The notes below the pieces were generated by a model, which made no database searches, was not told where the DNA came from, and was given only the letters and a program-made list of their open reading frames with translations. Of a DNA stretch of 64,000 nucleotides, positions 1-64,000 are shown one piece after another (the stretch's first letter is position 1; each line of letters starts with the position of its first letter). The translations under genes and the position numbers were made by a program. This stretch comes from Chloroflexaceae bacterium (GTDB lineage: Bacteria > Chloroflexota > Chloroflexia > Chloroflexales > Chloroflexaceae), in assembly GCA_028282325.1 (NCBI GenBank), contig JANQID010000022.1, positions 1 through 64,000 of the forward strand, read 5' to 3'.

Positions 1-113
1 TATAGCAATCCTACCGCAGTCGTAAAGATTGCGTAGTGCCGCCTTCAGGCGGTTCCCTTCGCCGCCTGAAGGCGGCACTACCGTGACTTCACAACCTGAG
101 TAGGATTGCTATA
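1..113. repeat. MITE-like element with nested inverted repeats
   Basis: The first 14 bases (TATAGCAATCCTAC) recur as a perfect reverse complement at 100-113, and similarity between the ends continues weakly for about 12 more bases. Inside lies a second perfect 20-bp inverted repeat (33-52 with 62-81, 9-nt loop) that would fold into a strong hairpin. There is no coding capacity. Terminal inverted repeats around a short hairpin fit a non-autonomous miniature transposable element. The left boundary coincides with the window edge, so the true end and any target duplication cannot be seen. Positions 114-286 between it and the next gene show nothing recognisable. Confidence 0.7.
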
Positions 114-286
114 GTATTGAGCGTCTGCGCGCAATGTCCGGCGAAGCCTTCAGCAAACGTTGGTATGGAAGACTGGCCCAGTCTGCTTTTCGCCCCCTTT
201 CAGACAGGTTCTGAGTCCAGGGAGTTCGGAAGGGCGAGCACTTTTCCGAACCCCCGCATAGCGAAGAGGCGATCAACGCGCCAATG

Positions 287-2395
287 TCAATGCACCGCTT
301 CCTGTTCCTTTTTTTGTTGCTCAACCAGTGCATCAACAATATGCGAAGGAACTTCCTCATAACGTTCAAACTGCATCGCGAAAAAGCCGCGCGCCTGGGT
401 CATCGCGCGCAAGTCCGTCGCATAACGCTGGCATTCGGCGAGCGGCGCCTGCGCCGTCACCACCGTCTTCCCTTTGGCGGCAGCCGGCAGCATGCCCATA
501 ACGCGACCGCGGCGGGTGCTAATGTCGCTCATCACATCGCCTGAATATTGTTCGGGCACCGTAATTTCAAGCATGTAGATCGGTTCAAGAAGCACCGGAC
601 GCGCCTTCATCGAGGCAAGCTTAAATGCTTCTTTGCCGGCGATCTTAAAGGCGATTTCCTTGCTGTCTACCGGATGCTCTTTGCCATCGAAGACCGCCAC
701 ACGCACATCGATCACCCGGCTGCCCGCCAGCAAGCCTTCATCCATCGCCTCGCGCACACCTTTTTCAATCGCCGGCATAAAGCCTCTGCTGATCACGCCG
801 CCGACAATCTCGTTGACGAAATCGAGAGGATCTTCGCGGTCAGGATCGGATTCCAGCGATTCGACGCGCAACGTCACATCGGCAAATTGCCCGGCGCCGC
901 CCGTCTGTTTTTTATGGCGATAGTTTGCCTCGGCTTTACCGCGAACGGTCTCGCGATAGGGAATGCGCGGCAGATCAATATCGATGCCCACATCAAATTT
1001 GCGCTTCATCCGCTCGGCAATCATTGCCAGATGACTTTCGCCAAGGCCAGCGAGCAACGTCTCGGCGGTTTGCGCATCACGGCTGGTTTGCAATACCGGA
1101 TCTTCTTCAACCATACGCGCGAGCACTGCGCCCAGCTTATCGAGATCAGACCTTCCGTGCGGTTTCACTGCCGCGATAAATGTTGGTAAAGGAAACGCAA
1201 TCGGCTCCAGTTGCAATTGTCGATCAGCAGTGCAAAGGGTGCTATTCGTTACAGTATCGCCCAGCTTGGTCGTCATCCCAATATCGCCAGGCCCAATTAC
1301 ATTCACTTCATCGTGGTCCTTGCCACGGGCATAATACAGATGGCCAAGGCGCTCTTCCTTGCGCGTCTGCGCGTCATAGACAGTTGAATTGCTCTGCATC
1401 GCACCGCTATACACGCGGAAAAGGCTAATTTTGCCGTAGGTATCGGAGATGGTTTTGAAGACCAACGCTGCCAGCGGTTCACCGACATCAGGGTTCACGA
1501 TTACTTCTTCACCCGTTTGTAGATCGGTCGCCACAGCCTGCTGGCGCGCCGCCGAAGGAATACTATCGATAATGCCATTCAGCAACTGCGCAATACCCGA
1601 AACTTCGAGCGCCGAACCGCAGAACGCCGGAACAATGCTGCCGCTGGCAATACCGGCGCGCAAGCCCAGGAGCAACTCTTCGCGGCTCAGCGCATCCTCG
1701 CCTTCGAGAAGATAATGCTCGATCAGATCATCGCGCGTGGCGGCAATCTTATCGATAAGCTGGGTACGCCACTCATGCATCGAGGAGTCATAATCGGAAG
1801 GCACATCCGCCTCAATAAAATCACCGTTATGCGTCTCCGGAATCAACCAGGCGCGCTGCTGGCGTAGTGAGATAATGCCCTTAAAATCTTTTGAAGCACC
1901 AATTGGTATCTGCATCGGAGTGATCGCGGTATCAAGCAATTCGCGCGCTTGATCGATCGTACGGAAGAAATTGGCATTTTCGCGATCCATTTTATTGATG
2001 AACAGGATTCGCGGGACTTTGGCACGGACCGCCATCTCCCAGGCTAGCTCTGTGCCTACCTCTACGCCGCTGGTTGCGTCGAGTACAAACACCGCACCAT
2101 CAATAACGCGCATCGCAGCGGCGACATCGCCAGCAAAATCAGTATTGCCGGGCGTGTCGATAAGGTTGATCTTGTCACCGTGCCATTCCAATGGCGCCAC
2201 ACTTAGCCGCATTGACATACCGCGCTTCTGCTCATCAGGGTCGTAATCACTCACGGTATTGCCATCTTCAACGCGCCCGGCGCGCGAGATAGCGTGGGCA
2301 GTGAGTAACATCGCCTCATTCAGCGTGGTTTTGCCACAGCCAAGGTGGCCAAATAGGCCAATGTTGTGAATCCTGTCAGGGCCGTACGATTGCAT
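287..2395 (-). CDS. Elongation factor G-like translational GTPase
   Basis: A 702-residue EF-G family protein. The GTPase domain shows the P-loop GHLGCGKTT near residue 16, the G3 box DTPGNTDF and the G4 box NKMD. EF-G domains II to V follow over the normal full length. The divergent P-loop (GHLGCGKT rather than AHIDAGKT) and the replaced switch region place it with the EF-G paralogues (FusA2/EF-G2 type) rather than the canonical translocase, which is usually beside rpsL/rpsG/tuf. No ribosomal genes are nearby. I start at the ATG at 2395 because AAGGAGG lies just upstream. A longer in-frame start at 2416 has no such site. Its precise role (back-translocation, recycling or stress) cannot be told from sequence. 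Confidence 0.9.
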   Translation of the reverse strand: MQSYGPDRIHNIGLFGHLGCGKTTLNEAMLLTAHAISRAGRVEDGNTVSDYDPDEQKRGMSMRLSVAPLEWHGDKINLIDTPGNTDFAGDVAAAMRVIDGAVFVLDATSGVEVGTELAWEMAVRAKVPRILFINKMDRENANFFRTIDQARELLDTAITPMQIPIGASKDFKGIISLRQQRAWLIPETHNGDFIEADVPSDYDSSMHEWRTQLIDKIAATRDDLIEHYLLEGEDALSREELLLGLRAGIASGSIVPAFCGSALEVSGIAQLLNGIIDSIPSAARQQAVATDLQTGEEVIVNPDVGEPLAALVFKTISDTYGKISLFRVYSGAMQSNSTVYDAQTRKEERLGHLYYARGKDHDEVNVIGPGDIGMTTKLGDTVTNSTLCTADRQLQLEPIAFPLPTFIAAVKPHGRSDLDKLGAVLARMVEEDPVLQTSRDAQTAETLLAGLGESHLAMIAERMKRKFDVGIDIDLPRIPYRETVRGKAEANYRHKKQTGGAGQFADVTLRVESLESDPDREDPLDFVNEIVGGVISRGFMPAIEKGVREAMDEGLLAGSRVIDVRVAVFDGKEHPVDSKEIAFKIAGKEAFKLASMKARPVLLEPIYMLEITVPEQYSGDVMSDISTRRGRVMGMLPAAAKGKTVVTAQAPLAECQRYATDLRAMTQARGFFAMQFERYEEVPSHIVDALVEQQKKEQEAVH

Positions 2396-2470
2396 GCATG
2401 TCCTCCTTGACAACAAACTGGGGTCACCCGCGTGGGTTCTTGTGGTGAGATTAGCTGGTGTTAATGAAGT

Positions 2471-2498
2471 ATTATAAAGACTTTTTCAGCATCGTCAA
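2471..2498 (-). promoter_or_regulatory. Sigma70-type promoter of the EF-G-like gene
   Basis: On the minus strand TTGACG (2498-2493) and TATAAT (2476-2471) are separated by 16 bp. The predicted transcript starts about 70 nt before the EF-G-like gene. Confidence 0.6.
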
Positions 2499-2648
2499 TT
2501 AGCCTAATGTGAACCGGACTGCAACTCCCGCATCTATGATGCCTTTACGTATGCGCAGAAAGGCCTGATTGGAAAGATCATTGAAAGCTTATCGAATGAT
2601 GTGACGCTCGTAAGTTCGCCACCCATCTGCCAGCGTATGGAAAAATTA

Positions 2649-2657
2649 TGGTAGAAT
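2649..2657 (+). promoter_or_regulatory. Extended -10 promoter of the DUF3048 lipoprotein gene
   Basis: TGGTAGAAT is an extended -10 element about 55 bp before the lipoprotein start. No good -35 box is visible at the right distance. Confidence 0.4.
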
Positions 2658-2711
2658 GCGCCCTCATCAGAGCCCGTTACATCTGACACCTAGCCAGGAT
2701 TGCTCGTAGAT

Positions 2712-3860
2712 ATGCAGACACGTTCTTTGATTTGCCTGTTTGTGTTGCTTAATGTTGTATGGCTCACGGCCTGTTCAAGCGCTCCGGCTGCTCCGGCAAA
2801 CTTGCAGCCATCCGAAACGCAAGCGCCGACTGTCGCTGCTATTGCGGAATCGACAGCCATGCCGACCGCAGCGCCAACGGCAACGACAGCGCCTTTGACG
2901 CCAACCGCCGCTGCTGCGCCAACCTCTACGCCGACGTTCGAACCGGTCGAGGGTTCATTGGCTTTAGCGCGCGGCACAGCGCCGCAACGCTTGATTACCG
3001 TGCTGCTCGACAACCATCCCAATGCGTATCCGCAAAGCGGAATGGACTCGGCAACGATCGTTTTCGAAGCGCTGGCGGAATACGGCATTACGCGCTATAT
3101 GGCCGTCTACGCGCCAGGCATATCCCCCGATGCGGTGGAAATCGGACCGGTACGCAGCGCACGACCGTACTTTGTCGAATGGGCGCAGGGCTTCGGGGCG
3201 GTTTTTGTCCACGCAGGTGGATCGCCCGCCGGCCTTGCGCTCGCCGAATCGGCGGTTGAGATCGCTAATATGGACGCGCTTCTGGGCAGCGGCAGCAGGT
3301 ATTTCTGGCGTAACGCCGACCGTGATGCACCGCACAATCTCTACACGAACAGCGATGAACTGCAACAATTCATCGCCGATCAAGACGCCGCCGACTTCGG
3401 CCCGGCAGCGTATGGGTTTCTGTTCAAGCCCGACAGCCCGGAAGACCAACGACCGGCGAGTCAGCAGATGGAATACTATTTCATCTACGCCGAGGATCCG
3501 GTCAGTTGGGAGTACGACCCGCAGGCCAACGACTATCTGCGCTATCGCCGGGGGCGCGCTCATATAGACGCCCGCACAGGCGAACAACTGCGCTTCAAGA
3601 ATGTCGTGGTGTTGGAAGTTCAGGAGGAGCTTATCCTCGGAGACGACAAAGGTCGCATCGAGCAGCAAGTAGTCGGGGAAGGCTCGGCGCGTATGTTCAC
3701 CGACGGAGTGGAGCGTGACGTGCGTTGGAGCAAGCCTTCACAGGCTGCGCCGCTCCACTTGTACGATGCCAAGGGAGACGAGGTTCTATTTAATGCCGGA
3801 TCGATCTGGATCGCCGCAATCCCATCACTTGATCATCTTACAGTCGAAGGCGGCGATTAA
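2712..3860 (+). CDS. DUF3048 domain lipoprotein (YerB-like)
   Basis: A 382-residue lipoprotein. A signal peptide ends in the lipobox LTAC, followed by an Ala/Pro/Thr-rich spacer of about 55 residues that would lift the domain from the membrane. The DUF3048 fold starts near residue 80 (VLLDNHPNAYPQSGM) and continues with the family hallmarks GPVRSARPYF and NLYTN, then the C-terminal DUF3048 half. Family members such as Bacillus YerB are extracytoplasmic and of unknown function. The ATG at 2712 is chosen; a TTG at 2700 is in frame and adds four residues, and neither has a strong ribosome site. The neighbour downstream is also secreted. Confidence 0.85.
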   Translation: MQTRSLICLFVLLNVVWLTACSSAPAAPANLQPSETQAPTVAAIAESTAMPTAAPTATTAPLTPTAAAAPTSTPTFEPVEGSLALARGTAPQRLITVLLDNHPNAYPQSGMDSATIVFEALAEYGITRYMAVYAPGISPDAVEIGPVRSARPYFVEWAQGFGAVFVHAGGSPAGLALAESAVEIANMDALLGSGSRYFWRNADRDAPHNLYTNSDELQQFIADQDAADFGPAAYGFLFKPDSPEDQRPASQQMEYYFIYAEDPVSWEYDPQANDYLRYRRGRAHIDARTGEQLRFKNVVVLEVQEELILGDDKGRIEQQVVGEGSARMFTDGVERDVRWSKPSQAAPLHLYDAKGDEVLFNAGSIWIAAIPSLDHLTVEGGD

Positions 3861-3963
3861 CACCAAACGCATTGAACGGCAGCCACAAGGCGTCATCGCG
3901 ATCTATCTCTCATGGCAATTGCCGCTATGACGCCAGATCAACTTAGTGTAAGGAGCATCCGAT

Positions 3964-5313
3964 TTGAAATCTCCCCAGATTTCCTGGAAAGGCTATCGAT
4001 TTTTACTACTTCTAGCATTGTTCATCGTTGCGACTACATCAGCCAACGCAGCACCCCAAAAACCGCAACAGAATCCCACCGCCCCTACCTACACCATCCT
4101 GGCGACGCGTGAAGGACTCGTGGGGCGTCGTACAGCAAATGGCCATATCATTCAGCCACGCGATCACTTCGTCGCGCTGCCCTCGTGGAGCGCGCTTTCA
4201 CCGAATGGAAGCCACCAGTATCAAGTGCGCATAACGTATCGGGGACGCACGACTGTAGCCCCGGTCTGGGATGTCGGTCCCTGGAATACGCGTGATGATT
4301 ATTGGTCGGTCAATCGACGCTATAGCGATCTGCCGGTTGGCATGCCAATGGCGCAAGCAGCCTACTTGCATGGCTACAACGGCGGCTATGATGAACTAGG
4401 GCGACGCATTCGCAGCCCCAACGGTATCGATATTGCCGACGGAACCTTCTGGGATGACTTGGGAATGACCAGATCCGATTGGGTTCAGGTGACGTTTCTC
4501 TGGCTGGGAGAAGATCCCGGCCCGCAAGGCTCCATAGAGACATCATCTCAATCTGCCGTTGAAGCCCCGGAAGGGTCGGTCGCGATAGATCACGGCGGGC
4601 CGGGACACACCGCCAACGAGGCAATTTGGTATGACGACAACTGCGGATTCGGCGGTTCGCATGCCTGGACGTACTCGACTACCAATCCTGCCGCTAGCGA
4701 GAACCACGCCGCCTGGTCTCCAGATCTGCCTACGGCCGGCTTCTATGAAATCCAGGCCTATATTCCATTCTGTGGCCGCGCTGCTGCAACAACAGCCGCC
4801 CGCTATCGGATCACGCACGACGGCGCGGTGACTGAGGTCAATGTAAATCAGCAGACTACGTCCGGTACCTGGGCCTCGCTGGGCGTCTACCACTTCGGCG
4901 GCGAATCGCAACCGCTTGTTGCGTTGAGTGATGTCGCCGGTGATGATATGCGCGCCGTGCGTTTCGATGCCATCGCCTGGGTTCCGCGCCAGGATACCGC
5001 CCCGCCTACCGCGACGATCACCGCGATTGTCCGTGAAGGCAGCGGCTACCGCATTCAATGGGACGGCGAGGACGATTTGAGCGGCATTGCGTCGTATGAC
5101 ATTCAGGTGCGGCGTGTTGACCAGGATGGCTGGACCAATTGGAAACAGGGCGTCGCAGAGACTTCGGCCTGGTTCGGGCCGGATGAGGGCAAGCACTTTG
5201 CGTTCCGTATACGGGCACGCGACTGGGCCGGCCATGAGCAATCGTGGCCCGAACACGCCAACGCAACCACTTGTGTCACGGCGTCGCATCAGCCGCCTGA
5301 GTGTATGCCATAG
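3964..5313 (+). CDS. Secreted protein with RlpA-like, golvesin-like and Fn3-like domains
   Basis: A 449-residue exported protein. Residues 1-30 form a signal peptide ending near SANAAP. Residues 40-180 resemble the double-psi barrel of RlpA-type proteins (VWDVGPWN, GIDIADGTFWDDLG). Residues 200-345 resemble a golvesin C-terminal-like beta-sandwich (DDNCGFGGSHAW, ending RFDAIAWVP). Residues 350-430 look like a fibronectin type III module (SGIASYDIQVRR, FRIRARDWAGHEQSW). The start is a TTG with AAGGAG at 3950-3955, 8 nt away. The domain mix suggests binding to, or trimming of, cell-surface or foreign polysaccharide, but no catalytic residue set is certain. Confidence 0.75.
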   Translation: MKSPQISWKGYRFLLLLALFIVATTSANAAPQKPQQNPTAPTYTILATREGLVGRRTANGHIIQPRDHFVALPSWSALSPNGSHQYQVRITYRGRTTVAPVWDVGPWNTRDDYWSVNRRYSDLPVGMPMAQAAYLHGYNGGYDELGRRIRSPNGIDIADGTFWDDLGMTRSDWVQVTFLWLGEDPGPQGSIETSSQSAVEAPEGSVAIDHGGPGHTANEAIWYDDNCGFGGSHAWTYSTTNPAASENHAAWSPDLPTAGFYEIQAYIPFCGRAAATTAARYRITHDGAVTEVNVNQQTTSGTWASLGVYHFGGESQPLVALSDVAGDDMRAVRFDAIAWVPRQDTAPPTATITAIVREGSGYRIQWDGEDDLSGIASYDIQVRRVDQDGWTNWKQGVAETSAWFGPDEGKHFAFRIRARDWAGHEQSWPEHANATTCVTASHQPPECMP

Positions 5314-5346
5314 ATCAAGCTGTACAACTAGACAACCGCCGGAAAC

Positions 5347-5379
5347 GGGGCGACGGCATACGCCGTCGCCCCATTCTGT
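5347..5379 (+). terminator. Hairpin terminator after the secreted protein gene
   Basis: A perfect 11-bp stem (5347-5357 with 5362-5372) with loop ATAC, followed by a weakly T-rich ATTCTGTT. It separates the secreted protein gene from the cation exporter. Confidence 0.7.
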
Positions 5380-5388
5380 TATGTTCTC

Positions 5389-5397
5389 TGGTATAAT
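5389..5397 (+). promoter_or_regulatory. Extended -10 promoter of the CDF exporter
   Basis: TGGTATAAT (extended -10) lies about 75 bp before the CDF start, just after the preceding terminator. No clear -35 is seen, as expected for extended -10 promoters. Confidence 0.55.
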
Positions 5398-5470
5398 TCC
5401 TATATATCAAATGATGTTTTAGGACAACCAAAAGGCATATATTCTTAACCCTAAAGGAGTGGCGAGGGCA

Positions 5471-6376
5471 ATGCCGTTTTCTGCTTCGCCGATCCGTTTT
5501 GCGTGGCTATCGATCATCGCAGCGCTGGCAACGATCAGCTTGAAGATGGCCGCGTATTTCATCACCGGCTCTGTCGGTCTGCTCTCCGACGCGCTCGAGT
5601 CGCTGGTCAATCTGGCCGCGGCGGTATTAGCGCTGATCGTTTTGATCTTCGCGAATCGGCCGCCCGACGCAGAGCATGCCTATGGACACAGTAAAGCGGA
5701 GTATTTTTCAAGCGCCGTTGAAGGTGCTCTGATCGTGATCGCCGCGCTGGGCATCGGCATCAATGCAATCCCGCGGCTGTTCGACCCGCAGCCGATCGAG
5801 CAGGTCGGCTGGGGTATGATTATGTCCATCGTCGCGACAATCATCAACCTGGTCGTAGCCCGCGTTCTCTTCAGCGCCGGTCGCCAATATCGCTCGATCA
5901 CCCTCGAGGCCGACGCACGCCATCTGATGTCTGATGTCTGGACGTCGGCCGGCGTGATTATCGCGATCGGCGCAGTTGTAGCAACCGGCTGGCTCTGGCT
6001 CGATCCGCTGATCGGGCTGGCCGTCGCCATCAATATCATCTGGTCCGGAGTGACGCTCCTGCGCCGATCGGCATCGGGTCTGCTCGATACGATGCTCCCG
6101 GAAGAAGAATGCGACCAGATTCGTCGGGTATTGGCCGACTATGAACAGCAGGGCGTTCAGTATCATGCCCTGCGTACGCGGCAAGCCGGCGCGCGCCGTT
6201 TCGTTTCAGTGCATATTCTGGTGCCGGGAAATTGGAGCGTGGATCGCGGCCATCGCCTGCTAGAGCAGATCGAGCGCGACATTCGCCAGACGCTCGACCA
6301 GACCACCGTCTTTACGCATCTGGAGCCGCTCGAAGCGCCGGAGGCGTGGCAAGACATCCTGCTTGATCGCGATTGA
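5471..6376 (+). CDS. Cation diffusion facilitator (CDF) transporter
   Basis: A 301-residue inner-membrane metal/proton antiporter with about six membrane segments in the first 200 residues and a cytoplasmic ferredoxin-like C-terminal domain. Metal-site signatures are visible: SDALESLVN in TM2 and [13 protein letters not shown] in TM5. It lacks the His-rich N-terminus of the second CDF protein of this window (26370-27542), so the two probably handle different metals. I start at the ATG at 5471, 11 nt after AAGGAG (5454-5459). A GTG at 5459 overlaps that site and is unlikely. Zn, Fe or Mn export cannot be separated from sequence alone. Confidence 0.9.
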
Positions 6377-6401
6377 TAACGACGCGGTTGAAGATACAAA
6401 C

Positions 6402-6441
6402 CGGCCTGTGTCACGCTCAGTGTAAGTGCGAACACAGGCCG
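6402..6441. terminator. Hairpin between convergent CDF and etfA genes
   Basis: A 10-bp perfect stem (CGGCCTGTGT at 6402-6411 with its complement at 6432-6441) sits between two convergent genes. It probably stops transcription from both sides; the T-rich side faces the etfA direction. Confidence 0.5.
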
Positions 6442-6466
6442 ATCTGGATGCTTCCTGAGCGCCCAA

Positions 6467-7447
6467 TTAGCGACCGGTACGCTGCTTCATCTCTTCGGTC
6501 AAGAGCGGCAATACATCGTTGACATCACCAACGACGCCGTAGGTCGCCACGCGGAAGATTGGTGCATCGGGATCTTTGTTGATCGCCACAATATTGCGGC
6601 TGGTGCGCATACCGGCCAGATGCTGGATCGCACCGCTGACGCCGCAGGCCACGTAGAGCTTGGGGCTAACCGTCTTACCGGTCTGCCCAACCTGGTGCTC
6701 ATAGGGCACCCAACCGGCATCTACCACCGCGCGGCTTGCGCCATATGCGCCGCCGAACGCCTCGGCAAGCGGCGGGATCAGCTTCTGGTAATTCTCCGGG
6801 CTGCCCAGGCCACGACCGCCCGTAACGATGATACTGGCATCGGTCAGATTTACCGCACCGGTCTTCGGGGCAACGCTTTCGACCGCGGTACGAATCGTTG
6901 TTGCCGGCATAGCGCCGGTAACAACGGCGCCCGAACGACCGGGCTGCTCGGCTGCCTCGGCAAAGCTCTGCTTGCGTACGACGATAATGGCCGGGCGTGC
7001 ATCGGCAAAGTTCAACGTGTTGATCACGTTGCCGCCATGCGATGGCCGTACCGCGCTGATCACGCCGCCCTCGATCTTCACATCGGTCGCATCAACCGCC
7101 ACGCCCACGCCCAGCTCGGCAGCCAGCGCCGACCCGAAATCGCGCATCTGGAAGCTCGCTCCCATCAACAGCATATCCGGCTGATGTTCTTTGATCAGCG
7201 CGGCAACCGCCGCCACATACCCATCAGTCGTATACTGCGCCAACGCCGCATCCTCAACGACGCAGGCGACATCGGCGCCAAACGCGAACGCTCGCTCGGC
7301 CAGCGAGCCCGCCTGACCCGCCAGAACCAGCGCACCCAATTGCTGACCCGTACTATCGGCGAGCACGCGCCCTTTGCCCAACAATTCGCGCGAGATGGCC
7401 GCAATGTCATTGCCGACTTGCTCAATATATACCCATATGCCTGGCAT
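6467..7447 (-). CDS. etfA: Electron transfer flavoprotein subunit alpha
   Basis: A 326-residue EtfA. The N-terminal half has the ETF alpha/beta fold. The C-terminal half carries the FAD-binding domain with the family signature (GWVPYEHQVGQTGKTVSP, then YVACGVSGAIQHLAGM). It pairs with EtfB to carry electrons from acyl-CoA dehydrogenases to the quinone pool. GGAGGAG precedes the ATG at 7447; an upstream in-frame start at 7510 has no such site. It lies 94 bp after etfB and in the same operon, close to an acyl-CoA dehydrogenase. Confidence 0.95.
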   Translation of the reverse strand: MPGIWVYIEQVGNDIAAISRELLGKGRVLADSTGQQLGALVLAGQAGSLAERAFAFGADVACVVEDAALAQYTTDGYVAAVAALIKEHQPDMLLMGASFQMRDFGSALAAELGVGVAVDATDVKIEGGVISAVRPSHGGNVINTLNFADARPAIIVVRKQSFAEAAEQPGRSGAVVTGAMPATTIRTAVESVAPKTGAVNLTDASIIVTGGRGLGSPENYQKLIPPLAEAFGGAYGASRAVVDAGWVPYEHQVGQTGKTVSPKLYVACGVSGAIQHLAGMRTSRNIVAINKDPDAPIFRVATYGVVGDVNDVLPLLTEEMKQRTGR

Positions 7448-7541
7448 AGTTTCTCCTCCAGAAGGGCCGGTTATTACGTCCGCGCTGTTCAGGGCCGCTT
7501 TAGCTCCCAACGCGGCTCATAACGCAACGCGCGACCCAAAA

Positions 7542-8324
7542 CTAGATAACTTGATTCTCCAGGAGCTTCACAACCAACTTCTTGACCTTCTCGGCGGCAT
7601 CCGCACCTTCGACCATCTCGCCTGACGGACGAGGCGGAGGCGGCACGCGCGTGGACAGCGACACAACCGGCGCCAGATCGCTCACGCCCAATCCCAGGTC
7701 AGCGGCGCCCCATACGGGCGGATTCACCTTCGCAACCTTCTTGATCTTGAGCAACGAGGGGTATCGGGGCTGATTAATATCCTTGATCACGCTGACAACC
7801 GCAGGCAATTGCGCGGTGACCGTCTCGATATCGGTTTCCAGGTGCCGCTCGGCGCGAATCGTCTTGCCAGCAGGATCAACATCAAGCACCTTGCCGACAT
7901 AGGTCAGCTGCGACCATCCAAGGAGGCGCGCCAGGGAAGGAGCGAATGCGCCGCTCTCATCATCGGTGCTGTTGCGACCTGTAAAAACGAGATCGACATC
8001 ACCCAGCTTGTTAATCGCCGCGGTGATCGCTCGCGCAGCGCCCAAAACATCGAGGTTGGCAAACGCCGGATCACTTAGCAGCAACGCATCGGTGGCGCCC
8101 ATCGCCAGGGCGCGGCGCTGCTGTTCCACCCAGGCGCTCTCGCCAAGCGAAACGATAGTCAGTTTGCCGCCATGTTTGCCGTTCCAGACCAGACCTTCTT
8201 CAATGGCATACTCATCGAACAGGTTGATAATCTTTTCGATTCCTTCAGCATCGATCCCCAGATCAGGCGTGATCTTCACTGAGTTGTCTCGGGGAACCTG
8301 CTTCATACACACGACGATGTGCAT
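7542..8324 (-). CDS. etfB: Electron transfer flavoprotein subunit beta
   Basis: A 260-residue EtfB that binds AMP and forms the ETF heterodimer. The start MHIVVCMKQVP and the segment LVFTGRNSTDDESGAFAP are typical of the family. AAGGAGGAG sits just before the ATG at 8324. The order etfB-etfA downstream of an acyl-CoA dehydrogenase gene points to fatty-acid or branched-chain acyl-CoA oxidation. Confidence 0.95.
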   Translation of the reverse strand: MHIVVCMKQVPRDNSVKITPDLGIDAEGIEKIINLFDEYAIEEGLVWNGKHGGKLTIVSLGESAWVEQQRRALAMGATDALLLSDPAFANLDVLGAARAITAAINKLGDVDLVFTGRNSTDDESGAFAPSLARLLGWSQLTYVGKVLDVDPAGKTIRAERHLETDIETVTAQLPAVVSVIKDINQPRYPSLLKIKKVAKVNPPVWGAADLGLGVSDLAPVVSLSTRVPPPPRPSGEMVEGADAAEKVKKLVVKLLENQVI

Positions 8325-8448
8325 TACTCCTCCTTACTTCCATACAGATCCGAGAACACAAGAAACAAGCGCGACTGGCATTGTGCAACGCATGCCAGAG
8401 TGAAAGCAATCGGATATTGTGTTATACGCAAAGTGATCAATGCGCTGG

Positions 8449-8457
8449 ATTATACCA
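8449..8457 (-). promoter_or_regulatory. Extended -10 promoter of etfBA
   Basis: TGGTATAAT on the minus strand lies about 125 nt before etfB, so etfBA can be transcribed separately from the upstream dehydrogenase gene. Confidence 0.5.
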
Positions 8458-8478
8458 CATGCCGCATCCATCGAACTG

Positions 8479-9726
8479 CTATCCCCATAGGTCGGGAGCA
8501 AACGCGGGCAATTCGGCGCGCAACGCTTTGTTCATACGCAACCCCAGAGCGAAATCGGCCTGGAGCAGCTCCTGAAGCTCGCGGGTTCCTTCGTAGATGA
8601 TTGCCCCGCGCGCGTTGCGCAAATAGCGTTCGACCGGGTATTCGTCGCTATAGCCATACGCACCGTGGATCTGAACCGCATCGTCGGCGCATTCAAAACT
8701 GCTGATGGTGGCATGCCACTTCGCCAGCGTCGTCTCGCGGGTGTTGCGCCGACCGTGGTTTTTCATCCAACCGGCGCGATAGACCAGCAAACGGCTGGTG
8801 TCGAGCTTGCGCACCATATGGCTGATCATACGTTTGACAAGCTGGTGCTCGGCAATCGGCATCCCGAAGGTCTGTCGTTCTTGCGCATAGCTGAGGCTGG
8901 CCTCCAGGCTAGCCTGGATCAATCCGGTCGCTCCGGCGGCGACGGTGTAGCGCCCGTTGTCGAGCGCAGACATCGCGATTTTGAAGCCCTCGCCCTCTTC
9001 GCCCAGCCGGTTCGCCGCCGGCACGCGCACATCTTGAAAGACGACGCTGCCGGTGTTGCCTGCACGGACGCCGAGTTTGCCGTGAAGCGGTCGGCTGCTC
9101 ACCCCCGGCCAGTTCCGCTCAACGATAAAGGCGCTGATGCCGCGCACGCCTTTGTCGGGGTCGGTCTTGGCAAAAACCAGAAAATTGTCGGCAATATCGG
9201 CCAGGCTAATCCAGGTCTTCTCGCCATTGAGCACATAGTCTTCGCCCGCGCGCCGCGCCGTCGTCAACATCGCCACCGCGTCGGTGCCGCTGTTCGGCTC
9301 GGTCAGACAATAAGCCGCCAGTTTCTCGCCTTTTGCTTGCGGAACCAGATACTGCCGCTTCTGATCGTCCGTGCCCCACTGGAACAACGAGAGCGAATTC
9401 AGGCCGGTATGCACGCTCATCACCACCCGCGGAAAGGAGTCGATGCGCTCGATCTCCTCGCACACAACCGCCAGCGCGAGATAGTCCATACCCATACCGC
9501 CGTATTTCGTCGGCAAACAGACGCCCAGCAGACCCAGTTCGCCCATTCTATTTATTACGAGGCGGATGTGCTGACGTTCTTCCGGGCCTGCATCATGCCG
9601 GGCGCCGCTACGATCCCACGCGCGAATAAACGGCGCGATCTCCTTTTCGGCAAAATCGCGCACGGTGCGGCGCAACATTTCGTGCTCTTCGGTGAGAAAC
9701 ATATCGTAATGCGCGGTATAATCCAT
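8479..9726 (-). CDS. Acyl-CoA dehydrogenase
   Basis: A 415-residue FAD-dependent acyl-CoA dehydrogenase. The N-terminal helical domain, the middle beta domain (CLTEPNSGTDA) and the C-terminal helical domain are all present. The catalytic-base region reads IYEGTRELQ, which fits the short/medium-chain type with the Glu in the usual place. The first ATG of the open frame is at 9762, but the ATG at 9726 has purine-rich GGAG upstream and gives the usual N-terminus (MDYTAHYDMFLTEEH). It reduces EtfAB, encoded just downstream. Substrate chain length cannot be assigned. Confidence 0.93.
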   Translation of the reverse strand: MDYTAHYDMFLTEEHEMLRRTVRDFAEKEIAPFIRAWDRSGARHDAGPEERQHIRLVINRMGELGLLGVCLPTKYGGMGMDYLALAVVCEEIERIDSFPRVVMSVHTGLNSLSLFQWGTDDQKRQYLVPQAKGEKLAAYCLTEPNSGTDAVAMLTTARRAGEDYVLNGEKTWISLADIADNFLVFAKTDPDKGVRGISAFIVERNWPGVSSRPLHGKLGVRAGNTGSVVFQDVRVPAANRLGEEGEGFKIAMSALDNGRYTVAAGATGLIQASLEASLSYAQERQTFGMPIAEHQLVKRMISHMVRKLDTSRLLVYRAGWMKNHGRRNTRETTLAKWHATISSFECADDAVQIHGAYGYSDEYPVERYLRNARGAIIYEGTRELQELLQADFALGLRMNKALRAELPAFAPDLWG

Positions 9727-9758
9727 CGGCTTCTCCGCCTCCTCCCCGCTTGCATCGG

Positions 9759-11117
9759 TCACACCTTTGTCGGGGCTTCATTGCCAGCTTCCAACGCGGC
9801 TTTGCGAATATCTACAAAAAAGAACAATGCGAGACCAGCTATGAAAAAGATAATCAGCGACACAATCGCCAATCGGTAGCTGCCCGTAAACTGAAAGACC
9901 AGCCCGAACAAGAGCGGCGCCAGCCAACTCGTCCCACGTTCGCTTACTTCGTAGAGACCGAAATACTCCGATTCCTGGCCCCGCGGTATCATCAGCGAAA
10001 ACACCGAACGGCTCAACGCCTGGCTGCCGCCGAGCACCACCGCAATAGTCGCGCTCAGAATATAGAATTGCACTTCGCTGCCCGGCTGGATAAATGCGTA
10101 TGCATAGATCACTGCGCCGGTCCAGATAAACAGGCTGCCAATGATGCTGCGCTTCGCGCCGAAGAAGCGCGCAACATAGCCGAAGATCAGCGCACCAAGA
10201 AACGCAACGAACTGAACCATCAGGATCACCGCAACCAGCACCCCTTGATCCAGCTCCAACTCTTCGCTGCCATACTGCGCTGCCAGGGCGATCACCGCCT
10301 GAATGCCGTCGTTGTACAACAGATAGGCCGCGAGAAAGAGCAGGGTCTGGGGATAATTGCGAATCTGGCTGAGGGTGTGACCAAGCTGCTTGAAGCCAAT
10401 GATCAGATAATGTTCTCCGGCGGGCAATTGCCTGATCGGGCGGCGGCTTTTCAAGGCCAACAGCGGGACCACCGTAAAAATCGCCCACCAGACCCCTGCC
10501 GACGCAAGGCTGATGCGAATCGCGAAGTTGGTTTCGAGGCCCAGCGCCTCGCGCCCGTTGAACATCACCAGATTGGCCGCCAACAACAACCCGCCGCCGA
10601 GGTAACCCAGCGCCCATCCCTGCGACGACACCATATCGCGCTGATCGGGCGTCGCGATGTCCGGCAGAAACGCATTGTAAAACACAACCGCCGCGCCAAA
10701 CGCTAAATTGGCGATGAGAAAAAGCGCACCGCCGAGCAGATAGTTATCGCCCTGCAGAAAGTACATCCCCATCGTTGCGAATGCGCCGATGTAGGCAAAG
10801 CTGCCGAACAACTGCTTCTTGCGATGGGAATAGTCGGAAATCGCCCCCAGAACCGGCAGGAAAAACACCTGTAACAACACCGACAATGAGACGATATAAG
10901 GAAAGAAGGAACCGGCGGCGATCGGAATGCCGAGCGGATAAACGAATCCGTTCGCATCGGCGGCATTCTCGGTAATACTTGTCAGATAGGGGCCGAGAAA
11001 AACGGTGACGACCGTCGTTGAAAAAGCCGAGTTAGCCCAGTCGTAAACGTACCATCCAATCTGCTCGCGCCGATTACTCGCCGATGCACGTTCAAGCTCG
11101 GCTTTTTCGACTGGCAT
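9759..11117 (-). CDS. UMF1/Atg22-type MFS transporter
   Basis: A 452-residue membrane protein with about 12 predicted membrane segments. The opening IGWYVYDWANSAFSTTV is the hallmark of the UMF1 (Atg22-like) branch of the major facilitator superfamily. Bacterial members are poorly characterised; the yeast relative exports amino acids from the vacuole. A GAGGAGAGG ribosome site precedes the ATG at 11117. The gene ends 32 bp before the acyl-CoA dehydrogenase start, so the two may be co-transcribed. Confidence 0.85.
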   Translation of the reverse strand: MPVEKAELERASASNRREQIGWYVYDWANSAFSTTVVTVFLGPYLTSITENAADANGFVYPLGIPIAAGSFFPYIVSLSVLLQVFFLPVLGAISDYSHRKKQLFGSFAYIGAFATMGMYFLQGDNYLLGGALFLIANLAFGAAVVFYNAFLPDIATPDQRDMVSSQGWALGYLGGGLLLAANLVMFNGREALGLETNFAIRISLASAGVWWAIFTVVPLLALKSRRPIRQLPAGEHYLIIGFKQLGHTLSQIRNYPQTLLFLAAYLLYNDGIQAVIALAAQYGSEELELDQGVLVAVILMVQFVAFLGALIFGYVARFFGAKRSIIGSLFIWTGAVIYAYAFIQPGSEVQFYILSATIAVVLGGSQALSRSVFSLMIPRGQESEYFGLYEVSERGTSWLAPLLFGLVFQFTGSYRLAIVSLIIFFIAGLALFFFVDIRKAALEAGNEAPTKV

Positions 11118-11235
11118 AGCGCTCCCCTCTCCTCACGGTATGCAACAACAAGAGTGAAACCGGCATCGAAATCGCTACCGAATGGGTCATACTTGCAATT
11201 GGCAGAAGGCTGCTGCAAGCGCGGGCAACGTCAAG

Positions 11236-11972
11236 CTACCAATCGAGCGTCACCGCTTCTCGTGAGCCAAACACGGGCAAAGATTCATCAAGGATCAACC
11301 CTTCCGCGGAAGACTGGCAACGATAAGCATACACCTCAACGCCAACGGCGATTGCCCGGCGCAACAGACGCGTGAACATCGGAGCGCTGTCTTCGTTGGG
11401 AACAAGTGCGCGCGCGCCAGATCTCACAACCATAAAAACAATAGCTATGCGCTGCCCTTTGCTGGCCAGCGCGATGAAATGCTCCAACTGCCGCTGCTCA
11501 TCCGCATCCGCCACAGCCGGATAGCAAGCCAGGTGATCGACAAGCATATCAACGACCTTGACTTGCACATAGCATACCGCCATTCCCGCTCCAAGCTGGA
11601 AATCAAAGCGCTGGCTACCCATACTGGCGTCGGGTTGCACATCGGCGAATTGGGCGAACTGCGGCAATGCCCCCGCCGCCAACGCAGCGGTGAGATCAGG
11701 CGATGCGCAATCGATGGATCGAGCGGCAGCGGCTCATCACCATCATACACGGCTGCCACCTGATAGAACTGCTTATCATGAACATCACGCCGTATTGCAA
11801 GCAGCACGCAAGCATCCGAACGCAGCTTATCGTTATGCAAGCCCGGTCTAGCAATATATGCTCGCACCAACTGGCGGTTGGCCCGAACTTCACAAAGCGT
11901 ATCAGAGCGGCGGGAAACGATGGTCGCCGGAATCAAAGCAACGCCCGAAGCGAGAGGAACTTGTACGCGCAT
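11236..11972 (-). pseudogene. sfsA: Frameshifted sfsA (sugar fermentation stimulation protein family)
   Basis: Two overlapping frames together make one SfsA-like protein. Residues from 11972 down to about 11690 encode the OB-like N-terminal part (CEVRANRQLVRAYI). The frame then shifts, and from about 11690 to 11236 encodes the nuclease-like part (SQRFDFQLGAG, QVKVVDM, ALASKGQRIAIVFMV, AEGLILDESLPV). The join is near 11685-11700, at a G-rich run. The PD-(D/E)XK core keeps Asp (RFDF) and Lys, but the expected Glu of the EVKS motif is Gln. Both changes suggest decay, though a sequencing indel could explain the frameshift alone. It stands alone with its own promoter. Confidence 0.8.
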
Positions 11973-12048
11973 CGCTATGCAACCTCTTCACCAGCAATTT
12001 GCTACACAGATCGCTTTCGTAACTTTATTCTGTCATAACAATGCGGAT

Positions 12049-12057
12049 ATTATAGCA
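12049..12057 (-). promoter_or_regulatory. Extended -10 promoter of sfsA
   Basis: TGCTATAAT on the minus strand, about 75 nt before the sfsA start. No clear -35 box is visible. Confidence 0.45.
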
Positions 12058-12197
12058 TCGCTTTTCCTGGCGGTGCAACCGCAGTCCCCGGCGAGCGGTT
12101 GCAAACTCAAAATGCCTGCGCTACAATGCGGCGCGGTCTGGCGAACATCCGCCGATGCTGATGCATCCATCGCCAATACGATAGGAAAGGTTCTTGC

Positions 12198-13478
12198 GTG
12201 CCATATACCATTCTGATGGTTGCTCCAACCAGCTTCTTTGCCGACTACGGCGCCCATGTGCGCATATGGGAAGAAATCAAAGCGCTCCAGAAGTTGGGGC
12301 ATCGTCTGGTGTTGACGACGTATCACAACGGCGATGATATGCCCGGCATCGACATCCGACGCTCGTGGGATATTCCCTGGATCAAACGCGCGATGGTCGG
12401 GTCGTCGCGCCATAAGATCTATCTCGACGCTGCGCTGTCCTGGCGTAGCCTGCGGGCAGCATTGCAAGTGCGTCCGACAATCATTCACGCCCATCTGCAC
12501 GAGGGCGCGCTGATTGGCGCAGTTCTCAAGCGCATCCTGCGCGTACCGCTGGTTTTCGACTATCAAGGCAGTATGACCAGCGAGATGATCGATCACGGAT
12601 TTATCACATCGACCAATCTGCTCTATGCACCGCTCACCCGTATGGAGCGTTTTATCAATCGCCAGGCCGACGCGGTCGTCACCTCGACATATAACGCCGC
12701 AGCATTGCTGCGACGCGACAACGCAGTAGATACACGGCGGCTGCACACCGTCATCGACAGCGTCAACACCGATCGCTTTCGTCCGTTTGACGGCTCGCCG
12801 GAATGGGAAGCGCAGCGCCGCCAACTTCGCGATCAGCTCGGCATTCCCCAGAACCGCCGCATCGTCGTGTATCTCGGATTGCTGGCGCCATATCAGGGAA
12901 CGCAAGTTCTCCTTCAGGCGGCCCGCCGGCTGGCGCCGCGTATGCCTGATGTGCATTTTCTCATCATGGGGTACCCCGATCCGGCCAGCTATCGCGCCTA
13001 TGCCGAATCGCTGGGCATCGGAGACTGGGTCACATTGCCGGGACGCATTCTTTACAAAGACGCGCATTCTTATCTGGCATTGGGCGACGTCGCCGTCGCC
13101 CCCAAGATGAGTCTTACCGAGGGCAGTGGCAAGATCAGCAACTATATGGCGATGGGGCTGCCCGTCGTCACATTCAACTCGCCGGTTAGCCGTGAAATCC
13201 TGGGCGACATCGGGATCTACGCCGAGATGGGCGATGCCGACGATCTCGCCGACAAGCTGCAACAGGCGCTCGAAGATCGCGCGCTGGCTCGACGTGTCGG
13301 CGCCACCGGGCGGGCGCGGGCCATTGCCGATTTCTCCTGGGAACGAGCCGCCAAACAGCTTGACGCCATCTATGCGCGCCTGTTCGACCGGTCGGCTCGG
13401 CGGCACACCCATTCGCATGATCCCCAACGATGTGATCCCCAGCCGGCGACCGAAAAATCGCTGGAACAAGAGGCTTGA
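12198..13478 (+). CDS. Family 4 glycosyltransferase
   Basis: A 426-residue GT-B fold transferase. The N-terminal domain has HAHLHEGALIGA near residue 97. The C-terminal nucleotide-sugar domain has VYLGLLAPYQGTQVLLQAA and the GT4 donor motif region EGSGKISNYMAMGLPVV, ending in a typical SWERAAKQL helix. It transfers a sugar from a nucleotide donor, probably to a cell-surface glycan or glycolipid; acceptor unknown. The GTG at 12198 follows AGGAAAGG. It is a single gene; the promoter of the next transcription unit overlaps its last codons. Confidence 0.9.
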   Translation: MPYTILMVAPTSFFADYGAHVRIWEEIKALQKLGHRLVLTTYHNGDDMPGIDIRRSWDIPWIKRAMVGSSRHKIYLDAALSWRSLRAALQVRPTIIHAHLHEGALIGAVLKRILRVPLVFDYQGSMTSEMIDHGFITSTNLLYAPLTRMERFINRQADAVVTSTYNAAALLRRDNAVDTRRLHTVIDSVNTDRFRPFDGSPEWEAQRRQLRDQLGIPQNRRIVVYLGLLAPYQGTQVLLQAARRLAPRMPDVHFLIMGYPDPASYRAYAESLGIGDWVTLPGRILYKDAHSYLALGDVAVAPKMSLTEGSGKISNYMAMGLPVVTFNSPVSREILGDIGIYAEMGDADDLADKLQQALEDRALARRVGATGRARAIADFSWERAAKQLDAIYARLFDRSARRHTHSHDPQRCDPQPATEKSLEQEA

Positions 13479-13503
13479 CAAACCCACACCGACGACCTAT
13501 ACT
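13475..13503 (+). promoter_or_regulatory. Consensus sigma70 promoter of the mgtE leader
   Basis: TTGACA (13475-13480) and TATACT (13498-13503) are spaced by exactly 17 bp. The -35 box overlaps the stop codon of the glycosyltransferase gene. The transcript would begin near 13510, about 385 nt before mgtE. Confidence 0.8.
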
Positions 13504-13509
13504 CTTAAA

Positions 13510-13797
13510 GGTTTGGGGATAAATCCCAACCATCTTATCCGTGCGTTGAATGACATTGCGCCTGTGATGCGCAATTCAAACAATGGACTAGAGGACGAAG
13601 ACGTCGCATTTCTAGGGTCATCAACGCTTTCAGTAGGAAGTTATGGACGGTAGTAGACAGCACAATCAGTACAACCTGAGTTGCAGCGCGCAACGTGTGC
13701 GGTGCAGCAGTCGGTTGGCGGGTTTGCTCCTGCTGAGGTAGTTCCTATTCTTTCCCCTCAGTCCTCTCGCCCCGGCTGCTTATCGCCGGGTTTTTTT
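13510..13797 (+). ncRNA. Structured mgtE leader RNA, candidate metal-responsive element
   Basis: The leader contains several possible helices. One is TTGAA/TTCAA plus TTGCGC/GCGCAA with a bulge (about 13547-13579). Another is a CTAGA/TCTAG hairpin with inner GACG/CGTC (13588-13614). A long-range TAGGAA/TTCCTA pair (about 13635-13640 with 13742-13747) encloses about 100 nt, which itself holds CAGCAG/CTGCTG and CTGAGG/CCTCAG pairs. An intrinsic terminator follows. This layout is that of a riboswitch or attenuator controlling the Mg2+ transporter. I do not recognise the conserved core of the M-box, so the class is unknown. Confidence 0.6.
13771..13797 (+). terminator. Intrinsic terminator in the mgtE leader
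   Basis: CCCGGC (13771-13776) pairs with GCCGGG (13785-13790) and is followed directly by seven T. It lies about 98 nt upstream of mgtE and inside its transcription unit, so it is expected to be conditional. Confidence 0.85.
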
Positions 13798-13894
13798 AGC
13801 CTCCTGAAATGTGCGCTCCAATTCAGGCCCGACGTTCAGATCCGTCGCTCGCGCTATGTGCGCACGCGCCTTTGCAGCACGCAGGAGGTTATCA

Positions 13895-14935
13895 ATGCTC
13901 GCTATTCGCACCACTGTCGAGACGGGGGCGCTGCGCCCCGCTGTTGTTCGCACCCACAATATACCCGTAGCGCCGGTAGATGCCGGCCTGACCTATGCGC
14001 CCGCGCTGAGCTTTCCGCAGCACGCAACGACACGCCAGGCGATTGAAGCGCTGCGGCAGATGCGCCCGGAAGAGAATAGCATCTATTATCTTTATGTCAC
14101 CGACGCCGATCACAAGCTGGCCGGCGTTGTCAGCCTGCGCCAACTGGTTGTCGCCTCTCCAGATGCGCGCCTCGCCGATGTGATGGACAGCCGCGTGATC
14201 GCGCTGGAACACGACGCACCGCTCGATGAGCAGGCTCATATGCTGAGCGAGTCGGGCTTGCTGGCGTTGCCCGTCGTCGATGATGACAACCGGCTGATCG
14301 GTGCTATCGACGCTGGAGATCTGATCGATGCCATCGAGGATGAGGCGACTGAAGATATGTATCGCCTGGCCGGCGTCAACAAGGATGAAGAAATCGAGCG
14401 CCCCCTGGTACGCGCCGCCTGGGATCGCGTTTTCTGGCTGATGATCAATATGGCGACGGCATTTCTGGCGGCGTGGGTCGTCAGCAGCTTCGAGAGCGTG
14501 ATCGCGCAGGCGGCGATTCTTGCCGCATTTATGCCGGTGGTTGCCGGACAGGGCGGCAACGCCGGAACCCAGACGCTGACATTCATCGTGCGTTCGCTGG
14601 CGCTGGGCGAAGTAAGCTTTGCGAACGCGCGACACACGTTCTTGCGCGAATTGCTCATTGGCATGACGAATGGCGTAGCCATCGGCGCAATGGTCGGCAT
14701 GATCGGCTGGCTGTGGCAGGGAAGCATCGCCCTGGGACTGATCGTCGGCCTGGCAATGCTCGCGAATCTGGTGATGGCAGCGCTGGCAGGCGTGCTGGTT
14801 CCGCTGACGCTCAAGGCGGTGCGGATCGATCCGGCGTTGGCATCGTCCATTTTTGTCACCACGGTGACCGATGTCTGCGGCTTCTTCTTCTTCTTCAGCC
14901 TGGGTGCATTCGCTATCCAAAGCGGTCTGATGTAG
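13895..14935 (+). CDS. mgtE: MgtE-type magnesium transporter lacking the N domain
   Basis: A 346-residue inner-membrane Mg2+ channel/transporter. Residues 50-160 hold a CBS-domain pair (LADVMDSRVIALEHDAPL, LLALPVVDDDNRLIGAI). Residues 185-346 hold about five membrane helices with the family signature GGNAGTQTLTFIVRSLALGEV and the closing TDVCGFFFFFSLG. Usual MgtE proteins have about 450 residues with a superhelical N domain of about 130 residues that gates the pore; here it is missing or reduced to a short extension. The ATG at 13895 has AGGAGG 6 nt upstream. Expression is probably controlled by the structured leader and terminator directly upstream. Confidence 0.92.
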   Translation: MLAIRTTVETGALRPAVVRTHNIPVAPVDAGLTYAPALSFPQHATTRQAIEALRQMRPEENSIYYLYVTDADHKLAGVVSLRQLVVASPDARLADVMDSRVIALEHDAPLDEQAHMLSESGLLALPVVDDDNRLIGAIDAGDLIDAIEDEATEDMYRLAGVNKDEEIERPLVRAAWDRVFWLMINMATAFLAAWVVSSFESVIAQAAILAAFMPVVAGQGGNAGTQTLTFIVRSLALGEVSFANARHTFLRELLIGMTNGVAIGAMVGMIGWLWQGSIALGLIVGLAMLANLVMAALAGVLVPLTLKAVRIDPALASSIFVTTVTDVCGFFFFFSLGAFAIQSGLM

Positions 14936-14970
14936 CGTTCTCGGCAGGCAATAACGCGCGCATATCCAGA

Positions 14971-15007
14971 CGCCGTGCGGGAAATGAATTAGCCCGCACG
15001 GCGTTTT
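14971..15007 (+). terminator. Intrinsic terminator after mgtE
   Basis: An 11-bp perfect GC-rich stem (14971-14981 with 14993-15003) followed by TTTT. Confidence 0.85.
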
Positions 15008-15025
15008 CGCGCCTATTACGCATCG

Positions 15026-15054
15026 TTGACATGCCCCCGCAAGCGTGCTAGAAT
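15026..15054 (+). promoter_or_regulatory. Consensus promoter of the pyr operon
   Basis: TTGACA (15026-15031), 17-bp spacer, TAGAAT (15049-15054). The predicted start is near 15061, giving a pyrR leader of about 170 nt. Confidence 0.85.
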
Positions 15055-15059
15055 GCAAT

Positions 15060-15775
<716 letters not shown>

Positions 15776-15796
15776 GCAGCAAGGAAAGTTGGCGTT

Positions 15797-16735
15797 ATGG
15801 CAACACAAACACGCGTTAGTCATCGTCACGTGCTTGATCTGGACATCTTCAGCCAGAACGAGATCGAGGAGATGCTCGATACGGCGGATAGTATGAAAGA
15901 GATCCTTTCGCGCGAAATCAAACAGGTGCCAACCCTGCGCGGGCGAACCGTCGTAAATATGTTCTATGAAGACAGCACTCGCACCCGGATCTCTTTTGAA
16001 TTGGCAGCGCGAGCGCTTTCGGCCAACGTGGTAAACTTCACCGCCCGCGGCAGCAGCGTGGAGAAGGGCGAATCTTTGATCGATACGGTGCGCACGCTGC
16101 AAGCATTGGGCGCAGACATCATCGTCATCCGACATAAGCAATCGGGCGCGCCGTACCTTGTTGCGCAGCATTTTGCGGGCGCAGTGCTCAACGCCGGCGA
16201 TGGCTGGCACGCTCACCCGACCCAGGCATTGCTGGACTTGTTCACCATCCGCGAGCAGCTTGGGCACATCGAAGGTTGCAAAGTCGTCATCGTCGGCGAC
16301 ATTCTGCACAGTCGAGTCGCGCGCTCAAATATCTGGGGGCTGACGAAAATGCGCGCCAGGGTGACATTATGCGCCCCCCCGACGTTGATCGGACCAACGC
16401 GCTTTTGGAAAGCCAACTGGCCGGAGCTAGACATCATCTACGATCTGGACGCAGCGCTCGAAGGCGCCGATGTGGTTATGGCGCTACGATTGCAGAAAGA
16501 ACGCCAACAATCCGGCCTGCTGCCATCGCTGCGCGAATACAACCGGTATTTTGCTCTTACCGCCGAGCGTCTAGCAGAACTCGGCGACGACGTTCTGGTG
16601 ATGCACCCCGGCCCAATGAATGAAGGGGTCGAGATTATGCCCGAGGTCGCCGTCGCGCCTCAATCGGTGATTGAGACGCAGGTAACGAACGGCGTAGCAA
16701 TGCGGATGGCGCTGTTGTATCGTCTGGCTAGTTAA
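15797..16735 (+). CDS. pyrB: Aspartate carbamoyltransferase catalytic chain
   Basis: A 312-residue ATCase. It shows the carbamoyl phosphate motif STRTRISFELAA near residue 55, the HPTQALLDLFTI segment near residue 136 and the closing HPGPMNEGVE. It condenses carbamoyl phosphate and aspartate in pyrimidine synthesis. No pyrI regulatory chain follows, as is usual in PyrR-controlled operons. AAGGAAAG precedes the ATG at 15797. Confidence 0.97.
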   Translation: MATQTRVSHRHVLDLDIFSQNEIEEMLDTADSMKEILSREIKQVPTLRGRTVVNMFYEDSTRTRISFELAARALSANVVNFTARGSSVEKGESLIDTVRTLQALGADIIVIRHKQSGAPYLVAQHFAGAVLNAGDGWHAHPTQALLDLFTIREQLGHIEGCKVVIVGDILHSRVARSNIWGLTKMRARVTLCAPPTLIGPTRFWKANWPELDIIYDLDAALEGADVVMALRLQKERQQSGLLPSLREYNRYFALTAERLAELGDDVLVMHPGPMNEGVEIMPEVAVAPQSVIETQVTNGVAMRMALLYRLAS

Positions 16736-16803
16736 TCCGTAAGCAAGGCGTATTGAGTGAAGCCTGGATTCGCTCGTAATACCCTACCAAGACTGAAATA
16801 CCT

Positions 16804-18279
16804 ATGCGTTATTTCATCAAAAATGGAACCATCATCGATCCGGCGCAACGCGTCGCCACTATCGGTGATGTGCTGGTCGAGGATGGCAAAGTAACGCGGA
16901 TATTCAACCTGACCGAGATCGCATCCGAGCAGGGCATTGTCGGCGAAGACGTCGAGATTATCAATGCTCGCGGATGCATGGTCGCACCTGGTTTTACCGA
17001 TCTGCACACCCACCTCCGCGAGCCCGGCAACGAGCACAAAGAGACGATTGCCACCGGTACGCTGGCTGCCGCGCACGGCGGATTTACTACCGTATGCGCA
17101 ATGCCGGACACACACCCGACCCAAGATCAGGCTTCAGTCGTTCGCCAGATACGGCAAAACGCCCGTCGCACCTCATACGTGCGCGTCGATATGATTGGCG
17201 CGATTACGTTAGACCGTGAAGGCAAGCTGCTCACCGAAATGATTGAATTGGTCGAGGCGGGATGCATTGCCTTCAGCGACGCAGGGCGTCCCCTCGAAGA
17301 TCCCGCCGTGATGCGCAACGCACTCGCCTATGCCAGCATACTCGGCGTCCCCGTTATGACGCATTGCGAAGAGAGGCGTTTAAACGCCGGCTGGGCTATG
17401 CACGAAGGCGCAGCCGGCATCCGCCTGGGCTTGCCCGGCTATCCCGCCGCCGCCGAAGAAGCGTACATCGCTCGCGACATCGGCCTGGCCGAGATGACCG
17501 GCGCACATCTGCATATTTGCCATGTTAGCACGGCCGGCGGCGTGGCCCTGATCCGCCAGGCTAAGCAGCGCGGCGTGCATGTGACGGCAGAAGTCACGCC
17601 ACATCACCTGACCCTTACAGATCGCTGGGTGCTGGGGTCGCTTGCGGAAGACGCCGACACGCATGCAACAGCGGGAGGTTATGCTAGCAATGCGCACGAC
17701 AGCGCCGGGAAGCGGGTGCGGCTCGATCCAACCTTGCTGGCGCCGTATGATCCGAATACGCGCGTGAATCCGCCGCTTCGCGGTGAAGAAGATGTCGCGG
17801 CCTTGATCGAAGGTCTGCGCGGCGGCGTGATCGACGCCATCGCCTCCGATCATTCGCCCCACGCCATAACCGACAAAGCCGTTGAATATGGCGATGCGGC
17901 GTGCGGTATCAGCAGCCTGGAAACGGCGCTGGGCCTCGTGTTGACATTGGTGCATCGCGGCGAAATGGATCTCGTGGACCTAATCGCCCGGCTGACCGAA
18001 GGCTCCGCCCAGATACTCGGTCGCGCGCCTTCTTCGTTGCGGCCCGGCGCACGCGCCGACATAGTCATTTTCGATCCAGACGCTCCCTGGAAAGTCGATA
18101 CATCCACATTTATATCCAGGGGCAAGAACAATCCGCTCCACGGTCAGACGTTGCGCGGTCAGGTGATGCTGACGATGGCCGGCGGTTCGATTGTGTTTCG
18201 TCGGGAAGACTTTGGGACAAATGCAGATCATCCGCCTCAAGTCTCGCGATTGGATGGCATCCTCACCAACGAAAGCTGA
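16804..18279 (+). CDS. pyrC: Dihydroorotase
   Basis: A 491-residue class I dihydroorotase of the amidohydrolase superfamily. It has the metal motif DLHTHLREPG near residue 65, later metal-ligand regions MTHCEE and HICHVSTAGG, and DAIASDHSPHA with the conserved Asp. It is about 60 residues longer than many bacterial PyrC. An insertion lies around residues 275-305 between HHLTLTD and the conserved NPPLR. It closes carbamoyl aspartate to dihydroorotate. It lies 68 bp after pyrB with no terminator between, so it is part of pyrRBC. Confidence 0.95.
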   Translation: MRYFIKNGTIIDPAQRVATIGDVLVEDGKVTRIFNLTEIASEQGIVGEDVEIINARGCMVAPGFTDLHTHLREPGNEHKETIATGTLAAAHGGFTTVCAMPDTHPTQDQASVVRQIRQNARRTSYVRVDMIGAITLDREGKLLTEMIELVEAGCIAFSDAGRPLEDPAVMRNALAYASILGVPVMTHCEERRLNAGWAMHEGAAGIRLGLPGYPAAAEEAYIARDIGLAEMTGAHLHICHVSTAGGVALIRQAKQRGVHVTAEVTPHHLTLTDRWVLGSLAEDADTHATAGGYASNAHDSAGKRVRLDPTLLAPYDPNTRVNPPLRGEEDVAALIEGLRGGVIDAIASDHSPHAITDKAVEYGDAACGISSLETALGLVLTLVHRGEMDLVDLIARLTEGSAQILGRAPSSLRPGARADIVIFDPDAPWKVDTSTFISRGKNNPLHGQTLRGQVMLTMAGGSIVFRREDFGTNADHPPQVSRLDGILTNES

Positions 18280-18491
18280 CGTTGGCCGGGCGTGCCGCAA
18301 TATTCTTTACACTTTTCGGTGCTATGCATTTATTGTCACGTCCTGTCACAATACGACAGAGGCAGCAATACACTTACAACGCTTGCTATGCACTTCGGTA
18401 ATACAACTACGGACAGATCAGGCGTATGCTGCTTGATACGGCCAATATCTGCAACAAACGGTATGGTGCGTCGGCAAAGGGGGACAAAACC

Positions 18492-18520
18492 TTGACATCA
18501 TTACATATCCGTGATATGTT
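18492..18520 (+). promoter_or_regulatory. Promoter of the peptide-type ABC importer
   Basis: TTGACA (18492-18497), 17-bp spacer, TATGTT (18515-18520), with a start near 18527. The stretch from the end of pyrC (18280) to here holds no gene. Confidence 0.7.
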
Positions 18521-18526
18521 TACAAG

Positions 18527-18851
18527 GTTCCCGCCAAAAGCAACCTAGGTGTTAATCAAATCAGATATGCCATGGCGCGCATTTATCAGTGATGAGACTA
18601 TCCTGGATGCTGGCAGCCTCGCTGGCATCTTTGTCATATTTGCACATTCGCAAACAATATAACATCTCTCATAACGCCAGGAACATAGCTCTGCTCTGAG
18701 CGATACCTGTGTGTTGGCAAACTTCTCTCGATGATTCCAGGCGTTCGTCTTCATCATCCTGCATATCTACGGCCGATATGCAGATGCGAAGATGATCGAA
18801 CTGGCATCATAAAGTCGGATCGTCTGTACAAAACAAACAAGGAGGTTTAAC
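18527..18851 (+). other. Long 5' untranslated region of the ABC importer operon
   Basis: About 325 nt lie between the predicted start site and the binding-protein gene. The region is AT-richer than its surroundings and holds at least two clear hairpins: GATGC/GCATC with CAGC/GCTG (about 18606-18629), and a perfect 9-bp stem with 7-nt loop at 18759-18783. No T-tract terminator is visible. A 70-codon minus-strand frame (18545-18757) has no family resemblance or ribosome site and I do not call it. The function of the leader is unknown. Confidence 0.45.
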
Positions 18852-20624
18852 GTGCGTAGCAAACGACTCTGGACATGGATGCTCAGCACAACTCTGGTGC
18901 TGTTTATCCTCGCGGGCTGTGGCGGCACGACGCCAGCGGCGCCCACGGAGGCTCCGGCGGCGGAACCGACCGCAGCAGCCGTAGAGCCAACCGCAGCCGA
19001 AGAACCAACCGCAGCGGCGGAAGAACCAACAGCGGCCACAGAAGAAGAGCCGGTGGCCGAAGAAAGCGACACGAGCAAATTCCTGGTCTTTGGCGGTTCC
19101 GGTGAACCGGACTCACTCGATTCGATGAATACGACAGCCGGCACCGCGCTGATTGTCACCCGCCAGCTTGAGGAGGCGCTGATTAACTTTGCACCCGGTT
19201 CACTCGACCTGGAACCGGGGCTAGCCCTGTCCTGGGAACCGAACGATAACTCCACCCAGTGGACGTTTACGCTCCGCGAGGGCGTCAAGTTCCACGATGG
19301 AACCGATTTCAACGCCGAGGCGGTCGTGTTCAACTACGAGCGCCTATCCGATCCCGAATTCGAGTATGGTTTCCGGGATGAAGGGAACACGTTCCCGATC
19401 TTCCCCGACATCTTCGGCGGTTTCGTGGGCGATGAAAACACCATCTGGGAGTCGATCGAGGCCGTTGATGAGTATACGGTGGTGTTTAACCTGACCGAGC
19501 CCACACCGTTGTTCCCGAACTACGTTGCCGCGGCCTACTTCGGCATTTCCAGCCCGCAAGCGATTATGGACAATGGTGTGAAGTATGGCACGCCTGACGT
19601 GGGCGGCGTCGGCACCGGCCCGTTCAAGTTCGTAGAGTGGAACGCCGGTCAGAATGTCATTCTGGAGCGCAACGATGAGTATTGGGACGATACGGCCCGT
19701 ATGCCGGGCGTGATCTTCCGCTTCATCGATGATGCGCCGCAGCGCCTCGCCGAGTTGCAGGCCGGCGCGATCGATTTCACGATCCACCTGTCGCCGGACT
19801 CGCGCGAGACGATCGAAAGCGATGCGAATCTGGCGTTGACTCCGCTTGAGCCGTTTAACATCGCCTATCTGTCGATGAATATCAACAACCCGCCGTTTGA
19901 CGACATTCGTGTGCGCCAGGCCGTAGCGTATGCGATTGATCGCCAGGCGATCCTCGATGGCTTCTATGGCGGCATCGGCGTGATTGCCAACTCGTTCCTG
20001 CCCGAAGTGATGAAGTGGGCCGAGCCCGACGACATCGAAACCTTCCCGTATGATCCGGACAAGGCGAAAGAGTTGCTGGCCGAGGCGGACTACCCCGATG
20101 GCTTCAGCACGATGACCCTGCCCGACGGCTCTGAAGCACCGGTCGAACTCTGGTATATGCCGGTGTCGCGTCCTTACTACCCGACGCCGCAGCCGGTGGC
20201 CGAAGCGTTTGCCAGCTATCTGGCCGACGTTGGCATCCAGGTTGAGCTCAAGACCGAGGACTGGGGCGTCTACCTTGACAACTGGGACGCCGGGACGAAG
20301 TACGGCCTGGTGATGCTCGGCTGGACCGGCGACTATGGCGATCCAAATAACTTCCTGTTCACCCACTTTGGTCCCGGCAACGTCGCCGAATCAGGATACG
20401 ACAACCAGGAAGTGTTCGACATGTTGATTGCAGCCGGCTCGGCTAATACCCAGGAAGATTCGGCGGCTATGTTCCAGGATGCGGTGCGTATGATCACCAC
20501 CGATCTGCCCCGCCTGCCGATCGTCCACGCGCCTCCGGTGTACGCCCAGAGCGCTGCGCTGGAAGGTTGGATACCGAGCCCGACGGGTGGTGAGCCATTC
20601 ACAACCGTCTACATCGAGAAATAG
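18852..20624 (+). CDS. Family 5 ABC transporter substrate-binding lipoprotein
   Basis: A 590-residue solute-binding protein of the oligopeptide/dipeptide/nickel family (SBP_bac_5). The signal peptide ends in the lipobox ILAGC, followed by a Pro/Thr/Ala/Glu-rich spacer to about residue 75. The family signature (WTFTLREGVKFHDGTDFNAEAVVFNYERL) lies near residue 137, with the two-lobe domain continuing to the C-terminus. It captures a peptide or similar ligand outside the membrane and delivers it to the two permeases encoded next. GTG start with GGAGGT 6-7 nt upstream. The substrate is not predictable from sequence alone. Confidence 0.93.
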   Translation: MRSKRLWTWMLSTTLVLFILAGCGGTTPAAPTEAPAAEPTAAAVEPTAAEEPTAAAEEPTAATEEEPVAEESDTSKFLVFGGSGEPDSLDSMNTTAGTALIVTRQLEEALINFAPGSLDLEPGLALSWEPNDNSTQWTFTLREGVKFHDGTDFNAEAVVFNYERLSDPEFEYGFRDEGNTFPIFPDIFGGFVGDENTIWESIEAVDEYTVVFNLTEPTPLFPNYVAAAYFGISSPQAIMDNGVKYGTPDVGGVGTGPFKFVEWNAGQNVILERNDEYWDDTARMPGVIFRFIDDAPQRLAELQAGAIDFTIHLSPDSRETIESDANLALTPLEPFNIAYLSMNINNPPFDDIRVRQAVAYAIDRQAILDGFYGGIGVIANSFLPEVMKWAEPDDIETFPYDPDKAKELLAEADYPDGFSTMTLPDGSEAPVELWYMPVSRPYYPTPQPVAEAFASYLADVGIQVELKTEDWGVYLDNWDAGTKYGLVMLGWTGDYGDPNNFLFTHFGPGNVAESGYDNQEVFDMLIAAGSANTQEDSAAMFQDAVRMITTDLPRLPIVHAPPVYAQSAALEGWIPSPTGGEPFTTVYIEK

Positions 20625-20640
20625 CGACTGCTGAGACTTC

Positions 20641-20679
20641 GATGCAGGGTTGGGGCGCATATGCGCTTCGCCCTGCATC
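20641..20679 (+). other. Intercistronic hairpin between binding protein and permease
   Basis: GATGCAGGG (20641-20649) pairs with CCCTGCATC (20671-20679), and the loop contains the self-complementary GCGCATATGCGC. No T-tract follows. Such stems after binding-protein genes typically protect the upstream mRNA and lower permease expression. Confidence 0.6.
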
Positions 20680-20700
20680 ACTGCTTAATCATCATCACCT

Positions 20701-21741
20701 ATGGTTGCATATCTTCTTCGACGCCTGGTTGGACTCATTCCGGTTCTGCTAGGAATATCATTTCTGATCTTTATGTTGCTGCGGCTGATCCCCGGCGATC
20801 CGGCGATCGCGATCCTCGGCGAACGCTCAAACGAGGAGCAACGCGACGCTATTCGCGAGCAGTTGGGATTGAACAAGCCGCTCTTTTTTGATCTGAGCGG
20901 TGAAGGAAATGTCTTCGATACACAGTACTTCACCTTTATGGGAAATATTCTCCGCGGCGATCTCGGCACGTCGGTCTTGCGACGCACCGACATCAGCGGG
21001 GAATTGATGACATTCTTCCCGGCTACGCTGGAATTGTCGCTGGCCGCGCTGTTCATCGCGACGTTTGTCGGCGTCACTACGGGCGTGATCTCGGCGACCA
21101 GCCGCGGTTCGATCTTCGACACCGCGAGCATGGGGATCGCGTTGATCGGCGTTTCGATGCCGATCTTCTGGCTGGGGTTGATGCTTCAATATCTCTTCGC
21201 CGTGAATATGGATGTATTGCCGATCAGTCAACGTGTGGACGCCGATCTGATTCGTGGCTTTGACGCCATTACCGGTCTCTACACCATTGATGGCTTATTG
21301 TTGGGTCGATTTGACATCACAACCAACGCGCTGCGCCACCTTATCTTGCCGTCGATCACCCTGGCGACTGTACCGCTGGCAATCATCGCGCGTATGACCC
21401 GCTCGGCGATGCTGGAAGTGCTGGGGCAAGAGTATATTCGCACCGCCTGGGCCAAGGGCTTGCGCAACCAGACGGTGATTATGCGTCACGCGCTGAAAAA
21501 CGCCTTGCTGCCCGTGATCACGGTGATTGGCTTGCAGTTGGGCCTGTTGCTTGCCGGCGCAATCTTGACCGAAACCGTGTTCTCGTGGCCGGGCATCGGC
21601 ACCTGGATTCTGCATGGCATTCTGGGACGCGATTATCCGGTGGTTCAGGGCGGGATTATGTTCGTCGCGTTTGTGTTTGTCATCGTGAATCTCGTTGTTG
21701 ATATGTTCTACGCGGTGCTCGATCCGCGTATTCGCTATTAA
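20701..21741 (+). CDS. DppB-type ABC transporter permease
   Basis: A 346-residue permease with about six membrane helices. It has the typical N-terminus (LLRRLVGLIPVLLGISFLIF), a periplasmic region and the EAA loop (EYIRTAWAKGLRNQTVIMRHALKNALLPV) that contacts the ATPase. It forms the pore with the permease encoded 11 bp downstream. The ATG at 20701 directly follows the hairpin region; the ribosome site is weak. Confidence 0.94.
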   Translation: MVAYLLRRLVGLIPVLLGISFLIFMLLRLIPGDPAIAILGERSNEEQRDAIREQLGLNKPLFFDLSGEGNVFDTQYFTFMGNILRGDLGTSVLRRTDISGELMTFFPATLELSLAALFIATFVGVTTGVISATSRGSIFDTASMGIALIGVSMPIFWLGLMLQYLFAVNMDVLPISQRVDADLIRGFDAITGLYTIDGLLLGRFDITTNALRHLILPSITLATVPLAIIARMTRSAMLEVLGQEYIRTAWAKGLRNQTVIMRHALKNALLPVITVIGLQLGLLLAGAILTETVFSWPGIGTWILHGILGRDYPVVQGGIMFVAFVFVIVNLVVDMFYAVLDPRIRY

Positions 21742-21752
21742 ATCAAGACGCT

Positions 21753-22700
21753 ATGGCAGTAACGACATCTTCAACTAGCCCGACTAAGATCGAGGCGCTG
21801 CGTCCGCAACGCAGCCTCTGGGGCGATGCCTGGCGTCGCTTGATGGGTAGTACAACCGGTCGCATCGGCCTTGCCATAACGATAGCCCTGGTTCTGGTCG
21901 CAACGCTTATTCCGTTCATCCGCCCCTACGACGCCACGACCGATCGCAACTTGCGCATCCGCCTGACTGCGCCAGCCTGGTCAATGTCAGAAGAGGAGCG
22001 CACACAAAAAGAATTCGGCATGTGGGATCAACTATTCGGTACGGATGAGCTGGGGCGTGATCTTTTCGTGCGCGTTCTTCATGGCTCGCGTATTTCGCTG
22101 ACTGTCGGCCTGTTCGCAGTATCGCTGGCCGTCGTCATCGGCTCGCTGCTGGGCTTGATCGCCGGGTTCTTCGGCGGTTGGTTCGATACGATTGCGGTCT
22201 GGATTATGGATATTATGCTGGCGTTTCCCAGCATTCTGCTCGCTATCGCGATCGTCTCGATTCGCGGACCGGGTCTGTTTAACACATTGCTTGCGGTTGG
22301 CATCGTGCAGATCCCGATTTTCGGGCGCATCGTGCGCAGCGCCGTGCTCTCGATCCGCGAGCAGGAATATATCACCGCCGCCCGCGCGACCGGCGTCGGA
22401 TCAATGCGCATCTTGCTGCGCCACGTTTTGCCCAACAGCCTCTCGCCGCTGATGGTGCAGGCGTCGCTCTCGATTGCAACATCAATTATTAGCATTGCAG
22501 CGCTGGGGTTTCTCGGTCTCGGCGCGCAGCCGCCCGACCCGGAGTGGGGCACGATGCTGTCGGGAGCGCGCAACTATGTCGGTCAGGGCAAGTGGTGGTA
22601 TTCGGCGTTCCCCGGCATCGCAATTATGATTACCGTGCTGGGCTTCAATCTGCTCGGCGATGGGCTGCGCGATGCGCTTGATCCACGATCACGGACATAG
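21753..22700 (+). CDS. DppC-type ABC transporter permease
   Basis: A 315-residue partner permease. The N-terminal cytoplasmic segment is followed by a first helix, a periplasmic region with FGTDELGRDLFVRVLHGSRISL, and the EAA loop (EYITAARATGVGSMRILLRHVLPNSLSPL). No ATP-binding genes (DppD/DppF type) follow; the next gene is unrelated. The importer must therefore use ATPases encoded elsewhere in the genome. Confidence 0.94.
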   Translation: MAVTTSSTSPTKIEALRPQRSLWGDAWRRLMGSTTGRIGLAITIALVLVATLIPFIRPYDATTDRNLRIRLTAPAWSMSEEERTQKEFGMWDQLFGTDELGRDLFVRVLHGSRISLTVGLFAVSLAVVIGSLLGLIAGFFGGWFDTIAVWIMDIMLAFPSILLAIAIVSIRGPGLFNTLLAVGIVQIPIFGRIVRSAVLSIREQEYITAARATGVGSMRILLRHVLPNSLSPLMVQASLSIATSIISIAALGFLGLGAQPPDPEWGTMLSGARNYVGQGKWWYSAFPGIAIMITVLGFNLLGDGLRDALDPRSRT

Positions 22701-22761
22701 ACCAGGCGCAACGAACGCTCCAATCGCTTCTCATACCAAATTCGGTGAGAGATTTACCCAA

Positions 22762-22792
22762 AGACCTGGCAGGTTTTCAACCCGTCAGGTCT
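22762..22792. repeat. Imperfect palindromic repeat
   Basis: AGACCTG (22762-22768) mirrors CAGGTCT (22786-22792), and the interior is also roughly symmetrical (AGGTTT / ACCCGT). Palindromes built around AGACCTG are a common dispersed intergenic repeat type in several phyla. It follows the permease operon and may also act as a weak terminator. Confidence 0.5.
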
Positions 22793-22843
22793 GGCAAATG
22801 AACTCTTCAATTGATCCTGACATAAGCTGCGGAGGTCACGCAG

Positions 22844-24028
22844 ATGGCGACGCGCGATCCGCACACTCCCGCTTCCCCCTCGCGCGCGACAGAACGCCGG
22901 AGGCGCGCTCCTTCGGTCTGGGCATTGCTCGGCGCGTTGGCGTTGCTGCTGCTTATCTACCTCTTTCAACGCGGCATACTTCCGCCGCGTATGCCAGGAT
23001 TAGAGGACGCATCTGCAGCCGTCGGCCCTGTGCTCCAACGCGGCGACGGCGCCCTTCAGGTCTTTTTCACCACCCCTACGCTGATTTACCCCGATCTGCC
23101 GCAACGACGCACGCCGCCGCCCTATGAACAGGCCTTGATCGCCGACCTGGACGCAGCAACCGCCACTATCGATCTGGCAACGTTTGAATACAATCTGGAG
23201 AGCATCGCCGAGGCGCTGGTGCGCGCCCAACAGCGCGGCGTCAACGTGCGGCTGGCGCTGGATCGCGAGCGCCTGATTGAGCCGGAGATCGCCGCCTGGG
23301 CCGGTGAAATCGAGGCAGCCCAGATACCCATCGCCTGGGAGCGAAGCAGCGCATTCTTGCACAGTAAATTCGTCATCATCGATCGGCGCGTCGTGTGGAC
23401 CGGATCCTGGAATATCACCAACAACGGCACCTACCGCAATAACAACAATCTGCTGCGCATCACCATTCCGGCCATCGTGGCGAACTACGCCGCCGAGTTT
23501 GAGCAAATGTTTGGCGAGGCCTTCGGCACAGCCAAGCAATCCCTCGCGCCCTTCCCGACGACTCTCGCGGAACCGGCGCGCATTGAAACCTACTTCTCAC
23601 CCCAAGATACCGTCGAGCCTCACATCCTCGAACGTTTGCGCGCCGCCCGGCGCAGCATCGTGTTTATGGCCTTCTCCTACACCAGCGACGCCGTTTCCGC
23701 CGCAATGCTGGAACGGCATGCCCAGGGCGTGGCCGTGCGCGGCGTCTTCGAGCGCCGCAACGCCGGCGGCATCGGGGCCGAGTTCGACACTCTGCGCGCC
23801 GGCGGCGTCGATGTGCTGGAGGACGGCAACTGCTATACGATGCACCACAAAGTAATCGTGATTGATGGACGCACCGTGATCACCGGCTCGTACAATTTCA
23901 CCAATCGGGCGGAAAACGTGAACGACGAGAACCTGCTGATCATCGATGACCGCGAGCTGGCGCGCCTCTACCTCGCCGAGTTTGAGCGGGTCTATCGGCA
24001 AGCCGATGAACCAACCCGTTGCCAGTAG
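22844..24028 (+). CDS. Membrane-anchored phospholipase D-like protein
   Basis: A 394-residue PLD superfamily protein. One membrane anchor lies at about residues 24-42 (SVWALLGALALLLLIYLF), with the rest outside the cytoplasm. Two HKD half-sites are complete: HSKFVIIDRRVVWTGSWN (about residue 173) and HHKVIVIDGRTVITGSYNFT (about residue 335). These fit a phosphodiesterase or endonuclease of the cardiolipin synthase / Nuc-like group. The lack of several membrane helices argues against a true cardiolipin synthase. GGAGG lies before the ATG at 22844. Confidence 0.88.
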   Translation: MATRDPHTPASPSRATERRRRAPSVWALLGALALLLLIYLFQRGILPPRMPGLEDASAAVGPVLQRGDGALQVFFTTPTLIYPDLPQRRTPPPYEQALIADLDAATATIDLATFEYNLESIAEALVRAQQRGVNVRLALDRERLIEPEIAAWAGEIEAAQIPIAWERSSAFLHSKFVIIDRRVVWTGSWNITNNGTYRNNNNLLRITIPAIVANYAAEFEQMFGEAFGTAKQSLAPFPTTLAEPARIETYFSPQDTVEPHILERLRAARRSIVFMAFSYTSDAVSAAMLERHAQGVAVRGVFERRNAGGIGAEFDTLRAGGVDVLEDGNCYTMHHKVIVIDGRTVITGSYNFTNRAENVNDENLLIIDDRELARLYLAEFERVYRQADEPTRCQ

Positions 24029-24030
24029 CG

Positions 24031-24047
24031 CCAGATTATGAATCTGG
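24031..24047 (+). terminator. Short hairpin after the PLD-like gene
   Basis: CCAGATT and AATCTGG form a perfect 7-bp stem with a 3-nt loop two bases after the stop codon. There is no T-run, so terminator function is uncertain. The rest of the gap to 24278 shows nothing recognisable. Confidence 0.35.
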
Positions 24048-24278
24048 TAGATTGTAGACCGATAAGTCACATACCATTCGATGCGGTACCCATTCGAGCG
24101 CAAAAGCTGCGCCTGCAAGTACCCGTCCATTCACCTGTGCATCGACAGGACGCCTTCTCGGATAGAGCCGCCGTGTCGTCACCGGCCTGACCGGAAGGTT
24201 CTTTCAAGCGTGATCGTCTCGCCCGGCTCGCAATGCCGTGCCGTCCATTTGAAGACTTTCGGACTATGACATCCGCCT

Positions 24279-25250
24279 TCAATTGCTCAATCCAGGCTCA
24301 TGCATGGTGATAACCACCTTACCGCGGGCGTGTCCTTGGGCAGCGTAGCTCAGCGCAGCCGGAATCTCTTCGAAAGGAAAGGTACGGTCGATCACCGGTG
24401 CGACCTCGCCAACCTCGATCATGTGCGTCAGCGCAGCCAGATCCCTGCCATTCGGCGTTATGGTAAGCGGCTGCTCTTGTTGCTCCATAAAGGGCGCCAG
24501 CAGAAAACCCTTGAAGACATAGCTCATGCCGCCGTGCCCGCTGTTGGGGATGATCCGGCCCCGGGGCGTCAGCACACGCCGGAGATCGGAGAAGGCCCGA
24601 TTGCCCACGTTGTCCAGGATAAGATCGTAGCGTCGCTCGCCGCGCGTGAAATCCTCACGCGTGTAGTCGACCACGTGGTTTGCACCGATGGTGCGGACCA
24701 TCTCCACGTTACGTGTGCTGCATACGCCGGTAACATCCGCGCCCAGCGCCTTGGCGATCTGTACGGCGAAGGTGCCCACTCCACCGGCCGCGCCGTTGAT
24801 CAGCAGCTTCTGGCCCGGCTGCACCTGGCCTGCATCGCGCAGACCCTGCAGCGCAGTGATCGCTGCAGTCGGCACGGCCGCAGCCTGCCCGAAGGTCAGG
24901 TTGGCGGGTTTGGGGGCAAACCTGTCCGCAGAGGCGACGACATACTCGGCAAAGGCGTGACTGACCGCGCCGAACACGGCGTCACCGGGTTGGAACTTCG
25001 TCACGGCACTGCCCACCGCCTCGACCCGCCCGGCCACGTCCCAACCCAGAATGTAGTCGCTGGGCCTGGGAAAACCGACAAAGAAGCGAACCAACCATGG
25101 GCTGCCGCGCATAGAGAAGTAGTCGCCGGCGTTGATCGACGCTGCATGAACGCGCACCAAAACCTGATCGTCCGTAAACGTCGGCCTCTCGACTTCTTTC
25201 AGGGAAAGAACATCGGGTGTTCCGTAATTGTTCTGAACGATTGCCTGCAT
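24279..25250 (-). CDS. MDR-family NAD(P)-dependent alcohol dehydrogenase / quinone reductase
   Basis: A 323-residue medium-chain dehydrogenase/reductase. The N-terminal GroES-like domain (HAASINAGDYFSMRG, WDVAGRVEAVGS) lacks the zinc-ligand cysteines of true alcohol dehydrogenases. The C-terminal Rossmann domain has the nucleotide motif LLINGAAGGVGTFAVQIAKA near residue 150. The pattern fits a zinc-independent quinone oxidoreductase (QOR-like). I use the ATG at 25250, which has GGAGGCTGAG upstream; the ATG at 25262 would put that site inside the gene. Confidence 0.88.
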   Translation of the reverse strand: MQAIVQNNYGTPDVLSLKEVERPTFTDDQVLVRVHAASINAGDYFSMRGSPWLVRFFVGFPRPSDYILGWDVAGRVEAVGSAVTKFQPGDAVFGAVSHAFAEYVVASADRFAPKPANLTFGQAAAVPTAAITALQGLRDAGQVQPGQKLLINGAAGGVGTFAVQIAKALGADVTGVCSTRNVEMVRTIGANHVVDYTREDFTRGERRYDLILDNVGNRAFSDLRRVLTPRGRIIPNSGHGGMSYVFKGFLLAPFMEQQEQPLTITPNGRDLAALTHMIEVGEVAPVIDRTFPFEEIPAALSYAAQGHARGKVVITMHEPGLSN

Positions 25251-25433
25251 CTCAGCCTCCATTCAATCTGAGTCGGCACGAATGTGCTTCCAGGTGGTCT
25301 CGCATCCCCTCTGTACGGATCGGCGGGCCATAGGCTGTGCCGGCGCTGCCTGCAAAACCCGTCTGGGATCAGGTGGACGTGCCTTCAGGCAGGCCTGCAA
25401 GCAACTACTGGAAATCGCTGACTCTTTGACTTA

Positions 25434-25640
25434 TTACTCCTTTTCGAGAAATTCGAACAATGCGTAGACCAGGAATGCGGGCCAGACAAAGCCCTTGAAG
25501 AACGCCAGGATCCGCTCCTGGTTTGTGGCGGCGCGCTTGAAGAAGTAGACCCATGCCCCAACCATCCCGATACCATAGACTGCATCGACGCCGCCGCCTG
25601 AAGGTGAACCTGTGAATTTTTGTTGCTCTTGAGTGCTCAT
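25434..25640 (-). CDS. Small membrane protein of unknown function
   Basis: A 68-residue protein with AAGGAG upstream of the ATG at 25640. After a polar, Gly-rich start come two hydrophobic stretches: VYGIGMVGAWVYFF, and FVWPAFLVYALFEFL near the end. They are separated by a basic, polar loop with KRAATNQER. Coding evidence is the ribosome site, the amphipathic pattern and the clean stop. I do not recognise the family. It lies 183 bp upstream of the MDR gene on the same strand, so they could share a transcript. Confidence 0.6.
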   Translation of the reverse strand: MSTQEQQKFTGSPSGGGVDAVYGIGMVGAWVYFFKRAATNQERILAFFKGFVWPAFLVYALFEFLEKE

Positions 25641-25881
25641 ACCAGTCGCTCCTTGTGCTATCGTATCGCATCAAACAAGCGCATCTGCTCCAGTTTCCAG
25701 CTATGAGGCTGCCACACACAGCACCATATATGAATCAATACGGTCTCGCTCCTATCTCGTTTCATAAACATTGAGCAACCTCAGCAGCAGGTCATCAATC
25801 ACGCCCCCAATAGCGAGTTCCTGGCGCACTGCAATACTCCCATGCATAGCCGATTGACAGAGAAGAAAACATCGTCTACAC

Positions 25882-25903
25882 TATATGAGTATCTGCTCAT
25901 ATA
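25882..25903. promoter_or_regulatory. ArsR/SmtB-type operator
   Basis: TATATGAG and CTCATATA form a perfect 8-bp inverted repeat with a 6-bp spacer, 18 bp upstream of the arsR start. The TGA...TCA half-site pattern fits operators of zinc-sensing SmtB/CzrA repressors. It very likely binds the product of the next gene and controls the regulator plus the CDF exporter. Confidence 0.75.
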
Positions 25904-25921
25904 TTCAATGACTTACACTCA

Positions 25922-26326
25922 ATGTCTCACACACACAGGGAAATTGCCCCCATCCTTGAGCCGATTCGTCCGAACGAGATTGATCGGTTTGTGGCGCCGG
26001 AACAACTGACGCCCGAGCTTGCGTTACTAGTCGCGCAGGTGTTTCAGGCGCTCGCCGACCCGACCCGTGCGCGGATTGTGTACGCCTTGACGCGCGGGGA
26101 ACAGAGCGTCGGGGAATTAGCACAGATCGCCGGCGTCTCGCCCTCGGCGACTTCACACCACCTGAAAGGCCTGCGCGATCTGCGGATCGTCAAATTCCGA
26201 CGGCAGGGGAACCGGTTATACTACAGCGTCGATGATGCGCATGTCGGAGCCCTTTTTGCCGAAGCACTGCACCATCTGGCGCATGTGATCTACAACTTGC
26301 CCGACCATCCTGCCACCCAGGAATAG
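25922..26326 (+). CDS. Zinc-sensing ArsR/SmtB-family repressor
   Basis: A 134-residue winged-helix repressor. The recognition helix is around VSPSATSHHLKGL (residues 72-84) and the wing around KFRRQGNRLYYSV. The C-terminal helix has Asp105, His107, His118 and His121 with exactly the D-x-H-(10)-H-xx-H spacing of the alpha5 zinc site of SmtB/CzrA. The alpha3N cysteine site of ArsR/CadC is absent. Zn (or Co) sensing is therefore likely. No clear ribosome site precedes the ATG. It is followed 43 bp later by a His-rich CDF exporter, a classic repressor-exporter pair. Confidence 0.9.
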   Translation: MSHTHREIAPILEPIRPNEIDRFVAPEQLTPELALLVAQVFQALADPTRARIVYALTRGEQSVGELAQIAGVSPSATSHHLKGLRDLRIVKFRRQGNRLYYSVDDAHVGALFAEALHHLAHVIYNLPDHPATQE

Positions 26327-26369
26327 GTTGATGTTCCGGTATAGCGTTAGTTACGAAGGAGTACGTGAG

Positions 26370-27542
26370 ATGTGCGCGTCCACCAATCGACCGCCTACCC
26401 ACCCGCATACCCACGACCACGATCATGATCACAACCATGACCATGACCACGGCCCCGATCATGGTCCGCACGGTCACAGTCATAGGCCCCATGGTCACAG
26501 CCACGGCACCGGCTTCTGGGGAGTGATCAATACCGTCTTCCATCTGCACGGGCATAGCGAGCAACAGCAACAGCTTGCCAGCGATCCGGCTCTTGCTACC
26601 GAAGAAGGCATTCGCACGATCTGGTGGGCACTGGGTGCGCTGGGGCTAACGACCATCATTCAAATCGTCATTGTTTTAATGAGCGGCAGCGTCGCGTTGC
26701 TGGCGGATACCGTGCATAATCTCGGTGATGGTCTCAACTCGATCCCGCTGCTAATCGCCTTCTACCTTGCCCGCCGTGTCCCGACGCGCCGCTACACCTA
26801 TGGCTTCGGCAAGGCGGAAGATGTAGCCGGTATCTTTATCGTCCTCTCAATCGCCTTTAGCGCCGGGTATATCTTCTGGGAGTCGTTCCAGAAGCTCATC
26901 AACCCGACGCCGCTCACCCACCTGGGCTGGATCGCGGCCGCAGCGGTCGTCGGATTCGTTGGGAATGAGGCTGTGGCGCTGCTGCAAATCCGGGTCGGAC
27001 GCAAGATCGGCTCCGATGCGATGGTCGCCGATGGGTTGCATGCCCGCACCGATGGGTTGACCTCCCTGGCGGTGCTGATCGCAGTCATCGGCTCCTGGCT
27101 GGGCTACCCAATTGTCGACCCGATCATCGGCATCCTGATCGGCATCGCGATCCTATTCATCACCCGTGATGCGACGACAACGATGTGGTACCGGTTGATG
27201 GATGCGATCAACCCGTCGGTGGTTGATCGGGTGGAGCAGGTTGCAGCACAGGTCGCCGGCGTGCAGAAAGTCCACGACATCCGAGTACGCTGGCTTGGCC
27301 ACCAGATGCAGGCAGAACTGCATATCGTCGTCGATGAGGATCTTTCGACGCGCACGAGCTACGCAGTGGCCGAGTCGGTGCGCCACGATCTGTTCCACGA
27401 TCAACCGCACCTAACGCTGATTAGTGTACTGGTCGAACCATGCGGGCATAGCGGCGAAGATCCACATGCCATGAACGCCCACCATGACCAGCTTGCAGCT
27501 CCAGTGCCTACGCTCCCCCAAACATCGAGCCAGGGCGTCTGA
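26370..27542 (+). CDS. His-rich CDF zinc exporter (CzcD/ZitB-like)
   Basis: A 390-residue CDF transporter. Residues 10-50 are extremely rich in His and Asp (repeated HDH and GHSH units), a probable metal buffer. Six membrane helices follow, with the zinc-site motifs LLADTVHNLGDGLNSI in TM2 and MVADGLHARTDGLTSLAV in TM5. The C-terminal cytoplasmic domain starts near residue 285. The ATG at 26370 has AAGGAG 8 nt upstream. Under the zinc-type ArsR repressor upstream, its likely role is zinc efflux under zinc stress. Confidence 0.92.
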   Translation: MCASTNRPPTHPHTHDHDHDHNHDHDHGPDHGPHGHSHRPHGHSHGTGFWGVINTVFHLHGHSEQQQQLASDPALATEEGIRTIWWALGALGLTTIIQIVIVLMSGSVALLADTVHNLGDGLNSIPLLIAFYLARRVPTRRYTYGFGKAEDVAGIFIVLSIAFSAGYIFWESFQKLINPTPLTHLGWIAAAAVVGFVGNEAVALLQIRVGRKIGSDAMVADGLHARTDGLTSLAVLIAVIGSWLGYPIVDPIIGILIGIAILFITRDATTTMWYRLMDAINPSVVDRVEQVAAQVAGVQKVHDIRVRWLGHQMQAELHIVVDEDLSTRTSYAVAESVRHDLFHDQPHLTLISVLVEPCGHSGEDPHAMNAHHDQLAAPVPTLPQTSSQGV

Positions 27543-27806
27543 CGCGGGTGTGTCTGCTATGACGGTACGTTGCGATGCTCGTGATGCGCGGGTATCGAAC
27601 ACACCGCAGTCACCCATCGCGTGGATAGGTAGCTGCGGCTCCGGCGAACCGATCTGCGGTGGCGCCCACCCCAGAATGATCGCCGGAGCATTTCATCAGC
27701 AGATAAACTGGTGCGCGCCGGCCCAGTACACCGTCTGGTGTTGCTCCTGGGCCGATCTTCGAGCCAGTGCGCACCGATTCAGCATTCTTCCGGGCGATCT
27801 ACCAAA

Positions 27807-27890
27807 TGTCACCCTGAATGGAGCCGCAGGCAGCGTGAAGGGTCTCGGCATTGTTGGAATCTGAGATTCTTCGCTGCACTCAGAATGACA
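27807..27890. repeat. 84-bp dispersed repeat, copy A
   Basis: The element begins TGTCACCCTGA and ends with CAGAATGACA, so its termini are inverted (TGTCA...TGACA). Internally GAAGGGTCTC and GAGATTCTTCGC are partly complementary. A second copy of the same length is at 50012-50095. It lies in the gap between the CDF exporter and the small zinc-binding gene. The rest of 27543-27920 holds no convincing gene; the plus-strand frame crossing it is a translation of the repeat. Confidence 0.8.
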
Positions 27891-27920
27891 CCACAGCAGG
27901 CCGTTAAAGTGGCCGAGCTG

Positions 27921-28118
27921 TCAGTCGTGATGCTCAGATGGACGAAGATGCTCGGCTCCGGCGAGCCGCCCAACGAGCTGACCTGGATCATGAATAAGCA
28001 CAGGAAGGTGCTGGGGGCAGATCCAAAGGCGCTCTCCACGGTATTCGAGCGGGATGAGCGGAGTCACGTCAACGCCACGCTCACATGCAAGACACCGCTT
28101 CGCTTTCTCATCACTCAT
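27921..28118 (-). CDS. Small CxxC...CxxH putative zinc-binding protein
   Basis: A 65-residue protein. Cys9-x-x-Cys12 and Cys34-x-x-His37 (CLACERG, ICPQH) frame a conserved-looking core (TPLIPLEYRGERLW), which suggests a single zinc knuckle. AGGAG sits 7-8 nt before the ATG at 28118; longer in-frame starts lack one. It is the last gene of the minus-strand run starting with the Crp/Fnr regulator, 58 bp after the YwiC-like gene. Exact function unknown. Confidence 0.7.
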   Translation of the reverse strand: MSDEKAKRCLACERGVDVTPLIPLEYRGERLWICPQHLPVLIHDPGQLVGRLAGAEHLRPSEHHD

Positions 28119-28176
28119 TTCATCTCCTAACGCTAGATTCGCCAAACGAACCATGGGGCTGTTGGATTGTGGCAAG

Positions 28177-28950
28177 TCACACTCCTAATTGCCCCCCGAT
28201 CGCAATCGCGGCCACGGTGAGCAGACTGAAGCCGAGTTCCTGCACGCCGACCAGCGGTGTGGGCGTCTTCAGGCTGCGCGGCAGCAATCCTAGCCAGGCG
28301 CGCAGCGCCAGGAGGGCGAAGGCTGCCACGCTCAACCAGGGCGTCAGATCGAACCAGGCCAGGCCGGACACAGTGCCCAGGGCCGCCAGATGGAGCAGGT
28401 GTATCGGCGCACGCCTGGCCGGTGCGCCGCGCGCCAGACGCAAGCGAGCGCCGACATAGACGATCGCCGTCACAGCTTGTAATGCCAGCAGCAGTGCCAA
28501 CAGCAGTGCCGGCCCGATCGCCCATCCACCGGCCTGAGCAATACTGGACGTCAACACGCTGAGCGCTGCCGCACCGCACAGCTCTGCTGTCAGTGCGCGA
28601 CTCTGCTTCAGCAGATCGAAACGAAACTGGATGATTGCCAGCGGCGCCGCCACCAGCAGCGGCGCCCAGAAGGGATGTGCGCTCACGTTCCAAGCCACCA
28701 AGAAGGCCAGTAGCGTGAGCGCGCCGTAGAGCAATCCGAAGCGCTCGGCCCAGACCGTGCGCAGAGAGCGTTTACCACGGCGCCAATCGGCCAGGGCCAG
28801 CTTCAACGGCTGGCGGGTTAGGAACGCCCCGAGGGCGGACAGGCCGAGCCATACCCCCGCCGGCGAGGGCGCAACCCACAGCCCCAACAGAATCGGTGCA
28901 CCGAGCATGCCCCAGCCGCCATGCTCCGTCGGCAGAGCGATTGGACGCAT
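28177..28950 (-). CDS. YwiC-like family membrane protein
   Basis: A 257-residue integral membrane protein with about eight hydrophobic segments. The opening PTEHGGWGMLGAPILLGL is the hallmark of the YwiC-like family. In Bacillus ywiC is next to fnr and nar genes. Here too a Crp/Fnr-type regulator is encoded in the same run, which supports a link to anaerobic or nitrogen-oxide metabolism. The fold resembles prenyltransferase-like membrane proteins, but no function is established. I choose the ATG at 28950 because the family motif begins four residues later; upstream frame looks non-coding. Confidence 0.82.
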   Translation of the reverse strand: MRPIALPTEHGGWGMLGAPILLGLWVAPSPAGVWLGLSALGAFLTRQPLKLALADWRRGKRSLRTVWAERFGLLYGALTLLAFLVAWNVSAHPFWAPLLVAAPLAIIQFRFDLLKQSRALTAELCGAAALSVLTSSIAQAGGWAIGPALLLALLLALQAVTAIVYVGARLRLARGAPARRAPIHLLHLAALGTVSGLAWFDLTPWLSVAAFALLALRAWLGLLPRSLKTPTPLVGVQELGFSLLTVAAIAIGGQLGV

Positions 28951-29106
28951 GTGAACACCGGTTCCCGATCTCCCTGAACTCGCCACATATCCCCCTTCGA
29001 GCGCAAAGCGGAAAGTGGTCCGTGATGCGTGGTCCGTGACAGGACTTACAGTGCTGCATAGTCGCTCATCACGCATCACTGGCCCCTGACCGCCGCCCCC
29101 TGATCC

Positions 29107-29421
29107 CTAACCCTTCAGCAGCAAGAGCAACATCACGGTTGGCGTCTCGGCGTGAATGCTATGTGGCAAATGCGCCGGCATATGCACCCAGGTGTGCGGT
29201 TGAGCTTCGACAATCTCCGTTCCCAGGGTTACGCGCGCGGTACCGCTGACGAAATGAAGCACGGCCGGCACCGCCGCAGTGTGCTCCGAGAGCTCCTGAC
29301 CAGCGGCAAAGCCAAAGAGCACGACTTTCAGGCCATCGTCTTGATATAGGGTACGACTGATCGTGCTATCGTCCGGTACTGTCACCTGGCTTGCCAGGTC
29401 GAGAAAGGTCGTCGCTGTCAT
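29107..29421 (-). CDS. Cupin-domain protein
   Basis: A 104-residue single-domain cupin. Motif 1 region is GQELSEHTAAVPAVLHFVSGTARV (about residues 42-65) and motif 2 region is HMPAHLPHSIHAE. Several His residues could bind a metal. Cupins of this size near stress regulators often act as small sensors or accessory proteins. Its ATG overlaps the stop of the upstream methyltransferase gene (ATGA), showing translational coupling. Confidence 0.85.
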   Translation of the reverse strand: MTATTFLDLASQVTVPDDSTISRTLYQDDGLKVVLFGFAAGQELSEHTAAVPAVLHFVSGTARVTLGTEIVEAQPHTWVHMPAHLPHSIHAETPTVMLLLLLKG

Positions 29422-30245
29422 AGAGTTGCTCCTATTGGTTTGCGGGCAACAAGAGTTATGGCCCCCAGATGCGCTCGATACTTCCGAAAGATCGAGCGCA
29501 TCGCGAGGATCCGCTTGCGCGCCGGCGGGGTACGCAGCACATTGAACAGGATCCGGATGGCCCGGCCAAACCCTTCGTCCTGAATGATGCGCTTTGGTTC
29601 GAGCAGATGCATCGGTGCATGGGCTGTCGACACCACCTCAAAGCCCTCGGCCTCCAGCGCCGCTCGCCATTCCGAGGTCGTCAGCGGGCGAGCCTCGACC
29701 CTGATCGCCGCCGACAGGTCGCGCATCACGCTGTCCTTAAATGCATCATCCAGTTCATCGGGGACCAGGCTGAGTTCGTGGATGCCGTAGCGCCCGCCGG
29801 GCTGCAAGACGCGATAGGCCTCGCGCACAATCCGCGACTTCTGGGCTGCTGCGTGCATCGTGAGCATGGCTTCACCGTACACCACTGTGGCGGCAGCATC
29901 GTCAAGGCGGGTTTGCTCGGCCGTGCCGATCAGGCAGCGATGGCTGGGGTTGGTGAGCAAGCTACGCATGTGGGCGGCCGCCGTCTCATCACGTTCGATC
30001 GCGGTGTAGGCAGTCGGTGCATGGGCCAGCGCCATGCGTGCGGTCACGCCCAGCCCGGGCGCGAATTCGACGACGCGATCATTACTCCCGATCGCCAGGT
30101 TGTCCAACATCCGGCGCGTTAATTCCAGGCCACCGGGTCGCAGAACTCGTTTGCCCATACGGGCAAGCACCCAGTGACCCGGCATTTTCGCGATGTCCAG
30201 CCGGGCGCCGGAGATGAATTCAGCAGGTTCAGTCGAAGCAGCCAT
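29418..30245 (-). CDS. Class I SAM-dependent methyltransferase
   Basis: A 275-residue protein with the Rossmann-type SAM domain: motif I VVEFAPGLGVTARMAL near residue 60, the acidic loop with AIERD, and a motif III-like LQPGGRYGIHELSLV. The C-terminal 100 residues are helical and carry basic residues. It resembles UbiE/COQ5-type small-molecule methyltransferases. GAAAGGAAGG precedes the ATG at 30245. It overlaps the cupin gene by 4 bp and lies 11 bp after the DUF1858 gene. The substrate is unknown. Confidence 0.85.
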   Translation of the reverse strand: MAASTEPAEFISGARLDIAKMPGHWVLARMGKRVLRPGGLELTRRMLDNLAIGSNDRVVEFAPGLGVTARMALAHAPTAYTAIERDETAAAHMRSLLTNPSHRCLIGTAEQTRLDDAAATVVYGEAMLTMHAAAQKSRIVREAYRVLQPGGRYGIHELSLVPDELDDAFKDSVMRDLSAAIRVEARPLTTSEWRAALEAEGFEVVSTAHAPMHLLEPKRIIQDEGFGRAIRILFNVLRTPPARKRILAMRSIFRKYRAHLGAITLVARKPIGATL

Positions 30246-30256
30246 AGACCTTCCTT

Positions 30257-30484
30257 TCAAGGCTTGTCGGCAGAGCCGGCGGCGCCGATCGCAGCGTAAA
30301 TCTCGGCGAGCAAGACCGGCGCAGGAATTGCGTAGTTAACTGCCGCTTCATCTACGGTCTCAAAGCGGGCCATAACACAGCCGACACATTCCATGCGCCG
30401 CTGCAGAAAAACCGTCATCGTCGCCGGCCAGGTAGTCAGCAATTCGGCAATCGTGAGCTCAAGGCATGGCGCCAAATGTTCCAT
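30257..30484 (-). CDS. DUF1858 domain protein
   Basis: A 75-residue protein matching the DUF1858 (ScdA N-terminal-like) family: LTIAELLTTWPATMTVFLQRRM followed by CVGC and a helical tail. These domains are found alone or fused to hemerythrin-like proteins that repair iron-sulfur clusters after nitric oxide or oxidative damage. The ATG at 30484 has AGGAG 8 nt upstream; the longer open frame to 30601 overlaps the end of the Crp/Fnr gene and is not supported. It lies between the regulator and the methyltransferase. Confidence 0.8.
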   Translation of the reverse strand: MEHLAPCLELTIAELLTTWPATMTVFLQRRMECVGCVMARFETVDEAAVNYAIPAPVLLAEIYAAIGAAGSADKP

Positions 30485-30560
30485 TCCGATACTCCTGTTG
30501 CCAGGCAGCATAGCAGGCACCGACGAGACTGTCTTTGCGCTGGCGCAATCTAACAGCCGG

Positions 30561-31280
30561 TTATTCGGCTGAGAACGCACTATCATTCGCAATCGCAACA
30601 AGCTGGTGCGGCGCAGAAATGATCACCTGTTCGCGGATCGAAACAACAATGCCCTGCTGTTCCCACCGACTGAGAGTACGGCTGGCAGTGTAGAGCGTCG
30701 TTCCACTCATTTCGGCGATATCCTGGCGCGAGAGGGGCAGGTCGAGCAGAATACCCTGCTCAACCCGCCGCCCCAACTGGTTTGCCAGCCGCAGCAAGGT
30801 ATTGGCAATGCGGCGTTCAACGCGTTCGGTGGCACGTTCGAGGTACTGGTCTTGCAGTTCGATAAAACGCTCGGCGATCACATTCAATGCCCGCGCAGCG
30901 AGCAGAGGATGTCGTGCGAGCAATTCTTTCAGTGTTGCCTGATCCCATACCAGGGCTATACTCGGTAGAATAGCCTGGGCCGACAGGGGATAGACCGCAT
31001 GCGGGATTGCGGCAATGATGCCTATCGCATCAGCAGGCCGCGCAATCCGCACGACCACTTGCTGGCCACTCTCAGAGAGCTTGCTCAGGCGAACTCGTCC
31101 CTCAGCCAGTATGCAGAACATCGTTGCTGGCTGATCCTCCATGAAAAGGAAGGCCTGCCCGGCAATCCGGTGCAACGCTGAGCTGGCAGAGAAATCCGCA
31201 ATGGCCGTTGTATCAAGGCCGGCAAAGAGCGGACATGCTACGAGGAGTTTTTCGCGATCAACAGTGGAGTGATCGTGCAT
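30561..31280 (-). CDS. Crp/Fnr-family transcriptional regulator
   Basis: A 239-residue regulator. The cyclic-nucleotide-like sensor beta-roll spans about residues 15-130, followed by a long dimer helix (LQDQYLERATERVERRIANTLL). The winged helix has LSRQDIAEMSGTTLYTASRTLSRWEQQGIV as recognition region (about 180-210). The N-terminal cysteine cluster of FNR is absent, so it should not bind a 4Fe-4S cluster by that route; heme/NO sensing as in DNR is possible. It heads the DUF1858-methyltransferase-cupin-YwiC run. Confidence 0.9.
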   Translation of the reverse strand: MHDHSTVDREKLLVACPLFAGLDTTAIADFSASSALHRIAGQAFLFMEDQPATMFCILAEGRVRLSKLSESGQQVVVRIARPADAIGIIAAIPHAVYPLSAQAILPSIALVWDQATLKELLARHPLLAARALNVIAERFIELQDQYLERATERVERRIANTLLRLANQLGRRVEQGILLDLPLSRQDIAEMSGTTLYTASRTLSRWEQQGIVVSIREQVIISAPHQLVAIANDSAFSAE

Positions 31281-31382
31281 AGCTCGGGAATCTAGAGTAA
31301 AACAGGGTTCGACGCTCTTAGTCTACAACACAGAGCACAGCGTTGTACTGTGGTTCAGCGCTAACGGTGGCTCGTTGTCGTC

Positions 31383-31763
31383 CTAATTATGACAGAAATC
31401 CGACGGCGGCTGCGAGGAGTCGGAGTCAAGTTTCGCACCGGCCTCCCGACAGAGCACGGCAAAGGCCTGCAGCTCATGGGGCCGAAGGCGCAAGACCACG
31501 CCATCGAATGCCAACAGCAACGCCCCCTGCTTCGCGTCAAACCAAATGCTGCGTTCGACACCGGCGTGCGCGACACATCCGACCGGCGTTGGGGAATTGA
31601 GCGCCGCTTCGACCAACCCGCGCAGGAGTTGAAAAGCATCCGGCTGCAATGCTACCGCGAACAGGCCCAGATTGATCTGCACACGTCCGTCACCAAGCCG
31701 CAAGATGTGCCAGTTACGTCCATTCCGCGCCAGCACGTGGTATGGCGCCAGATTGAAACTCAT
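31383..31763 (-). CDS. Hypothetical 126-residue protein under dyad control
   Basis: I do not recognise a family. The protein is mixed alpha/beta with no signal or membrane segment: a predicted beta-rich half (NWHILRLGDGRVQINLGLFAVAL), a helix and a second strand-rich part (LLLAFDGVVLRLRP). AAGGAGG lies just before the ATG at 31763. It has a consensus promoter overlapped by a perfect dyad, so expression is probably repressed by a dedicated regulator. It is 102 bp upstream of the Crp/Fnr gene on the same strand and may lead that operon. Confidence 0.75.
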   Translation of the reverse strand: MSFNLAPYHVLARNGRNWHILRLGDGRVQINLGLFAVALQPDAFQLLRGLVEAALNSPTPVGCVAHAGVERSIWFDAKQGALLLAFDGVVLRLRPHELQAFAVLCREAGAKLDSDSSQPPSDFCHN

Positions 31764-31812
31764 GGTGCCTCCTTAATGAATGGGTTCGGATAGGCGCCGG
31801 GCTTTATTGATC

Positions 31813-31859
31813 ATACTAATTTTCAGAATTAGTATCTACGAATAATAAACCTTTGTCAA
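31813..31859 (-). promoter_or_regulatory. Promoter with overlapping 9-bp dyad operator
   Basis: Minus-strand TTGACA (31859-31854) and GATACT (31836-31831) are spaced by 17 bp. The perfect inverted repeat ATACTAATT-N5-AATTAGTAT (31813-31835) covers the -10 box and the start site, the classic placement for a repressor. The cognate regulator is not evident. The rest of 31764-32160 shows no gene. Confidence 0.8.
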
Positions 31860-32145
31860 GCACAAAGAAAGTGTACTCAGGGCATGACTAAAGTCGCATA
31901 ATGGGCGTCCTGCGTAGCGCGCGACGCGTATCGAAGTGCTCATTTCGCGTGTGAGATAAGATTTGCCCTCCGGGCAAAAATTGACCGAAAAAAGATATTC
32001 ACTTCCGCTCTGCCGAAGGCGAATCCGATACTACTCGGTACGATCGCGTAACTCGTATCAGCGACACGGGACAGGACACTACGCGCCCCCGTTGGCGTGG
32101 TTGCGCCGCACCGATGGACGCCGCACGGCTTCGCCGCGTCGGCGG

Positions 32146-32151
32146 TATAAT
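32146..32151 (+). promoter_or_regulatory. -10 box of a leaderless or near-leaderless mscS transcript
   Basis: A perfect TATAAT ends 9 bp before the ATG at 32161, so transcription would start within a few bases of the start codon. No ribosome site is present, consistent with leaderless translation. No clear -35 box. Confidence 0.5.
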
Positions 32152-32160
32152 AGTGGCGCT

Positions 32161-33252
32161 ATGATCGAAGAGTTCGACGCCAATCAGAGTACCGATCTGG
32201 TGACGGCGCTGGCACTGCTCGCCAGTATGCTCCTGATCGGTCTGTTGCTCGAAATTGCCCTGTTGCGCGTCCTGCGCAAGCGAGCACAAGATACGCACTG
32301 GTTTCTGGGTAAAGTCCTCTTTACTTCGCTCAGCGGTCAGCCGCTCTACTGGATCATCGTCGGCGGCACATTCTTTACTGCGCCGATTCTGTCCAACCGC
32401 TTCCCCATCTTCGATGTCATACGTACCACGCTGATCTTCACGATACCGCTGGCCCTGACCATTCTAGTCGTACGGATCGGGTTAAGCTGGGTCGTCTTCT
32501 ACTTCGAGAACCAGCAAATTGGCAGCGTCTCGCTGATCAACAATACCATGCGCTTCCTGGGTCTGCTGGTCATCAGCGCAACCCTGCTGGCCTTGCTGGG
32601 CGTACCGATTGGCCCGCTCCTGACAGTGGTGGCCGGGAGTAGCCTGGGCCTGACGCTGGCGCTGCGTGAGCCGCTGGCGAACCTGTTCGCCGGGATGGTG
32701 ATCATCGCTTCCAGTAAAGTACACCTCGGCGATTATGTGCGCCTCGCCAGCGGCGAAGAAGGCTATATCACTGACATCCGCTGGTCCGACACATCGATTA
32801 TGTCGACCATGAACCATGTGGTTGTGGTGCCAAACTCGCAACTCACCAGCTCGCTGGTGATCAACTTCAATCGCCCCGATCCCGAGGTGATTATCCTCTT
32901 TGATTTCTTTGTAGGCTATGACAATGACTTGCAAGCCATTGAGGCCGCAGCTACCGAAGTGGCTACAGAGGTCGTTACTGAACTCGACGGCGGCGTGAGC
33001 GACTACACACCGCTGATCCGCTTTAATGCGTTTCAAGACTCGTCGATACGTTTCACCGTGGTGCTGCGCGGCAAGACCTATGTTGATCAGTATTTGCTCA
33101 AGCATGAACTGTCGAAACGTATGCACGCACGTCTGCTGGCCGAAGGCGTCACGCTGCCCTATCCGGTGCGTGTGGTGCATGTGCCGCGCCCGATCAATGT
33201 TGAAAACGACTATGGCCCGCCTGACTCCACGCCGATTGAACGCTATGATTGA
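32161..33252 (+). CDS. MscS-family mechanosensitive channel
   Basis: A 363-residue small-conductance channel. Four or so membrane helices precede the pore helix TM3 (LLTVVAGSSLGLTLALREPLANLFAGM, residues about 155-181). The beta domain follows with HLGDYVRLASGEEGYITDIRWSDT and VVPNSQL, then a C-terminal alpha/beta domain. It releases solutes on osmotic downshift. The ATG at 32161 lies just after TATAAT, so the longer upstream frame is rejected. The stop overlaps the start of the next gene by 8 bp. Confidence 0.93.
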   Translation: MIEEFDANQSTDLVTALALLASMLLIGLLLEIALLRVLRKRAQDTHWFLGKVLFTSLSGQPLYWIIVGGTFFTAPILSNRFPIFDVIRTTLIFTIPLALTILVVRIGLSWVVFYFENQQIGSVSLINNTMRFLGLLVISATLLALLGVPIGPLLTVVAGSSLGLTLALREPLANLFAGMVIIASSKVHLGDYVRLASGEEGYITDIRWSDTSIMSTMNHVVVVPNSQLTSSLVINFNRPDPEVIILFDFFVGYDNDLQAIEAAATEVATEVVTELDGGVSDYTPLIRFNAFQDSSIRFTVVLRGKTYVDQYLLKHELSKRMHARLLAEGVTLPYPVRVVHVPRPINVENDYGPPDSTPIERYD

Positions 33253-35116
33253 TATGTCTGCTGCCGTACAATTTATCAAACATGCCGCGCGACGCAGCCG
33301 GAATGCTCTCACCCTAATCGCCTTGCTCTTGCTGCTCTCCGGCTGCAGCGGGTTGCTTGACCTGAGCCAACTCGACGCGCCCAGCGCAACCCCCGCCATC
33401 ATTACCGATGTGCAAGCCACACCGACAGATATAATCACGCCGGTTCCGTCGATCGAGCGTCTAGTCTTTAGCTCGGAGCGTAACGGCAATCTCGATATCT
33501 TCCTGATGAATGCCGATGGCTCAGGGCTGGCGCAGCTTACGGTCGATCCGGCCGACGACTATGCACCAGCCTGGTCGCCTAACCGACGCCAGATCGCCTT
33601 CGTCTCCGAACGATCGGGCGTCCCGAACGTCTATCTGATCGAGGCCGACGGTAACGGCTTGCGTCGAGTCAGCAGCGGGGATGAGGGCGGCGCCGATCCA
33701 ACCTGGTCGCCCGACGGAACGCGCCTCCTCTTCGTGGCCGGTAGCGACACTGATCGCAGCCTCAAGTTAGTCGACCTGGCTGAAGATACAACCCGCACTA
33801 TCCTGGCCAGCCCGCCCGGGATCGCCGATCCGGCATGGGCGCCCAACGGCATCGATATTGCATTCTCGGCACTCGACGTCAATGCCAGGAACAACCGCGA
33901 AATCTTCCTTGCCAACATCGACCAGAGCGGGCCGTTGATCAACCTGACCAACAATCCGTCCAACGATAACGCCCCGAGTTGGTCACCCGACGGGACGCGC
34001 ATCGTCTTCCACTCCAATCGGGGCGGCGACGCCGATATTTACACGATGTACGCCAGCGGCGCCGCGCAGACCCGCTTGACCGAACATCCGGCCAATGATG
34101 TTGACCCACATTGGTCGAGCGACGGAACACAGATTGCCTTTAGCTCCTTCCGCAACGGCAACGGTGATCTTTTTGTGATGAGCGATAGCGGACTAGAGCA
34201 GACCCGGCTGACCAACTATGCCTCTATCGAAGGCGAACCGGGCTTTCCGCCCCCGGCAGCCAGTCCGATGATCGAGCAACTCCTCGTAAGCAGCGGCAAT
34301 ACCAGCGCTTCACGCAACCTCAAGCTCATCTCGGTGAGTGGAGGGAACACGCGGGCATTGACCAACGATCTGATCGCCGATAACATTACGCCGGCATGGT
34401 CGCCCGACGGAACCCGAATTGCCTACGCAGCCGACCACGGTGGAAACTACGACATTACCGTCAGTACGCTCAACGACAGCCCACCGGTAGAGATCACCAG
34501 CCACCCCGCCCGCGACATGCATCCGGCATGGTCGCCCGATGGGACGCGCATTGCGTTCGAGAGCAATCGTGACGGCAACTGGGAAGTGTACGTGATCAAC
34601 GCCGATGGTTCGGGCGAATTGCTCAATCTGAGCGAGCACCCAAGCGACGACGGCAACCCGACCTGGTCGTCCGACGGGACGCGGATCGCCTTCTCCTCCA
34701 ATCGCGCTGGTGTGTTCGATATCTACGTGATCGATCTGCTCGGGGTTGAGCAGCCGCAGAACATCACCCGCAGCCGCAGCAACGATGTTTTCCCGGCCTG
34801 GTCGCCCGACGGACGCTTGATCGCCTTCCGCTCGGATCGCACCGGCGACAACGAAATCTTCGTGACGACGCCCAACGGCGCCGAGATACGGCGGATCAGC
34901 TTCCACCCGGCCAACGATACCAGCCCGACCTGGGCATCGGATAGCCGCCGGCTGATCTTCGTCTCGAACCGCAGCGAACTGATCGTCATTAGCGGGCAGT
35001 CACCGACCAAAGCCGACTATGATATCTATCTAATCAACACAGTCAGCCTGGAATTGCAGCGCCTGACCGACGGGGCAACCAACGACTACTATTCGGCATG
35101 GCGGCCTACGTCGTAA
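33245..35116 (+). CDS. TolB-like PD40 beta-propeller lipoprotein
   Basis: A 623-residue lipoprotein: signal peptide with lipobox LLSGC near residue 30, a Pro/Thr-rich spacer, then a long series of about twelve PD40/WD40-like repeats. The recurring core is PAWSPDGTRIAFxSxR.GN.DIY followed by LT.HPANDxxP. This could make two six-bladed propellers, with a short break near LVSSGNTSASRNLKLISVSGG. Such propellers bind proteins or peptides at the cell surface. The start overlaps the end of mscS by 8 bp, so they are translationally coupled. A second ATG at 33254 is also possible. Confidence 0.88.
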   Translation: MIDMSAAVQFIKHAARRSRNALTLIALLLLLSGCSGLLDLSQLDAPSATPAIITDVQATPTDIITPVPSIERLVFSSERNGNLDIFLMNADGSGLAQLTVDPADDYAPAWSPNRRQIAFVSERSGVPNVYLIEADGNGLRRVSSGDEGGADPTWSPDGTRLLFVAGSDTDRSLKLVDLAEDTTRTILASPPGIADPAWAPNGIDIAFSALDVNARNNREIFLANIDQSGPLINLTNNPSNDNAPSWSPDGTRIVFHSNRGGDADIYTMYASGAAQTRLTEHPANDVDPHWSSDGTQIAFSSFRNGNGDLFVMSDSGLEQTRLTNYASIEGEPGFPPPAASPMIEQLLVSSGNTSASRNLKLISVSGGNTRALTNDLIADNITPAWSPDGTRIAYAADHGGNYDITVSTLNDSPPVEITSHPARDMHPAWSPDGTRIAFESNRDGNWEVYVINADGSGELLNLSEHPSDDGNPTWSSDGTRIAFSSNRAGVFDIYVIDLLGVEQPQNITRSRSNDVFPAWSPDGRLIAFRSDRTGDNEIFVTTPNGAEIRRISFHPANDTSPTWASDSRRLIFVSNRSELIVISGQSPTKADYDIYLINTVSLELQRLTDGATNDYYSAWRPTS

Positions 35117-35181
35117 AACAAGAGGAGAGCCGGCGGTCTTAACTCCGCATGCTGTGATAGGGCGAGCACGCTATGTCGCGG

Positions 35182-35661
35182 CTAGACCACTTCAATTTTC
35201 GCTTTCAGCCCAGCGTCTCGTAACGCCTGTTCCACGAACTGGCCAGTTTGCAGTTCTTGCAGACCGCCACAAATACCGTGCTGCTGGGGCTGCCGAGAGA
35301 CAGCAAGACGCACCTAGCCTGCGGGTCAACGATCCGTGCCGTTGACACCGGGCACAGCGGCCACTTCACGACCTTGCGGGCACTCAGTGTCGCCAACGAC
35401 GGCCGTGCTGCCATCCGGGCTAAATGCCACCCCACCCTGGTAACCAATGCTGACTTCCGCCTCCGCAAAGGGTGATATATCCTGTCCACTGGTGACATCC
35501 CAGAGGTGCAGTGCTCGATGCAGGTCGTTCGAAAGAGCATATGCGCCATCGGGGCTGAACACGATCTTATCGATACCAATGAGCACTGCAATGCAATCAT
35601 GCTTACGAGGAACACCATGCAGGTACGATGAAAAACGCTGCCTCAATGCAAGACGACGCAA
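35182..35661 (-). pseudogene. Remnant of a WD40-repeat protein
   Basis: The minus frame 35661-35326 encodes two WD40-like repeats (KIVFSPDGAYALS..ALHLWDVTSG and GVAFSPDGSTAVVGD) and then stops. A different frame carries on with QELQTGQFVEQALRDAGLKA and ends at 35182. No start signal is visible. This looks like the decayed end of a WD40 gene, possibly joined to another fragment. The window 35117-35682 holds nothing else. Confidence 0.5.
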
Positions 35662-35682
35662 AGAACCTTGCCTTCGCCACAG

Positions 35683-36822
35683 TCACGGCTCGCGTACGCA
35701 GCGGTAGCCATGGCGGGGGTTGCCACCAAGCTTATAGGCGGCGTTCACCGCGCCGTTGTAGGCCACATAGTACCCGCGCCGCTCATCGTACGCATCGGCG
35801 GTCCAGTAGTAGATCACCGGCTGGTCGGCGGCCCAGAGCGGCGATTCCTTATCCGGCAGCACCGCACAATCGACCTGGCTCCGAAACTCGCCCCGCCATA
35901 CGCATCCGGCGGACTCGCCGTGGCGCACGAGCGAGCGCACCACTTCGTCGGTCGTGGGCATACGCCAGATCTCCTGCGGCGTTGCGTGCAGCGTCGTCCC
36001 ATCCCGGCTCAGGTACCGGCAGAGATTGGCGGCGGCCATATCGGTGGACGTGGCAAACCGGACCGTCGCATCATCCCCATCCTCTGGCCCGAAGCCGGGC
36101 TTATCGTCGAAGCCGACCGGCGCAACGCCATAGAGCGCTATGCGTTGCCAAGCAGGGTAGCCTCCCCAGGGTTGGAGCCAGTTCCAGCCTGGCCCTTCCG
36201 GCGCCCAGACCAGCGCGACGCCGTTGCCCTCGATCAGCCGGGCGCTGCGGTTGCCGTCGTCGACGCGGGTAAGCACAATCGGCAGCATCACCGCCGAGGC
36301 ACCGAGAAAGATCAGCAGGGGCAGACCGATGAGCAGGATGTACCGCCAGTTATGCAGCCAGAAAGCAAACGCACGGCGTGGGTCGCGGGATGTGCGGGAT
36401 GGAGCGGATGCGGGGCGGGAAGCGTCTGTCGCCTGGAGTGCCGCGCTACCCTGCGGCTCTATGGACGCAGCCCGGCGGGCAAGCCACCTCTGGATCAGCC
36501 CATCGGCGAGGAAGGCCGCGCCGACCAGCGCAATCGCCAGGAAGATCGGCGCAACCCCGCTCCCGAAGAAGAGGAAGGCGCCGAGAGCAAGCGCGATGAT
36601 CAGCGACCCGCCGCCGATCGGCCAGCGGAAGGCGATCAGGGCCGGGATAAGGGTCAGGGCCGTTGGTGCGAGGTAGGGCAGGCGGTTGTACCATGCGCCC
36701 CACCAGCCCTCGTGATACATCTCCCCGACGCCCCAATAGCTCCAGAACGCGGTAAAAGCAATCATCAGCAGCGAGGCGAACCAGCCCGGCAGGCAGAGCA
36801 AGATCTGCGTGAAGCGTTGCAT
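35683..36822 (-). CDS. Membrane protein with Lcl/DUF1566-like C-terminal domain
   Basis: A 379-residue protein. Residues 1-115 hold about four membrane helices. A polar, Ser/Ala/Arg-rich linker follows, then another helix (YILLIGLPLLIFLGASAVMLPIVL, about residues 165-190). The C-terminal 180 residues look like an Lcl/DUF1566 or formylglycine-enzyme-like fold (WRMPTTDEVVRSLV, IYYWTADAYDERRGYYVAYNG, closing RCVRE). The sulfatase-modifying cysteines cannot be assigned. GGAGGAG is 10 nt before the ATG at 36822. Likely an extracytoplasmic binding module on a membrane base; function unknown. Confidence 0.7.
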   Translation of the reverse strand: MQRFTQILLCLPGWFASLLMIAFTAFWSYWGVGEMYHEGWWGAWYNRLPYLAPTALTLIPALIAFRWPIGGGSLIIALALGAFLFFGSGVAPIFLAIALVGAAFLADGLIQRWLARRAASIEPQGSAALQATDASRPASAPSRTSRDPRRAFAFWLHNWRYILLIGLPLLIFLGASAVMLPIVLTRVDDGNRSARLIEGNGVALVWAPEGPGWNWLQPWGGYPAWQRIALYGVAPVGFDDKPGFGPEDGDDATVRFATSTDMAAANLCRYLSRDGTTLHATPQEIWRMPTTDEVVRSLVRHGESAGCVWRGEFRSQVDCAVLPDKESPLWAADQPVIYYWTADAYDERRGYYVAYNGAVNAAYKLGGNPRHGYRCVREP

Positions 36823-36906
36823 CGCATCGGCTCCTCCAAAGGGTTGACACACCACCCACTTCTGTATAGCCAGCCAGCATGAGAGCCTGAGAGAAATGTA
36901 TCGTCT

Positions 36907-36915
36907 ATTATACCA
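36907..36915 (-). promoter_or_regulatory. Extended -10 promoter of the Lcl-like membrane protein gene
   Basis: TGGTATAAT on the minus strand, about 85 nt before the start codon. Confidence 0.5.
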
Positions 36916-36971
36916 TCCTTGCTAGAGCGGTATCCGATGGCCCCATTCGATAGTGTCAACACGCCTTCGTG

Positions 36972-36980
36972 TGCTATAAT
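36972..36980 (+). promoter_or_regulatory. Extended -10 promoter facing the radC remnant
   Basis: TGCTATAAT on the plus strand, pointing into the decayed radC region. It may be the old radC promoter. Confidence 0.4.
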
Positions 36981-37140
36981 GGAACAACAGCCCGAGACGA
37001 GCGAATACACCGTAGACTGCTACATGCTGCGCGCGATCAGTGTACGCCCGAACGCAGCCGGGGCGGTTTGTCGTGCCGCGGCAAAGCGAATGCCTGGACG
37101 ATTGCATCGGTGAGAGGGGCAAAGCAGGATAGCGACCTCG

Positions 37141-37353
37141 GTGCTCGCCACCAAGGTGCTCAAGCGCAACGCCGCGGATCCGATTGTGTACCACAACCAC
37201 ACCAGCGGCACGGTCGACGCATTCCCCGAGGGCATCCTGGTTACCAGGCAGATCGTAGAGGTCGGCAAGCTCCTTGACACGGAGGTGCTTGATCCTGGGC
37301 AAGGGTCGTTGGCTCTCAACGCGAGAAAAGGGATTAGGCTTTATACGAGCTAA
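37141..37353 (+). pseudogene. RadC-like (JAB/MPN domain) gene fragment
   Basis: One frame encodes the conserved RadC region with the JAMM-type motif (IVYHNHTSG, then ILVTRQIVEVGKLLDTEVLD). The expected continuation (ILGKGRWLSTREKGLGF) appears in the next frame from about 37280, so there is a frameshift. The usual SxxD of the metal site is changed (the Asp/Glu after FPE is Gly). The N-terminal half of RadC is missing. It lies at the left edge of the AT-richer accessory island. From here to 37598 nothing else is recognisable. Confidence 0.7.
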
Positions 37354-37598
37354 ATACACGATCACCCCGCAGTGGTACAGTGCCACTGTGAGTTGCTTCG
37401 TTTCTCGACACACGTGTATTCAATCTCGATCTCTGTCCAGTGACTTACTTCGCTCCAGGACGTTCTTACGCACACTTTGGCTAAGAACCTGCAAGTTAGA
37501 AGCCGATGAGAGCACGAGCGCCGCGGCTCCTGCGCGAACACCTCGCACTAGTTAGCGCAGCGGTGTGGCGCTTTCGTTGCTCATCGTGACACTTTTTG

Positions 37599-37617
37599 GC
37601 ATCAGTGATGCTAAAAT
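37599..37617 (+). promoter_or_regulatory. Palindromic operator and -10 box of the HTH/protease gene
   Basis: GCATCA-G-TGATGC (37599-37611) is a perfect palindrome directly next to TAAAAT (37612-37617). The position suggests autoregulation by the HTH domain encoded 34 bp downstream. Confidence 0.5.
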
Positions 37618-37650
37618 AGAAGGTAGCTGAGAAGACTAGGAGTTGGCAGG

Positions 37651-38841
37651 TTGAGCATGCCAGTAGTAAACCCAAAAGTTTTGATATGGGCGCGCGAAAC
37701 GGCAGGCTTATCGCTTGAGGATGCTGCGCACGCACTTGGTCTTAATGACACCCAAACGAAAACGGGTAAGGAGAAGCTTGCTGCATTTGAGGCTGGTGAA
37801 GAAAGCCCTACACGACAGTTGCTTTTGAAGATGTCGAACAAGTATCGGCGTTCCCTCCTCGTATTCTACCTGGATACTCCTCCAGTGAAGGGTGATCGAG
37901 GACAAGATTTTCGCGTACTTCCAGGTGGACACTCGGAAGATGATGCATTGCTAGACGCACTCATTCGTGATCTAAAAAGCCGTCAAGCCCTTGTGAAATC
38001 CCTGCTTGAGGATGAAGACGCAGAAAAACTTACCTTCGTTGGTTCCGCCCGTATGACCCAAGGGGTGGAAATCGTTGCACGAAACATTCGTTCAATCATA
38101 GACTTTAGCTTAGAGAAGTTTCGCGCAGGGAGAACTGCAGAAGACGCCTTCTCTTATCTTCGAGATCGTATCGAGAGCATGGGTATCTTTGTTCTCCTTG
38201 CTGGCAACTTAGGAAGCCATCATACAAAAATTCCCGTTGAAACATTTCGTGGTTTTGCAATAGCTGATCCAATAGCTCCATTCATAGTAATTAACGACCA
38301 GGATGTCAAGGCGGCCTGGTCCTTTACTGCGCTCCATGAAACTACCCATCTCTGGCTTGGTACTACAGGTGTGAGTGGCACGTCGACTGAGGCCACTATT
38401 GAGAAATTCTGCAATGATGTCGCAGGAGCAATTCTACTGCCAACAGTAGAGATGCAGGAGTTACGCGGAATTCAGTTGCTTCCGCTTGGAGATGCCGTTA
38501 ATCAAATCTCGACATTTGCTAGGGCAAGAAAAGTTAGCCGCGCGATGGTTGCATATAAATTGTTGCGATCAAGAAGTATTGACGAAACTAAATGGCATGA
38601 ACTGAATGCTTCCTTACGCCAAGAGTGGCTTGAAGGACAGGCAAAGAAAAGCGAGAAGGACAAATCGATAGAAGGCAGGCCTACTTATTATGTAGTTCGC
38701 CGTCATAGGCTTGGGAAAGCATTATTATATCTTGTTCGTAGTTCGGTTAAAGCTGGCACGCTTACTCCAACGAAAGCAGGTAAGGTGCTTGGTGTCAAAC
38801 CACGAAATGTAGAACCTTTGTTGAAGGATTTCTCAGCTTAA
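37651..38841 (+). CDS. HTH / ImmA-IrrE-family metallopeptidase
   Basis: A 396-residue protein. Residues 10-70 look like an XRE-type helix-turn-helix (ARETAGLSLEDAAHALGL). The ImmA/IrrE (COG2856) peptidase domain has the zinc motif HETTH at about 229-233 and a third ligand candidate Glu251 (ATIEKFCNDVAGAILLP). A C-terminal basic extension from about residue 330 is predicted helical. A TTG at 37651 has AGGAG 8 nt upstream; an ATG two codons later is an alternative. Such proteins commonly cleave or sequester a partner repressor or toxin. The next gene, 11 bp downstream, is a PIN-like toxin candidate. The codons are AT-richer than those of flanking genes, suggesting transfer. Confidence 0.85.
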   Translation: MSMPVVNPKVLIWARETAGLSLEDAAHALGLNDTQTKTGKEKLAAFEAGEESPTRQLLLKMSNKYRRSLLVFYLDTPPVKGDRGQDFRVLPGGHSEDDALLDALIRDLKSRQALVKSLLEDEDAEKLTFVGSARMTQGVEIVARNIRSIIDFSLEKFRAGRTAEDAFSYLRDRIESMGIFVLLAGNLGSHHTKIPVETFRGFAIADPIAPFIVINDQDVKAAWSFTALHETTHLWLGTTGVSGTSTEATIEKFCNDVAGAILLPTVEMQELRGIQLLPLGDAVNQISTFARARKVSRAMVAYKLLRSRSIDETKWHELNASLRQEWLEGQAKKSEKDKSIEGRPTYYVVRRHRLGKALLYLVRSSVKAGTLTPTKAGKVLGVKPRNVEPLLKDFSA

Positions 38842-38852
38842 GGAACTGCTTA

Positions 38853-39356
38853 ATGCTGTACCTCCTTGATGCCAACGTCTTGATTACAGCAAGTAATTCA
38901 TATTATCCAATTGATGTAGTTCCGGAATTTTGGGAATGGCTCTTGCATGCTGGAAAACAAGATCTTGTCAAAATGCCATTTGAGATCATAGAAGAAATTA
39001 AGGCTGGGCGGAAAGAGAATGATCTGTTACTGGACTGGATTAATGACAAAGAGAATGCAAATGCCCTAATGCTTGACGAAGAGGTGCGTATGGATTTGGT
39101 GCAACAGGTGGTCAGCCAGGGTTATGCAGAAGATTTAAGCGATGACGAGATTGAGCAAATTGGACGAGATCCGTTTCTGGTAGCTTACGCGCTCGCAGTG
39201 CCTCCCAGATGTGTTGTTACGATTGAAGTGTCACGACCTAGAAAGAAAAGGCAAAATCGCAAACTTCCCGATGTGTGCAATACTTTCGGTGTCAAGTGGT
39301 GTGATACATTTACGTTCAATCGTGAGCTTGGTTTTCGTACTTCTTGGCGGCGTTGA
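38853..39356 (+). CDS. DUF4411 family PIN-like protein, probable toxin
   Basis: A 167-residue protein matching DUF4411. Acidic residues spaced as in PIN-domain RNases are visible: Asp6 in LLDANVLI, Glu residues in FEIIEEIKAG, Asp in GRDPFLVAYAL and a late Asp (KWCDTF). PIN toxins cut RNA with Mg2+ held by these acids. Pairing with an HTH/COG2856 protein was proposed as a toxin-antitoxin type from comparative genomics (established idea). It shares the AT-rich composition of its neighbour. Confidence 0.82.
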   Translation: MLYLLDANVLITASNSYYPIDVVPEFWEWLLHAGKQDLVKMPFEIIEEIKAGRKENDLLLDWINDKENANALMLDEEVRMDLVQQVVSQGYAEDLSDDEIEQIGRDPFLVAYALAVPPRCVVTIEVSRPRKKRQNRKLPDVCNTFGVKWCDTFTFNRELGFRTSWRR

Positions 39357-39383
39357 CGTAGAGTTACAGCGAATGCCTAAAGT

Positions 39384-40071
39384 TTGAGGAGCGTTTCATT
39401 CGCGCACTGGAACAGGTACCTCAGCAAACCTCTTCCGTCCAACTCCCAGACGTACTCGCATTATCTAGCACCTGAATGGATATGGATGATGGATGAAGAA
39501 GGGTACCTTGACGAAGCTCAGGCTGTCCTTGCGCTCCATATTTTGCCAGAGAACTTCGCGGCTACACTTAGCCATGCGTTCGCTACTGCCCGTACTCTTC
39601 AAACTGAAGAATTCCGTGCTCGTGCCCTGAATGACCTGATCCTCCGCGTCAAGCCTGCTATGCTCTCAAACGCACTCGACGTTGCGCGTAGTATTGAAGA
39701 AGACCAGTATCGTTCCGAAGTCCTCACGGCCCTCGTCCGGCACTTACCGCCGGAGCAACAACCACCGGTATTTGCTGTGGCTTGTCGTATTGCGGATAAG
39801 GAATATTGTGATCTAATACTCCAATCTATTTCAGCGCAGTTACTTTCCGAATTCCTATACCAAACCATATACTAAGATTCCAAGCACCGATGATCCAGAT
39901 TCGATTACTCATCAGAACTTGCCGGCAGAACAAGAAAAGGCATATCTCTCATACAAGGGACATACTGTCCAAGAAATGATATGGGACTTACTAAGGCGTG
40001 GAGTGTGGTTAAGTATGAGACATCAAGTGGTTAAATTTGAGACATCAAGACGTTTATTGATCTGCGCTTAG
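39384..40071 (+). pseudogene. Decayed alpha-helical repeat protein fragment
   Basis: The frame 39384-39875 encodes repeats of the type ALDVARSIEEDQYRSEVLTALVRHLP, seen in HEAT/TPR-like regions of large STAND or NACHT proteins. It stops after LYQTIY. A neighbouring frame continues plausibly (from about PSTDDPDSITHQNLPAEQEK to RRLLICA, stop at 40069), so a frameshift is likely. There is no N-terminal domain and the TTG start is weak. I read it as the remaining end of a larger gene. Confidence 0.5.
40006..40049. repeat. 22-bp tandem direct repeat
   Basis: Two adjacent 22-bp units (40006-40027 and 40028-40049) differ at two positions. The shared core is TGAGACATCAAG. This could be the repeated end of a lost insertion sequence. 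Between here and 40456 nothing else is recognisable. Confidence 0.7.
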
Positions 40072-40456
40072 TCAAGCCCGTGGATTGAAGAATGACTGAT
40101 TCAACGTCGCTGGACTAAAGATTCTTGCTTCAGGGCTTGAATCGAATCAGAAAGCAAGGGTGTATCTGGAGGCAATTATTTCTGCCCGCAGCCACACCAA
40201 ATGCTTAGCCATACTTGCTCCATACCTCCTCCCAGGGCTTGAGCGAACGTGGGCGGCCAGAGGTTGCGCCAGAGCCAGCGGTAGCGGCCTTGCTCGTAAC
40301 GTAGCGGCTCCCATTGGGGTTATCCGTCCCTGGCTCGCCTCGTCGGCAATGTCGGATGGGCGTGACCACCCCGCGATACGCGCTCCACGCGCTGATCGCC
40401 CCGGCGTTGACGAACGCCATCCAACGCCCTACAATAAGCGCACGCTGTTACCGGTT

Positions 40457-40489
40457 ACCTTTTACCTTTTGCCTTTTGCCTTTTGCCTT
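40457..40489. repeat. Heptanucleotide tandem repeat
   Basis: About four and a half copies of a 7-bp unit (ACCTTTT/GCCTTTT) end 17 bp before the methyltransferase start. Because seven is not a multiple of three, copy changes would alter frame for any longer start, or spacing to an upstream promoter. Confidence 0.8.
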
Positions 40490-40505
40490 CGAGAAAGACG
40501 TGCCT

Positions 40506-41657
40506 ATGCCGCGCCGCGCGCGTGAAGACGAGCCAGACCACACCTCACCGCCACTCGATGTTGTCATCCAGGGCGACTGCGTCGACGTGCTGTGCACCCT
40601 GCCGGATGCATCGGTCAACGTCATCTTCGCCGACCCGCCCTACAACCTGCAACTGCGCAACACCTTGCTCCGGCCCAATCAAACGATCGTCGACGGCGTC
40701 GATGACGAGTGGGACCAGTTTAGCGATTTCGCGGACTACGACGCCTTCACCCGCGCCTGGCTGCACGAGTGCCGCCGCGTGCTGCGCGACGACGGCACAA
40801 TCTGGGTGATCGGTTCGTATCACAACATTTTCCGGGTCGGGGCCATGATGCTGGACCTGGGATACTGGGTGTTGAACGATGTCATCTGGCACAAGACCAA
40901 CCCAATGCCGAACTTTCGCGGCACGCGCTTTCAAAACGCGACGGAGACCCTCATCTGGGCCAAGAAATCCGCCGACCAGCAGCGCTATACATTCAACTAC
41001 CACGCGATGAAGCATCTCAACAACGACAAACAGATGCCGAACGTCTGGCACATTCCGCTGTGTACCGGGCCAGAGCGCATCAAGGTCAACGGGAAGAAAG
41101 CCCACTCGACCCAGAAGCCCGAAGCGCTGCTCTACCGCGTGCTCCTCGCGTCGAGCAACCCGCACGACGTGGTGCTCGATCCCTTCTTCGGTTCAGGCAC
41201 GACCGGGGCGGTGGCGAAGCGACTGAGGCGTCACTACATCGGCATCGAACTGGAGACCGAATACATCACGATCGCCCGGCAGCGCATCGACGAACTGAGC
41301 GCGACCCCCGGCGACGACGCTGCACTCATCACGCCCTCTAAGCGATCGGCGCCACGCGTGCATTTTGGCCAGTTGATCGAGTCCCAGTACATCCAGATCG
41401 GCCAGCCGCTCTATTCCCGGCAGCGCGATGTTGTGGCGACGGTGAAAGCCGATTCGCAGCTCCGTTGGGGCGAACACGCGGGTTCCATCCACAACATCGC
41501 CGCGCTCGCCCAGGGCAAATCCGCGTGCAACGGTTGGGAATATTGGTACTACGAGGACGAGGCCGGGAATCTCATCAGCATCGACCGGTTGCGCGAGCAG
41601 TACCGCTCGCAACATCTCATCGCGGAGCAGGACGTCCGAGCAGCGAGTGACGGGTGA
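40506..41657 (+). CDS. CcrM-like adenine-specific DNA methyltransferase
   Basis: A 383-residue beta-class N6-adenine methyltransferase. DPPYNLQL (motif IV) is at residues 43-50 and the SAM motif DPFFGSGTTGA at about 225-235. The segments WVIGSYHNIFRVGAMMLDLGYWVLND and KTNPMPNFRGTRF closely follow the known CcrM sequence. The C-terminal CcrM-type DNA-binding region is complete (PRVHFGQLI, GSIHNIAALAQG, ACNGWEYWYYE). By family, the expected target is GANTC. No restriction enzyme gene is adjacent, so it looks like an orphan methylase. The ATG at 40506 fits the family; ribosome site is weak. Confidence 0.9.
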   Translation: MPRRAREDEPDHTSPPLDVVIQGDCVDVLCTLPDASVNVIFADPPYNLQLRNTLLRPNQTIVDGVDDEWDQFSDFADYDAFTRAWLHECRRVLRDDGTIWVIGSYHNIFRVGAMMLDLGYWVLNDVIWHKTNPMPNFRGTRFQNATETLIWAKKSADQQRYTFNYHAMKHLNNDKQMPNVWHIPLCTGPERIKVNGKKAHSTQKPEALLYRVLLASSNPHDVVLDPFFGSGTTGAVAKRLRRHYIGIELETEYITIARQRIDELSATPGDDAALITPSKRSAPRVHFGQLIESQYIQIGQPLYSRQRDVVATVKADSQLRWGEHAGSIHNIAALAQGKSACNGWEYWYYEDEAGNLISIDRLREQYRSQHLIAEQDVRAASDG

Positions 41658-41721
41658 TGAAACGTACGTTCCGCATTGCAAGGGAGCAGGCAGGAGCGCC
41701 CCTCGATACGCACTCCGCGTC

Positions 41722-41768
41722 TGTCCTGAGTTTATCGAAGGACCTGTCCTGAGCCTGGAGCGAAGGGC
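41722..41768. repeat. Dispersed TGTCCTGAG-type palindromic repeat
   Basis: GTCCTGAGTTTATCGAAGGAC is an imperfect palindrome, followed by a second related unit with TGTCCTGAG and GAGCGAAGGGC. Repeats of this type are scattered in many genomes. Together with the flanking CTCGATACGCACTCCGCG it fills the gap between the methylase and dnaE. Confidence 0.6.
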
Positions 41769-41802
41769 TACTGAGGATGCTCCCGCCACATCACACCTTG
41801 AC

Positions 41803-41822
41803 GGGCGAAAGATGTTTCGCCC
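41803..41822 (-). terminator. Hairpin after dnaE
   Basis: GGGCGAAA and TTTCGCCC form a perfect 8-bp stem with a 4-nt loop, 36 nt past the dnaE stop. No T-run follows. Confidence 0.4.
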
Positions 41823-41857
41823 TAACCCGATTGCGCCGCCCTATCGGCTATTCAAAG

Positions 41858-44800
41858 CTATCGGCCATCCTCCACCGCCGTCGCGCCCAGAACGCCGCGC
41901 AGTTCCTCGATCAGCCCCGACGAGAGCGTCACCGTGTGCTGCGGTTGCAACACCACCGTGCCGATGCCGTTGCACAAGTAGAGCGTCACCCGATCGGGGC
42001 CCTCGCTGGCCCGCAACAGTTGATCGACCTGCTGCATCACCCGCACGTCGGTGTCGTAGTGGTCGGTGCGCGGCAGCCACAGGCGCAATTGCCGCCCGGA
42101 CGGCGCGGGTGGCGGCGGGGGGGCGGCGGGTGCGTTGCTATTGCCGTTGCTCAGGCTTACTCTTGAACGCCCCTTGATCGCGCCGGATGGGGCGGCCGGC
42201 GGGGGCGCGGCGGCAACGGTGACGGCGGCGGGCGCGGTTGCGACGGGCGGCGGCAGCGCGCCGACGATGGCGACATCCTCATCATCGGCGGCGGGCAGCG
42301 TCTCCAGATCGGCGGCATCGGGGGGTAGACCGCCCGCATCCTCGTCCGCGGCGGCATCCCCGCCGAACTGAGCCGGATCAAACGCCGCGCACTGCTCGAC
42401 GATCAACTGCAAACTGTCGCGCCGGTTGTCCACCTTGGCGGTGACGGTCAGCACGGCGTCATCTTGCAACAACGCTTCGTACTGAGCCAGGGCGTCGGGA
42501 AACGCGACCAGCTCGATGTTGCTCTCCAGATCCTCCAGCGTCGCCACCAGCATCGCATCGCCCTTGCGGGTGGCGATCCGGCGCGCGCCGGTGATCATGC
42601 CGACGAAGGTCAGCGTCTTGCCGATGCTCGCCTCAGTGATGTCCCTCAACTGCAACGCACCGTTCAAGCGCACATTGCTCAACGCGCGCGCCATCGGGTG
42701 CTCGGAGACGTAGATGCCGAGCAATTCCTTTTCCCAGGTCAACAGCTCTTTGTGATCGGCCGGCGTCTCGTTGATCGCCGACAGCGGGATCGCCGCCACG
42801 CCGACGTTCTCCGTCGCGCCGCCAAGCATATCGAATATGCTCGCCTGTCCGACTTCGCGCGCCTTCTGCGCATCGGCCCCCACCGCGAGCGCCTGGTCGA
42901 GAATGGCCAGCTTCTGGCGGCGCGTACCAGGCAGCGTGTCCATCGCGCCGGCCTTGATCAGACTCTCCACGGCGCGCTTGTTGATCGTATGCCGATCGAC
43001 GCGCACGCAGAAATCCTCCAATCTCTCGAACGGCCCGCCGGCATCCTGATTGCGGGCGGCGATAATGCCTTCGAGCGGCCCGGTTCCGACATTCTTGATC
43101 GCCGAAAGCCCGAACCGAATGCCACGCTCGCCGTTGGCCAGCGTCTCGATTGTGAAGCCGACACCGCTGTAGTTGACATCCGGCGGCAGCACGAAGATGC
43201 CCAGGCGCAGACACTCATTCACGCTCTTGGCGACATCCTCGGTAACGTCGGCAGACGCCGAGAGCACCGCGGCCATGTATTCGACCGGGTAGTTCACCTT
43301 GAGATAGGCGGTGTGGTAGCTCAACATCCCGTAGAGCGTCGAGTGCGGGCGATTGAACGAATAACCGGCGAAGGGTTGAATCAGCTCCCACAACTCATCG
43401 GCCTGGGCCCGGGTCAGGCCGTTTTTGACACAGCCTTCTTTAAAGCGCGGCTCCTCCTGGGCCATCAATTCGCGCTTTTTCTTCCCGATCGCCTTGAGCA
43501 CGATATACGCATTGCCGAGCGTATACCCGGCGATCGCCTGGAGCAGTTGCATAATCTGCTCCTGGTAGACGATTACGCCGTAGGTATCTTCGAGGATCGG
43601 TTCGAGGATCGGGTGTAGGTAGGTGATGTCGCCGGGATTGTTTTTGTTGTGAATGTAGACCGGGATCTGCTCCAGCGGGCCGGGGCGATAGAGCGCCACC
43701 ATCGCGTAGAGATCCTGCACGCGCGTCGGTTTGAGTTCCTTCAGATAGCGGGTCATGCCCGCCGACTCAAACTGGAACACGTTCGTCGTCTCGCCGCGGC
43801 TCAGGCTCGCGAAGGTTTGCGCGTTGTCAAGCGGTATGTCCGACAACTCCATCCGCTGGCCGGTGGTCTTCTCGATGTAGTTCAGCGCCTCGGCGACGAT
43901 CGAGAGATTGGTCAAGCCGAGGATGTCCATCTTGAGCAGGCCGATCTTGGCGAGCGTCGGGCCTTCGTAGGCCGCCATCACCGCGTTCTCGTCCTTGGTC
44001 GTGCGTTGCAGCGGCACCAACTCTTCGAGCGGATTGCGGCTGACCACCAACCCACAGGCATGCGTGCCGACATTGCGCATGCGCCCTTCGACCTTCTGCG
44101 CCCAGTCGATGACCTCCTTGAGATGCGGCTGGGTCTCGTAGATCTGGCGCAGATCGGGCACACGATCGAGGGCCTTGGCAATCGTCGTTCCCACGGGCAA
44201 CGACGGTACTAGCTTGGCGACGCGGTCCACCTCGTTGAGCGGCACGTCGAGCACGCGCCCGATGTCGCGCAGCGCCGCCTTGGCGCCTAGCGTGCCATAG
44301 GTGATGATCTGCGCGGTGTTCTCGCGACCGTATTTGTCGGCGATGTATTCGAGCACTTCGTGGCGACGGCTGTCGGCGAAGTCCATGTCGATGTCGGGCA
44401 TCTCCAGGCGCTCCCGGCTGAGGAAGCGCTCGAAGAGCAGCTTGTTCACCACCGGATCAACCTCGGTTATGCCCAGGCAGTAGAGCACCAACGACGCGCC
44501 CGCCGAACCGCGCGGCAGGCAGGGGATGCCGCGCGAGCGGGCGAATTTCACGTAATCCCAGACGATCAGCATATAGTCGGGGAAGCCGGTCTGGTTGATC
44601 ACATCCAGCTCGTTGTCGAGCCGGGTCAGGTAGTGCTCCGGCGGCGCGCCGTTGAAGCGGCGCATCAGCCCTTCCTCGCATACCAACCGCAGATACGACG
44701 ACGCATCGTGGCCGGGGGGAATATCGAAGGCCGGCAACTGCACGCGCCCGAATTCGAGATCGAGGTCGCAGAGATCGGCGATGCGGCGGGTGTTTTCCAG

Positions 44801-45607
44801 TGGCGCGGTTCCATAGCGATTGAAACGCTCCCACATCTCCTCGCCGCTCATGATGTAGTAGGTGTCATCCATCACGTAGTTTTTGGCGCACAACTCGGTG
44901 AGGGTCATGTTGAACCCCATCGCCATAATGCGCTTTTGAGCTTCGAGGTCTTCGCGGCGCACGTAGTGGGTGTCGTTGCTGGCCATCAGCGGGATACCGA
45001 GGTCTTTGCTCATCCGCACCAACTCTTCGTTGATCCGTTCGAGTTCGGGGGCGTTGTCGTGGAGCTGCAACTCCAGGTAGTAGTTGTCGGGGCCAAGCAG
45101 ATCACGATACCAGGCGGCGGTTTCTTCGGCCTTCTTCTTGTTATCGTCAACCAGAGCCTGGATCACCTCGCCCGCGATGCAGGCCGATGTGACGACCAGC
45201 CCGTCGTGGTGCTGTTCCAGCAGTTCGCGGTCGATGCGCGGGCGGGCGAACGCACCCTTGCCGGAGAGGCCGTCGAGATGCGCGCGAGTGGTCAGCTTGA
45301 CCAGGTTGCGGTAGCCGGTCGCATTCTTGGCCAATAACAGCAGGTGGTAGTAATTCTTGGCGCCGCGGGTCACCGGATCGTGGCGCGCGCCGGGAGCGAT
45401 ATAGGCTTCCATGCCGACAATCGGCTTGATGCCAGCTTTCTTCGCCGCGTCATAGAACTCGACCGCGCCATACATCACCCCGTGGTCGGTCAGGGCGATG
45501 CTGTCCATACCCAGTTCGGCGGCCCGTTTGGCAATGTTGGCGGTGGAGGCGTAGCCATCAAGCAGGCTGTATTCGGAATGGACGTGGAGGTGGACAAAAT
45601 CTTTCAT
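41858..45607 (-). CDS. dnaE: DNA polymerase III subunit alpha
   Basis: A 1249-residue replicative polymerase. The PHP domain starts at HLHVHSEYSLLDG (residues 6-18). The palm has the catalytic motif PDIDMDFADSRR, and the fingers include GTHACGLVVS. A helix-hairpin-helix region and an OB-fold domain (GKTLTFVGMITGARRIATRKGDAML) follow. A low-complexity Ala/Pro/Asp linker of about 90 residues (residues about 1090-1180) separates a short C-terminal domain. This is the DnaE1 architecture. The ATG at 45607 gives the usual start but has only a weak ribosome site. Confidence 0.97.
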   Translation of the reverse strand: MKDFVHLHVHSEYSLLDGYASTANIAKRAAELGMDSIALTDHGVMYGAVEFYDAAKKAGIKPIVGMEAYIAPGARHDPVTRGAKNYYHLLLLAKNATGYRNLVKLTTRAHLDGLSGKGAFARPRIDRELLEQHHDGLVVTSACIAGEVIQALVDDNKKKAEETAAWYRDLLGPDNYYLELQLHDNAPELERINEELVRMSKDLGIPLMASNDTHYVRREDLEAQKRIMAMGFNMTLTELCAKNYVMDDTYYIMSGEEMWERFNRYGTAPLENTRRIADLCDLDLEFGRVQLPAFDIPPGHDASSYLRLVCEEGLMRRFNGAPPEHYLTRLDNELDVINQTGFPDYMLIVWDYVKFARSRGIPCLPRGSAGASLVLYCLGITEVDPVVNKLLFERFLSRERLEMPDIDMDFADSRRHEVLEYIADKYGRENTAQIITYGTLGAKAALRDIGRVLDVPLNEVDRVAKLVPSLPVGTTIAKALDRVPDLRQIYETQPHLKEVIDWAQKVEGRMRNVGTHACGLVVSRNPLEELVPLQRTTKDENAVMAAYEGPTLAKIGLLKMDILGLTNLSIVAEALNYIEKTTGQRMELSDIPLDNAQTFASLSRGETTNVFQFESAGMTRYLKELKPTRVQDLYAMVALYRPGPLEQIPVYIHNKNNPGDITYLHPILEPILEDTYGVIVYQEQIMQLLQAIAGYTLGNAYIVLKAIGKKKRELMAQEEPRFKEGCVKNGLTRAQADELWELIQPFAGYSFNRPHSTLYGMLSYHTAYLKVNYPVEYMAAVLSASADVTEDVAKSVNECLRLGIFVLPPDVNYSGVGFTIETLANGERGIRFGLSAIKNVGTGPLEGIIAARNQDAGGPFERLEDFCVRVDRHTINKRAVESLIKAGAMDTLPGTRRQKLAILDQALAVGADAQKAREVGQASIFDMLGGATENVGVAAIPLSAINETPADHKELLTWEKELLGIYVSEHPMARALSNVRLNGALQLRDITEASIGKTLTFVGMITGARRIATRKGDAMLVATLEDLESNIELVAFPDALAQYEALLQDDAVLTVTAKVDNRRDSLQLIVEQCAAFDPAQFGGDAAADEDAGGLPPDAADLETLPAADDEDVAIVGALPPPVATAPAAVTVAAAPPPAAPSGAIKGRSRVSLSNGNSNAPAAPPPPPAPSGRQLRLWLPRTDHYDTDVRVMQQVDQLLRASEGPDRVTLYLCNGIGTVVLQPQHTVTLSSGLIEELRGVLGATAVEDGR

Positions 45608-45833
45608 CGTTCTTATAACGCACGCAAACGATCACGCCACTGGCCTTGCGGACGCCGATCGTCTGGAATAAATACTTTACACTACGATATGGGGTCGCAC
45701 GCCGCGCACAACAACCCAGACAGCAATACCGGACAACGCCGCATCGCGTGCTGTCGATCATTTGGCGTCAGAACGGGTTGTCTCAACATAAGATGCAGAA
45801 CCAAACCGGTGCGCAGAAGTGCTGAACGGGTCT

Positions 45834-45842
45834 ATTATAGCA
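45834..45842 (-). promoter_or_regulatory. Extended -10 promoter of dnaE
   Basis: TGCTATAAT on the minus strand, about 230 nt before dnaE. No good -35 box. Confidence 0.45.
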
Positions 45843-45920
45843 CGTTCAGCGGTGGATAGGCCCGGCAGAGCCTGTGGATTTTGTAAGGATTTTTGGGGAA
45901 AGTTTGTGGAAAACGCGCCG

Positions 45921-46859
45921 TCACTCCTGGGCAGCGCCGTGACCGGCCAACGCGACGAAGACATCCTCCAACGTCGGATCGGCTTCCGCAACCTGCGCGT
46001 CGGCGACACCCCGCTCGACGAGCGCGGCCTGCAAGCTGGCGGCGTCGTGGGCGTCGCCGTCGGTAATCGCGTGCAGGCGGTCGCCGAGCAGTCCGGCCTG
46101 GGTGATGCCCGGCGTTTGTTCCAGCGCCTCCAACGCTGGGAGCAGATCGTCGGCGTCGATGTCCCAGGCTTTGCCCGGCAGGTAGGTTTGCTTCAGCGCG
46201 TCGGGCGTATCCATCGCCATCAAGCGCCCGCGAAACATAATCCCGACCCGCCCGCAGTGCTCGGCCTCATCCATATAGTGGGTACTGACAAAGATTGTCG
46301 TTCCCTGCTCGGCCAGCGTGTAGATCAAATCCCAAAACTCGCGCCGCGCCGAGGGATCGACGCCGCTGGTCGGCTCGTCGAGAAACAGCAGGCGCGGCTG
46401 GTGAACGAGCGCGATTCCCAGCGCCAGCCGTTGCCGCCAGCCGCCCGACATATCGCTCGCCATAGCACGGGAGTGCTCGGTCAGGCCGATCAACTCCAGC
46501 ACGGTGTTGATGCGCTCACGGCTGGCGCTGTCGCCCAGGCCGTACACGCCGGCGTAGAATTGCATGTTCTCCAGCACGGTCAGGTCTTCATACAGCGCGA
46601 ATTTCTGGCTCATATAGCCAACCAGCGGGCGAATTTGCTCGGAATCGCGCTCGATGTCGAAGCCAAGCACGCGAGCGCTGCCGAAGGTCGGGCGCAACAG
46701 GCCGAGCAGCATACGCATCGTGGTGGTTTTGCCGCTGCCGTTCGGCCCCAGATAGCCGATGATCTCGCCGGGTCGCACGCTGAACGAGACCTCGTTGACG
46801 GCGGTGAAATCACCGAATTTCTTGGTCAGCTTGTCAAGTTCGATGATGTATTCAGACAT
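45921..46859 (-). CDS. ABC-2 type exporter ATP-binding protein (second ATPase)
   Basis: A 312-residue nucleotide-binding protein: Walker A GPNGSGKTTT, signature region MSGGWRQRLALGIAL and Walker B LLFLDEPTSGVDP are all intact. The C-terminal 90 residues are the extra domain common in DrrA-type drug exporters. It overlaps the first ATPase gene by 8 bp. The ATG at 46859 is chosen; the longer frame would reach into the upstream gene. Last gene of a four-gene efflux operon. Confidence 0.93.
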   Translation of the reverse strand: MSEYIIELDKLTKKFGDFTAVNEVSFSVRPGEIIGYLGPNGSGKTTTMRMLLGLLRPTFGSARVLGFDIERDSEQIRPLVGYMSQKFALYEDLTVLENMQFYAGVYGLGDSASRERINTVLELIGLTEHSRAMASDMSGGWRQRLALGIALVHQPRLLFLDEPTSGVDPSARREFWDLIYTLAEQGTTIFVSTHYMDEAEHCGRVGIMFRGRLMAMDTPDALKQTYLPGKAWDIDADDLLPALEALEQTPGITQAGLLGDRLHAITDGDAHDAASLQAALVERGVADAQVAEADPTLEDVFVALAGHGAAQE

Positions 46860-47781
46860 GGGCCGCCTCGGCTTCCTCCAGCAGTGCGATGAAAACATCC
46901 TCCAGGTTCGGCGCGATCGGTTTCAGGCGCGTGACTTGCACGCCTGCGGCGGCGAGTGTTCCCGGCAAGCGTTCCAGCGGCCCCGCCGCGGCGCGCACGC
47001 GCAGGTGCAGTCGGTTGCCGAAGGTCTGCGCATCTTCCACATCGGGATCGTCCAGGCTGAGCTGGCGCGCCCGGACGCGCGGCTCGGCGACCAGTTCAAG
47101 CACGCGGCCTTCCAACCGGGCGGTAAGCTCGCGCGGCGAACCCTGGGTAAGCAACCGGCCTTGCGAGAGAAAGCCCACCCGGTTGCAGCGCACGGCCTCG
47201 TCCATATATGGCGTGCAGACGATCACCGCCACGCCGTCGGCGAGCAGTCGGATGATCAACTGCCAGAAGTCCTGTCGTGTCACTGGATCGACGCCGCCGG
47301 TCGGCTCATCGAGCAACAACACGCGGGGTTGATGGATCAGCGCGCAGGCCAGCCCCAGCTTCTGCTTCATCCCACCGGAAAGCTGCCCTGACAGGCGCTG
47401 CTCGAATCCTTTCAGCCCGACAAAGCCGAGCAACTCCGCCCCGCGTTGCGCGAGTTCCGCGCTGGTGACGCCGCGCACCTCGCCGAAGAAATTGAGGTTT
47501 TCCTGGACGGTGAGGTCACTATAGAGGCTGAAGCGCTGCGGTAAATATCCCAGGTTGGAGCGCGCATCCTCAGGGCGGGTACGAATATCGTGGCCGGCAA
47601 TGCGCACCTCGCCCTCATCACAGGCGAACGCACCGACCAGCAGGCGCATCGTCGTGGTTTTGCCGGCGCCGTCCGGCCCGACCAAGCCGTAGGCTTCGCA
47701 CGCCGCGACGTGCAGGCTGACACCATCAACCGCGCGAACATCGCCGAACGACTTGTGGAGGTTGTTGGCTTCGATCAGCAT
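46852..47781 (-). CDS. ABC-2 type exporter ATP-binding protein (first ATPase)
   Basis: A 309-residue ATPase with Walker A GPDGAGKTTT, signature LSGGMKQKLGLACAL and Walker B VLLLDEPTGGVDP, plus a C-terminal DrrA-like extension. With the second ATPase it matches the pair of domains fused in YbhF-type proteins of E. coli; here they are separate genes. It lies 43 bp after the membrane-fusion gene. Confidence 0.93.
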   Translation of the reverse strand: MLIEANNLHKSFGDVRAVDGVSLHVAACEAYGLVGPDGAGKTTTMRLLVGAFACDEGEVRIAGHDIRTRPEDARSNLGYLPQRFSLYSDLTVQENLNFFGEVRGVTSAELAQRGAELLGFVGLKGFEQRLSGQLSGGMKQKLGLACALIHQPRVLLLDEPTGGVDPVTRQDFWQLIIRLLADGVAVIVCTPYMDEAVRCNRVGFLSQGRLLTQGSPRELTARLEGRVLELVAEPRVRARQLSLDDPDVEDAQTFGNRLHLRVRAAAGPLERLPGTLAAAGVQVTRLKPIAPNLEDVFIALLEEAEAAHV

Positions 47782-47824
47782 GAGAGCACCTGACGGGTCT
47801 TGATTCCCGCTTTTCAGACAGATT

Positions 47825-48643
47825 CTAAAACGCCACGTCGGCCGGCATGCCGGGCTTGAGCTTGCCGTCGGGATTGTCGATGGTTAACGTCACGGCGAAC
47901 ACCGTCGATTTGCGCCCCTCAACGGTCTGCACGTTGCGCGGCGTAAACTCCGCCTTGTCGGCGATGCGCGTCACGGTTGCGCTGAACGCCTGACCGGGGA
48001 ACGAGTCGACGGTGACAGTGGCGACGCCGCCCAGCGCAATCTGTCCGTAGCGATCCTCCGGAATGTAAACGGTGATCTTGAGCCGATCCAGGTCGGCGAT
48101 AACCAGCAGCGTGCCACCGGGGAGCGCCATCTCGCCCGGCTCGATAGCGCGTTCGAGCACCGTGCCGTTAATCGGCGTCGTGATGATGGTTTTGGCCAGT
48201 TGCACATCAAGCGCGCGCAACGCGGCCCGCACCGATTCGGCCTGCGCCTGGGCGGCTTCAGCCTGCGCCTGGGCCGCCTCTTGCGATTCGAGCAAACTGC
48301 CGACCCGGCTATTCTCCAGGCGCATATTCATCTCGGCTGCGGTCGCCGCTTTCTGCGCCGCCACATAGGCCGCAGCCGCCTGCTCGCGCTGGGCTTCCAA
48401 CAATGCCCGGTCAAGCATCACCAGCGGTTGCTCCGCGGTCACCGGGTCGCCCTCGGCCACCCCGACGGCGGCGATGCGGCCTGACAACTCTGATCCAATC
48501 CGCAGTTCGGTGGCCTCAATCGTACCCGACGCCGTAATCCGGCCGTTCCCCGCAGCAGCCTGACTGCTCCACCACCAGATGCCGCCAATAACCGCTAACA
48601 CCACAACGACGACCGGCACAACCCGCCGTGGATTGGGATGCAT
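47825..48643 (-). CDS. HlyD/MFP family periplasmic adaptor (YbhG-like)
   Basis: A 272-residue membrane-fusion protein: a membrane anchor at residues 9-25 (VPVVVVVLAVIGGIWWW), a split biotinyl-lipoyl domain (GTIEATELRIGSELSGRI and TIITTPINGTVLERAIEPGE), and an Ala/Gln-rich coiled-coil hairpin between them. A beta-barrel domain follows. It connects the ABC-2 exporter to the outside. AGGAGG is just before the ATG, and the permease gene ends 9 bp upstream. Confidence 0.92.
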   Translation of the reverse strand: MHPNPRRVVPVVVVVLAVIGGIWWWSSQAAAGNGRITASGTIEATELRIGSELSGRIAAVGVAEGDPVTAEQPLVMLDRALLEAQREQAAAAYVAAQKAATAAEMNMRLENSRVGSLLESQEAAQAQAEAAQAQAESVRAALRALDVQLAKTIITTPINGTVLERAIEPGEMALPGGTLLVIADLDRLKITVYIPEDRYGQIALGGVATVTVDSFPGQAFSATVTRIADKAEFTPRNVQTVEGRKSTVFAVTLTIDNPDGKLKPGMPADVAF

Positions 48644-48652
48644 AAGAACCTC

Positions 48653-49777
48653 CTAATCTAACCGTTTGTGGAAGCGCTTGGCTGCAACGCCCATCACGAT
48701 AAACGCGAAAACAGACAATGCAATAATCTCCGGCAACAACGCGCTCGCGCCCACCCCTTTGAGTACGATCCCGCGCACGACAATCAGAAAATAGCGCAGC
48801 GGAATGGCATAGCTGATCCATTGCAAAAACTGCGGCATAGCGGCAAGCGGAAAGAAAAAGCCCGACAGAAAAATCGACGGCAGCATCGTGAAGATCGAGG
48901 TCAACATCGCCTCTTGCTGCGTGTTCGAAATGGTCGAAATGAGCAGTCCGATGCCCAGCGTTGACACCAAGAACAAGCCGCTGAGCAGCAACAACAGCGG
49001 CAGGCTGCCGTTAATCGGCACGCCAAAGATGAGTATGCCCGCAATCAAGATTTCGATTGTATCGATGAAGGCAACAATCACATAGGGCGCCAGCTTGCCG
49101 ATCATCAACTCCCACGAACGGATCGGCGTGATGATCAACTGCTCAATCGTGCCACGCTCGCGTTCGCGCACGATGGCGGTAGATGTCAAGATGGTGGTCA
49201 AAAACTGCAAAATCATGCCGATCAGCGCCGGGATCATATAATAGGCGCTGACAAGGTCGGGATTGTACCAGACCTGGGTGCGAACTTCGATTGCCGGGTC
49301 CATCGCCGCGAGCTGGCCCTGGCGGCTGAGGCGTTCAACCGCAATGTCGGTAGATTGCGCCTGCCCGATCAACGTCGCCGCCGAAAGCGCAGTCCCGGCG
49401 AGCGTCGGGTCGGAACCGTCGATCACAAATGCAACCCGCGCAGTGTGCCCGGCGGCGATTTGCTCGCTATAGTCGGGCGGAATGACCATGCCGGCGCGGG
49501 CCGCGCCACTATCGATCAACTGACGGATTTCAATCTCCGAGTCGACATCAAAATCAATCCGAAAATAGTCGGCGGCGCGATACGCATCTAGCAGTTCACG
49601 CGACGCTGGCGAACGATCTTGGTCGAAGACGGCCAGCGCGATGTTGCGTACGTCGTTGGTCGCGGCGTAGCCGAGCAGAAACAACTGAATAACCGGCATC
49701 GCGAAGGTGAGCGCAAGCGTGCGCGGGTCGCGAATGATCTGGATGAATTCTTTGCGGATAAGCGCAAGCAGTCGCAT
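48653..49777 (-). CDS. ABC-2 type exporter permease (YbhS/YbhR-like)
   Basis: A 374-residue permease: one N-terminal helix, a large extracytoplasmic domain (residues about 45-175), then five helices with the ABC-2 signature ERERGTIEQLIITPIRSWELMIGKLAPY. GGAGG lies before the ATG at 49777. It is the first gene of the operon permease-MFP-ATPase-ATPase, a likely multidrug exporter. Operons of this type are often controlled by a TetR repressor, which is not encoded beside it here. Confidence 0.93.
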   Translation of the reverse strand: MRLLALIRKEFIQIIRDPRTLALTFAMPVIQLFLLGYAATNDVRNIALAVFDQDRSPASRELLDAYRAADYFRIDFDVDSEIEIRQLIDSGAARAGMVIPPDYSEQIAAGHTARVAFVIDGSDPTLAGTALSAATLIGQAQSTDIAVERLSRQGQLAAMDPAIEVRTQVWYNPDLVSAYYMIPALIGMILQFLTTILTSTAIVRERERGTIEQLIITPIRSWELMIGKLAPYVIVAFIDTIEILIAGILIFGVPINGSLPLLLLLSGLFLVSTLGIGLLISTISNTQQEAMLTSIFTMLPSIFLSGFFFPLAAMPQFLQWISYAIPLRYFLIVVRGIVLKGVGASALLPEIIALSVFAFIVMGVAAKRFHKRLD

Positions 49778-49804
49778 AAACCGCCTCCTGGAGGGCGCCT
49801 CGCA

Positions 49805-49859
49805 TTGTTGATTGATTAGTCAATCAACAATACAATAACACGTTTTGCGCGATTGTCAA
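49805..49859 (-). promoter_or_regulatory. Promoter and TetR-type operator of the ABC-2 efflux operon
   Basis: Minus-strand TTGACA (49859-49854) and TATTGT (49837-49832), 16 bp apart. A perfect 11-bp inverted repeat with 4-bp spacer (TTGTTGATTGA / TCAATCAACAA, 49805-49830) covers the start site and leader. This is a typical TetR-family operator arrangement. Confidence 0.8.
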
Positions 49860-50011
49860 TCTGGAGAATGGGGGCGAGTATCAGGAGAAATATCGCCGAA
49901 GGCGCGGGCCATAGCAGAATAAGCCAACGCCACAGGGAAAGCCCCTCACACGTTCCTTACGGAACCGGCCCTCCCTCATCGACGATATCAAACGATCAAA
50001 GTCATGCTGCA

Positions 50012-50095
50012 TGTTACCCTGAACGGAGCCGCAGGCAGAGTGAAGGGTCTCGATGGCCTGGGAATCCGAGATTCTTCGCTGCGCTCAGAATGACC
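50012..50095. repeat. 84-bp dispersed repeat, copy B
   Basis: Same length and overall sequence as copy A at 27807-27890, with TGTTACCCTGA at the left end and CAGAATGAC at the right. The two copies share long identical stretches such as GGAGCCGCAGGCAG and GAGATTCTTCGCTGC. Confidence 0.8.
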
Positions 50096-50109
50096 GTATG
50101 CGGTACATC

Positions 50110-50278
50110 CAACCATTGTTTGGTAGCAGCGGCTCAAACGGTCCATCAGCTGCCCTCGTACACGCCTGACTGCAATCCGATTGAGCATCTCTGGCGCAAC
50201 TTCAAGCGCGCCAAGACCCACAACCGCTACTTCCCTGGTTGAGGCGGTGAATATCGCCCTGACCGCCTTTGGGGGTGA
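50110..50278 (+). pseudogene. IS630-family transposase remnant
   Basis: The plus frame encodes LPSYTPDCNPIEHLWRNFKR, the conserved C-terminal DDE region of IS630-type transposases with the final Glu (PIEHLW). It then runs out of frame near 50240, where the adjacent frame continues (SLVEAVNIALTAFGG). Only the end of the gene is present. Terminal repeats are not visible. Confidence 0.7.
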
Positions 50279-50283
50279 GGTAC

Positions 50284-50476
50284 GCGAAGTCCACTGCAAT
50301 ACGTGTGAGGGCGCCCATACCGCCCTCTGCACCTTTCTCCGCTGCTTCCAGGGCGTGCATAAAGCCTACCTCGCCTGTTATCTTGCCGTCTATGAGGCCG
50401 TCCGCAACGCCAAGCGCATCACGCCCGAGGTGACCCGCAGGCTCTGCTTTGGAACGCGGTTGCACACTAGCTGGGG
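50284..50476 (+). pseudogene. IS1595-like transposase C-terminal remnant
   Basis: The frame has VHCNTCEGAHTALCTFLRCF followed by GVHKAYLACYLAVYEAVRNAKRI. This resembles the C-terminal part of IS1595/ISXO2-like transposases (N-T-x-E-G, then a GVHK..L..Y segment). The first Asp residues of the catalytic triad and the zinc-finger N-terminus are absent. It directly abuts the IS630 remnant. Confidence 0.55.
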
Positions 50477-50569
50477 AATGAGCGAACAATCTCGCACCTA
50501 CAATCGCGAATCTAAATACAACTACTCCCGTCCGCACATCATCGGTCAGGCGGCAACGCAAGCGATGTG

Positions 50570-50578
50570 TGCTATTAT
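50570..50578 (+). promoter_or_regulatory. Extended -10 promoter of the thioredoxin-like gene
   Basis: TGCTATTAT, about 33 bp before the start codon. No clear -35 box. It lies just beyond the transposase remnants. Confidence 0.4.
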
Positions 50579-50610
50579 ATTCGTGTAGTAAAGCGAGAGG
50601 AATGCCGTCT

Positions 50611-51183
50611 ATGCCCCGTATGTTCTGGAATATCGCTATCATCGTCGTCTTGCTGCTTGGCGGTGTATTCATCGCCGGAACGCGCGTACAACCCGACGCC
50701 GGCGTGGTCGCCTCCGCGCCGACGGCGCCATCTCGCGTGGCCAGCGATCCCGCGCCGCTGCCCGATCACCCCGCGCCCAATTTCGCCCTCGCCGACCTTG
50801 ATGGCCGGATCGTCGAGTTGAACGACCTGCGCGGCCAAGTGACGCTGATCAATGTCTGGGCGACCTGGTGCCCGCCCTGCCGCGCCGAAATGCCCGCCAT
50901 TCAGTCGGTCTACGAGCAATATCGCGATCAAGGCTTTACGGTGCTGGCGGTCAATACGCACGAAGACCCGGACGTGGTGACCGCGTTTATGGATCAGCAC
51001 GCCCTCACCTTTCCGGCCCTGCTCGATCAGGATGGCGCGGTAAGCCAGACCTATCGCGCGAGCGTGATGCCGTCGAGCTTTTTCGTTGATCGTCAGGGCG
51101 TCATCCGCGCTGTCTATAAAGGCCCAATGTCGCGGGGTGTGATCGCCGGGACAGTTGAGCAGTTAGTGCAAGAAGGAGAGTAG
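50611..51183 (+). CDS. TlpA-like membrane-anchored thioredoxin
   Basis: A 190-residue protein with an N-terminal anchor (MFWNIAIIVVLLLGGVFIAG), a short linker and a redoxin/TlpA domain. The active site is WATWCPPCRAEM near residue 87; the cis-Pro region is SVMPSSFFVD. It reduces or isomerises disulfides outside the cytoplasm, for example in cytochrome c maturation. The start is ambiguous between ATGs at 50602 and 50611; the second has a better-spaced AGAGG. The next gene starts 4 bp after the stop. Confidence 0.88.
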   Translation: MPRMFWNIAIIVVLLLGGVFIAGTRVQPDAGVVASAPTAPSRVASDPAPLPDHPAPNFALADLDGRIVELNDLRGQVTLINVWATWCPPCRAEMPAIQSVYEQYRDQGFTVLAVNTHEDPDVVTAFMDQHALTFPALLDQDGAVSQTYRASVMPSSFFVDRQGVIRAVYKGPMSRGVIAGTVEQLVQEGE

Positions 51184-51186
51184 CCC

Positions 51187-51957
51187 GTGTACCCGCTAAT
51201 CCAGCTTGGCCCGTTGAACCTGTCGAGCGGGGGAGTGTTTATCCTGCTGGCATTGCTGCTTTGGAACTGGCTGCTGAGCCGCCTCGCCACACGTAACGCG
51301 ACCGATCTATCCGACCAGGTCGATCGGCTGTTCCTGGCGATGCTGGCGGGCGCAATCGTCGGCGGGCGGCTCTGGTACGGCATCTTCAACTGGGATCTCT
51401 ACGGCGCAAATCTGGTGCTGTTTCTGGCGCTGCGCATCGGCGACCTGGCCTGGCCCGGTGCACTGCTCGGCGGATTGCTGGCCGGATACCTCTGGAGCCT
51501 CCGACGCGGCGTCGATTTCGCTCCGCTGGCCGACATCGTCGCCCTGACATTGCCGCTGCCTCAGGCGTTGGCAAGCATCGGTATGCTGTTGAGCGGTGAG
51601 GCGTTCGGCGCGCCAACCAACTTGCCCTGGGGCGTGCCGCTGTTCGGCGCGTTGCGCCACCCAACGCAGATCTACGTGGCGTTGGCGGCGCTGCTCACGT
51701 TGGTTGTGTTGACGCTGCTCCAACATCGGGCAACGACGACGGGGCGCTCATTGCCGCCGGGCACGCTGCTAGCAACCTACCTCGGACTGAACGGCCTGGC
51801 CATGCTGTTGATCGAAGCCTTACGCGCCGATTCGCTGCTGACAGTCGGCGGCGTGCGCGTGGCCCAGGCGACCGGTCTGGCGATGATGATCGGCACGCTA
51901 CTGTGGGCGCGCCAGAACACCAGTCCCGCCGCGACGCCCGAACACAGTTCGGCCTGA
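51187..51957 (+). CDS. Lgt-like membrane protein lacking key catalytic residues
   Basis: A 256-residue membrane protein with about seven helices. It has the layout of prolipoprotein diacylglyceryl transferase: GAIVGGRLWYGIFN, WPGALLGGLLAGYL, SGEAFGAPTNLPWGV and RHPTQIYVAL. However, the His of the HGG motif is Pro, and the essential Arg of the G-R-x-x-N-x-x-x-G-E signature is missing (ASIGMLLSGE). It is therefore unlikely to be the main Lgt of the cell. GTG start directly after the TlpA-like gene, so the two act together; a role in disulfide or lipoprotein handling is only a guess. Confidence 0.8.
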   Translation: MYPLIQLGPLNLSSGGVFILLALLLWNWLLSRLATRNATDLSDQVDRLFLAMLAGAIVGGRLWYGIFNWDLYGANLVLFLALRIGDLAWPGALLGGLLAGYLWSLRRGVDFAPLADIVALTLPLPQALASIGMLLSGEAFGAPTNLPWGVPLFGALRHPTQIYVALAALLTLVVLTLLQHRATTTGRSLPPGTLLATYLGLNGLAMLLIEALRADSLLTVGGVRVAQATGLAMMIGTLLWARQNTSPAATPEHSSA

Positions 51958-52135
51958 ACTGCAAACATTACAGCCTGTTCATTCCCGCCCGGTCGCCGAA
52001 CCAATGTGATACAATACCATTACATTGCGTAATTCCATCAAACATCTTCGTGAAACCTTGTCTCCAAGCACCCGTGCAATGCACGATGGTGTGTTTGATT
52101 GTCCGTAATGGGCATCACCATGCCCCAAAACGCTC

Positions 52136-53653
52136 GTGGAATATCAACCTGACACCAGACGAATCACCGGTGAAGGCGGTGTAATCAGCCAGATTGAGCC
52201 GGGCGGCATTGCCGAAGAGCTGGGATTGCAGCCCGGCGATGTTGTGCTGGCGATCGATGGTTTCCCCCTACGCGATGTCATCGACTATCGTTTCGCCATC
52301 GCCGACGAACGCATCGAACTCCTCGCGCACGGCGCAGACGGCGAGACAATCTATGAGATCGAGAAGGATCCCGACGACGACCTCGGCATCGAATTTGCCG
52401 AGCCACTGTTTGATCGACTGCGCACGTGCAACAACAAATGCCCCTTCTGCTTCCTCACCCAGATGCCGAAGGGCATGCGTAAAACGCTCTATCTCAAAGA
52501 TGACGATTATCGCCTATCCTTCCTCTATGCCAACTTCGTCACGCTGACCAACCTCGATGAAGCAGATTGGCGGCGCATCGAAACCCAGCACCTTTCGCCG
52601 CTTCACATCAGCGTGCATGCGACCGACCAGGCATTGCGGGCGGTGTTGTTGGGAAAACGCGACGTGCCGGACGTGCTGGCGCAGATTCGACGATTAGGCG
52701 ATGCGGGGGTCAGCGTTCATACGCAGGTGGTTGCATGTCCCGGCCTCAACGATGGCGCCACGTTGCACCAGACGGTGCAAGGTCTGGCGGCGCTCTATCC
52801 AGTGGTGCAATCGATCGCCGTCGTGCCGGTGGGTCTCACCCGGTTTCGTTTTGCCGGCAAACGTCCGCAGAGCGTGCGAGCAGCCATCCAGGTACACGAA
52901 TCGCCGGAGTGGATCGACACCAACTGGGAACCGCAGCCCCTGTGGGATGAGCGCGCGCCCCAGTCGCACAACGACCATCCATTGTACAATACGGCGCTTG
53001 GCTACTGCTCGCGGTTGGGCGCAGCGACCGACGTACCGCTGCGCTGTTACACCCCCGACGAGGCGGCGCAACTTATCGATCTGATCGAGCCATATGCCCG
53101 GCGCTGCCAGCACGAATTGGGGTTGCATCTGGTCTACCCAAGCGACGAATTTTACCTGCTCTGCAATCGCCCACCGCCCCCCGCCGATTTCTACGACGGC
53201 ATGCCGCAATACTCGAACGGCGTAGGCATGACCCGCGACTTTCTCGATAGCTGGGCCAAAGCACAACGTCGTCTCCCGACACGGCTACGTCAGCCATCTC
53301 AGATTGCACTGGTATGCGGTACACTCATTGCACCGCTTATGCAACACATCGTTGAACGACTGAATCAGATAAAAGATCTGCATATTCAACTCGTGCCGGT
53401 GATAAATCGTTTCTTTGGCGAGACAGTCACCGTAAGCGGATTGCTGACGGCTCAAGACGTCATCCCGGCATTGTCAGCAAGCGGATGCACGCGCGCTATC
53501 CTGCCGCGAGTGATGTTCGATTACCAAGGCGAGCACACACTCGACAACTACAGCTTGCGGCAAATCGGCGAAGCGGCGCGAATGCCCGTAACACTGGCGG
53601 GAGATCCCGAAGAATTGGTACGCCTGGTTCGCAGCCTGATCCATAGCGAATAA
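52136..53653 (+). CDS. DUF512 family radical-SAM-like iron-sulfur protein
   Basis: A 505-residue protein. Residues 10-70 form a PDZ-like domain (GGVISQIEPGGIAEELGLQPGDVVLAIDG). CNNKCPFCF near residue 100 is a CxxxCxxC cluster motif of the radical SAM type, and a barrel-like region follows. The C-terminal half is DUF512 with RCYTPDEAAQLIDL-like segments. The family is widespread in cyanobacteria, Chloroflexota and Firmicutes; some members are proposed to affect ribosome or GTPase (Der) function, but the reaction is unknown. GTG start, no clear ribosome site. Confidence 0.85.
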   Translation: MEYQPDTRRITGEGGVISQIEPGGIAEELGLQPGDVVLAIDGFPLRDVIDYRFAIADERIELLAHGADGETIYEIEKDPDDDLGIEFAEPLFDRLRTCNNKCPFCFLTQMPKGMRKTLYLKDDDYRLSFLYANFVTLTNLDEADWRRIETQHLSPLHISVHATDQALRAVLLGKRDVPDVLAQIRRLGDAGVSVHTQVVACPGLNDGATLHQTVQGLAALYPVVQSIAVVPVGLTRFRFAGKRPQSVRAAIQVHESPEWIDTNWEPQPLWDERAPQSHNDHPLYNTALGYCSRLGAATDVPLRCYTPDEAAQLIDLIEPYARRCQHELGLHLVYPSDEFYLLCNRPPPPADFYDGMPQYSNGVGMTRDFLDSWAKAQRRLPTRLRQPSQIALVCGTLIAPLMQHIVERLNQIKDLHIQLVPVINRFFGETVTVSGLLTAQDVIPALSASGCTRAILPRVMFDYQGEHTLDNYSLRQIGEAARMPVTLAGDPEELVRLVRSLIHSE

Positions 53654-53756
53654 TGCATCCAACTCGTCGTGAAAGGGCAACGGGTTGCAGTTATCACAAA
53701 CGAATGAAAGTCTGCGCCAGTGCACAACATCAACAGAGTTGCTGCGGAGGGCATTG

Positions 53757-55451
53757 ATGGAAATGGCAAAACAAACGCGCTATCACTATCTGATCGACAT
53801 CATTCAGCAGACAAATCGCATTGCGGACACTACGCAACTCGATGAACTGCTCGATCAGATGCTCGATCTTATCATTATGGTCACCCAATCGCAGGCCGGA
53901 TCGCTCTATCTCTACAATGCAAGCAACCACACATTGATATTCAAGGTAGTCAAAGGTGATGCGAAAAGCCAACAACTGGTCGGAACATCATTTGCAGCTG
54001 ATCGCGGCATCGTCGGGCATGTGTTGAGCCAGGAAAAAGCGATGTTTATCGCCGATGTTCCCAATGATTCACGCTGGGATCGTTCAATCGGTTCGGTGTC
54101 AGGCATAGCATTAAAGACGATGTATTGTATGCCGCTGCTCTTGCATAACCAGCCAGTCGGCGTTGTACAATTGTTTAATCTTCCTGCGATGGCGGTCGAA
54201 GATATAGACAACCTCGTTCTTTTGCATATGCTTGCGGATCGCCTTGTGACAGAGGTCGAAAAGGCTCGTTTGCTTGAAGAGGCACGCCAACGCGAGCGTC
54301 GCCAGCAAGCGTTAATCGATATAATCGCACAGATTACCACCACCCTGGAACGCGATGAACTCCTTGACCGCATTATGAGTCATGCCCGCGATCTGTTGGA
54401 CGTTGAAGCAACGTCGATCTGGTTGTGGGATGAACGCCGGGGCGATCTGTTGCTGCACCTGGCGACGGGAGAGCGCCGCGAACAGGTGCGCGAAATTCGA
54501 GTGCCGGCCGGAAAAGGCATAATCGGCCATGTCGTAGAGACCGGCGAGACTGTGCTGGTGAACGATGTGCACAACGATAGTCGCTTTTACAGCGAGGTTG
54601 ATAAGCAAAGCGGCTTCCAAACGTATTCCATCTTGTGCGTCCCCCTGCGAGCTCCACGAATTTTGCTCGGCGGCGAGCGCGGCGAATTGCAGGAGATGAT
54701 CATCGGCGGCGCACAGGCTTTGAACAAACGCAACGGTCAGCCGTTCGAAGCTGAAGAAGTCACGCTCTTTGAAACGCTGGCCAGTCAGGCAGCGACGGTG
54801 TTGCGGCTCTCACAACTCTACGAAGAAACGTCGGAACTCTACCTGGGCATCATCGATGTAATATCTGGCGCAATCGACTTGCGCGACCCTGACACCGCCG
54901 GCCACAGCCAGCGTGTCTCAGACTTCGCCGTGGCCATCGCTCGCGAAATGGAACTGCCATCAGATTTGATCTACCGCATCCGCATCGGCGGTATGCTCCA
55001 CGATGTGGGAAAGATTGGCATTCCCGATTCAATATTGACGAAACCGGCGCGGCTGACCGACGAAGAGTGGGAGGTTATGCGATCACATCCTGAGCGCGGC
55101 GTGGAGATTGTCCGCCGGAACAACAATTTGCACTGGCGGATGCGAACCGAGTTGAAGGCGATCTCCGAGCATCACGAAAGACTGGATGGCCGTGGGTATC
55201 CTAAAGGGTTGCGCGATGAGGATATTTCGCAAGTCGGACGTATTATGGCCGTCGCCGATGTGTTTGACGCGCTGACCAGCGACCGCCGCTACCGACCTGG
55301 CATGCCGGCCGAACAAGTGCTGCAAATGCTGCGTGACGCATCGGGAACGGAATTTGACGCGGATTGCGTTGCAGCGTTAATCCGGGCGCGCGCGAAAGGC
55401 GCTATCCAGATCCAGCAGGAGCGTTCAGCGGTTGCCGGCTCTATAGAGTGA
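53757..55451 (+). CDS. GAF-GAF-HD-GYP cyclic-di-GMP phosphodiesterase
   Basis: A 564-residue signalling protein. The first GAF domain spans about residues 15-165 and the second about 190-360, joined by a helical linker (VEKARLLEEARQRERRQQAL). The HD-GYP domain spans about 375-545, with His415-Asp416 in MLHDVGKIGIPD and the GYP motif HHERLDGRGYPKGL. HD-GYP enzymes break c-di-GMP; the GAF domains would sense small ligands or redox state. GGAGG lies 7-8 nt before the ATG at 53757; the longer frame is rejected. No membrane segment, so it acts in the cytoplasm. Confidence 0.93.
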   Translation: MEMAKQTRYHYLIDIIQQTNRIADTTQLDELLDQMLDLIIMVTQSQAGSLYLYNASNHTLIFKVVKGDAKSQQLVGTSFAADRGIVGHVLSQEKAMFIADVPNDSRWDRSIGSVSGIALKTMYCMPLLLHNQPVGVVQLFNLPAMAVEDIDNLVLLHMLADRLVTEVEKARLLEEARQRERRQQALIDIIAQITTTLERDELLDRIMSHARDLLDVEATSIWLWDERRGDLLLHLATGERREQVREIRVPAGKGIIGHVVETGETVLVNDVHNDSRFYSEVDKQSGFQTYSILCVPLRAPRILLGGERGELQEMIIGGAQALNKRNGQPFEAEEVTLFETLASQAATVLRLSQLYEETSELYLGIIDVISGAIDLRDPDTAGHSQRVSDFAVAIAREMELPSDLIYRIRIGGMLHDVGKIGIPDSILTKPARLTDEEWEVMRSHPERGVEIVRRNNNLHWRMRTELKAISEHHERLDGRGYPKGLRDEDISQVGRIMAVADVFDALTSDRRYRPGMPAEQVLQMLRDASGTEFDADCVAALIRARAKGAIQIQQERSAVAGSIE

Positions 55452-55485
55452 AGAATACAGCGATCGGCTACACCATTGTTGATGG

Positions 55486-55794
55486 CTATGCGCCGTCCCA
55501 GAGAAATCGCGTAAAATCGACGCGGTCGCGTTCGTCAAACATCACGCCTTCGGCTTCCAAAAGCGCTCGTTGCAGCTCAGGTTCGTAGGCGTTGCTGATA
55601 CGCCCGCCAGCATTGATGACCCGCCACCAGGGAACATTGCCATCGGAGGCGCTGGTGCGCAAGGCATGCAATGCGTAGCCAACCAGCCGCGCCTGCCCGG
55701 CAAGACCGGCCAATGCGGCGACACGCCCGTAGCTTGTCGCCTTGCCGGGCGGTATTTTGCGCACAACAGCGTAAATAGCATCGTATGTTCGCAT
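55486..55794 (-). CDS. Alkyltransferase-like protein (ATL, MGMT family)
   Basis: A 102-residue protein with the DNA-binding domain of O6-alkylguanine-DNA methyltransferase (IPPGKATSYGRVAALAG, YALHAL). The active-site PCHRV is replaced by PWWRV, so the acceptor Cys is Trp. ATL proteins bind O6-alkylguanine and flag it for nucleotide excision repair. I use the ATG at 55794; the ATG at 55830 lies within the upstream terminator hairpin. No ribosome site is evident. Confidence 0.85.
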   Translation of the reverse strand: MRTYDAIYAVVRKIPPGKATSYGRVAALAGLAGQARLVGYALHALRTSASDGNVPWWRVINAGGRISNAYEPELQRALLEAEGVMFDERDRVDFTRFLWDGA

Positions 55795-55803
55795 AGAGAA
55801 GTG

Positions 55804-55850
55804 AAAACAAAACTGGGGAGATGGAAACAACCCGCTTCCCGTCTCCCCAG
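55804..55850 (-). terminator. Intrinsic terminator after the sigma/anti-sigma genes
   Basis: CTGGGGAGA and TCTCCCCAG form a perfect 9-bp stem with a 20-nt loop (55813-55850). On the minus strand it is followed by TTTTGTTTT, just after the membrane-protein stop codon. Confidence 0.75.
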
Positions 55851-55870
55851 TATTTGATGCAGATATCAGG

Positions 55871-56356
55871 CTATGTTCGCCGCAGCGTAACGTTCGGCGA
55901 CCAACCGTCGAGCGCCAGCCAGAGCACAGCAGTGACCAACAGCCAGTGGAGTTGATCGCGAACGGCGATCAGCAAGGCGATGAGATAGCGGCTCGCCGGG
56001 AGCATATCATAGAGCCGCTGCAACCCGATCGCTGGTGCAGCTTGTAACTGGCTCCACATTTCCCCCAGACCAAACTGAGCCCCAACCGCGCTATAAAACT
56101 GCCAGGCAACGGCCATCGACAACCCGATGGCGACAGCGGTAAGCACAAACACGACCGTCGCATACCAACCCTGCGGACGCGGTGGGGCTGCCGGCTGCGC
56201 GGCGTGCTGGAGCGTTACCGATGCATCCGCGCCTGGAACCAATGCAAGGAGACAACTGGTCAATTCAGGCGGCGCCTCCCAGCGAAGCTCAGACCGCAGA
56301 ATGCGATCGAAACTGTCATCTGGCTCTCGTTGGATATGCACATGCTCGTCTTGCAT
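55871..56356 (-). CDS. Membrane protein paired with an ECF sigma factor (putative anti-sigma)
   Basis: A 161-residue protein: an acidic N-terminal cytoplasmic part (residues 1-65) and two or three membrane segments (YATVVFVLTAVAIGLSMAVAW, and a C-terminal pair). It starts 4 bp after the sigma factor gene, the usual place of an anti-sigma factor. The zinc anti-sigma motif HxxxCxxC is absent and only one Cys occurs near residue 35, so it would be a non-ZAS type. Confidence 0.7.
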   Translation of the reverse strand: MQDEHVHIQREPDDSFDRILRSELRWEAPPELTSCLLALVPGADASVTLQHAAQPAAPPRPQGWYATVVFVLTAVAIGLSMAVAWQFYSAVGAQFGLGEMWSQLQAAPAIGLQRLYDMLPASRYLIALLIAVRDQLHWLLVTAVLWLALDGWSPNVTLRRT

Positions 56357-56360
56357 TGTC

Positions 56361-57035
56361 TCACCTCCCCGCCGAACTAAACATCAGCCGTAAGGGTGCG
56401 ATGCCGCTGAACGGCCCCGGGGACTGTTGTTGCGGCGATGCGGCAACGCCTCGCGCTGCGGGCGGCTGCTCCTGGATCTCGATCAACGTGGCCAGACGTT
56501 CTTTGCCGCGGCGGATGTGGCTCTTCACAGTGTTGAGCGGGATTCCCAGAATCTCGGCAATATCGGAATACTTCATATCCTCAAAGTAGTACAGGGTCAA
56601 CACCAGCCGATAGTGCTCTTCGAGTTGGCTGAGCGCCTGACGCACCTGATGGCGCACCTCCTGAGAGTCAAGCGACAACTCCGGGTCATTCCAACGATCA
56701 TTGTCAGCAATAGCCGCTAACTGATCACGCTCCTCATCATCCGCGGGCGGTGCGATGGGCGCCTGACGTCCGCGTCGACGCAACTCATCCCGCCCCAGAT
56801 TAACCACCAGCCGATAGAGCCAGGTTGTAAAGCGACTCTCGCCGTTATACTGCGGCAAGGCTCGGAAAAGCCGGATAAAGGCTTCCTGGGTCAAATCGGC
56901 GGCATCTTCAGGATTCTTCAGCACGCTCATAGCGATGCTGTACACATAATGCTGCTGACTGATGACAAGTTGAGTCAGAGCATGTTGATCGCCCTGCTGC
57001 GCCTGGCGAATAAGTTCACCGGATGGTTCTGCCAA
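56361..57035 (-). CDS. ECF-type RNA polymerase sigma factor
   Basis: A 224-residue sigma factor. Region 2 is at about residues 20-95 (DAADLTQEAFIRLFRALPQYNGESRFTTWLYRL) and region 4 at about 130-190 with the HTH DIAEILGIPLNTVKSHIRRGKERL. An acidic linker (ADDEERDQLAAI) joins them, and about 35 extra residues rich in Pro/Gln follow region 4. The TTG at 57035 has GGGAGAG upstream. It probably acts with the membrane protein encoded next to answer an envelope signal. Confidence 0.93.
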   Translation of the reverse strand: MAEPSGELIRQAQQGDQHALTQLVISQQHYVYSIAMSVLKNPEDAADLTQEAFIRLFRALPQYNGESRFTTWLYRLVVNLGRDELRRRGRQAPIAPPADDEERDQLAAIADNDRWNDPELSLDSQEVRHQVRQALSQLEEHYRLVLTLYYFEDMKYSDIAEILGIPLNTVKSHIRRGKERLATLIEIQEQPPAARGVAASPQQQSPGPFSGIAPLRLMFSSAGR

Positions 57036-57231
57036 CGTTTACTCTCCCAGCAACTACATACTACAGGATCAATGTTGGCCCGTCCTCTTGCCAACCTGAT
57101 CATCAGACCTGCATTTATGACGCACTCGGCAAAAGAAAGGTTGCAGTGCGAGCTTGCACAGAAAAAGGGCATGATATGCGTGTCGCATTCAGCCCTTGTC
57201 AACAGCAGAGTATAGTTGCTTTGTCTGACGG

Positions 57232-57441
57232 TCAGGGAACCGGATCGTGACCGCCTTTTGACCAGGGATTACAGCGCAGTATACGCCAGATTGCAAGCGA
57301 GCCGCCCTTGAAGATGCCGTACTTAGCGATAGCCTCGTAACCATATTGCGAGCAAGTTGGCGTATAGATGCAACTGGGCGGAATCCAGGGCGAAATCGCC
57401 GCCTGGTAGAAACGAATGAGTTTGAGTGCTATCCAGCGCAT
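57232..57441 (-). CDS. yidD: Membrane protein insertion efficiency factor YidD
   Basis: A 69-residue YidD. The conserved core is [34 protein letters not shown], with the family Cys residues in C-x4-PTCSxY. It aids YidC-dependent insertion of membrane proteins. It normally lies in the rpmH-rnpA-yidD-yidC cluster; here it is alone after a V4R-like gene, 24 bp downstream. Confidence 0.92.
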
Positions 57442-57465
57442 AAACGCTACTGAATGATGATTGAA

Positions 57466-58104
57466 CTAATCGAGCGGCTCTTTATCGATAGTAAACGAGG
57501 TTGCCTCATCACCCAGCGCAATGCAGCTAATTTGCTGAACGGAGAAACGACGGCCGCCGCTTACCCACGCAGTCGCTTCTTCAATAATACCGCGTGCGAT
57601 GTAGAAGTTTAGGCCTGGATCAGAGCGGAGGCTGCTTGGATCCTTGGTAATATGATAGACAAACCGCGTCGGCTCTTCCTCGATGTGGCTTGCCTGATCG
57701 CTAAAACGATCAAATGTCTGCGCAACCGCGTTGAGCACAATCTTCAGCTTCATCGTAATCGGCATCAACTTGAGCGCAAGATCGGCCATTCCAAGCAGCG
57801 GCCCAAACTCTTTCAACCCAAGGGTAAACGCCACGCGTCCAGCTCGTAACTCCAGACCACGGGCGCCACGCGGGCCATACATGGTTTCCAACGCATCCGA
57901 GATTGCCGCGATAGTCTCAAACGGAAACTCGCGCTTCAAGTCGTTGGACGGATACGCTTCGATGTATTGAGGCTGATCGGCCAATCGTAGCAGCGCTTTG
58001 ACACCGTTCACTCCCATCACTTCTTCATACGACAGCAAGCAAAGGCGACCGATCTTATTTGGATAGTGCAGGCCACGAAAGGCTTCTACTGTCGGTGTCG
58101 TCAT
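57466..58104 (-). CDS. V4R-like (4-vinyl reductase / small-ligand binding) domain protein
   Basis: A 212-residue soluble protein. The central part (ALETMYGPRGARGLELRAGRVAF) and the closing strand-rich part (YHITKDPSSL, CIALGDEATSFTID) resemble the V4R / heme-NO-binding-associated fold known from BchJ and other hydrocarbon-binding sensors. The cysteine pair often seen in V4R proteins is not obvious. In phototrophic Chloroflexota such a gene could relate to bacteriochlorophyll, but nothing else in the window supports that. It is followed by yidD. Confidence 0.55.
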   Translation of the reverse strand: MTTPTVEAFRGLHYPNKIGRLCLLSYEEVMGVNGVKALLRLADQPQYIEAYPSNDLKREFPFETIAAISDALETMYGPRGARGLELRAGRVAFTLGLKEFGPLLGMADLALKLMPITMKLKIVLNAVAQTFDRFSDQASHIEEEPTRFVYHITKDPSSLRSDPGLNFYIARGIIEEATAWVSGGRRFSVQQISCIALGDEATSFTIDKEPLD

Positions 58105-58236
58105 GGGCTCTCTGGCTCCTTACACACTTTCAGAGGGAACGGCAGTCCGCGCGCCGCATCGCCCATATAATAACAGAAAAATGGCAATCTTGCATCATCC
58201 GTAGCAATGGTTCAAACCCTCTTCAGTCGAACCGAC

Positions 58237-58752
58237 TCACTGGCGCGATAACTCCCATACCAGGTGATGCAGTTCAGGCATAATCAGTTTCTCAAGCGCC
58301 AGGGAAACCGCGCCAGGCGAGCCAGGAAGACAAAATATCAGTGACTGCCCGGAAATTCCGGCAGTTGCACGTGAGAGCATAGCGGCGGCGCCAATGTCTG
58401 CGTACGAGAGCATACGAAACAACTCGCCAAAACCGGGGAGATGTTTTTCCAGAAGGCGGTTGACGGCCTCGAAAGTGTTGTCTCGCCGGGCAATACCCGT
58501 ACCGCCATTGGTAATGATAACCTGACATCCATCGGCTTGAAATGTATGGATAAGCGCTGTGATCTGGTCAGGTTCATCCTTTACTACCGTATATCTTATC
58601 ACATGATGCCCGGCCTGTTGCAACATCGCACGGATGGCGGTTCCGCTGGCATCCGTTTCTGCAGTTCGAGTATCGCTGACGGTAATCACGCCGCAACGTA
58701 TGGGAGCGCTATGCTCGCTGCTCGATTGTCGCTTGTGCTCTTGATGTCCCAT
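58237..58752 (-). CDS. moaB: MoaB/MogA family molybdopterin cofactor protein
   Basis: A 171-residue MoCF-domain protein. It has CGVITVSDTRTAETDASG at the start and the MPT-binding signature VIITNGGTGIARRD near residue 90, then FGELFRMLSY and FCLPGSPGAVSLALEKLI. It adenylates or handles molybdopterin during cofactor synthesis. The open frame extends to 58851, but the ATG at 58752 gives the family length. No other molybdenum genes are nearby. Confidence 0.9.
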   Translation of the reverse strand: MGHQEHKRQSSSEHSAPIRCGVITVSDTRTAETDASGTAIRAMLQQAGHHVIRYTVVKDEPDQITALIHTFQADGCQVIITNGGTGIARRDNTFEAVNRLLEKHLPGFGELFRMLSYADIGAAAMLSRATAGISGQSLIFCLPGSPGAVSLALEKLIMPELHHLVWELSRQ

Positions 58753-58932
58753 ACGCGCTGTGAATGCGAATGAACGCCCGTTCGCGCCGATTAATTCCGG
58801 ATCGGGATGAACCGCTGCATATCCTACCACCACATACCTGATTGTGTCCACTATGAATCATAGCACATCTGGAGCATCAGGCCGGTATGTTTTGAACATC
58901 GCGATTGGAATGCCGAATCGGCTTGGTCTGGC

Positions 58933-60279
58933 TCAGCGCGCGCCGATGGCCGCCGCCAACTCGCGTTCGACAATGCCCACGATCAGGTCGTCAAGCGCCT
59001 CGACCGTATAGGCCTGGTCGCCGGCTTGCAAGGTCGTGCTCTCGCCGGGAACGCCGCCATTCTCACCCGGCTGGTAGGTCAGGAAGATAAAGCCGGCGAG
59101 GGTTTGCTGGGCGAGCTGCCGGAAGACGTATTCGGCCTGTGCATCGGTGTTGCTGGCGGCGATGGGATAGATCTTGATTCCGCGGGTGACGGCTTCCTGG
59201 GCTTCGACGATGTAATCGTAGTCGTCGGGATAGTCAAGATGCGGCGCAGCGTCGGCGACCAGGAAGATCAGGCGCACCGCGTTATCACGCCACTGTATGC
59301 CCTGAACCGCCTGATGCAGCCCTTCGTTAACCGATTCCGGCGTGTCGCCGCCGCCATCCGCCGTCAGAGCGTTGAGTTGATCGCGAAAACTATCAACGTC
59401 GGTCGTAAAATCGTAGGTGCGGGTGACATACTCGTCGCCGCGATCACGGTAGGCGACCAAGCCGAAGCGCAGTTCCGGGTGCGGCGTGAAGTCGTCGATG
59501 CGTTGGGCGATGCTATCAATGGTTTCCTGGATGCGGTTGAGTTCATCACCCATGCTGCCGGTGGTGTCAAGCAAAAACAGCATATCAAGCTGGAGATCAG
59601 TTGCACGTTCCACGCCCCGAATCGCGATCTCGATACGCTCGACGGAGCCGCGTTCAACGGTGCGTTCGGCGGTGACGCCGTCTTTTTCGGCGACAATGCG
59701 GAACTGATTGACATTCGGCGACACGTCGCGTATGCGCGGGTGGAAAATTGTGCGCCCGCCGGCATACGTTCGCGCGCTAAAGATTTGTTGATCGTCGGCA
59801 TAAATTCGCACCTGCGCATCGAGCAACGGGCGCTGGTCTTCGTTCATCACGGTGATCAGGTAGCGCTCGCTCACATCCGCTTCACGAGCCGGACGATCTT
59901 GATAGTTGCGCAGGTATGCAAGATAGTCTTGAAATGCCTCGTTGTCGTCAATTTCGCCGGCCTTGAGGGGCGTTATCTGACCTTCAGGCCGACGTTCCGC
60001 CGCCGCCGACTCCGCCCCCATCGGCGCGGCCCCGTCAGCAGCTTCAACTTCCTCGCGCTCGCCGGCTGCCTCAGCCATTGGCGCAGCAGTGGCCGCCGGC
60101 GCGCTTTCGACAGCATCGTCCGCCGACGTGTAATCGCCGCCGCCCAGACCGGAATTGATAGTGACAAAAACTTCTGAGACCTGGCCTCCCAGTAATGTCA
60201 ATGATCCGATGATAGCAATGACGGCGATAATGGCAAGGGTGATAATGACAACCGGTATCCTGGAGAAGCGTGAACGCAT
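58933..60279 (-). CDS. Membrane-anchored VWA-domain protein
   Basis: A 448-residue protein. One membrane anchor lies at residues 10-33 (VVIITLAIIAVIAIIGSLTLLGG), followed by a low-complexity Ala/Glu-rich region (about 50-105). An Ig/CNA-like beta domain covers about 140-220 (QVRIYADDQQIFSARTYAGG). The von Willebrand A domain starts near residue 230 with the MIDAS motif FLLDTTGSMGDELN. It therefore faces the outside and probably binds a protein partner through a metal ion. AAGGAGG is just before the ATG at 60279. Confidence 0.88.
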   Translation of the reverse strand: MRSRFSRIPVVIITLAIIAVIAIIGSLTLLGGQVSEVFVTINSGLGGGDYTSADDAVESAPAATAAPMAEAAGEREEVEAADGAAPMGAESAAAERRPEGQITPLKAGEIDDNEAFQDYLAYLRNYQDRPAREADVSERYLITVMNEDQRPLLDAQVRIYADDQQIFSARTYAGGRTIFHPRIRDVSPNVNQFRIVAEKDGVTAERTVERGSVERIEIAIRGVERATDLQLDMLFLLDTTGSMGDELNRIQETIDSIAQRIDDFTPHPELRFGLVAYRDRGDEYVTRTYDFTTDVDSFRDQLNALTADGGGDTPESVNEGLHQAVQGIQWRDNAVRLIFLVADAAPHLDYPDDYDYIVEAQEAVTRGIKIYPIAASNTDAQAEYVFRQLAQQTLAGFIFLTYQPGENGGVPGESTTLQAGDQAYTVEALDDLIVGIVERELAAAIGAR

Positions 60280-60350
60280 ACTATCCTCCTTATGCTGCGG
60301 GCGTTCTTCTGTGAGGAGATGACGCCCTCTCGGAGGGAGAAGTTCCCGCG

Positions 60351-61760
60351 TTAATCTTCCCAGAATTGGCGCACCCAGCCGCGCCGGGCCAGTTCTGCGC
60401 GGAGATCCAGCATCGCGGTATAGGTCGGAAGAATGTAGAGCGTTTCGCCGGGCGGGAGGCTTTCCAACGCGGCATCCAGAGCGGCGCCCAGATCGGGGAC
60501 GACGGTGATGCGGCGCGGATCGACCCCGGCATATTTCAGCCGCACCGCCATATCGGCGGCGCGGATTCCGCTCACCGTCGCCTCGCTAATCCGCCCTGCC
60601 AGCAATTCAAAGTCAGCGTCCCAGAGCCACGAAACGTCGGTTCCATCGGCAAAGCGGTCGTTGATGGCGATCAGCGTGTGCAACGCCGCAACGTCCGCCT
60701 GGCGTCCGCCGACGAGCATGCGCACTGTCTCGCTTGCACCGACGGGATTCTTGATCAGCGCGATCAGCATCGTCGCGCCATCCTGCCCGGCGCGAACGCG
60801 CTCGATCCGCCCGAAGGCGGCGCTAAACGCCTCTAGCGTGGCGCGGATGCGCGCCGGGGGAATAGCCAGCGTCAGACCGGCGGCGATGGCGGCCAGGGCG
60901 TTTAAGGCGTTGTAGAGGCCCGGCAAGGGCAGACGAACCTCTATCGCACCGCCGGGGTAGGTGACATACATATCGCTGCACTCGGCGCCGTGGAGATCAA
61001 GACGCGCAAGTCGGATGTGCGGATCGGGACGGCGACTCCCGCACTGCGGGCAGGCATAATGCCCGATGTGGGCATAGAAGGTCAGCGTGTAATCGTAGCG
61101 GACCCCGCAGCGGCGACAGAATTGCGAGTCGGCGATGTGAGCGGTCGCGGCGGAGGCATGGCGTGCATCGTCGAGACCATAGTAGCAAACCTGCGCCGCC
61201 AGCCCGTCGCCAAGGTCGGCAACCGCCGGATCGTCGGTGTTGAGGATAACGGTTGCATCAGGCGGCAGCGTCGCCAGAGCCTTGCGCCACGCCTGCGCCA
61301 CCGTGTCCACTTCGCCATAACGGTCGAGCTGATCGCGAAAGAGGTTGTGAACGATCACGAGGCGCGGCTGGGTTTCGGCGACAGCTTGCGGCAACGCGGC
61401 TTCGTCGGTTTCAAAAAGGCCGATGTCGGCGTTCAGGCGACCCGACAGCCGACTGTTCGCGAGAGCCGTGGCAGTCAACCCACCGATCAGATTCGCCCCG
61501 GCGCGATTGTGAAGCGTGCGCAGGTCATTTCGACGCAAGATTTCCGCGATCATACGCGTGGTCGTCGTCTTGCCGTTTGTGCCCGATAATAGCGCCACGC
61601 CCTGGGGAAGGGCGGACGTCAGGACGCGTAGCACATCGGCGTCGACACGCCGGGCGAGCGTGCCGGGGAACGTCGTGCCGCCGCCCAATCGCAAACGGCG
61701 ACTGAGCACGCTGGCGACTTTGCCGAGGGCGATAGCGGCGAGGGTGGCTGGTTTGATCAT
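60351..61760 (-). CDS. murT: MurT-like lipid II amidation ligase subunit
   Basis: A 469-residue Mur-ligase-family protein. The P-loop is GTNGKTTTTRMI (about residues 59-70). A zinc-ribbon insertion has CRRCG and CPQCG (about residues 215-245). The C-terminal DUF1727 domain contains VALIKNPVGA-like sequence, read here as LIALIKNPVGASE. MurT with the glutaminase GatD amidates the D-Glu of lipid II. gatD is normally adjacent but is not found downstream, where a VWA gene lies instead. Fourth gene of a run beginning with proC. Confidence 0.9.
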   Translation of the reverse strand: MIKPATLAAIALGKVASVLSRRLRLGGGTTFPGTLARRVDADVLRVLTSALPQGVALLSGTNGKTTTTRMIAEILRRNDLRTLHNRAGANLIGGLTATALANSRLSGRLNADIGLFETDEAALPQAVAETQPRLVIVHNLFRDQLDRYGEVDTVAQAWRKALATLPPDATVILNTDDPAVADLGDGLAAQVCYYGLDDARHASAATAHIADSQFCRRCGVRYDYTLTFYAHIGHYACPQCGSRRPDPHIRLARLDLHGAECSDMYVTYPGGAIEVRLPLPGLYNALNALAAIAAGLTLAIPPARIRATLEAFSAAFGRIERVRAGQDGATMLIALIKNPVGASETVRMLVGGRQADVAALHTLIAINDRFADGTDVSWLWDADFELLAGRISEATVSGIRAADMAVRLKYAGVDPRRITVVPDLGAALDAALESLPPGETLYILPTYTAMLDLRAELARRGWVRQFWED

Positions 61761-61794
61761 TGCGGCCTGGAATGCGGAGTACGGATGTCGCCGA

Positions 61795-62580
61795 TCACCG
61801 ATCCTGCCCTCCCTTCAGACCAGCGCGACGGAGCGCTGCCGCCAGCGGATTATCATCCGTATCGTCGGCATCGTCTGCGGTCGAGTAGGCCGGCCCGGCA
61901 TCAACCGGCGGCGCGAAGTCCTCGATCTCCTCGTGGGCCTCCCAATCGAGTGCCAAGTTCTCGGCGCCGACCAGCGCAATGATGTCATCAACGCTGAAGC
62001 AGAGCAGATCGATGGCCGTGGCATCATCGCCGCACGCATCCAGGTCGGCGACGCGGCGAATATCGGTCATCGCCGCGATGGTTCCGTCGAGTGTGGCGGG
62101 CGTCCTAGTCGGCTGCTCAGGCCCGGCCATCAACGCGGCGACTTCGTCGGCGGTTGGAATTCCGGTATCCACAAGCAGGATAGTGGCATACACGTGCGGG
62201 TAGAGCAAGCGCAGAATCGCGCGAGTCTCTTGCAACTGGCTCGCCGCGCGCCGCAGGCTCTGGGCAGTGCGACTAGCCTTGATCTCGAAAACCCAGGCGC
62301 TTCGTCCATCGAGAACCAGGGCATCGAGTTCACGATATTTGATTGCGGCGCGTTTGCCCCGCCGCTCTTCATATTCGAGAATGCGCCGCTCGGACAAGGC
62401 CAGCCGACCGGCCAGCCAGTTGCGCAACGCATTCTCGGCCTGATCGCCGAAGATGTCGCGCTGGCGCGGCGGTCGGATCGGGCGCCGATTCTGGCGCTGC
62501 AAAATGAATTGCTTAACATAGGCGCGATAGCGGCGGTCGTCGTCAGTAACCAGGCGCGCGCGCCCGTAGCTGGTCGCCAT
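61795..62580 (-). CDS. Putative PD-(D/E)XK nuclease-fold protein
   Basis: A 261-residue protein of no family I can name. Residues 45-105 carry a plausible PD-(D/E)XK core: Glu49 in DQAENALRNWL, Asp86 in ELDALVLDG, and Glu99-x-Lys101 in VFEIKAS, with hydrophobic strands in the right places. The N-terminal 40 residues are basic (QRQNRRPIRPPRQRD); the C-terminal 80 residues are very acidic. GAGGG precedes the ATG at 62580, 5 bp after the small gene upstream. A nuclease or a DNA/RNA-binding derivative is likely. Confidence 0.65.
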   Translation of the reverse strand: MATSYGRARLVTDDDRRYRAYVKQFILQRQNRRPIRPPRQRDIFGDQAENALRNWLAGRLALSERRILEYEERRGKRAAIKYRELDALVLDGRSAWVFEIKASRTAQSLRRAASQLQETRAILRLLYPHVYATILLVDTGIPTADEVAALMAGPEQPTRTPATLDGTIAAMTDIRRVADLDACGDDATAIDLLCFSVDDIIALVGAENLALDWEAHEEIEDFAPPVDAGPAYSTADDADDTDDNPLAAALRRAGLKGGQDR

Positions 62581-62584
62581 CGAA

Positions 62585-62857
62585 TTATGCCCTCCGCAAA
62601 TCCGCCCGCTCGATTTGCAAGGTCAGCGTGCCGCCCGAAAGGCCGGCATCTTTGCTGAAGCGAATCGGCGTGTCTGGGTCGGCCTCTAGCGCAATCCGCG
62701 CGAGCTGGCTCGCCAGGGCCAGCAATCCGGCGGGATTGCCGCAAAGCATCACACCGTCGGGGTTTGCGGTCGCCTCCAAAAGATACCCGTCACGTTCCTC
62801 ACATTCCCGACGTAGCTCGTCGAGGCGTTCCCAGAGTTCAGTGTCATTGACGGTCAT
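62585..62857 (-). CDS. Small protein resembling Imm32-type immunity proteins
   Basis: A 90-residue protein. The pattern is a helix (LWERLDELRRECEERDGYL), a strand, GNPAGLLALASQLARIAL, a short loop and a last strand with LTLQIER. This resembles the layout of the immunity protein 32 family, but the match is by eye and weak. It begins 24 bp after proC and ends 4 bp before the PD-(D/E)XK gene, so it is clearly co-transcribed with both. Confidence 0.55.
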   Translation of the reverse strand: MTVNDTELWERLDELRRECEERDGYLLEATANPDGVMLCGNPAGLLALASQLARIALEADPDTPIRFSKDAGLSGGTLTLQIERADLRRA

Positions 62858-62881
62858 TGACGGTCACCTTGCATATGCGGA

Positions 62882-63700
62882 TCACGAGCGTTTTCCAAGT
62901 TCGACGGAACGGCGATAGGCAGCCCAGATCGCGTCGCCGAGCACGGTGCGCAATCCGCCCCGCTCCAGTTCGCTGAGAGCTGCGGCGGTCGTTCCGCCGG
63001 GCGATGTGACGGCGTTGCGGAGTTGAGCCGGGTGCTTGTCGCTCTGCTGGACATACAACGCCGATCCGAGTATTGTCTGGACAACCAGTTCCTGGGCGAG
63101 ATCGCGGGGCAGACCAAGATGGACGCCCGCATCGATCATCGCTTCGATCATCAGGAAGATATAGCCCGGGCCGCTGCCGTTGATGGCAGTTGCCATATCG
63201 AGATATGTTTCGTTATCGACGCGCACTTCGCGCCCCAACACGCCGAGCGCCGCGCGCGTCCATTCACGCTGCCGTTCGGTAACACCCGCACTGGCCGTCC
63301 AGACGGTCATTCCCGCGCCGACTTGCGCGGGGGTGTTGGGCATCGTGCGCACGACGGCGGCGTGGGCCAGGCTCTCGGCGAGCAGTTGGATCGACGCGCC
63401 GGCGACAATCGAGATCACAACGGCGGCGTCGCGCACCATTCCGCACAGCGGCGCCAACACTTGAGCCAGCACCTGAGGCTTCACGGCGATGATGACGATG
63501 TCGCCCTGGCGGACGGTTTCGCCATTGTCAGCACTGACCCCGATTCCATAGCGAGCGTGCAAATCATTGCGCCTTTCTTCGCGCGGCTCGGCGGCGATGA
63601 TCTGGTCGGCGCGCACCAGTTCCTGGCGCAACAAACCACCGATGATCGCTTCGCCCATCGCGCCGGCGCCAACCACAGCGACGCGCAAATCCGTGAGCAT
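62882..63700 (-). CDS. proC: Pyrroline-5-carboxylate reductase
   Basis: A 272-residue enzyme with the N-terminal NAD(P) motif VAVVGAGAMGEAIIGGLL (residues 8-25) and the C-terminal family signature region LRNAVTSPGGTTAAALSELE. It reduces pyrroline-5-carboxylate to proline in the cytoplasm. AGGATTAG precedes the ATG at 63700. First gene of the run proC - Imm32-like - PD-(D/E)XK - murT, with its own consensus promoter. Confidence 0.96.
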   Translation of the reverse strand: MLTDLRVAVVGAGAMGEAIIGGLLRQELVRADQIIAAEPREERRNDLHARYGIGVSADNGETVRQGDIVIIAVKPQVLAQVLAPLCGMVRDAAVVISIVAGASIQLLAESLAHAAVVRTMPNTPAQVGAGMTVWTASAGVTERQREWTRAALGVLGREVRVDNETYLDMATAINGSGPGYIFLMIEAMIDAGVHLGLPRDLAQELVVQTILGSALYVQQSDKHPAQLRNAVTSPGGTTAAALSELERGGLRTVLGDAIWAAYRRSVELGKRS

Positions 63701-63761
63701 AATCTAATCCTCGCCTGGGAAAAAACCGAGCGCCGGCAGAGCGCCCGCTACCTGTCGGCTG

Positions 63762-63790
63762 ACGATAGCACGGCTGGGTATGGTTGTCAA
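63762..63790 (-). promoter_or_regulatory. Promoter of the proC operon
   Basis: Minus-strand TTGACA (63790-63785), 17-bp spacer, TATCGT (63767-63762), about 60 nt before proC. Confidence 0.7.
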
Positions 63791-63873
63791 ACGTGCGGCG
63801 CCGGGCAATTCGAGATAGCCGCGGCGGCGTTCCAGATGGCGTGATAGGGTTTGAGCGCCCCCGCCCGAACGCC

Positions 63874-64000
63874 CTACTCCACCGTCACGTCGTGCGCGCC
63901 GCTCTCCTGCTTGCCGGCCGACGTGATGCGCACAAACTCGGCGTTGGCCCAGAGTTCGGCGATGTTCGCCGCCCCGGCGTAGCTCAACCCGGAACGCAGC
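63874..64000 (-). CDS. guaB: IMP dehydrogenase, C-terminal end (partial)
   Basis: The last 42 codons of a minus-strand gene that runs off the window. [20 protein letters not shown] and [17 protein letters not shown] match the C-terminus of IMP dehydrogenase, which makes XMP in guanine nucleotide synthesis. The catalytic parts lie beyond the edge. GMP reductase has a related end, so this remains possible but less likely. Confidence 0.85.

Follow-up and report, generated by a model that had tools for sequence, protein, structure and literature searches.

The mgtE gene and its leader

The stretch of DNA analysed here (the window; 64,000 nucleotides from a Chloroflexaceae bacterium) encodes a short form of the Mg2+ transporter MgtE, in whose product a Pfam comparison detected CBS and MgtE domains and no MgtE_N domain. 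The ATG start codon at position 13895 is preceded by AGGAGG, and a promoter and an intrinsic terminator lie upstream of the gene:

13475–13503, forward strand: sigma-70-type promoter, TTGACA (13475–13480), 17-nt spacer, TATACT (13498–13503), 11/12 consensus
13771–13797, forward strand: intrinsic terminator, stem 13771–13776 with 13785–13790, then seven T
13895–14935, forward strand: mgtE, short form, 346 aa, Pfam PF01769 (MgtE) and PF00571 (CBS)

A first-pass annotation of this DNA had described the consensus promoter and the terminator with seven T ahead of the coding region, both of which are present, and had proposed an unrecognised metal riboswitch in between. A similarly spaced TATACT promoter occurs in 15 of 16 aligned leaders of relatives, and the mgtE leader RNA presumably starts at about position 13510. 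The terminator has the sequence CCCGGC-TGCTTATC-GCCGGG-TTTTTTT, with six GC pairs. Stable helices, several of which had been predicted, are also found; the region from 13511 to 13800 folds with −98.7 kcal/mol (z −2.3 compared to dinucleotide shuffles). No comparable leader was seen at the second mgtE gene of the window's genome.

An Rfam search of the whole window gave no match at gathering score, which speaks against the earlier suggestion of a divergent M-box or another known class. The M-box riboswitch (RF00380), which controls mgtE genes and occupies the same place in sister leaders, gave no match even at an E-value limit of 10, in agreement with the first-pass annotation, in which no M-box had been recognised.

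Related leaders share a common plan

A DNA search with the whole leader retrieved the window itself as the sole match; relatives were therefore sought via the MgtE protein, and orthologues were found across the order, which public records name as Chloroflexales, Chloroflexaceae and Oscillochloris. Nineteen short-mgtE loci follow a common plan, in which a promoter (not seen in one of the 19, L016) is followed by a 5' structured domain, a Shine-Dalgarno sequence, a short open reading frame (ORF), usually a terminator, and mgtE. The ORFs ahead of short mgtE start with MEGSHQ, MDSSHQ, MDDYHQ, MDDSHQ, MDSTSH and similar sequences, and the same ORF type precedes long-form mgtE (MDSSHS, MDVSSH, MDGSHT, MDDHQP, MDSSYP), one of the genera concerned (g9) being presumably Chloroflexus. 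In two more families, a short ORF of related composition that is nearly leaderless starts with MSTDGS or MNADGHSS. In a series of mgtE leaders (L017–L030) the ORF begins about 8–10 nt past the −10 box and is thus almost leaderless, as in MSTDGSTTEDDPQQAELPLIG. In those mgtE leaders of family f4 that lie behind a hydrolase gene, a leader ORF is absent directly ahead of mgtE; at L172 and L186, an M-box and an ORF precede the hydrolase gene instead. In one relative (L007, 850–1500), a CRISPR-like array with the repeat GTTGTCCCCACGCCCGTGGGGGTGAACC adjoins mgtE.

A conserved leader ORF with a selected N-terminus

The part of the structured leader that the first-pass annotation had overlooked, and that is central to our reading, is the conserved ORF:

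13635–13638, forward strand: Shine-Dalgarno sequence AGGA of the leader ORF; an SD-like sequence precedes the ORF in relatives
13643–13741, forward strand: leader ORF of 32 codons, MDGSRQHNQYNLSCSAQRVRCSSRLAGLLLLR (MDGSRQHNQ...), stop codon TAG at 13739–13741, identified on comparative evidence

The mgtE leaders of relatives share a conserved motif, M-[D/E]-x-S-H-Q, at the N-terminus of this ORF; the window has MDGSRQ. Over the first 87 nt of the ORF, 31 of 32 leaders have frame 0 open; the two alternative frames are closed in 26 and 28 leaders. The ratio pN/pS is 0.30 at codons 2–8 and 0.94 at codons 9–29, and insertions ahead of the SH motif comprise whole codons. Acidic residues make up 22–34% of residues 2–6 and 3% beyond residue 8 of the leader peptides; basic residues account for 1% at first and then for 21–27%, being located at residues 7–14. 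Based on this comparative evidence, the leader ORF appears to be translated, with visible selection on its N-terminus only. The window peptide has a single acidic residue, D2.

In the leader ORFs of these genomes, the conserved serine is nearly always encoded by AGT. The peptide reading offers no explanation for this preference, which may point to some constraint at the RNA level. This near-invariant codon would also suit an RNA element that merely resembles coding sequence, yet the conservation of the frame, the pN/pS pattern, the SD sequences and the whole-codon insertions all argue for genuine coding, and we consider such an element scarcely credible.

The leader ORF can pair with the terminator

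The 3' part of the leader ORF is complementary to a region that comprises the 5' arm of the terminator:

13706–13722, forward strand: antiterminator strand inside the leader ORF (13706–13714 and 13717–13722), pairing with 13766–13780
13766–13780, forward strand: antiterminator partner, overlapping the 5' arm and loop of the terminator, predicted pairing

In the window, AGCAGUCGG (13706–13714) can pair with CCGGCUGCU (13772–13780), and GGCGGG (13717–13722) with CUCGCC (13766–13771). An antiterminator formed by codons ~19–25 and the terminator 5' arm is predicted in most of 28 leaders, and the pairing exceeds that of codon shuffles (Fisher p 1e-4 over 14 groups), as it does in a second leader set composed of M-box and mgtC leaders (p 1.6e-5); for the window alone p is 0.083, and it is above 0.3 for several other leaders.

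We then placed ribosomes on the leaders in silico. On average, 8.6 antiterminator pairs are left when an early ribosome is masked, compared to 0.6 when the masked ribosome stands eight codons short of the stop codon. For the full RNA of the window, folding favours the terminator in the free RNA, and masking of the first nine codons shifts the preference to the antiterminator. In full-length equilibrium folds, however, the terminator often wins despite an early ribosome, and the switch must therefore act during transcription. Three elements of a leader-peptide attenuator are found here, namely a short ORF (on comparative evidence), an intrinsic terminator after the ORF and a mutually exclusive antiterminator (significant at the level of the set), in the same arrangement as in trp-type and mgtQ-type switches.

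An ORF combined with an antiterminator and a terminator is also the design of the trp and his leaders, and the SHQ codons are conserved, as one might expect if the ORF sensed charged tRNA (His, Gln or Ser) in classical amino-acid attenuation. However, the ORF lacks the run of one codon that marks trp/his-type leaders, H is replaced by R in the window and by Y in others, the downstream genes are Mg2+ genes rather than biosynthetic ones, and M-boxes adjoin the same ORF type. Sensing of an amino acid therefore seems very unlikely to us.

The 5' structured domain varies among relatives

Upstream of the ORF, the leader is predicted to fold into a 5' domain:

13510–13531, forward strand: P1 hairpin at the presumed 5' end of the RNA, predicted fold; most relatives have a hairpin there
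13543–13627, forward strand: 5' domain closed by the long-range stem P2 (13543–13554 with 13617–13627)
13555–13575, forward strand: P3 hairpin inside P2, predicted fold
13588–13615, forward strand: P4 hairpin inside P2, predicted fold

P2 (z −3.0 for the window) corresponds to a long-range pair described previously, which is real and longer than the 6 bp then assigned to it. Its 3' arm ends 10–18 nt (mostly 13–16 nt) upstream of the start of the leader ORF in 18/18 leaders tested, and its pairing is maintained in relatives by entirely different sequences. The consensus fold of the 5' domain in ten closer relatives has a z of −4.7. The interior of the domain varies among relatives in the number and length of hairpins, and a conserved unpaired core was not found across distant relatives. 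When a covariance model built on the 5' domain was run against 82 genomes of the order, it found only short-mgtE leaders plus background, and it matched the window weakly (17.1 bits); as the matches are confined to the short-mgtE subfamily, they offer no independent clue to a ligand. Chloroflexus leaders retain the ORF behind just ~40 nt of 5' RNA.

We propose that the 5' domain may govern how readily ribosomes reach the leader ORF, in place of the M-box of relatives, or that it may itself sense something. A stronger version, akin to the first-pass annotation, would make P1 and P2–P4 a new riboswitch for Mg2+ or another metal that replaces the M-box and directly controls translation of the leader ORF or termination. 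The position of the domain, where close relatives carry an M-box ahead of the same type of ORF, its conserved fold and the upkeep of the closing stem by unrelated sequences are consistent with this idea. On the other hand, the missing unpaired core, the variable interior, the restriction of the covariance model to one subfamily and the persistence of the ORF behind the short 5' RNA of Chloroflexus render it unlikely. As the main reading of the leader, an unrecognised metal riboswitch gives way to the part that is constant and conserved, i.e. the translated ORF with the antiterminator and the terminator.

The leader ORF is associated with Mg2+ genes and M-boxes

A search with the motif ATGGAHRRYAGTCAYCAR across 158 genomes of the class gave 12 matches, each of them within the order (82 genomes), compared to 0 control matches. 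All 12 lie in leaders of Mg2+ genes; ten were already known mgtE leaders, and the two new ones, ahead of an mgtC operon and ahead of an MgtE_N gene that also bears an M-box, belong to leaders left out when the motif was made. Outside the order, the exact motif occurs at background (two matches versus two control matches).

The class contains 30 M-boxes in 28 genomes, with scores of 105–136 bits in relatives; none was found in the window's genome. On reading, 24 of the 25 M-boxes of the order are followed by an ORF starting with M-D/E, most with a His within the next residues; by a strict rule, 17 of the 25 have this ORF type, with 0.16 expected from shuffles. The M-box loci L167–L195 commonly show a tandem arrangement of M-box, terminator, M-D/E leader ORF, second terminator and Mg2+ gene. 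A literature search that covered few subscription papers returned no report of such a tandem of M-box and leader peptide, or of Chloroflexus leader peptides. With an M-box in the same position in relatives and mgtC or MgtE_N genes downstream, the earlier proposal that the leader regulates a Mg2+ transporter gene is supported, and this association with Mg2+ genes is the ground on which we infer a Mg2+ role for the leader of the window.

Only one M-box of the order (L192) lacks an M-D/E ORF; MAHADPDGTQ takes its place there, preceding an mgtC gene, and the DPD of this peptide is reminiscent of the EPDP motif of mgtL. At another locus (L155, G038:C153), an ORF starting with MDSSHQ precedes a small rubrerythrin-like gene and an mgtC-family gene, and the only M-box reported in that genome lies on another contig.

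A putative attenuator operated by a Mg2+-responsive leader peptide

Based on these comparisons, the mgtE leader likely attenuates transcription by means of a translated, Mg2+-responsive leader peptide, the translation of which probably decides between an early stop and continued transcription. The ORF, its selected N-terminus, the antiterminator/terminator pair and the link to Mg2+ genes lend this reading comparative support, and as far as sequence comparison goes the attenuator is well supported. Association and precedent lead us to infer that the signal is cytosolic Mg2+, acting via early pausing or drop-off of the ribosome. A point against this is that known destabilising motifs usually contain two acidic residues close together; the window peptide has one.

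The RNA would start near 13510, and the 5' domain (P1, and P2 enclosing P3 and P4) would end just before the ribosome-binding site. A ribosome reading the ORF through would cover codons ~19–25 and preclude the antiterminator, whereupon the terminator at 13771 would form and mgtE would be off. Should no ribosome load, earlier ORF sequence would, in the window, pair with the antiterminator, and the terminator would form as well. In low Mg2+, pausing or drop-off of the ribosome at the acidic N-terminal codons would allow the antiterminator (13706–13722 with 13766–13780) to form, and mgtE would be transcribed.

To our knowledge, Mg2+-sensing leader peptides have been studied mainly in enterobacteria. 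Measured against those systems, the leader-peptide attenuator of the window appears to be new, although its general kind is known. Translation of mgtL, the leader peptide of enterobacterial mgtA, aborts at EPDP in low Mg2+, relieving termination (PMC11282234). The window resembles mgtL in having a leader ORF before a Mg2+ transporter gene and acidic residues in the first codons, the latter by virtue of D2 alone. It differs in its MDGSRQ, where acidic or proline residues do not stand next or nearly next to each other as they do in EPDP or DxE, in its intrinsic rather than Rho-dependent terminator, in transporter family and phylum, and in a Mg2+ response that is here a prediction. mgtL-like, near-adjacent acidic residues do occur in M-box relatives (MDEGGH, MEEGGSH). 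mgtQ of Salmonella mgtCBRU has Asp2 and Glu5 and alternative stem-loops 1:2 and 3:4 or 2:3 (PMC8092293); the window shares Asp at codon 2 and alternative stem-loops around the ORF, whereas mgtQ is intergenic, has 8 codons and acts on mgtB translation, and we propose transcription attenuation. mgtM and mgtP are tandem attenuators of mgtCBR with ATP and proline as signals (PMC3641672), two sensors in tandem like the M-box and leader ORF of Chloroflexales relatives, but the upstream module of the window is not an M-box.

If our reading is true, translation-based Mg2+ sensing arose or persisted far from enterobacteria, in an order of another phylum and in tandem with the M-box, and the many natural variants could serve to test which of the first residues cause ribosome failure when Mg2+ is low. 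In a wider and rather doubtful scheme, Mg2+-sensing leader peptides would be a common output stage in Chloroflexales, preceded by an M-box plus a terminator of its own, by a novel structured domain or by no 5' module, and the 5' domain of the window would be a new Mg2+ sensor replacing the M-box; two Mg2+ checks would then operate in series.

Beyond mgtE, the region 15026–15179 contains a promoter (TTGACA-17-TAGAAT) followed by a sub-threshold match to the PyrR binding site (38.8 bits, gathering 54), with a pyrR-like gene downstream at 15233 and pyrimidine-type genes after it.
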